From the IMG/VR virus record IMGVR_UViG_3300042914_000546, positions 1-22,592 of that record: a stretch of 22,592 bases of DNA; one strand, 5' to 3'. Of the stretch, positions 1 through 22,592 are shown one piece after another (the first letter of the stretch is position 1; each line of letters begins with the position of its first letter). The position numbers were made by a program, and so were the translations under genes. The notes below the pieces were generated by a model. The model saw nothing but the letters and a program-made list of their open reading frames with translations, was not told where the DNA came from and did not search any database. The stretch comes from a virus.

Positions 1-2
1 AT

Positions 3-275
3 CACCTGTCGCGCATCCTGCACGAACTTGCAGGGTCGGCGTCGATGTGTTGGGATCACGTTGATCGTGCCGGTGTATTCCAATCAACGCAGGCGGCAGA
101 CGTTGTAGCTGCGGCTATTGCTGAGATTCGGCAGCGCATGAAAGACGCCCCACCCCGCCGCGAGTGGCGAAGTCTGAGCGAGGAGGAGTTCGGGTACATC
201 TACGTGCGCTCTGCCACGCATGAAGAGTTTGCCCGCGCCGTCGAGGCCGCTTTAAGGAGCAAGAACCATGACTGA
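3..275 (+). CDS. Phage protein of unknown function, N-terminus cut by window edge
   Basis: The frame is open from the first bases of the window, so the gene very probably begins outside it; the first internal ATG is at 45. The visible 90 residues contain HELAGSASMCWD followed by GVFQS near the N-terminal side. I associate this pattern with a small-protein family common in phages and prophages of Proteobacteria, with no known function. The C-terminal half is charged and helical, with EEFARAVEAALRSKN at the end. The stop codon overlaps the next start by 8 nt, so translation is probably coupled. No catalytic motif is visible. The assignment as a real gene is secure; the function is unknown. Confidence 0.7.
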   Translation, partial: HLSRILHELAGSASMCWDHVDRAGVFQSTQAADVVAAAIAEIRQRMKDAPPRREWRSLSEEEFGYIYVRSATHEEFARAVEAALRSKNHD

Positions 276-531
276 ACAACCTACCGCCCTGCGGCTGGCT
301 GATTGGCTTGATGTGCGGGCCTGTGGCGGTGATAACTGGAACGCAAAGATGAATGCCGCCGCCGCCGAACTGCGCCGACTGAGCGCCCTGAACGGGGAAC
401 TGGGTGCTGCACTGCGCCGTCTCATTAGCTATTGCAACACGCTGGAAAACCGTTTGATGGAAGCAGACGGTGAACACCCTGCGATGCAAGAAGCAAAGGA
501 AGCGTGGGCTAAGGTGGAGGGGAACACATGA
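268..531 (+). CDS. Small helical phage protein, unknown function
   Basis: This encodes an 87-residue, Ala- and Leu-rich protein predicted to be largely alpha-helical. Residues about 30-70 could form a short coiled coil (AAELRRLSALNGELGAALRR). The AAGGAG ribosome site at 254-259, about 8 nt before the ATG, supports this start. The gene overlaps its upstream neighbour by 8 nt and its downstream neighbour by the 4-nt ATGA at 528-531. Similar short helical proteins are frequent in phage early regions, but I cannot name a family or function. Confidence 0.75.
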   Translation: MTEQPTALRLADWLDVRACGGDNWNAKMNAAAAELRRLSALNGELGAALRRLISYCNTLENRLMEADGEHPAMQEAKEAWAKVEGNT

Positions 532-755
532 ACAGAGATGACATCATCCGCATGGCGCGGGAAGCTGGAATTGATGAGTTTGGTTCGTTAGATGAGCGCC
601 TGATTTTCTTCGCCGCCCTTGTCGCCGCGCAGGAGCGCGAGGCCTGCGCTAAGGTGGCAAAAGAGACCGTTTGCGATATGCACCTCGGGACTGGAATCAA
701 GATTTACGGCACCAAGGCAGCCGCAGCAATCAGAGCAAGGGGGCAGGAAGCATGA
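528..755 (+). CDS. Small phage protein with REACAKV...AAAIRARG pattern
   Basis: The 75-residue product begins MNRDDIIRMAREAG and carries EREACAKV in the middle and AAAAIRARG near the end. This layout recurs in many small proteins of phages and prophages of Proteobacteria, whose function is unknown. It starts in an ATGA overlap with the previous gene, with GGAGGGGA just upstream (516-523), and ends in another ATGA overlap with the next gene. One His and two Cys are present, but no zinc-site spacing is evident. The gene call is firm from the overlaps and the family-like pattern; no function can be given. Confidence 0.75.
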   Translation: MNRDDIIRMAREAGIDEFGSLDERLIFFAALVAAQEREACAKVAKETVCDMHLGTGIKIYGTKAAAAIRARGQEA

Positions 756-949
756 AAGTCACACTTGAATTCAACTTGCCGGAAGAGCGTACCGAAGCAG
801 AACTGGCTATGGCTGCCGGGGAACTGTACTCAAAACTTAGGCAAGTTGACCAGATTCTGAGAACTTGCCTCAAGCATGACCTTGATCCTTTTGCCGCAGC
901 CACTGAATGCCGCTCTTTGATCTCTGATGTTCTCGGGAGGTTTGAATGA
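752..949 (+). CDS. Small acidic phage protein, unknown function
   Basis: The product is 65 residues, beginning MKVTLEFNLPEERTEAELA. The frame is open further upstream, to an ATG at 671. I chose 752 because it forms the usual ATGA overlap with the previous stop and is preceded by GGGGGCAGGAAG. The protein seems to have a short beta strand followed by two helices (about residues 14-35 and 45-64). Proteins starting with a similar MKV.LEF.LPEE segment occur in phage early regions, but I know no function. It ends in an ATGA overlap with the next gene. Confidence 0.72.
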   Translation: MKVTLEFNLPEERTEAELAMAAGELYSKLRQVDQILRTCLKHDLDPFAAATECRSLISDVLGRFE

Positions 950-1170
950 ACCTCACTGATTGGTTCCCTGGCTCAGCCAAGCCCGTTCGCAAGGGCGTGT
1001 ACCTGCGGCAGTACCCACACTTCTCCAAGACAACCTTACCCCAGTATTGCTACTGGAATGGAAAAGGATGGGGCATGGGTGAGCATTCCGTAGAACAGGC
1101 CATGCGGCATAAGGATGCGTTCATGGTAGCGCCCCGTCAATGCCTTCCTTGGAGAGGAGTTCTGAAGTGA
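946..1170 (+). CDS. Small phage protein ending in PWRG motif
   Basis: This 74-residue aromatic-rich protein has the pattern WFPGSAKPVRKGVYLR near the N-terminus, YCYWNGKGWG in the middle and CLPWRGVLK at the end. I recognise the combination PVR.GVY, YWNG..WG and PWRG as a family widespread in phages and prophages of Proteobacteria, with no known function. The start sits in an ATGA overlap with the preceding gene, behind GGGAGG at 934-939. The end overlaps the GTG start of the next gene. Compact beta structure is likely. Confidence 0.75.
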   Translation: MNLTDWFPGSAKPVRKGVYLRQYPHFSKTTLPQYCYWNGKGWGMGEHSVEQAMRHKDAFMVAPRQCLPWRGVLK

Positions 1171-1571
1171 CAACCCTCTACGAAAAGCGTGGCCGCAAGT
1201 ACGTGCCTTACAGCTTGGCTTGGCACTACGAGCGTGAAGGCGATCAGATGAAGGTAGGTGAGTTCAGGCTCACTTACTGTTACTCGAACGGTGGGCGTAA
1301 GTATGACTACGCGGTCACTCCTGCTACGGCCCCGTTCGTTGCCGCCGCGATGGTTGCCCGCGAAGCGATGGAGCAGGCCATAAGAGACAAGATCGTAGCC
1401 ACCAATCACATCAAGTCTCGGCCCTACACCAAGAAGCAACTTGCCATCATTGAGCGCTTCCGTAAAGAGATGTCTGATGCTGGCGGGTTTCTGCCTACGT
1501 GGTGGGAGAACGCAAGCGTGTATGAGATTTCAGAAGCGGCGATCAAAGCAGTGCAGGAGTACAAGCCATGA
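1167..1571 (+). CDS. Phage protein of 134 aa, GTG start, unknown function
   Basis: The product begins (GTG) VTTLYEKRGRKYVPYS and is 134 residues long. The frame opens at an ATG at 1140, but GTG 1167 is a better start: it makes a GTGA overlap with the upstream stop and has a strong GGAGAGGAG ribosome site at 1151-1159. The N-terminal segment (LYEKRGRKYVPY) resembles a common phage small-protein family. The middle holds a helical stretch (residues about 55-80), and the C-terminal part, with RPYTKKQLAIIERF and FLPTWWENASVYEISEAA, looks like two further helices. No enzymatic motif is evident. It ends in an ATGA overlap with the next gene. Confidence 0.72.
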   Translation: MTTLYEKRGRKYVPYSLAWHYEREGDQMKVGEFRLTYCYSNGGRKYDYAVTPATAPFVAAAMVAREAMEQAIRDKIVATNHIKSRPYTKKQLAIIERFRKEMSDAGGFLPTWWENASVYEISEAAIKAVQEYKP

Positions 1572-1786
1572 TCAGCAGCAACATCTACAAGTACAAGCCG
1601 CAGGACTTTGCGCGCTGTGCAAGTAATCCTCTGCTCGACCAGTGCAAAAGATGTGGACGAAACGTACACATGAATCCTGTGCATTCGGGATGGCAAACGT
1701 GGATAGGGCCGTGGACAGGTCACGGGCCTTGCCCTAATGGAGACTTCATGGAGATTAAGAATGAGAACCAACAAACCAACCTTTAA
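1568..1786 (+). CDS. Small Cys/His-containing phage protein, possible zinc knuckle
   Basis: This 72-residue product starts in an ATGA overlap with the gene upstream. It contains C17, C26, C29 and C55 with H34, H39 and H52. The CKRCG segment at 26-30 is a typical half of a zinc site, and PCPNGD near residue 55 could supply a further ligand. A small zinc-binding fold is plausible but unproven. GWQTWIGPWTGHGPC is an unusually Trp- and Gly-rich stretch. It overlaps the next gene by 26 nt. I do not recognise a family and assign no function. Confidence 0.62.
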   Translation: MISSNIYKYKPQDFARCASNPLLDQCKRCGRNVHMNPVHSGWQTWIGPWTGHGPCPNGDFMEIKNENQQTNL

Positions 1787-1985
1787 GTGGAGTTTTGATT
1801 GCGGAGAAGGATCAATCGGGAATCTTGAAGCATTTAGGGAGTTAGACCCTTTGATGCGTTGTGATCTGCTTACTGACTGGATTTACGAGCTAGAAGCAGA
1901 GCACAAACTTGCAGGCGAAGATTTAATGGCTCAATGGGAAGAAATTCAAGCCAAAGCCAAGAAAGAAAGAAATGCTGACAGCTAA
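1761..1985 (+). CDS. Small acidic phage protein, unknown function
   Basis: The product of 74 residues begins MRTNKPTFKWSFDCGEG. An in-frame ATG lies at 1737, but 1761 has GGAG at 1750-1753 with about 7 nt spacing and gives a more compact overlap with the upstream gene. The C-terminal half is a charged helix (DWIYELEAEHKLAGEDLMAQ onward) rich in Glu, Lys and Ala. It overlaps the nuclease gene by 14 nt, so the two are likely translationally coupled. I do not recognise a family. Confidence 0.6.
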   Translation: MRTNKPTFKWSFDCGEGSIGNLEAFRELDPLMRCDLLTDWIYELEAEHKLAGEDLMAQWEEIQAKAKKERNADS

Positions 1986-2727
1986 AGAACGCCCATCCGA
2001 CTCTGGACACTGGTACTCCAGAAACGGAGAACCTACCTACACAATCCTCGGCAAGAACGGGAAAATCCGTAACACCACGCTCAGAGACGCTAGGGAATTC
2101 AACCTCGTCCCTAGTGTTACTACGATCCTGCACGTAGCTGCAAAGCCTGCTCTGACGAAGTGGCTGCAGACGCAGGTTCTTCTGGCTGCGCTGACCCTTC
2201 CGAAGATCGGCAACGAGTCAGAAGACGACTACATCGAACGAATCCTTGAGGACTCCAAAGCCCAAGGTCGCGCAGCGGCCGATGCAGGCACTGACATCCA
2301 CGCCTCCATACAGGGCTTTTACGAGGGCCAGGGATATGGCAGGCATGAACCCCATGTCATCGCCTGTAAAGAGGCTCTAGCGGGCTTCTACGGCCCCCAG
2401 GAGTGGGTCGCTGAGAGATCCTTTGCCCACGAACTTGGGTACGGCGGGAAAGTTGACCTTCATGCCAAAAACATCGTGGTCGATGTGAAGACCAAAGACT
2501 TCACTGATCCCGCGAAAGTGGATGCTTATGACGAACACCTGATGCAACTGGCGGCATACAGGGTAGGTCTTGGCATGCCTGACGCAAGATGCGCAAACAT
2601 CTTTGTGTCTAGGTCCGTCCCAGGCTTGGTGACGATGCGTCATTGGACGCAAGAAGAACTACAAAAGGGGTTCTTGATGTTCACCAAACTTTTGGAATTC
2701 TGGCAACTGAGGAGTGACTACAAGTGA
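1972..2727 (+). CDS. PD-(D/E)XK phage exonuclease (RecB/Cas4-like fold)
   Basis: This 251-residue protein shows the ordered motifs of the PD-(D/E)XK nuclease superfamily. They are a conserved N-terminal VPSVTTIL (residues about 46-53), an AGTDIHASI segment with H110, an acidic E148 before GYGGKVDL with D162, the VVDVKTK core with D171 and K173, and HLMQLAAYR with Q192 and Y196. In characterised relatives the H, D, D and K residues bind the metal and cleave phosphodiester bonds. The Q...Y motif belongs to the RecB/lambda-exonuclease-like branch. The likely role is end-resection of DNA in phage recombination, replication or host DNA breakdown; which of these cannot be told here. Length fits stand-alone phage exonucleases. 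No recombinase (Bet/RecT-like) or SSB gene is visible next to it. It overlaps the gene before by 14 nt and the gene after by GTGA. Confidence 0.82.
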   Translation: MLTAKERPSDSGHWYSRNGEPTYTILGKNGKIRNTTLRDAREFNLVPSVTTILHVAAKPALTKWLQTQVLLAALTLPKIGNESEDDYIERILEDSKAQGRAAADAGTDIHASIQGFYEGQGYGRHEPHVIACKEALAGFYGPQEWVAERSFAHELGYGGKVDLHAKNIVVDVKTKDFTDPAKVDAYDEHLMQLAAYRVGLGMPDARCANIFVSRSVPGLVTMRHWTQEELQKGFLMFTKLLEFWQLRSDYK

Positions 2728-2939
2728 AACAAGTATCCGCATTCGCTACTGCAGACGGCAAGCTGTTTGAGTCTGCAGAGCAAGCTCATAGGCATGAGTT
2801 CATGTTGGCCCGAGAAGATACGGTCAACGAATTCATCACAAGTCAGTCAAACAACTACAAGTCGATTGCTCAACGGGCCATCGTCAAGAACACCATTCTC
2901 AACTGGGAACTCTGGAAGATTCGCAATGACATTGAGTGA
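2724..2939 (+). CDS. Small phage protein with ATADGKLFESAEQA start, GTG initiated
   Basis: The 71-residue product uses a GTG start at 2724, in a GTGA overlap with the exonuclease stop and behind AGGAG at 2710-2714. It begins (V)KQVSAFATADGKLFES and continues EQAHRHEF. I associate this TADG.LF....A..HE pattern with a widespread small phage protein family of unknown function. The rest looks helical. It overlaps the next gene by 14 nt. Expression together with the nuclease is likely from the arrangement; a functional link is not shown. Confidence 0.7.
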   Translation: MKQVSAFATADGKLFESAEQAHRHEFMLAREDTVNEFITSQSNNYKSIAQRAIVKNTILNWELWKIRNDIE

Positions 2940-3144
2940 CGACCTCATCAAGCAGATCTACTTCTACACAGACTCTTTGAATCCCAAAGGGCCGGTAGGA
3001 GAAGTAGACATCCTAGATTTCGGCCGCAAGATTGAAGCGGTGTGCAAGATTCAACACGTAAAAGAGGAACATGCTCGCTGCGTAGAAATCGTCTCGCACA
3101 TGAACAAGGAAGTCGCCAAAGCTCTGGCGAATCAGCGCCCATAA
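2926..3144 (+). CDS. Small phage protein, last gene of the plus-strand cluster
   Basis: The product is 72 residues, starting MTLSDDLIKQIYFYTDSL. The frame is open further upstream, but ATG 2926 has a GGAAG ribosome site at 2914-2918 and a short 14-nt overlap with the preceding gene. The second half is helical and resembles other small phage proteins in having a C-terminal H.KEEHARCVEIV segment followed by NKEVAKAL. No function is recognised. Its TAA stop lies inside the A-tract that is the T-run of the opposing terminator, so the two convergent units are packed without spare sequence. Confidence 0.7.
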   Translation: MTLSDDLIKQIYFYTDSLNPKGPVGEVDILDFGRKIEAVCKIQHVKEEHARCVEIVSHMNKEVAKALANQRP

Positions 3145-3174
3145 AAAACCCCCACCCCGGTGAAAGGGTGGGGG
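3143..3174 (-). terminator. Intrinsic terminator of the minus-strand late operon
   Basis: A 9-bp perfect stem (CCCCCACCC at 3149-3157 with GGGTGGGGG at 3166-3174) encloses an 8-nt loop. Six A residues at 3143-3148 precede it, so on the minus strand the hairpin is followed by six T residues, the classic rho-independent layout. On the plus strand no T-run follows, so it should act on the late operon, whose last stop codon lies about 60 nt upstream at 3234. Confidence 0.85.
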
Positions 3175-3203
3175 AACATACCGCGAAGATTGGCAACTGC
3201 GGT

Positions 3204-3235
3204 AATTCAGGCGGGAGACGCAGCCTGAATTCTTT
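3204..3235 (+). terminator. Hairpin, possible weak terminator for the plus-strand genes
   Basis: A 9-bp inverted repeat (AATTCAGGC at 3204-3212, GCCTGAATT at 3223-3231) has a 10-nt loop and is followed by the weakly T-rich CTTTA on the plus strand. It lies directly after the minus-strand stop codon and 60 nt past the last plus-strand stop. It could end plus-strand transcription or protect the 3' end of a transcript. The short T-tract makes this uncertain. Confidence 0.45.
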
Positions 3236-4256
3236 ACGGGCGGGACATCCTGCGCATCACTGCTTGCCTGCCAGCAGGAGTAGCAAATGATGGCTGAGAT
3301 GCTTCCGCTATTTCTTTGTAAGACAGTTCCTTCTGGTCGGGCTCTAGTCGGCTGCGCATGTACTGCATAGCCCCAGCACCCATGCCAATAGGAGCCGCAA
3401 TAGGTGCAAGCGGCGTCAGAGAGCCGACAGCACCAAGAGCAGAAAGACCAGCAAGAGCCGCTCCAGTCGTATCGCCCTCTTCGTACATCTGCTTGGCACG
3501 AATGCCTTCTCCACCAGCAGCAGCAAGCGCCAGAGGAGGCAGTGCATATCTCGCACCCAACGATGCAGGACCGATCATTGATTGGAATATGGCGCTGACC
3601 CTCTCAAGACCCGATGGAGGAGTACCACGCGCTATAAGGCGATCCACCAACGCTTTAGGCTCATTTGGTCCTGCTGGCCCATACATCTTGCTTAGACGTT
3701 CCGAGACCTTGCCCTGTCCCTTGGATCGCTGATATGCAGCAGACGCTTGGGGTACACCACCTATACCTGGGCGTTCCTGCCCTGCCCAGTTACGAGCCCA
3801 CTTCTCTCCACTAGTTCCGCCTTGAGGGGCTTGAGCAGTTGATGCGCCTTGTGCAATGTTGCGTCCAATTCCCTGCATGGTAGCTCGACCTATATCAAGC
3901 CCTGCCTTACTCGCTCCAAGAGCTAGACCCGCACCGCCACCGATGATCTGCCCCATCCGGACATCTTGCCCTTTCTGAGCCTGACCTAGCCTTTGCTCTA
4001 GATCGCCCAAATCCGGCAGTCCACCAATCGGTGGTTGTGCTGGCATCTCAGGAGGCTCCATCGGGGTAGTCACTGGTGGCTCCCCCGGTTCTCGCCCAGG
4101 TAGAGTCCCTGCTTGCTTGGCTTTGTTCTCTATTTGAGTCAGGCGCTCTGCAATTATCTGCAAGTCCTCTGGGTTGGCATTCTTGGGAGCGGTAAACCTA
4201 ATGATGGTCCCGCTGCCATCAGTGGCTTCCGCCTCGTACTGCACGGTTTCAGCCAT
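3234..4256 (-). CDS. Ala/Gly-rich phage protein, candidate internal virion protein
   Basis: The product is about 340 residues. It has a small N-terminal part with EATDGSGTIIRF and an ANPEDLQIIAERLTQIENKA helix, then a Pro-rich linker (residues about 53-82). Next come two Gly/Ala-rich hydrophobic stretches (GGGAGLALGASKAG near 108 and PPLALAAAGGEG near 240) and LAGLSALGAVGSLTPLAPIA near 270. Such membrane-compatible segments in a last late gene, beside two similar proteins and a giant one, suggest a virion protein ejected with the DNA, but no homologue is named. Two ATG codons lie in tandem (4257-4259 and 4254-4256). I chose the second because the AGGAGG ribosome site at 4263-4268 is 6 nt away from it and only 3 nt from the first. 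It is the last gene before the terminator. Confidence 0.7.
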   Translation of the reverse strand: MAETVQYEAEATDGSGTIIRFTAPKNANPEDLQIIAERLTQIENKAKQAGTLPGREPGEPPVTTPMEPPEMPAQPPIGGLPDLGDLEQRLGQAQKGQDVRMGQIIGGGAGLALGASKAGLDIGRATMQGIGRNIAQGASTAQAPQGGTSGEKWARNWAGQERPGIGGVPQASAAYQRSKGQGKVSERLSKMYGPAGPNEPKALVDRLIARGTPPSGLERVSAIFQSMIGPASLGARYALPPLALAAAGGEGIRAKQMYEEGDTTGAALAGLSALGAVGSLTPLAPIAAPIGMGAGAMQYMRSRLEPDQKELSYKEIAEASQPSFATPAGRQAVMRRMSRP

Positions 4257-5920
4257 CATTGACCTCCTACTGGACGAATAATGAACTTGGGCTTACTAGC
4301 CGTGGCGTCCCCAGGCTGTTGAGCAGGAGGCTTAACCCCGAAGGCATTAGCAAGATTTTGATCGTAGTCCGTTATCAACTTTTTGTACAACGGTGAACGT
4401 TCAAACTGGTTGTAGCTTGCTTTCGGGTTCTGCTCTTGGTATCGGCCCCACGCTTCACCAATGTTGATGTCATGCTGCGCACGCATCGCAATCAGCTTTG
4501 CCTTTTGCATCAATACGCCTGGGCTTTGGCTTATGTTTCCGCCAATGTTACGAACAATCGCTCCCTCACCCTCAGTAACTGCGCCCTGCCCGCGCATGAA
4601 CAAGATTCTGAAAGCAAGCTCAGTTTCTGCCAGCGCACCACCGACCTGACCGACGTTATCCAAGTCTTTCTGACTCATATTTGGCATGAGTTGCCGGACA
4701 CTGTTCTCAAAGCCCCCAAGGTTCACACTTGTTGTGCCAGCCTTGATGCCCTCGTTGATCATGTTCCCGATTGCAGAGGCAATACCTGGGCGAGAGAATA
4801 TGCCGAAGCCCTGCGGGCTCTGACTCACAAGCTGCTGAACTCGATTGGCGTTGAACAGCATTGATCGTGCAGCCGCCGTATTTGCCGTCACCTGCTTTTC
4901 TTTCTCAACAGCAGTCTTGGCACGCCCTAATGCAAGCTCTTTTTCCTCTGCAGCAGAAGTTTCAAGTTCTTGAGAAGTCATTACTCGACCAGGGCCACTT
5001 GGCGCTCCCTGTGAAGGAGCAGCAGGCTGTTCTGCGTAAGACCTGACCAGAGATTGTTCAAGCTGCCTGAGCCTTGCCGGGTTGCCACTCATGGCCTCAC
5101 TCAAAGCATTGGCTAGGTCTCTCGCCACAGGCCCCGGAACATTGATTGTTTGCCCCTCAAGCCCTTGGATAGTCCTCAACTGAACCGCAACAGGCGCAAT
5201 GTCCGGCTTCTTGGTTCGATACAGCAAACCAGTAACCAAGTCCACGATGCCTTCAGGGTTCTCTTGGTAGCGCTTGCGCTCTAGATCCTCCAACTCTTTG
5301 GCGAGGTCAAGAACTCCCTTGCTTGGGTCCATCATCGCTGCCCGCAGGAAGTTCACCCTGTTGGCAATATTGGGGTTGGGCGGCATGAAAGGCTCACCCT
5401 TGATTCCTTCAGTCCCCGGAGGCTGCTGGGCTACTGCTGCTTGTGACCCGGCTGGCAATTGTGCGGCCCCAGGCTGACCCAGAGGCTGTGCTGCACCAGC
5501 CGGTGCGCCCATAGGAGTTGCCGGTTGTGCCCCAGGCGGTACTGTAGGCTGTCCCGGAGGTTGTGCTCCAGGCTGCGGAGGCGCACCTGACGGCGCTGCC
5601 CCAGGCATCATGCCTGTCAGGAAGCGCTGACGGGCCCTCTGTTGCTCAAGCTGCATGCCTTGCTGGGCAAGACCTAACTGAGCCTGGGCAAGTTCTTGCT
5701 CTCGCTTGAACTCTGCTTCTTCAGCGCCTCTGATCTTGCCTGCGGCAATACCTAAAGATTCCCCAAAGGAACCAGTTCGCGTAGGAGCTAAGAAGCCTTC
5801 GGCCATCGCAAGAAGAGTAGGGTCAAACAGCCTATTCTTTCTTGCGTCCAGAGACTGAGTTACCCGATCAAGAGCCTCTTGGTACTTGCGCTGATACTCT
5901 TCAAGTGTGTCAACAGCCAT
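4256..5920 (-). CDS. Gln/Pro/Ala-rich phage structural protein, candidate internal virion protein
   Basis: The 554-residue product starts with a helical domain (MAVDTLEEYQRKYQEALDRV). It then has AEGFLAPTRTGSFGESLG (residues about 40-57), a motif I have seen near the N-terminus of many phage structural proteins of unknown role. A Gln-rich coiled coil follows (about 70-100), then a low-complexity Pro/Gly/Ala/Gln linker (about 105-168), a helical domain (about 185-290), a second short Pro/Ala linker and a C-terminal helical region. That last region contains SPQGFGIFSRPG and a run of small helices to about 500. No enzyme motif is seen. It overlaps the next gene by 3 nt. The place near the end of the late operon suggests a virion or ejection component; this is inference. 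AGAGG just upstream of the ATG supports the start. Confidence 0.72.
   Translation of the reverse strand: MAVDTLEEYQRKYQEALDRVTQSLDARKNRLFDPTLLAMAEGFLAPTRTGSFGESLGIAAGKIRGAEEAEFKREQELAQAQLGLAQQGMQLEQQRARQRFLTGMMPGAAPSGAPPQPGAQPPGQPTVPPGAQPATPMGAPAGAAQPLGQPGAAQLPAGSQAAVAQQPPGTEGIKGEPFMPPNPNIANRVNFLRAAMMDPSKGVLDLAKELEDLERKRYQENPEGIVDLVTGLLYRTKKPDIAPVAVQLRTIQGLEGQTINVPGPVARDLANALSEAMSGNPARLRQLEQSLVRSYAEQPAAPSQGAPSGPGRVMTSQELETSAAEEKELALGRAKTAVEKEKQVTANTAAARSMLFNANRVQQLVSQSPQGFGIFSRPGIASAIGNMINEGIKAGTTSVNLGGFENSVRQLMPNMSQKDLDNVGQVGGALAETELAFRILFMRGQGAVTEGEGAIVRNIGGNISQSPGVLMQKAKLIAMRAQHDINIGEAWGRYQEQNPKASYNQFERSPLYKKLITDYDQNLANAFGVKPPAQQPGDATASKPKFIIRPVGGQ
4263..4268 (-). promoter_or_regulatory. 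Consensus ribosome binding site deciding between two ATGs
   Basis: The minus strand reads AGGAGG here, a full Shine-Dalgarno match. It lies inside the last codons of the upstream gene and is 3 nt from the first and 6 nt from the second of two tandem ATG codons. Spacing favours the second. Confidence 0.6.
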
Positions 5921-5932
5921 GTTTGCCTCTTA

Positions 5933-6937
5933 TCAGTCGCCGGGTTCGTCGTAATCGTAGACAGGGTTGGATGTGTCCGGAGGCGTATAAATATCACTTC
6001 CTCGACTTGGGTCGCTATACGCTCTCGTAATCAACTCTGCGGTTTCTTGTGGCGTAGCGGTTCCACTTGTAATCTTTGACCACAGTGACTGCAGTCGATC
6101 ACCAGCAGTACCAGCAGCAGCAGAACCAAGCACCCCCAACAAGCCAGTTGCAGTGGCAAGCGGTGATTGTTGATATGCACCAGCCTCCGGCCCAACGAAC
6201 TTCTTCACATCAGAAATCGGCACTTGGTAGCCACGCAGCAACCCAGACACGTTGGTCGCCTGATTCAGCGGGAAGTCAAGTTTGCTCTGCTCGTACTTCT
6301 GCTTCTCAGCACCAGCCTTCGTCAGAGCTTGAGCACCCGTCAATCCGAGTTCTTGCTCTTTGCCTGCAATCTCAGCTTGCGCCCTTGATGCAGCAGTCTG
6401 GCCTGTCATCTCGTCGATTGCAGCCTTCAGAGCGCCCTCATATCCTTTAGACAGAGCACCGTACTGCTGGCCTGTCAGATTAGATTGAACGTCCGCTAGA
6501 GATTGCCCAAGGGCGCCTGCATAGCGCTGGCTACCAAGGCCACCAGAACCAACGAATCCCGCCTTCAGAGAAGGAAGCAGATTCCTCTGTACGTTCTGCT
6601 GGCTCAGTCTCTCCATCTCCTTCACCACATCAGTGGTGTACGGATTCATCAAGGCCTTGATGCGATCAGGAGTAATGCCCTTTGCGGCATCAGCAGCGGT
6701 TAAGCCAGCAGCACTCAGACCAGTCTTATAGGCGTCAGCAGCAGTAGAAACCTGACCATACCCTTGAGTCTGCAGAGGGTCGTATGCTGCAATCCCTTGT
6801 GCCGCAGTTGTCTTCAGCGCCCCCTGCCCAACCTTGCCCAGGTCAGTCAGGTAGTTCGTGTAGTAGTCCGGCGCCGTCTGAGTAGTCGTCGTCGTCTTGG
6901 TGATATCCGGCAGCGGAGATCCTTGGGTGATACTCAT
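5933..6937 (-). CDS. Phage structural protein with MNPYTTDVV motif
   Basis: The 334-residue product has a Thr-rich start (about residues 14-20). Then comes a conserved block beginning MNPYTTDVVKEMERLSQQN and continuing through GFVGSGGLGSQR, followed by helical QQYGALSKGYEGAL. The pattern NPY...V..E....Q......L......GGFGSSR recurs in many podovirus and metagenomic phage proteins encoded among late genes; I know no proven function. Residues about 160-225 are Ala/Gln-rich and helical. A Gly/Ala hydrophobic segment near 260-275 (GLLGVLGSAAAGTAG) could contact membrane. The tail is acidic and Pro/Tyr-rich. AGGGGT at 6943-6948, close to the upstream stop, is a plausible ribosome site. TGATAA tandem stops end the gene. 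Confidence 0.72.
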   Translation of the reverse strand: MSITQGSPLPDITKTTTTTQTAPDYYTNYLTDLGKVGQGALKTTAAQGIAAYDPLQTQGYGQVSTAADAYKTGLSAAGLTAADAAKGITPDRIKALMNPYTTDVVKEMERLSQQNVQRNLLPSLKAGFVGSGGLGSQRYAGALGQSLADVQSNLTGQQYGALSKGYEGALKAAIDEMTGQTAASRAQAEIAGKEQELGLTGAQALTKAGAEKQKYEQSKLDFPLNQATNVSGLLRGYQVPISDVKKFVGPEAGAYQQSPLATATGLLGVLGSAAAGTAGDRLQSLWSKITSGTATPQETAELITRAYSDPSRGSDIYTPPDTSNPVYDYDEPGD

Positions 6938-6939
6938 GT

Positions 6940-9900
6940 TTAACCCCTAGCTGACTTTTGCTTGCTGGTCTTCTTGAGGTACTCAAGAGGGGACTTGGCA
7001 GGCGGTGGGAGATCCTTCGGACCAGACGACCTCGCGTGAGCACGGATTGAGTGCATCATGTCGTAGAGTTTATCTGATCCAGCCTTCGTTGAGCCATTTC
7101 CTAGCGCAGCAACTACGTCCGCGGGAAAGACGAATTCACCGTCCGCAAGCATCGCAGGAATGTCGTCTGACTGTCCATCTCCCGGACCCGTCACCGCATC
7201 ACCGTGACGGAAGTCAACTCTGGCCTTACCGGAGTGGTGAACTACGTTCAATCCACCCTTCGCATACTGCCCGTACCGGGTTCCACCGCCAGCAGCAAAC
7301 ATCGGCGTTGCAAGTCCACCAGCCTTGAATCCAAAAGGACTCTGCTGCTCTTGTGGCTTGTTTTCTCCATACGGATCAAGTAGATCATCAATACTTGTCT
7401 CTTGCCCGTATGCGTAGCGATCAGGCTGAGTTTGTTGTTGCGGTGCCATAGTTGTTTGCTGCTGTGTGGTTGGAGTGAAGTCACCCTTCTCAACTTGAGA
7501 GAAGAACGCTGCCAGAGGGCCAAGGTACTTGGATTGTCCAGATGTTTGCAACGGAGACAGTTTCGTCTCTGTTTCTGTTTTGGCTGGGCCTGCTGCAGGC
7601 TTGAGCATCTCCAAGCCAGTCTGGCGCCTTTGCTTGGCTTCTTGTTCAGCTTTGGCTTTGGCCGCATCAGCAAGGCGCTTCTGCTCCATCTGCTGAAACT
7701 GCCCCGTCAGATCAGTTTTCAGGTCAGCAATATCCCCAAACAAACCAGTCGGCGCCCACCGGCTTCCGGGAGCAAACTCAGGAGGCTCACCACTACCCGT
7801 AGTCGCTCTATTGAGGAAGTCGTAATCAGACTGGTCGATCTTCCCGTCACGGTTAACGTCATACGTTAAGTCAGGAGTGGTTGTTACTTCTCCCTTGATA
7901 ACACTGTTGACGTAATCTAGATCGGCTTGAGTGACTGCCTGCGCAGGCTTGCCAAGCAACGTAGATGCCTCGTCAATCTGCTTCTGGAGCGCAGTTTGAC
8001 CGCTTGTGATTTGTCCAGAAAGTTGAGTCTTGGCCTCAGTGATCTGGCCTTGAAGATTCTGAGCAGTAGTGCCCAGTTGGGTAGCAACATCTCCAATTGC
8101 GCGAGACAGCGCCTGATCCCGAGACAGGCCCTGAGCTTCGTATTCGGCAGCCTTAGTATTGATCCTAGTCTCAGCATCAGACAGAGCCGTACCAAGCCCC
8201 TCCAGGCCGGTCGTAATCTGTTGCCCTAATGCGGTCTGAGAAGCCTCAATCTCTGCCCGAAGATCGGAAGCAGTGCTCCCAAGCTGGGACAGAATGTCAG
8301 ACTTGGTTGTCCCAAGATCAGTTGCAACCTGATCCAGTCCGGCCTGGATTGCCTGATCGCGTGTGAGACCCCTAGATTCCGCTGCAGCAATTGCCTCATT
8401 CAAACGCTGTTCAGTAGAAGTGATCTGCTGCCCCAGCGCTGCTTGAGAAGCCTCAATCTCACCACGCAGAGTAGATTCAGTCGTGCCAATCTGCGTGAGC
8501 AAATCAGACTTGGTAGTTCCAAGATCTGTAGCTACCGTGTCCAAAGCGGACTCGATAGCTTGGTCTCTGGTAAGGCCTCTGGCTTCTGCAGCAGCAATTG
8601 CGTCTTGCAGGCGGGTCTCTACGTTCCCAATCTCAGCAGTTACAGCACCTAATTGGGTTGAGAAGTCAGTCCTAAGTTGTTCTTCTGTCTTGCCAATTTG
8701 ACCCAGCAAGTCCTGCTTGGTAGTGCCAAGCTCCGAAGATACAGAGTCAATTGCTGCTTGAAGTGCAGCATCTCCCTGCAACCCCGCAGCTTTGGCTGCA
8801 TCAATTGCTGCGGTGAGTCTGGACTCCACATTGCCAAGCTCTGCAGTAACTCCACCCAGTTGCGTAGAGAACTCAGTACGCAACGCAGCTTCAGTAGTGC
8901 CAAGCTGAGACAGCAGGTTATCTCGCGTGGTCCCCAGGTTAGAGGCAACAGAGTTAATCGCCGTCTGCAATGCAGCATCACCTTGAAGACCAGCAGTTCT
9001 AGCATCCTGAATTGCTTGTGAAAGTCTTGATTCAAGGCTGGCATTTACATCCGTAGTTGCAGGGGATGCAGGAGTAGGGGCCGGTGGCGCAGGCGTTGGA
9101 GCAGGCGGTGCAGGCGTCGGTGCTGGGGGCGCCGGTGTAGGAGCAGGAGGTGCAGGCGTCGCCGCAGGAGGTGCGGGTGTAGGTGCGGGAGGCGCAGGAG
9201 TTGGAACAGGAGGTGCAGGAGTTGGAACAGGAGGTGCAGGAGTTGGTGCAAGCGGTGCAGGTGTTGGTGCAAGCGGGGCAGGTGTTGGTGCAGGAGGCGC
9301 AGGTGTTGGAGCAGGCGGAGCAGGAGTTGGCGCAAGCGGGGCAGGTGTTGGAGCGGGAGGTGCAGCAGTGGGAGGGGTAACAGCAGGAGGCGTAACAGCG
9401 GGGGGAGTAACAGCGGGGGGAGTGGTTCCCGCCGTCGGGCCTCCAGTAGTAGTCGGAGTATTGGCAGTCAGCCCAAGGTCAACGTAGTTTTTAATGATTG
9501 TTCTAGCTTGCTCTGGAGTCGCAGAAATAACCTCCAAAGAAGCATCTGAAACACTGCCCGCAGGAACCCCCTGATCAGAAAGAGACTTGAGGTTTGTGGC
9601 GTAGGCGTCAAAACTAAAGTCAGACTGCTCAAGCGCGGCAGTGGTTACCTTGTTGAAATTATCAAGTGAAACAGTAACGCCTTTGATATCAAAGATGGGG
9701 GCCTGAGCGTTGAATGATCCGGGCTGTACTTGAACCGACCCATCTATAAATTGCTGCAAAGTCACAGGCCTACCAATCGAATCAACCGCAACCTGCATGT
9801 TGTAGTTGATGGCCGATGCAGACATGATGCCGCTGGCAACACCCATGCCGATAGCACCACCGATAGCGCCTGCAGTCTGAGCCTGATTCCAGTCAACTTG

Positions 9901-12900
9901 ACCAAATGAGTTGTATTGAACAGAGGCGTTTTGCAAGAACTCTTCGCCCCATTCCGTCACATACTGCTTGCCCGCCAGCTTCGTAAAGGTGCCTGCCGTG
10001 ATCTTTGTGGCCTCACCCATGAATGCTTTCACTAGGGCGCTATCGGCAATCAGGTTAGATCCAAATCCAACAACAGCAGCCTGCGCACCAGACTTATATG
10101 CTTGAGACTTAGCATATTCGTCTGAACCGCCAGCCCTCTTAATGTTGTCGTATGTCTCTCCAAAGTTTGCAGAGAAAGATTCACCTGCATTAAGTACGGC
10201 GTCTGTACCAGTAGCGGCCCAGAATCCGATAGCCTTGCCAGCAATCCCACTTACGATGCGGCCAACACCACCAGAAGCGATGAGCATTGGCACTTCTTGG
10301 ACGGCCTCTTTGCCGACCATAGTAAGTGCGCCAAGCGGGTTGTCTTTAGCCGCACGGAAAAATGCCTTGGACTTTTCAATAACACCATTTGCCGACTGGA
10401 CAGCATTTACGATGTTGTCTTCTTGTTGCTTAGTGGTCGCAGACTGAATACTCGCGCCATACTTGGACAACCAATCAGCGGTACGCGAGACGACATTGTC
10501 CCGCTGCACAATCCCAGAAGCCCACGCAAGATCGTTGGCGAGCTTTACAAGCTCACCCCCGCCCTGAGCAACAACAGAAGCAAATTCAGTCAGCGCAGCC
10601 GCATTACCGCCGCCGTACTTGTTAATGGTATCAACCACCGCCTTAGCGCCATTGATGACAGAAGCACTGACAATGGACTTGTTGGGGTCCAGCTTAGAAA
10701 CGTAGCTGAGATATTGCTGCGGCGCAGCAGAAGAAGGGTCTTCTGGCGAGATGATTTGAATGTTTGAATCATCAACTTCCAAGCTGCTCGGCAGGGCTTG
10801 AGAGGTAACCCAAGCAAAGGAGCCGTTGGACAAGATGATTGGCGCCGCGCCATTAGACTCAAACGCTTCTGCAGACGTTGCAAGCCTGACCCCAGGCGGA
10901 AGATAAGGCAGCGCCATAGTGTTTGCGTCTGGCGTATCCGATGTGTATCCGACTCCTCTAATCTCTACCCGGAAACCATCACCCTGGCTTGAGTTGTTGT
11001 AAGCCGTCTTGATGTCATCAAGGGTTCCAGTGTTGCCGTTGATGAAGTCTTGAATTGATGCGCCCTTCAGTGCGAGAACATCATTGCCATACAAGGCGTG
11101 TGCAGACTTGACAAGTTGCTGCAACTTCTCAGGAGGAGCCTGCTCCCAAGTCAACCCTTCGGCCTTTAGAGCGCCAGTAATTAGGCGCATCGTCTCTTTC
11201 AACAACCCACCATCAAACGATGCGGCGATGTTGCTGTCGTTGACAAGGTAGGTCTTGCCGTCATAGGTGTAGTTGTTGTACCCGGCCTGCTTAGCCGCAA
11301 GCTCTGCAGCGCCTTGATCAGCAAACACATCACCACGGAACGTAACTGCCTCAATATCCGACAACCGCTGCGCAAACGTCTCTGCCTGGGCTCGACTGCC
11401 GGATCGCATAGTTGCAATCTCATCAGGCGTCAGGGGGCGATCTAGGTTGGCCTTCTCAGCAAACGCTTCAGCTTCTCCAGTAGAGACGCCACGCATGTTG
11501 TAGACAAGATTGTCATAGCTCTTGCTGGTGACTTTTTGAATGAATGAAGGAGTAATGTTGTACTCGTTCATCACATTCAGAAGGTCTTCATCTGTTGCTT
11601 CTGGATTACGCAAAACCTTCTGCAACTCAGTCAATCGCAACTCATCCGCAGCAGTATTGGCTCGTATCTGGTTGTCTAGACCGACCCTTGCTGTTGCCTC
11701 ATCCATCCCCGTAAAAGTGGACAGAAGATCAGCATCAGCATCAGTTGCGTCCTTACCAGTAAGCTGCTTGTAGAACGCCCTGATCTCTTCAGGAGTAGTC
11801 GTCTGCTCGTTGATGTACTGAGCAGCAGCAGCTTTCGGGTCTTTCTGCTGAGCAAGACGGTCTACAAGCTCCTTTTGACGGTCATCCAGACTGTAATAGC
11901 TGGCCTCGGTAATGATCCCGGCCTTCTTCAGTTCGTCCAGCGCAGGACCGGCTTTGAGTACCTTCTGCAGTTCTTGCTGAGCCTGACCAACCGCCCAATT
12001 GACCGCAGATTGCGATAGATCGCCGCCATCAATAGCGGTGCGCAGCATCGTTGTGACAAACGACTGCGTCCTTTGATCCGCTTTGCTGAAATCAGGGATT
12101 TGACTCAAGCCATAAGACAACAACCCTTCTTTGGCTGCACTGGCAAGCATGCCCCCAACATCAACATCTTTGCCTTGCAATGCAGAACTGATTGATTGCC
12201 TGATAGTGCTTTGCACTGCGCTAGGCAAATTCTTGAAATCCGGAATTTGCCCAATAGCCAAATCAACAGCACCAGAAGCAAGCGTTCCGACAATCGCGGA
12301 CTCTACGTCTCCCCCAAGCAGAACAGCTTTTGTGGCGTTGGTAGCTACATCTGTGACGAGCTTCAGACCTGCTGCGTTGTCAAAGACGGTCTTTGCAGCT
12401 TCTCCGACAAAGTTGCCAACTTCAGCGCCAGCATAAGATGCCAAGGAACTCTTGACGGCAGCACCAACATCGCCACCGTTCATGACGGTATTGACAATAG
12501 TGTTGCCAATAAGCGCATTCGTGGCAGCACTAACGGAGACGCCTAGTCCACTTGTAACCGCGCTACCAATTGCCGCCCCAGCGCCAGTAAATGTAAGTGC
12601 AAGACCGATAGCGACGGACCTGATTGCGCTGGCATCACTGCTTGAACCCCAAACAGGAATCAACCGTCCATCAGGCGTAGCAATCAGACTTACGTTGCCT
12701 TTCCCTTCAGCAGTCCATGCCGCTTGAGATCCTGGGGCAAACTTGGCCTGACTTATGTCAGTTATGCCGTTTTCAACGAGCTTGCGTGCAAAGTCATTAG
12801 CAACCACTGGCAGCAGACGGCCGCCCATCTCTGCTTGTGGCGTTCCAGCACTGCCAATACCTACGTTTTCCCCAAGCCCTTGCCAGCTTTGAAGTAGTTG

Positions 12901-13776
12901 GTTGGTAATAGTTCCTATTTGCTCGTTTTTTAGCGCAGCCTGAGCATTAGTTGCAGCCTTTGAATACTGTAACTTTACCCAATCGTCATATTGATATGGT
13001 ACTTCTTCTGGTCTACTTATATTCAAACGATCAGCATAAGGGTCAACCGGAGCTTCTCGCGCCAACTCATAGGCAACAAGTTCGTTTTGCCAAATGTCCT
13101 CACCTAACGTCGGCGCCACATAATACTTCTGTGCCGCTCCAAGCGTAGACGGATCAAACTTATACGCCGTAGATGGCGCCGCAGCAGGAGCAGCGGTAGG
13201 TGCTGGAGTAGGCGACGGAGTAGGGGCCGCTGTAGGGGCCGGTGTGGGCGCGGGAGTAGGTGCTGGAGTTGGGGCAGGTGTCGGGGCTGGTGTGGGCCCC
13301 GGTGTGGGAGCGGGTGTCGGTGCAGGTGTCGGTGCAGGCGGCTGCCACGGCATGGGCTCAACAACCGCTTCGGGCTGTGAAGCCGGGCCGACAAAATCGG
13401 GGTTGCTTGGGTTAGTCGCCCAATCCGGCAGGCTCACCGCTGGGGCGGGGGCCGCAGTGGGCGCCGGAGTCGGTGCGGGGGTGGGTGCCGGAGTTGGGGC
13501 TTGAGTCGGAGTTGAAGCCGGTGTTGGCGCGGGGGCTATATATCGATTTGCCTCAATCCAATCAATAGTCTCCAACGATTCACCAGCTACAGCCAACTCT
13601 AGTGGTGTAACTTGGTTTTCGTTAAACCAGTCAAGTTTCTTTCGTGTACCTTCCGCGCCTGTCCAAGAATACCAATCAGAGGGGAGCATCGCTTCAATAT
13701 CTCGAATGCCCGATAAAAATGAGTCTGCATCCGCATAAGCGTTCTCAAGCTCGGGTTCGGTAGCAAGTCGTCGCAT
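6940..13776 (-). CDS. Giant 2278-aa multidomain virion protein, likely ejected or tape-measure-like
   Basis: This one gene fills 30 percent of the window. Domains in order are an N-terminal helical part containing WFNENQVTPLELAVAGES (about residues 50-67), two TPAP-type linkers (about 81-112 and 146-199), and an Ala/Gly-rich membrane-compatible region (about 380-560). A helical region with TTTPEEIRAFYKQLTG and a GYNNYTYDGKTYLV element (near 830) follows. Next are hydrophobic stretches near 1148-1200 and 1299-1324 that flank TEWGEEFLQNASVQ, and a PPAPTPA linker (about 1450-1572). The end holds five 69-residue coiled-coil repeats (1582-1937), an EF-hand-like DVNRDGKIDQSD (1973-1984), a Gln-rich stretch and a C-terminal block with GPGDGQSDDIPAMLADGEF (about 2199-2217). 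I associate that block with many large phage structural proteins. Size, membrane-like segments and polyvalent-protein resemblance suggest an ejected internal protein comparable in role to T7 gp16; a tape-measure role is the alternative. No lytic transglycosylase motif was recognised. The start follows the upstream stop by 1 nt and lacks a good ribosome site, so reinitiation is likely. Confidence 0.75.
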   Translation of the reverse strand: MRRLATEPELENAYADADSFLSGIRDIEAMLPSDWYSWTGAEGTRKKLDWFNENQVTPLELAVAGESLETIDWIEANRYIAPAPTPASTPTQAPTPAPTPAPTPAPTAAPAPAVSLPDWATNPSNPDFVGPASQPEAVVEPMPWQPPAPTPAPTPAPTPGPTPAPTPAPTPAPTPAPTPAPTAAPTPSPTPAPTAAPAAAPSTAYKFDPSTLGAAQKYYVAPTLGEDIWQNELVAYELAREAPVDPYADRLNISRPEEVPYQYDDWVKLQYSKAATNAQAALKNEQIGTITNQLLQSWQGLGENVGIGSAGTPQAEMGGRLLPVVANDFARKLVENGITDISQAKFAPGSQAAWTAEGKGNVSLIATPDGRLIPVWGSSSDASAIRSVAIGLALTFTGAGAAIGSAVTSGLGVSVSAATNALIGNTIVNTVMNGGDVGAAVKSSLASYAGAEVGNFVGEAAKTVFDNAAGLKLVTDVATNATKAVLLGGDVESAIVGTLASGAVDLAIGQIPDFKNLPSAVQSTIRQSISSALQGKDVDVGGMLASAAKEGLLSYGLSQIPDFSKADQRTQSFVTTMLRTAIDGGDLSQSAVNWAVGQAQQELQKVLKAGPALDELKKAGIITEASYYSLDDRQKELVDRLAQQKDPKAAAAQYINEQTTTPEEIRAFYKQLTGKDATDADADLLSTFTGMDEATARVGLDNQIRANTAADELRLTELQKVLRNPEATDEDLLNVMNEYNITPSFIQKVTSKSYDNLVYNMRGVSTGEAEAFAEKANLDRPLTPDEIATMRSGSRAQAETFAQRLSDIEAVTFRGDVFADQGAAELAAKQAGYNNYTYDGKTYLVNDSNIAASFDGGLLKETMRLITGALKAEGLTWEQAPPEKLQQLVKSAHALYGNDVLALKGASIQDFINGNTGTLDDIKTAYNNSSQGDGFRVEIRGVGYTSDTPDANTMALPYLPPGVRLATSAEAFESNGAAPIILSNGSFAWVTSQALPSSLEVDDSNIQIISPEDPSSAAPQQYLSYVSKLDPNKSIVSASVINGAKAVVDTINKYGGGNAAALTEFASVVAQGGGELVKLANDLAWASGIVQRDNVVSRTADWLSKYGASIQSATTKQQEDNIVNAVQSANGVIEKSKAFFRAAKDNPLGALTMVGKEAVQEVPMLIASGGVGRIVSGIAGKAIGFWAATGTDAVLNAGESFSANFGETYDNIKRAGGSDEYAKSQAYKSGAQAAVVGFGSNLIADSALVKAFMGEATKITAGTFTKLAGKQYVTEWGEEFLQNASVQYNSFGQVDWNQAQTAGAIGGAIGMGVASGIMSASAINYNMQVAVDSIGRPVTLQQFIDGSVQVQPGSFNAQAPIFDIKGVTVSLDNFNKVTTAALEQSDFSFDAYATNLKSLSDQGVPAGSVSDASLEVISATPEQARTIIKNYVDLGLTANTPTTTGGPTAGTTPPAVTPPAVTPPAVTPPTAAPPAPTPAPLAPTPAPPAPTPAPPAPTPAPLAPTPAPLAPTPAPPVPTPAPPVPTPAPPAPTPAPPAATPAPPAPTPAPPAPTPAPPAPTPAPPAPTPASPATTDVNASLESRLSQAIQDARTAGLQGDAALQTAINSVASNLGTTRDNLLSQLGTTEAALRTEFSTQLGGVTAELGNVESRLTAAIDAAKAAGLQGDAALQAAIDSVSSELGTTKQDLLGQIGKTEEQLRTDFSTQLGAVTAEIGNVETRLQDAIAAAEARGLTRDQAIESALDTVATDLGTTKSDLLTQIGTTESTLRGEIEASQAALGQQITSTEQRLNEAIAAAESRGLTRDQAIQAGLDQVATDLGTTKSDILSQLGSTASDLRAEIEASQTALGQQITTGLEGLGTALSDAETRINTKAAEYEAQGLSRDQALSRAIGDVATQLGTTAQNLQGQITEAKTQLSGQITSGQTALQKQIDEASTLLGKPAQAVTQADLDYVNSVIKGEVTTTPDLTYDVNRDGKIDQSDYDFLNRATTGSGEPPEFAPGSRWAPTGLFGDIADLKTDLTGQFQQMEQKRLADAAKAKAEQEAKQRRQTGLEMLKPAAGPAKTETETKLSPLQTSGQSKYLGPLAAFFSQVEKGDFTPTTQQQTTMAPQQQTQPDRYAYGQETSIDDLLDPYGENKPQEQQSPFGFKAGGLATPMFAAGGGTRYGQYAKGGLNVVHHSGKARVDFRHGDAVTGPGDGQSDDIPAMLADGEFVFPADVVAALGNGSTKAGSDKLYDMMHSIRAHARSSGPKDLPPPAKSPLEYLKKTSKQKSARG
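7858..7860 (-). other. Start of EF-hand/dockerin-like calcium loop in the giant protein
   Basis: The codon for D1973 opens the loop D-V-N-R-D-G-K-I-D-Q-S-D (down to 7825), which fits the EF-hand or dockerin consensus DxNxDGxIxxxD with all ligand positions present. A single loop follows directly after the coiled-coil repeats. Calcium binding is predicted from the motif only. Confidence 0.6.
7966..9033 (-). repeat. Five tandem 69-residue (207-nt) coiled-coil repeats in the giant gene
   Basis: Repeats start at protein residues 1582, 1651, 1720, 1789 and, after an 11-residue insert, 1869. Each contains GL(Q/T/S)..(A/Q)(A/I) near position 15, LGTT at 33-36, and in most a second GTT/GKT/GST at 45-47. 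Repeats 1 and 2 are closest to each other, as are 3 and 4, suggesting successive duplications. Spacing of hydrophobic residues is often 11. Confidence 0.85.
9060..9430 (-). repeat. Pro-rich low-complexity tract, 21-nt and 15-nt tandem units
   Basis: This encodes a linker of about 124 residues in the giant protein (residues about 1450-1572). Most of it is the 7-residue unit PAPPAPT (21 nt), with variants carrying L or V. The N-terminal end of the linker is the 5-residue unit PPAVT (15 nt) in about four copies. Unit numbers may vary between related phages by slippage or recombination. Confidence 0.85.
13180..13340 (-). repeat. TPAP tetrapeptide (12-nt) repeat tract
   Basis: A linker of about 54 residues (146-199 of the giant protein) is made of APTP units with occasional G, A or S substitutions. 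It is separated from the first TPAP tract by a non-repetitive segment of about 33 residues that contains EPMPWQPP. Confidence 0.85.
13441..13537 (-). repeat. First TPAP repeat tract near N-terminus of the giant protein
   Basis: About 32 residues (81-112) of PTPA-type repeats follow the N-terminal helical domain. The unit is the same 12 nt as in the second tract, but third-codon bases differ, so the copies are not recent perfect duplicates. Confidence 0.8.
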
Positions 13777-13777
13777 A

Positions 13778-14119
13778 TTAATTTACCGCGGGATTGATTG
13801 CGCCTAGCAGAGCCTGAGCCCAGTCTTGCCAGTCGTCGTAAGTGTCTGTTGCGGGGACTGCCTCGTTGGTGAAGACGTCAATTGCCTTCAAGCCATTTCC
13901 CCAGAGCTTCCAGTCCGTGTTCTGAGTTGGGATCTCCAAATGGTTGACAGCATATTGTTCTGCCATCAGACTTGCCCACGACTCAAAGGTGTGATACCTC
14001 GGATCATAGACAAGTGGAGCACTTCCCGCCACCCCTGTTGATGAGGGAGCAAGGCCAAACGTAGCCACCAGCATCGGAGAAAACCCAATCCCGAATAGAG
14101 CTACTGACCTTGGCGTCAT
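13778..14119 (-). CDS. 113-aa phage protein with repeated W-rich DW..WA motif
   Basis: The N-terminus is hydrophobic (VALFGIGFSPMLVATFGLAP, residues 6-25); it may be a beta element rather than a signal peptide. After it come three related segments, each with a Trp pair or single Trp after an acidic residue: FESWASLM (W48), NTDWKLWG (W70, W73) and YDDWQDWA (W97, W100). P64 and P89 precede the second and third. Proteins ending in F.DW..WA..L are frequent among late genes of phages, with unknown role. It begins in an ATGA overlap with the 22-residue repeat protein and stops 1 nt before the giant protein. A virion role is inferred only from position. Confidence 0.7.
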   Translation of the reverse strand: MTPRSVALFGIGFSPMLVATFGLAPSSTGVAGSAPLVYDPRYHTFESWASLMAEQYAVNHLEIPTQNTDWKLWGNGLKAIDVFTNEAVPATDTYDDWQDWAQALLGAINPAVN

Positions 14120-15627
14120 GTCAGCCTCGTCACTACAGTCGTGAATCCATTGGTCTCAATAGACTGAGACAGCGTGCCTACAAACCTGCCATTGCGGGTT
14201 ACCTGCAACGTATCCGTCAGGGCATACAGAGCCGCAAGCTCTTCAATCATCACACCAGGATTGTCAGTTGTGTACGTCAGCCCAGCAGTCGTCTGTACCG
14301 TGACGTTGCCATTTCTGGCTTCAGAGATAGATTGCACAATGTCATCCACCGCCCTGAAGTTAGTGCCTACAGTCAAAGACGTCGAGTCAAGCCCATTGAG
14401 CTTGTAAATCTGCTGCAGCAGCCTAGCCTGGGCTCTGGTAATCGTGTACGTCCCAAGTTCTACCGCAGCACTGAAGAACTGGTTTGTGTTGACGTACAGA
14501 GGCGGCTGTAGATCAATCGGCCCAGGCGTGACCGTAGGCGAATAGAAGGTGTTGGTGTTGACCACCAACGGCGGAACAAGCCGCGTGTCAACAGTCGCAG
14601 CGTAGAACGTATTGGGGTTCGTGTAGAGCCCCGGATTCAGGAAGTTCTGAGCCGTGACAGACGCTAAGTAGAACGTCTGTGTGTTGTCATACCTCGCAGG
14701 GTTGAGGCTGTACGTCCCTACAACTGTCGGCGTGTAGAACGTGTTTACGTTCGTGAACAGCGCAGGAAGAAGCTCATTCGCCGTCGAGATGCTGGGCGAA
14801 TAGAACGTCTGTGTGTTCGTGTACAGCCCAGGCAGCAGCGTATTCTGTGTACTGACTGTTGCGCTATAGAACGTCTGCGAGTTGACTACAAGGCTCGGCA
14901 GCAAGGCATTTGCTGCATCAACCGTGGCGCTGTAGAAGGTCTGAGTATTCGTGACCAGCGACGGACTAAGGGTGTATGCGCCCCCAACTGTTGCTGAGTA
15001 GAAGGTGTTGGTGTTGGTGTAAAGAGCAGGCGCTAACGTGTTCTCTGAAAGAACAACGGGCGCGTAGAACGCATTACTGTTGTCATACCTTGCAGGCAGC
15101 AACTCATTGCTGGCTACTACTACCGCGGCGTAGAAAGTATTGGTGTTCGTGTACAGCGCCGGGAACAGATTCTGCGTCGGGCCAGTCTGTGTAATGGTCG
15201 CCGAGTAAAACGTCTGTGCGTTGTCGTATCTGCTTGGGCTTAAGTTGTAAACCGCAGAAACATTTGCTGCATAGAACTGATTGGTGTTGTCGTACCTTGC
15301 CGCAGACAAGGTGTTGGTTGCGTCAACAACAGGCGTATAGAACGCATTTGTGTTGTCGTACCGCGCAGGCAACAGCGTATTGCTGGGTGCAACTGTGGCC
15401 GAATAGAAGGTCTGTGTATTGGTGTAAAGAGACGGCGCTAAAGTGCTGACCGCAGAGACAACAGGCGTGTAGAAGGTATTGCTGTTGTCGTAGCGTACCG
15501 GAACCAGCGTATTGCTTGCGGCAACCGTCGCTGCGTCAAAAGTATTGACGTTGTCGTACCGCGCAATCTGTGTGAGGGTTTGCGCGGGAGGCCCCGCCCC
15601 GGCAGATTGGAGCAGGGTGAGCAGCAT
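14116..15627 (-). CDS. 22-residue repeat virion protein (17 copies of L/R-Y-T/D-N...TFY...V)
   Basis: The 503-residue product has a short start (residues 1-19). Seventeen tandem repeats of 22 residues follow (20-395), with consensus P-x-[LR]-[YVF]-[TDV]-N-x-[NQ]-[TAQ]-F-[YFD] and then a strand ending in V and an N-L pair; copies 6, 15 and 16 have 25, 20 and 23 residues. A unique C-terminal domain (396-503) begins ITRAQARLLQQIYKLNGLD. Alternating hydrophobic and aromatic residues suggest a repetitive beta structure, perhaps a fibre shaft. I have seen NTNTFYSATV repeats in phage and prophage proteins, but no function is known to me. The start lies 3 nt after the stop of the 54-aa gene, so reinitiation is likely. 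It sits within the tail gene block, so a tail-exposed or adhesin role is the best guess. Confidence 0.75.
   Translation of the reverse strand: MLLTLLQSAGAGPPAQTLTQIARYDNVNTFDAATVAASNTLVPVRYDNSNTFYTPVVSAVSTLAPSLYTNTQTFYSATVAPSNTLLPARYDNTNAFYTPVVDATNTLSAARYDNTNQFYAANVSAVYNLSPSRYDNAQTFYSATITQTGPTQNLFPALYTNTNTFYAAVVVASNELLPARYDNSNAFYAPVVLSENTLAPALYTNTNTFYSATVGGAYTLSPSLVTNTQTFYSATVDAANALLPSLVVNSQTFYSATVSTQNTLLPGLYTNTQTFYSPSISTANELLPALFTNVNTFYTPTVVGTYSLNPARYDNTQTFYLASVTAQNFLNPGLYTNPNTFYAATVDTRLVPPLVVNTNTFYSPTVTPGPIDLQPPLYVNTNQFFSAAVELGTYTITRAQARLLQQIYKLNGLDSTSLTVGTNFRAVDDIVQSISEARNGNVTVQTTAGLTYTTDNPGVMIEELAALYALTDTLQVTRNGRFVGTLSQSIETNGFTTVVTRLT
14443..15570 (-). repeat. Seventeen 66-nt tandem coding repeats
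   Basis: Unit boundaries fall at protein residues 20, 42, 64, 86, 108, 130, 155, 177, 199, 221, 243, 265, 287, 309, 331, 351 and 374. Fourteen units are exactly 66 nt; length changes occur only in copies 6 (75 nt), 15 (60 nt) and 16 (69 nt), always in whole codons. Copies diverge in synonymous codons, so the array is old and maintained at protein level. Confidence 0.88.
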
Positions 15628-15630
15628 GCT

Positions 15631-15795
15631 TTACGCCAGCGTTTTAAGCTGGTCCAGCGTCAACTGAGTTTGAGCAATCTGCGAATCCAGCGACACAACT
15701 TGGTTCATGTCGCCAACGGACATCGCTGAAGCGCGGGCCGAATTCAGCGCTGCCAGTTTGTAACTGACCAGTTGAATTAGTTCTGCAATGCTCAT
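15631..15795 (-). CDS. 54-aa helical phage protein, short gene
   Basis: The product begins MSIAELIQLVSYKLAALNSA and ends with QTQLTLDQLKTLA. It is almost certainly a helical hairpin: two amphipathic helices around a central S-V-G-D-M turn (residues 26-30). Its ATG forms an ATGA overlap with the stop of the 541-aa gene, and its TAA is 3 nt before the next gene, so it fills a gap that would otherwise be empty. Similar tiny proteins, with an ELIQLV...L..LR..A...GD pattern, occur beside tail genes in other phages as I remember them; the role is unknown. A chaperone or structural clamp would fit but is a guess. Confidence 0.72.
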   Translation of the reverse strand: MSIAELIQLVSYKLAALNSARASAMSVGDMNQVVSLDSQIAQTQLTLDQLKTLA

Positions 15796-17417
15796 ACCAG
15801 CACCACGCATTCTTGTGCGATTGTGGAAAGATGCGACTGCAAGAACACAGTGTCGTAAGTGTCCGTGCCGTCAATGGCGCAATAACACGCCACCCGATTC
15901 CCCACCACTGCAGTGCCTGTCTGCAAGAAGTCTGTCGGAGTGAACGCAGACAGCACGCGATTTTCTACGTCAAACCGATACATCTGGCTGATCTGCGAGG
16001 CTGTATACAGGTTTGCGTAGAACATCCGGCCTTCGTTGTCAAACGGGCTGTAACACCCACCCGACCCCGTGGTTGGAAGCGCTCCGGGGGAGCCGTCATA
16101 AACAATCGCGCCCGTCCAAGTGCCCGTGATTGCTCCTGCAATGTCCAGCACATCCAGCGTTGCCGCGCCGCCTCGGAAGAAGTAGCAGAACGACTGCCGA
16201 CCGTACCTGTTTTGATCCGGCTCAATTCCAAAGGACGGTGCCCACATCCCGCCAGCCGCATTCGCAGCAGGAGCCGCACCGAAGTACGCTGTGCTCCAAG
16301 CGTTGGCAACAATGTTGTTGGTGCCGTTGTTGATGGTCGCGTCGGTGTAGTTGTAGGTGTACACCGTGGTGGTTGCAGACGAGCGCAGCAGAATCAGATT
16401 AGGAAGTTCGATAACGTACTTAGCCGTTGCCGAGGGCGTCACCGTCCAGTTGGTGCCGAGCGTATAAACAGGGCTTGGACCCGCCGTGTGGCTGGCGATG
16501 ATCCGCCGCTGCCCCACCGCCGTTACGTTGGTTGTGTCTTCAACAATCCGGATTTGGAAGTTGCGGTACTCATTTGCCAGCACAACCGCATCGCCCAACG
16601 TGGCCTGACCCGTCAGCGTGCCTGCTGCCGTGGCTGTGGCTGTGAGGGCGTAACGAGCAACAACTCCAGTGTCGTAGTTGAATGCCCCCTTGATCATTCC
16701 GTCGCCGGGGGAGTTGTTATAAGGGACGTACTGTTCATCCAGCACCATCAGGCTTGAGTCCGTGCCGATGGTTGCGGGGAGGTTGGTTTGCGTCATTGAC
16801 GCAAGCGTATTCGTTGCAACTTCAAACGAACGCCATGAAGTTGCAGCAAGCGTACCTGCTGACAGCATTGCCACTCGGCCCGCAACAATTTCGTAGCGCG
16901 AGCCAGTGGTGGGCGTAAAGCCGAAAGCTGACAAGACCGTGATCGTTGGCGTAGTGCCCCCGGTATTGCCAGTGATATACCGTTCAACAGTTTTGCCTGA
17001 CCCGCCTGCCGCGTTGTCAATAATGCGCAGCTTGTAGCCATACTCACCCGAGCCGCCTCGGTTAGCAAGCATGTTCACACCCACAGCAGTAGGCAGTGCG
17101 GTGGTCAGCACTACAGAAGTCGTTGTGGATCCCGCAGCAATCGTGCCAACAAGACCAAACGAAGGAACAAACGCCGTGGCTGCACCAGCACCGAACGTGC
17201 CGCCAAGACCGGGGTTCACTGCAAACGCAGACCCCTTCGTGATGATGTTGTAGCGGTTGAGAATTGCCGCTGATACCAACTGGTACACAAACGGGTTACG
17301 AGAGATGTCATTGCGCAGATCACTACACACCGCCACCGCAGCAGCATGGGCGCTTGGCATAGGCGGAACTTGCCGCCACACCAGCGTGTCAATGACCTTC
17401 TTAAATGTGTTTGCCAT
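15792..17417 (-). CDS. 541-aa phage tail-associated structural protein
   Basis: The product begins MANTFKKVIDTLVWRQVPPM and has a conserved-looking N-terminal block with RNPFVYQLVSAAILNRYN (residues about 40-57). The remainder is rich in Gly, Thr, Ser and aromatic residues with alternating hydrophobic positions, as in beta-sandwich or beta-propeller tail proteins. A late segment (GIEPDQNRYGRQSFCYFFRG, then YDGSPGALPTTGSGGCYSPF) resembles blades of a propeller. There is no signal peptide or long transmembrane segment. I recall similar MANTF...VW.Q proteins in other phages, annotated only as hypothetical or structural. The start follows the preceding TAA with no gap. A tail or receptor-contact function is inferred from composition and its neighbours. 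Confidence 0.7.
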   Translation of the reverse strand: MANTFKKVIDTLVWRQVPPMPSAHAAAVAVCSDLRNDISRNPFVYQLVSAAILNRYNIITKGSAFAVNPGLGGTFGAGAATAFVPSFGLVGTIAAGSTTTSVVLTTALPTAVGVNMLANRGGSGEYGYKLRIIDNAAGGSGKTVERYITGNTGGTTPTITVLSAFGFTPTTGSRYEIVAGRVAMLSAGTLAATSWRSFEVATNTLASMTQTNLPATIGTDSSLMVLDEQYVPYNNSPGDGMIKGAFNYDTGVVARYALTATATAAGTLTGQATLGDAVVLANEYRNFQIRIVEDTTNVTAVGQRRIIASHTAGPSPVYTLGTNWTVTPSATAKYVIELPNLILLRSSATTTVYTYNYTDATINNGTNNIVANAWSTAYFGAAPAANAAGGMWAPSFGIEPDQNRYGRQSFCYFFRGGAATLDVLDIAGAITGTWTGAIVYDGSPGALPTTGSGGCYSPFDNEGRMFYANLYTASQISQMYRFDVENRVLSAFTPTDFLQTGTAVVGNRVACYCAIDGTDTYDTVFLQSHLSTIAQECVVLV

Positions 17418-17849
17418 TTAGGTAATCCTTGCGCGTACACACTGCGCCCATGCCGTGCGGTTAGTGTCAAGCACAGTCATACGGGCGTTGTAGGTGTCAA
17501 TGTTGTTTAGCGATGTGACGTTGGCTACCGTGGTTACCGTGGTTACCGTGGTTACCGTGGTTACCGTGCCAGACTCAACCACCACCGTACCCCGCTGACG
17601 CTGCAAACTCTTGTCATACCCCATCGGGGCGTTCAAGTAGTTCAGCATTCGCACCAGCAGAAGCGCCATGCTCTGGCGAGTTTCCTCCGCTGCTGCGTCA
17701 GACACCGGCATCGGGTTTACGTCGGAGACATCAACCGCCGTATTATCCGCGCCAACGCCAATTTTTACGCGCTGGTGCAACACACCACCGATGTCGTCGG
17801 CAGCGATTACCGCACCAGAGCCTGGGGTATATCCTACGTTGTCAGCCAT
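17418..17849 (-). CDS. 143-aa virion-associated protein with VTT repeat
   Basis: The product begins MADNVGYTPGSGAVIAADDI and continues GGVLHQRVKIGVGADNTAVD. I recognise this N-terminus from small phage and prophage proteins encoded beside tail fibre genes and usually called structural. A helix (about residues 53-75, ETRQSMALLLVRMLNYLN) precedes a beta-like VTT tandem (about 93-107). The C-terminal part (about 115-143) ends ARMTVLDTNRTAWAQCVRAR. It is separated from the upstream gene by 38 nt, the largest gap in the late operon, in which I see no convincing promoter. The role is unknown. Confidence 0.7.
   Translation of the reverse strand: MADNVGYTPGSGAVIAADDIGGVLHQRVKIGVGADNTAVDVSDVNPMPVSDAAAEETRQSMALLLVRMLNYLNAPMGYDKSLQRQRGTVVVESGTVTTVTTVTTVTTVANVTSLNNIDTYNARMTVLDTNRTAWAQCVRARIT
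17527..17570 (-). repeat. 9-nt tandem repeat encoding V-T-T
   Basis: The plus strand shows ACCGTGGTT in four perfect copies from 17527 to 17562, then a partial copy. It codes for repeated V-T-T. A change in copy number would keep the reading frame, so it could vary in length without inactivating the gene. Confidence 0.85.
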
Positions 17850-17887
17850 GGCCTACATTCTATGGTCAACGACAGTTTTAACACGGC

Positions 17888-18292
17888 TTAAAGTGCAAAA
17901 ATTCCTGATGCGTTCCAGGTGACCGTTATGTTGCCGCCATTGGGCGTGACCGGCAAGCCCGTCACACCAGTATCGATGTACGCCACCAGCGGTGAAGTAG
18001 CGGCCGTTCCAGTGTCTACATAGATCACCAGAGCTTCAACACTGTTACCCGTCACAGCGGTATAGGTCACATCGGCTCCGTCAAAGACGCCGTTGGTCAC
18101 CGTCTTGGTGGCACCAATAGTTTGAGCAGTGCCCACAACACCAGTCAACGAAGTCAGGAACTGATCCGCCGCGTTGTAGGTGTACGTTCCCGTATCGACC
18201 AAGGCAACCTTGACCGTTCCAGACAGAAGGTCGGTGTTGGTGGCGGCACCAAGGATAACTTCCTTGTACTTCGGATAAATGGCGTTTGCCAT
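17888..18292 (-). CDS. 134-aa phage virion protein of conserved MANAIYPKYKE type
   Basis: The product begins MANAIYPKYKEVILGAATNT and continues with VKVALVDTGTYTYN and the block FDGADVTYTAVTGNSVEALV, then YIDTGVTGLPVTPNGGNITV near the C-terminus. This layout is highly characteristic of a phage structural family I have met in many phage and prophage genomes; its exact function is not established to my knowledge. It is predicted to be all-beta, with no membrane segment. An AAGGAG ribosome site at 18299-18304, 6 nt before the ATG, supports the start. Its place after the tail nozzle gene and near tail genes favours a tail or head-decoration role. Confidence 0.75.
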   Translation of the reverse strand: MANAIYPKYKEVILGAATNTDLLSGTVKVALVDTGTYTYNAADQFLTSLTGVVGTAQTIGATKTVTNGVFDGADVTYTAVTGNSVEALVIYVDTGTAATSPLVAYIDTGVTGLPVTPNGGNITVTWNASGIFAL

Positions 18293-18311
18293 GATTTACT
18301 CCTTCAGGGGA

Positions 18312-20519
18312 TCAATAACCTCGGACATCACCAATGTCAGCACTCAGGATGACTCGGCCTAGCTGATAGTCACCATCAGCCACATTTGACACGAACTTCA
18401 ACCGCAACTCACGGCGCTGTTCCTTCATGTCAATTTTGTTCGTATTCGGGGCAAACGTATAGGGGTCAGACTCAACATCTTCTGATTGAGCGTAAGGCCT
18501 ACCAGTCACGATCAGAGACATATCACCCTCTTGGATGAAGTCTGGCTCAACACGCTCAAGTCTCAGCCACCGATTTGCACCTTCCATTGTCGGCTGAGAA
18601 GGCCCACCAGAAACCCATCCAAGATCATTCGTCTCAAAGTAGCTCTCAATGGCCGTCACGTTCGTGCCGTCAATAGCATTGACACCAAATTCATGCTGGT
18701 AGACATTGATGAGGTCTGGTTCCGTCTTGAACGTGGCCGTGCTTGATCCTGTCCCTGTTGCAACCAAGGACATCTCAATGCCTTGCGCATAAATAGCAGA
18801 GACAGGAACAGAAAAACCTGCTCCAGAACCACCGAGATTTGTGTTGCTTGCACTCAGTGAGTCGCCAATCTCATACCCTGCGCCTGGGTTAGTTACCGAC
18901 ACAGCAGTGACAGATCCACCGCTAACCGTAATGGTCGCCAGCGCTCCAGCACCAGAACCACCTGTAAGCGGAACATTGGTGTAAGTCGCGTTTGGATAGC
19001 CAGAACCCCCAACAATCGCACCAAGAGTCTTGATGTTGCTTGAGGTAATGGCTTGGACGGTAGCGCCGCTGTCTATGTTGATGCCCGAAATAATCAGACC
19101 GAGAGTGACGTCTACGTTGTAAGTATCTAGAAGCAGAAGATCACTTCCATTGGTCGCGTTTACTGTTGCAGTTGTGACCTCAACTTCTTCTGAAACATCC
19201 CATCCAGCAGCAACAGGGAAAGCAAACACCTGAGAGAAGTACCCCGCAGACCTTCTGGCACCTAGTGCCTGTCCAGCGTCATACCAAGTGTTCTCGCGGA
19301 TGTTGTAGATGATGACATCGTTGCATTCAGTGGCGTCACCCCGCGGGTAGAACCACCAAATCTCTCCAAATCTAGGGACTTTCGTCACCCACACCTTTTG
19401 GCGTTGAGAGTAGTTCAGGTTGTCAAAGAAGTAGTTCTGATTCAGATCGTTGGGGATTTCCTTCACAACACCGTTGTACAGAAGGAATCGATCCACACCA
19501 CACCAGTAGTACACGCCGTCGTACTCAATCGCAGACTGGCTGGACAGAATAGAAGACTGGCTTGAGACGATGTCGTATCGCCAATACTGAGCCGGAGTCC
19601 CCTGCCCCCCGATGTAGCTCACCTTGATAAGACTGTCTTGGCTCCAAAACAAACCACTCGGAGAGTTAGAACCACCTCGAACCGGAAGCCCCTGAACGAA
19701 CTTCCCTGTAGCCACGTTAACTTCATTGGCATCAGCGGATACCCAATCCTGCGCATTCCCCGCAGAGCAGTTCCTAATCAAACCATTGTTCCCGTAGACA
19801 AACACATACGGGTGCAGAGTCACAACTCCACCAGAGACCTCAACATTGTTGTTGAACGTCAAGGTCACAGGCCCCGATGCGGTGGCATTGTTGGATAGCG
19901 TGACAGTCGTGGTAGAGACAGAAACAACAGTTGTGTTGTCTGGGATACCAGTTCCAGTAACAGTCTGCCCCGCACCGATCAACAGATTGGTTGCCGCCAG
20001 AGTCACTGTAGGCAATCCGGTGGACGTAGTTGCTGTGTCAGTAAACACACCAATCTGAGACATCGTAGTCCCATTGATGTCGCCAATCAGAACTGGCGTA
20101 TTTACCGTCGCATCTGTTGCCGCTAGGTTCCTCCCAGGATGCGCCACCAACGAAGCATTCCCAGATCCGTCTACATCGTAAAAGCCGTCAAACTGCCAGA
20201 GATTCAGCGGACTTGCAGTGAAGTTACTCAGCGTGAAATCTGAAACACCTGCGCCAACGCCGTTGTCGTCAATTACAAGCTGTTGCAAACCATCACTGTA
20301 GCCGCTAAAAATGTAATTGAAACTGTCCTGAGCATTGACCCAAATGCCTCTGGACGGCCCATTCAGTTGACTAGAGATAACTCTATATCCTGCTATCTTT
20401 CGAGGTCTTCCGCGCTGGAAACGAACCCAACGCCCATCGTTATAGAACTGCTTGTCAAAGACAGTTCCATCCCTCTGGATGCCAGATTTCGTGTCAAGGG
20501 CAAAGACTTTTGCAGTCAT
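18312..20519 (-). CDS. Tail nozzle / packaged DNA stabilisation protein (P22 gp10, T7 gp12-like)
   Basis: The 735-residue product resembles the phage stabilisation proteins that close the tail tube of podoviruses and hold DNA in the head. The matching core includes [17 protein letters not shown] (30-46), [20 protein letters not shown] (58-77), [20 protein letters not shown] (236-255), [18 protein letters not shown] (333-350), [20 protein letters not shown] (373-392) and [12 protein letters not shown] (403-414). This is a beta-propeller pattern. Two regions interrupt it: about 160-225 with [16 protein letters not shown], and about 446-578 with [18 protein letters not shown] and [14 protein letters not shown]. 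The second matches a module found in many phage tail proteins. The start shares one nucleotide with the previous stop (TGATG). A role as connector at the distal tail is likely; the match is from memory of the family. Confidence 0.8.
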
Positions 20520-21760
20520 CAGAAGGCACCGCCTTGAACGCCGCTTGCGAAGATACCCGCTCCTGTGATGGTCAATCCAGTCGACGTTAGGCCAAATCTC
20601 TTGGCCCCCAAAACAGTCATCCCAATCTCACCAGACCCAGGACGATACATACCAGTAGATGTTTCGCTTGCGAAGTACAGCGATGGGGCTCCTGCGTTAC
20701 CGTTGTCAAGTGACAGAACAGACGCACCGGCAGCAATCGTTGATGCGTTCAGAAGATTAACTGAGTCGCATAGCAAGATCACCTGCTGGCCCGCAGGAAT
20801 AATGGCTGTACCTCCACCAGAAACACCGGTAGTAAAGGTAATGGTATATCCGGAACCAGTTCCATCAGTCTGGTTAGTAACGTAGTAGACCTGAATCGTC
20901 TGAGGCAAAGTGACTGTCACATTGCCCGTAAGAGTCCCGGTGTACTTCTGGATTGGGTTTGAAGCCTCTGCCGCAGTCAACGAGTAAGCACCGGTTGTCA
21001 CGGCCTTCGTCAACTGCGTGAAATTAAACTGCGTGCTCTTCCCAAGGCCAACTGTGTAGTACGCAGTTCCTGAGCATGCAATCAAGCATGAGTCTGCAGG
21101 CTGCATATCAAGGCTCGCAGACCCATTGATCTGCGTTCCCCCAGGAGGAGTAACCGCCAGCGTCCCTGTCCCGCCATTGCGAACCAAGAAGTACCAATCG
21201 TCGCCAACCGTAGTGGCTACCGGCAGCGTCAGCGTTCCTGCGCCAGCAGTCCACACATAAGCACTGGCTCGATCTGCATCTACCGCGGTGTAGTTGGAAG
21301 AGAACGTATTTACAGGGAAAGCAGAATTCAGTGTGTTGCTGATTGCTTTGAGACCATATCCCGCAAGCGTCGAGGCATCAGCGTTAGACGTCCCTACACC
21401 AAACGCAATGATCCCCCACGTTCCGGCCGTGGTGGCGTTGGTCTTGATGTAGATGTACTTTGCTTCACTGGCGGCAATCGAAACAATCGTGTTGCCGTTG
21501 TAGTCAGTGACAACAAATGTGTTGGCACCAATGTTGCGGATCAGCGCATCTTGACCAACAGAAGCCTGATTGGCAGGCGGCATAGCCAGTTGCAGCGACC
21601 CAGCAGTCGCCGTAACGTCCATGATCCGCGCAGCATAGTCATCTGTCGCGTTACCGTTGATGGGCCACGAAAGAGTCGTGTTGGCCGACAGAGTGATGCT
21701 GCGATACGAGACATCCGTCGGCTGAATGACGTTCCCGGTAAACGGACTATTGAAGCTCAT
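20519..21760 (-). CDS. Three-domain tail fibre-like protein, [10 protein letters not shown] type
   Basis: The 413-residue product begins [20 protein letters not shown], a start I recognise from tail fibre or structural proteins in phages related to this one. It has three similar beta domains (about 22-150, 153-240 and 248-337), each with a TLTLP-like strand, a polar N/G-rich loop and a final strand reporting solvent-facing Gly/Tyr. A tail-fibre motif of the type [16 protein letters not shown] (360-375) follows. In other fibre proteins this motif is often repeated or followed by a chaperone domain; here only 38 residues remain after residue 375. It overlaps the preceding gene by 1 nt (TGATG). 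A fibre or receptor-binding role is likely but the receptor is unknown. Confidence 0.78.
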
Positions 21761-22395
21761 CAGGAATCCTTCGCAACAGCTTGCCTATCGCCAATCCTGA
21801 GCGTGTCTTCCGTCTTCAGGACATTGACGATTTGATCATATTGCGCCTGCCACATGCCCATTCTTTCGTCGTTCTTAAGGAACGGCATGGCCTGCAAAAG
21901 AGATCCATACAGGAGGGCCTGGGGAGCGTACTGCGTGAACCAGTTCGACTGATTTGAGGTATCTAGAGGCGCCAAGCGCTCGTAGTAGAGAACCTCGTAG
22001 GAGTAGTCATCTGCGGGAGTTGGGGCGACCAACCAGTGTGTGTAGTCGTAGTCGCAGTAATACTTTGGAACATCTTCCTGTGCGGGATCAGGCCAATACT
22101 CACGCAAATACTCGTACTTGCGTAGCAGGACAGGTTGTCTTTGGCCGCTGACCGTCACGTTCATTGAGACAGTCTTGCGCCACCGAGCAGGCTTATCAAT
22201 GGTGGCCTGCCCCTCAACCATGTTTGAGGTTGCAACCGTAAGGTTCCCCAAGAACTTCAGGTCGGCCGCCAAGACTTGCTCGGCCAGCATGATGAAGGTC
22301 GGGATCTTGTCAATCGTGGCTTGGTCTGTGCGCTCTAGATATGTCTCAATGTCAGCAGCCAAGCTGGAATACGTCATTACTGCTGCGGTAGGCAT
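21760..22395 (-). CDS. Head-tail adaptor protein, SU10-like
   Basis: The 211-residue product begins MPTAAVMTYSSLAADIETYL and fits the helical adaptor family of podoviruses such as SU10. It has a helical first half with a short loop and FIMLAEQVLAADLKFLGNL, then a beta insertion (PARWRKTVSMNV, LLRKYEYLREYW, VPKYYCDYDYTHWLVAPTPA, YEVLYYERLAPL). A long final helical stretch holds FTQYAPQALLYGSLLQAMPF and MWQAQYDQIVNVLK. Adaptors dock onto the portal and bind the tail nozzle, which fits the tail nozzle gene two genes downstream. The first ATG has an AGGG ribosome site at 22403-22406; the in-frame ATG at codon 7 lacks one. The family call is from remembered pattern, so confidence is moderate. Confidence 0.62.
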   Translation of the reverse strand: MPTAAVMTYSSLAADIETYLERTDQATIDKIPTFIMLAEQVLAADLKFLGNLTVATSNMVEGQATIDKPARWRKTVSMNVTVSGQRQPVLLRKYEYLREYWPDPAQEDVPKYYCDYDYTHWLVAPTPADDYSYEVLYYERLAPLDTSNQSNWFTQYAPQALLYGSLLQAMPFLKNDERMGMWQAQYDQIVNVLKTEDTLRIGDRQAVAKDS

Positions 22396-22404
22396 ACGAT
22401 GTCC

Positions 22405-22592
22405 CTAATTCAAGAACGCTGCTTCAGCGGCTCTTCGCTTGACCAGCCCCGGCAGTACCTTGCCGCCACCGCGCACCCACAGGGCGAGTTGCTCCTTGGC
22501 ACCTTCCCAGTCCTGCTCGTCAATCTTGCGCCGCAGGGTGCTGCCGCGATACCGGGCCACGCCAAGATTGTAAGCAAAGTCGGTCATAGCCC
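22405..22592 (-). CDS. GH24 phage lysozyme (endolysin), C-terminal fragment
   Basis: About 62 residues are visible, ending at TAA 22405; the 5' end is outside the window. The segment MTDFAYNLGVARYRGSTLRR followed by W-E-G-A and GGGKVLPGLVKRRAAEAAF closely matches the C-terminal half of T4-type glycoside hydrolase 24 lysozymes, which cleave peptidoglycan during host lysis. The frame stays open across the edge, with an Ala codon before the Met, so this ATG is internal. The catalytic Glu lies in the missing part and cannot be checked. Being upstream of the adaptor gene, it lies inside the late operon rather than in a separate lysis cassette. No holin or spanin gene is visible here. Confidence 0.85.
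   Translation of the reverse strand, partial: AMTDFAYNLGVARYRGSTLRRKIDEQDWEGAKEQLALWVRGGGKVLPGLVKRRAAEAAFLN

Follow-up and report, generated by a model that had tools for sequence, protein, structure and literature searches.

What does a 2278-aa phage protein do when no family in Pfam, NCBIfam or PHROG covers either the protein or its C-terminal region? The protein in question, referred to here as BIG, is encoded in a complete IMG/VR record of 22,592 bases (the window), which is probably a piece of a phage genome. Its reading frame, pointed out in a preliminary description of this DNA, runs uninterrupted from an ATG start. When the 672 C-terminal codons are compared with those of a close relative (L089), changes at codon positions 1, 2 and 3 number 107, 53 and 235, a pattern which indicates that BIG is translated and under selection. 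The body of BIG has no BLAST match in 50,697 phage records; the family itself has at least 584 confirmed matches. BIG very probably belongs to a set of four proteins that enter the bacterium together with the DNA of a freshwater virus with a short tail. The features discussed below are collected in Table 1.

Table 1. Features of the window and of BIG (res., residues of BIG)
Feature	Position	Strand	Basis
SU10-type head-tail adaptor, 211 aa	21760..22395	-	PF24175 E 3e-28, phrog_2941 E 8e-33; SU10 gp11 family
735-aa nozzle-type tail protein	18312..20519	-	phrog_3287 E 2.4e-24, family of SU10 gp17
BIG, 2278-aa ejection-type protein, first of four-gene block	6940..13776	-	ORF and orthologues
N-terminal module of about 57 aa, res. 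23-79	13540..13710	-	seen in 5 proteins, at start or internal
Pro-rich region res. 65-218, includes tracts 93-113 and 146-202	13123..13584	-	composition; DNA tandem repeats
Domain A, Gly/Ala-rich hydrophobic, res. 411-589	12010..12546	-	HMM, 50/101 orthologues
Middle region res. 621-1053	10618..11916	-	HMM, 13/101 orthologues, in many cases split
Domain B, res. 1070-1355, includes NP..E..QE element and E..E...Q motif	9712..10569	-	HMM, 30/101 orthologues
TEWGEEFLQNAS motif, res. 1274-1285, within domain B	9922..9957	-	sequence
Pro-rich region res. 1430-1594	8995..9489	-	composition; DNA tandem repeats
69-residue amphipathic helical repeats, res. 1595-1945	7942..8994	-	lag-69 identity 53%, period 3.63
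EF-hand/dockerin-like loop DVNRDGKIDQSD, res. 1973-1984	7825..7860	-	Dockerin_1 E 2.8e-4
Universal C-terminal region, res. 2053-2278, core starting near 2121, includes GPGDGQSDDIPAMLADGEFV	6943..7620	-	101/101 orthologues
p334, relative of SU10 gp21/gp22 ejection proteins	5933..6937	-	phrog_4287 E 2.8e-4; hhalign vs SU10 gp22 E 1.2e-5
p554, third gene	4256..5920	-	conserved position and length
p341, fourth gene, SLT lytic transglycosylase of relatives absent	3234..4259	-	comparison with relatives

The three proteins encoded downstream of BIG are Ala/Gly/Gln-rich, as first described, and comprise 334, 554 and 341 aa. The gene for the first, p334, is the next one 3' of BIG in 80 of 86 contigs, as a rule after a gap of 2 nt, and this places BIG in an ejection block beside ejection-protein homologues. 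The family that holds SU10 gp21 and gp22, phrog_4287, matches p334 of the window and 40 of 78 orthologues (best E 2.6e-12). A single hmmsearch of p334 against SU10 gp22 is marginal (E 0.023), and it is the PHROG result that carries the claim. Both gp21 and gp22 are present in SU10 virions and are lost on genome release (PMC9509320). The AlphaFold model of p334 is all helical (pLDDT 71, pTM 0.37), which suggests, with modest confidence, a long-helix protein; a Foldseek search with this model gave no significant match. For p554, scans of Pfam, NCBIfam and PHROG found no family, and hhalign of the p554 family against SU10 gp23 and T7 gp15 found no relation. The fourth gene encodes an SLT lytic transglycosylase in seven of ten tested relatives and another two phages. 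In the window, p341 lacks the SLT domain but can be aligned to what comes after this domain in relatives; L155 likewise lacks SLT. The SAR11 phage HTVC023P, assigned to Podoviridae (PMC9599517), encodes homologues of both BIG (gp79, 316 aa) and p334 (gp81).

The virion genes also point to SU10. The SU10 proteins gp11 and gp17 and the HTVC023P proteins gp56 and gp72 match phrog_2941 and phrog_3287, respectively, as the window adaptor and nozzle do, and the adaptor is present in all 22 relatives tested. The portal gene falls outside the window; in the relative G001, the portal shares phrog_1216 with SU10 gp6, so that portal (in G001), adaptor and nozzle all belong to SU10 PHROG families. The likeness to the gp20-gp24 block of SU10 (Kuravirus) thus consists of these three families and a gp21/gp22-type ejection protein, and it extends to gene order: in both cases the block follows the nozzle gene, precedes early genes on the opposite strand and is associated with a transglycosylase. 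In SU10 the transglycosylase is a separate gene (gp20), whereas in most relatives of the window it forms one end of the fourth gene, and the window itself has none. SU10 also differs in having neither a BIG-type protein nor the C-terminal motif, and its gp23 and gp24 are not detectably related to the proteins here. The preliminary description had proposed an undescribed DNA ejection apparatus. Synteny and partner-gene homology, on which the ejection reading of BIG rests, speak for the ejection part of that proposal, but "undescribed" is too strong, since SU10 has portal, adaptor, nozzle and p334 of this type.

Between the nozzle gene and BIG (14116-17417, minus strand) are genes encoding proteins of 503 and 541 aa with few homologues in the fetched loci. 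The 503-aa protein has regular N-T-x-T-F-Y repeats and is perhaps a tail fibre.

The most striking property of BIG is that its body is exchanged wholesale among relatives while its surroundings stay constant. Among 100 distinct complete orthologues, BIG ranges from 416 to 3264 aa (316 aa in HTVC023P), and the partner proteins range from 307 to 412 aa (second gene, with one of 564 aa), 435 to 749 aa (third) and 344 to 722 aa (fourth). The last 160 or so residues are common to all 100. In pairs with C-termini that are 80-90% identical, the median share of the N-terminal body held in common is 0%. The C-terminal identities came from alignments that were sometimes short; a control based on p334 agrees, with BIG bodies having a median of 0% in common at 55-75% p334 identity, where nozzle and adaptor have about 100%. 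These comparisons used BLAST with SEG at E 1e-6, a setting at which very diverged bodies can be missed. The gene neighbours of BIG align end to end while the bodies do not. At distances of 0.05-0.15 in the nozzle tree, BIG changes in length by up to 3.65-fold and p334 by at most 1.11-fold. The window BIG is itself a mosaic: residues 1-79 and 405-856 match the orthologue in L092, and residues 660-1436 and 1580-2278 match that in L089, with p334 of the window being 84-87% identical to its counterparts in both.

The constant end is found by profile in all 101 BIG proteins. It carries the GPGDGQSDDIP tail pointed out in the preliminary description, in exactly one copy in each of 100 orthologues, as part of an element, GPGxGxSDxIPAxLxxGEFV, that is seen in the tape measure proteins of phages with long tails, too. 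The C-terminal profile matches gp16 of Douge, a siphophage tape measure protein, in two copies (E 1.8e-8), and a tblastn search with the C-terminal region found 91 phage records; among the records listed, most are annotated as tape measure. The BIG orthologues of GB2A and DSL-LC04 are themselves annotated in this way, and one relative (MW202545.1) was deposited as Siphoviridae. It could therefore be asked whether BIG is a tape measure protein that sets tail length in a long-tailed phage and is expelled from the tube. The resemblance is confined to the GPGxGxSD element, a match of 35-60 residues and no more. The adaptor, portal and nozzle belong to the short-tail type known from SU10, none of ten structural genes scanned in G001 belongs to a tail-tube family, HTVC023P is assigned to Podoviridae, and a 3.65-fold change in length between close relatives with constant neighbours does not suit a ruler. 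This reading is so improbable that it deserves hardly any weight. A tape-measure match, which the preliminary description had set against an ejection role, thus holds for the C-terminal element but not for the remaining virion, which is short-tailed.

The element is nevertheless a sequence tie between ejection proteins and tape measure proteins. In the siphophage proteins (Douge gp16, and those of Arthrobacter and Gordonia phages) it reads GPGxGxSDxxxAxxxxGEF. In Douge gp16 it is internal and doubled, whereas in BIG it is C-terminal and there is no long tail. The authors of the Douge study proposed that tape measure proteins, once released, build a periplasmic, envelope-spanning channel (PMC13033339), which makes it plausible that BIG and tape measure proteins share a docking or delivery element. 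The AlphaFold model of the C-terminal region is of low confidence and mostly unstructured (pLDDT 62), so no fold search was made with it.

In four relatives (L134, L138, L139 and L082), the C-terminal element is duplicated in near-tandem at the end of BIG. L082 is MW202545.1, which, despite its deposition as "Siphoviridae sp.", has an SU10-type adaptor and a nozzle-type homologue; on these grounds, the label is probably wrong.

The body is built from modules that vary in occurrence. Domain B is confined to orthologues of at least 1458 aa, and where both domains are present the order is A, B, C-terminus. Two Gly/Ala membrane-like regions were correctly noted early on, at residues 391-459 (peak KD 1.61 at 388-406) and, more weakly, 1305-1323 (KD 1.52), though neither qualifies as a strong transmembrane helix, and BIG has none elsewhere. 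Both lie inside or beside the recurrent domains A and B. The three Pro-rich stretches are also real (residues 93-113, 146-202 and 1468-1570), as is the EF-hand-like loop at residue 1973, for which the Dockerin_1 match is just below cut-off. Loops of this kind occur in 9 of 101 orthologues and in 9 of 2135 other ORFs, the latter including redundant BIG copies. The long coiled coil of the preliminary description is something else: residues 1595-1945 hold an amphipathic repeat of 69 residues in about five copies. Identity at lag 69 is 53%, and the hydrophobic period is 3.63, with nothing at 3.5, so that the heptads of a coiled coil are absent. A bundle, either straight or right-handed, or an amphipathic helix at a membrane surface may fit better. 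Similar repeats occur in about five of the BIG orthologues that BLAST detects, and the putative hinged rod of the preliminary description is thus optional.

Pro-rich tracts, repeats, EF-hand loops and, in one relative, a beta-helix are what might be expected of a fibre, whisker or adhesin on the outside of the virion, where its C-terminus would anchor a long rod, and receptor-binding proteins too exchange their bodies. The position of BIG within the ejection block beside p334 argues against such a role, as do the hydrophobic stretches, rich in Gly and Ala, that 77 of 101 orthologues have, the C-terminal element in common with tape measure proteins and the existence in G001 of separate tail-fibre-like genes. 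A surface fibre is therefore unlikely.

It may also be asked whether BIG is an ejected effector of the polyvalent type, with a variable cargo acting on the host in take-over or counter-defence. A large, modular, variable body with a constant end would suit this, and giant ejected enzyme-bearing proteins do exist, such as DEV gp71/N4 vRNAP (DEV gp71, 3398 aa; PMC10925440). Like BIG, DEV gp71 of the Schitoviridae is encoded beside two smaller ejection proteins in a short-tailed phage; unlike BIG and its relatives, in which no RNA polymerase domain was detected, it carries an RNA polymerase. Polyvalent proteins join catalytic effector domains on one chain; Pfam and NCBIfam revealed no convincing catalytic domain in BIG or 27 relatives, and the content is instead membrane-like and of helical repeats. 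An effector role is accordingly very unlikely. The E-rich motif TEWGEEFLQNAS that had been called polyvalent-protein-like is present in domain B, but that comparison is not supported, no convincing catalytic domain having been found. The E..E...Q pattern recurs only in part, the strongest columns of domain B being the NP..E..QE element at 1146-1161. The beta-helix, in L090, is the only match judged genuine among the 27 orthologues; scattered matches to SMC, HMG box, antitoxin and other Pfam or NCBIfam entries were discounted as artefacts of repeats or composition.

Comparison with known ejection proteins gave no homologue of BIG. Profiles of the C-terminal region, domains A and B and p334 revealed no relation of BIG to T7, P22 or SU10 proteins; domain B shows no relation to T7 gp16 or P22 gp16, nor do domains A and B to SU10 gp24, and a PDB profile search with domain B and p334 found nothing meaningful. 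The original view that this is not the T7 arrangement is borne out, in that neither T7 gp15/gp16 nor P22 gp20/gp16 is detectably related. Since known ejection families are not all mutually homologous, this does not exclude an ejection function. T7 (gp14-gp15-gp16) and P22 (gp7-gp20-gp16) are likewise short-tailed and encode their internal proteins in a block of several genes, and T7 has a peptidoglycan-hydrolase domain in one ejection protein, gp16 (PMC8954989), as most BIG relatives do in the fourth gene. In contrast to the 416-3264 aa of BIG, reported sizes for gp15 and gp16 are 431-982 and 609-1337 aa (PMC8954989), and a constant C-terminus with a replaced body is not reported there. As far as the literature searched extends, a handle with an exchanged body and such a size range has not been reported for ejection proteins.

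The best explanation is that BIG is probably an internal ejection protein of an SU10-type phage, in which the C-terminus would be a constant handle and the body an exchangeable part that crosses the envelope. Points against it are that BIG has no strong transmembrane helix, that it shows no relation to any SU10, T7 or P22 ejection protein, and that its fibrous features would suit an external fibre as well. From sequence comparison we infer that BIG would be present in the virion and ejected, and the same comparisons suggest its topology, the roles of handle and body, and adaptation to hosts. In this model, BIG, p334, p554 and p341 would be packaged and, at infection, pass out of the head via portal, adaptor and nozzle to help the DNA across the envelope. 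The handle may dock BIG to p334 and/or the portal-nozzle channel, and/or mark it for packaging. The body, with domains A and B, the 69-residue repeats and Pro-rich linkers, would enter the envelope and line or brace the DNA path, the transglycosylase, where present, would open the wall, and exchange of bodies between phages could tune DNA entry to the host envelope. Receptor-binding proteins are the usual explanation of host range; the swaps in BIG suggest that the DNA-entry step is also under diversifying exchange.

More tentatively, and with considerable doubt, BIG may represent a class of podoviral ejection proteins that combine a fixed C-terminal handle, in common with tape measure proteins, with a freely exchanged envelope-crossing body. 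If so, ejection and tape measure proteins would carry one common module, and body exchange would adapt DNA entry, and not just receptor binding, to new hosts. The family is abundant and has cultured members (HTVC023P and the Caulobacter phages RW, whose BIG has 580 aa, GB2A, RLK and KcrB), and these proposals are thus testable.

The C-terminal region is also encoded on plasmids of Candidatus Megaera polyxenophila, a Rickettsiales endosymbiont (CP113869.1, L240 5813-12360; also AP017967.1). There it belongs to a protein of 500 aa (profile E 4.9e-27), after which three large unknown proteins are encoded, and YqaJ- and RecT-like genes are nearby; these plasmids are perhaps phage-plasmids. Relatives in L235-L239 occur in metagenome bins of Limnohabitans, Burkholderiales and Methylomonas, which are weak hints of hosts.

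Follow-up and report, generated by a model that had tools for sequence, protein, structure and literature searches.

The window analysed here is the whole of IMG/VR virus record IMGVR_UViG_3300042914_000546, a stretch of 22,592 bases, and the question it raises is why two positions within a short tandem protein repeat should vary together. The 17 copies of this repeat follow the consensus L-x-P-x-[R/L]-Y-[D/T/V]-N-x-N-x-F-Y-x-A-x-V, in which the R/L choice falls at position 4 and the D/T/V choice at position 6, and they are spaced by 22 residues in 13 of the 16 steps, the others being of 25, 20 and 23 residues. A preliminary description of the locus had pointed out that every copy with R also carries D and every copy with L carries T or V, and all 17 copies indeed obey this rule: seven are R-x-D (copies 1, 2, 4, 5, 6, 8 and 14) and ten L-x-[T/V], with T in copies 3, 7, 9, 10, 12, 13 and 15 and V in copies 11, 16 and 17. 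It had also argued from the variety of Arg codons that recent DNA duplication is not the simple explanation, and these codons do vary among the seven copies (CGG, CGC, CGG, AGG, AGA, AGG and AGG, in the order given above). The Asp codon at position 6, by comparison, is GAC in all seven, so that the codon-diversity argument is valid for position 4 only. In 17 exchangeable copies, a perfect 7/10 split would occur by chance once in 19,448, a figure that presumes exchangeability, when the window copies are in fact related and the pair was picked post hoc. For these two reasons the covariation was tested outside the window gene. Coordinates of the features referred to below are collected in the table.

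Table. Features of the repeat locus and its surroundings in the window.
Feature	Coordinates	Strand	Remarks
Repeat-protein gene	14116..15627	minus	503 aa; relatives found in other contigs
17-repeat array	14443..15570	minus	residues ~19-395 of the 503-aa protein
Copy 1 R-Y-D	15553..15561	minus	repeat listing
Copy 2 R-Y-D	15487..15495	minus	repeat listing
Copy 4 R-Y-D	15355..15363	minus	repeat listing
Copy 5 R-Y-D	15289..15297	minus	repeat listing
Copy 6 R-Y-D	15223..15231	minus	repeat listing
Copy 8 R-Y-D	15082..15090	minus	repeat listing
Copy 14 R-Y-D	14686..14694	minus	repeat listing
C-terminal non-repeat part, ~108 residues	14119..14442	minus	mix of helix and strand in a weak AlphaFold2 model
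Small ORF, 54 aa	15631..15795	minus	directly upstream of the repeat gene; probably helical
SU10-type adaptor protein	21760..22395	minus	Pfam E 3e-28; phrog_2941 E 8.4e-33; marker of the head-tail/tail gene cluster

Related repeats were collected from viral contigs in three overlapping scans, which yielded 22, at least 119 and 80 loci. Six patterns, of which four contain YDN, served to fetch the contigs of the 22-locus scan, and [LR][YF][TDV]N those of the 80-locus scan; the motif of the scan with at least 119 loci was limited to residues after position 6 and therefore favoured no combination at positions 4 and 6. Genome contigs contributed three stretches, of which one (L144) gave an array, and phage records searched at E 1e-5 a single isolated phage with an array, Pseudanabaena phage Pam2. 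This phage was recovered again from the phage records when other array proteins served as queries, which additionally returned one Microcystis phage and seven Mycobacterium phage records at E values of 4e-4 to 7e-4. After translation of 222 sequences in six frames and removal of identical arrays, there were 121 arrays with 1088 repeats, corresponding to 910 distinct 23-residue repeats; in some cases several overlapping loci represent a single contig, and identical repeats were counted once. In the family motif the conserved F must be followed by Y, F, H or W, which leaves window copy 1, with FD, outside the family counts. The 222-sequence set underlies the two-by-two table, the counts of array families, the tree test and the partner counts per array given below, and an earlier set of 146 sequences underlies the neighbour shuffles, the counts of near-identical pairs and those of Arg codons in relatives.

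Alignment with these relatives, which the preliminary description had proposed as a check, bore out the coupling across the 910 distinct repeats and 121 arrays. R or K at position 4 was joined by D, N or E at position 6 in 225 repeats and by another residue in 16, and repeats with other residues at position 4 had D, N or E at position 6 in 15 cases and something else in 654; position 6 is thus D, N or E in 225/241 repeats with R or K versus 15/669 without. Nor did R occur without D as often as with it, since D was its partner in 187 of 237 repeats, with N in 32 and T in 8 of the 50 that have a residue other than D. L (n = 639) was accompanied by T in 475 repeats, V in 64, S in 49, A in 27 and D in 3, which puts L-T and L-V together at 539 and L with D or N at just 5. 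K at position 4, found four times, had D (three) or N (one) at position 6 in every case, and of the 194 repeats with D at position 6, 190 have R or K at position 4. The rule is asymmetric, in that D needs a basic partner and R takes D, N and sometimes T.

The coupling is spread over many arrays. Three or more R occur in 40 arrays; in 33 of these the majority of R pair with D, and in the other seven they do not; the array of L076 has 12 R and no D at all, and that of L017 has six N versus two D. When arrays were grouped into 83 families, 44 of these contained both repeat types, 37 only L and two only R, and 536 of the 563 repeats in the mixed families obeyed the rule, 25 families being perfect and 19 having at least one exception. 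A relaxed motif lacking the conserved N or F gave 106 off-consensus stretches, largely noise (27 being A-T), among which R at position 4 was found three times, twice with D and once with N, and R with T or V was absent from the 40 commonest off-consensus kinds.

How specific the coupling is to these two positions was apparent from mutual information, computed on the contigs of the scan with at least 119 loci, whose motif is blind to positions 4-6. Among 253 position pairs, 4-6 ranked first, with an excess of 0.70 bits in the 644 distinct repeats among the matches listed; in the same matches, the next pairs lay in or beside the variable loop (19-20, 0.66 bits; 18-20, 0.55; 18-19, 0.46), and the remaining pairs within positions 3-16 had an excess of about 0.2 bits or less. 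Direct-coupling analysis also ranked 4-6 first; the scores that it assigned to pairs such as 7-11 and 7-12 were rejected as artefacts of columns fixed by the search motif.

Such a coupling would need no contact between side chains if the repeats descended from two ancient lineages, one R-type and one L-type, that spread by duplication and recombination and in which the codons for positions 4-6 travel as a short linked block. The uniform GAC codons of the window are in line with this, as are pairs of repeats at least 85% identical outside the codons compared, of which 222 agree at both sites, one differs at both and none differs at a single site, so that recent switches are rare. On a repeat tree built from codons other than those tested (60 bases per repeat, and hence noisy), however, position 4 changed 125 times and position 6 124 times, and both changed on one branch in 100 cases where 8.3 were expected, a ratio of 12.1 (96 coincident branches in a separate tie-breaking run on the same tree), versus ratios of 0.4 to 2.8 for nine control groupings of positions 2, 3, 5, 8, 9, 10, 13 and 14. 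Copying of a block spanning positions 4 to 6 should drag position 5 along, yet this position, itself variable, follows weakly at most (2.4-2.8 when scored as Y/other, 0.6 as aromatic/other). When the identity required outside the three codons was 80% or more, both sites differed in 42 pairs and a single site in four (146 sequences; five pairs with other residues were set aside). Arg codons of both the CGN and the AGR kind stand with D or N (142 and 33 of 175), and the K that replaces R shares its D and N partners, which also speaks against a block. Given same-branch switching and the poor following of position 5, shared descent or short-block copying explains the coupling poorly, and we regard two linked lineages as quite improbable; gene conversion of a very short tract may still lie behind the co-switching.

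Another way to dispense with a contact would be a constraint on the overall charge of a charge-poor fibre, with R and D balancing each other wherever they stand. Of the 998 charged residues at positions 0-20 of the 910 repeats, 445 are indeed either positive at position 4 or negative at position 6, but the 553 located elsewhere are unbalanced, with negatives over positives by 361 to 192, position 6 follows position 4 far better than any other position does, and the second partner of R is the uncharged N. Charge neutrality therefore seems to us very improbable as the constraint. What stands of the Arg-Asp pairing initially put forward is a coupling specific to positions 4 and 6 that goes beyond simple duplication; a strict salt bridge does not stand, in view of the R-N and R-T repeats and the L076 array. 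Judged from the sequences, the coupling looks like a true structural constraint, not an accident of one gene.

The preliminary description had gone on to suggest that the order of the two repeat types along the array may be functional, and here the data gave no support. Across 46 mixed arrays, near-duplicates included, the two members were of the same type in 319 out of 489 neighbouring pairs, versus 318.7 +/- 7.4 after shuffling. With one array taken per family, position 4 of a repeat was unrelated to position 4 of the next (z of -0.1), and cross-repeat coupling at positions 4 and 6 was absent altogether (z of -0.1 to 1.6). Close relatives keep the type order in the second half of the array, as would be expected of a functional code that sets a binding or assembly pattern, but they differ in the first half, and because neighbouring repeats show no preference for their own type, we find an order of R-D and L-T/V repeats acting as such a code scarcely credible. 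Neighbouring repeats were more alike than shuffled ones at positions 0, 1, 3, 5, 9, 10, 13, 17 and 18, a same-position likeness that is also expected from tandem duplication; since neighbours are alike there but not at positions 4 and 6, repeat type is independent of the neighbour even where the rest of the repeat follows.

Structure prediction, likewise proposed beforehand as a check on whether the two side chains face each other, gave AlphaFold2 models that were weak both for the whole protein (32 rows, mean pLDDT of 61.2) and for seven repeats (44 rows, 63.5). In both, positions 4-7 of most repeats were placed on a short strand and positions 10-12 on a second one. Residues i and i+2 of a strand share one face, and side chains 4 and 6 would therefore do so too, which fits a contact between them. 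The best VIA-align matches of both weak models were parallel beta-solenoids, such as pectate lyases, secretion domains and autotransporters (Z 12.3, rmsd 3.2 over 152 residues; Z 16.7, rmsd 3.5 over 259). Contrary to this likeness are the low confidence of the models, Foldseek searches that gave no match at E 0.001 in the PDB (full-length model) or BFVD (both models), and the bias of AlphaFold2, described in PMC11795689, to over-predict beta-solenoids for perfect repeats. Stacked solenoid coils would, moreover, juxtapose positions 4 and 6 of neighbouring repeats, which is where coupling is absent, and the repeat fold could equally be one hairpin per repeat.

As to the kind of protein that carries the array, the genes upstream of it in transcription order encode the SU10-type adaptor and a virion structural protein (phrog_3287), and those downstream a 2278-aa protein and one with a weak DNA-ejection match (E 2.8e-4). 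These adaptor, structural and DNA-ejection-like neighbours locate the repeat gene in the tail region of a tailed-phage genome, and by its neighbourhood the gene belongs to a structural/tail cluster. Of 12 other array records, 8 likewise have an SU10-type adaptor on the contig that carries the array, a co-occurrence at contig level among records that may be fragments. The profile of phrog_8501 (mycobacteriophage minor tail) matched five of the six other array proteins at E values of 1e-3 to 2.3e-9, L057 being the exception, although in four of these five no single stretch passes alone and the repeats inflate the summed scores. The window protein matched no PHROG profile, phrog_8501 included, at E 0.1, no NCBIfam entry at E 0.01 and no PDB sequence at E 10, and its two Pfam matches were both far below the cut-off. 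In Pam2, UQS94948.1 has the same repeat, stands among tail-annotated genes and has a small ORF directly upstream; it differs in an array that is L-type throughout, as read from its translation, in its C-terminal part and in being annotated as hypothetical. The adaptor and the tail genes of Pam2 together lead us to read the array, from this context, as probably a tail or appendage repeat segment.

Array copy number varies among relatives, and in other contigs arrays are flanked by differing N-terminal and C-terminal parts; the C-terminal non-repeat part of the window protein is kept in L001, L003 and L005. The repeat array thus behaves as if it were exchanged as a cassette. In L008, L012, L107, L054, L026, L057 and L087 the array is joined to different N-terminal parts (~240 aa, Gly-rich, or of a MAAAFE type), and the C-terminal parts of these proteins differ too, for example in having QTPxW repeats. 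In close relatives the array is preceded by near-identical versions of the 54-aa ORF; ORFs resembling it in L005, L030, L054 and Pam2 were grouped by eye. A profile of this small ORF was seeded with L005, L030, L054, L094, Pam2 and the window, so that its hits in those records arise by construction, and its non-seed hits were near-identical to the seeds; a BLASTP comparison of the window ORF with the small ORF of Pam2 found nothing.

The explanation that we consider likely is that these are beta-rich tandem repeats of a tail or appendage protein, of two interchangeable types that are kept by compensatory change. The array would form a segment of beta-rich repeats in tandem within a structural protein of the phage, which is probably a fibre or an appendage of the tail. 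Within each repeat, usually 22, 23 or 25 residues long, the residues at positions 4 and 6 would lie on one face of a short strand and make one side-chain contact with two accepted states, a polar one (D or N with R or, rarely, K) and an apolar one (L with T, V, S or A). Switches between the states would probably run from R-D through R-N and R-T to L-T, by single-nucleotide steps where codons allow (one base changes at each step from GAY through AAY to ACY, and one from CGN to CTN), and not via L-D; this path is the probable one because R-N and R-T repeats are seen and L is so rarely found with D or N. Arrays would grow, shrink and swap repeats by recombination; the two types would be interchangeable, and no rule governing neighbours was detected.

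Compensatory residue pairs are known in general, and so are beta repeats arranged in tandem in phage tails. In the literature searched, the exact repeat motif strings were not found and no title or abstract opening dealt with this repeat. Many uncultured phages carry members of the family, whose tested proteins have no NCBIfam match and none over the Pfam cut-off, and hundreds of natural near-copies flipping the same two residues would offer an unusually clean test bed for the compensatory evolution of a local contact. A bolder version, which we hold to be unlikely, is that this undescribed repeat family forms a two-tile surface, in which the i,i+2 contact flips as a unit via R-N or R-T and the tiles are mixed to tune the surface of the tail appendage with the fold unchanged.

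A looser coupling of the same kind may occur in distant tail repeats, between S and D/N, G and A, or K and E. By eye, phrog_8501 and Brujita gp24 resemble the array in having short tandem repeats of ~23 aa, each with a P towards its start and PTV towards its end; the gp24 repeats differ in being without the NTFY core, and profile comparison of a window-centred alignment with Brujita gp24 gave an unconvincing E of 0.054 and probability of 1%. The five short repeats of Brujita gp24 (L222:2971-3369) read R-A, K-E, R-A, K-E and R-S at the equivalents of positions 4 and 6 assigned by eye, E standing only with K in just these five. What we take to be a look-alike repeat class in viral contigs, named here by its motif IASAEAFGTPTV (41 stretches, L226-L266), has a similar period and layout and a 4-6 association too, with S accompanied by D or N in 29/69 repeats and G or A in 4/226. 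It differs in having R or K at position 4 in 0/317 repeats; its S-D/N repeats come from only six contigs, and the 4-6 pair ranks 6 of 210.

Repeats of other kinds were noticed in two further ORFs of the window. The 2278-aa ORF (6940-13776, minus strand) has Pro-Ala-Pro-Thr repeats, together with what are presumably coiled-coil-like repeats and, close to its end, a presumably dockerin-like DVNRDGKIDQSDYDFL stretch. A nine-base tandem repeat, TGGTTACCG, occupies 17522-17568 in 5.2 copies with 97% matches and lies inside a 143-aa ORF (17418-17849), in which it encodes repeated VTT.
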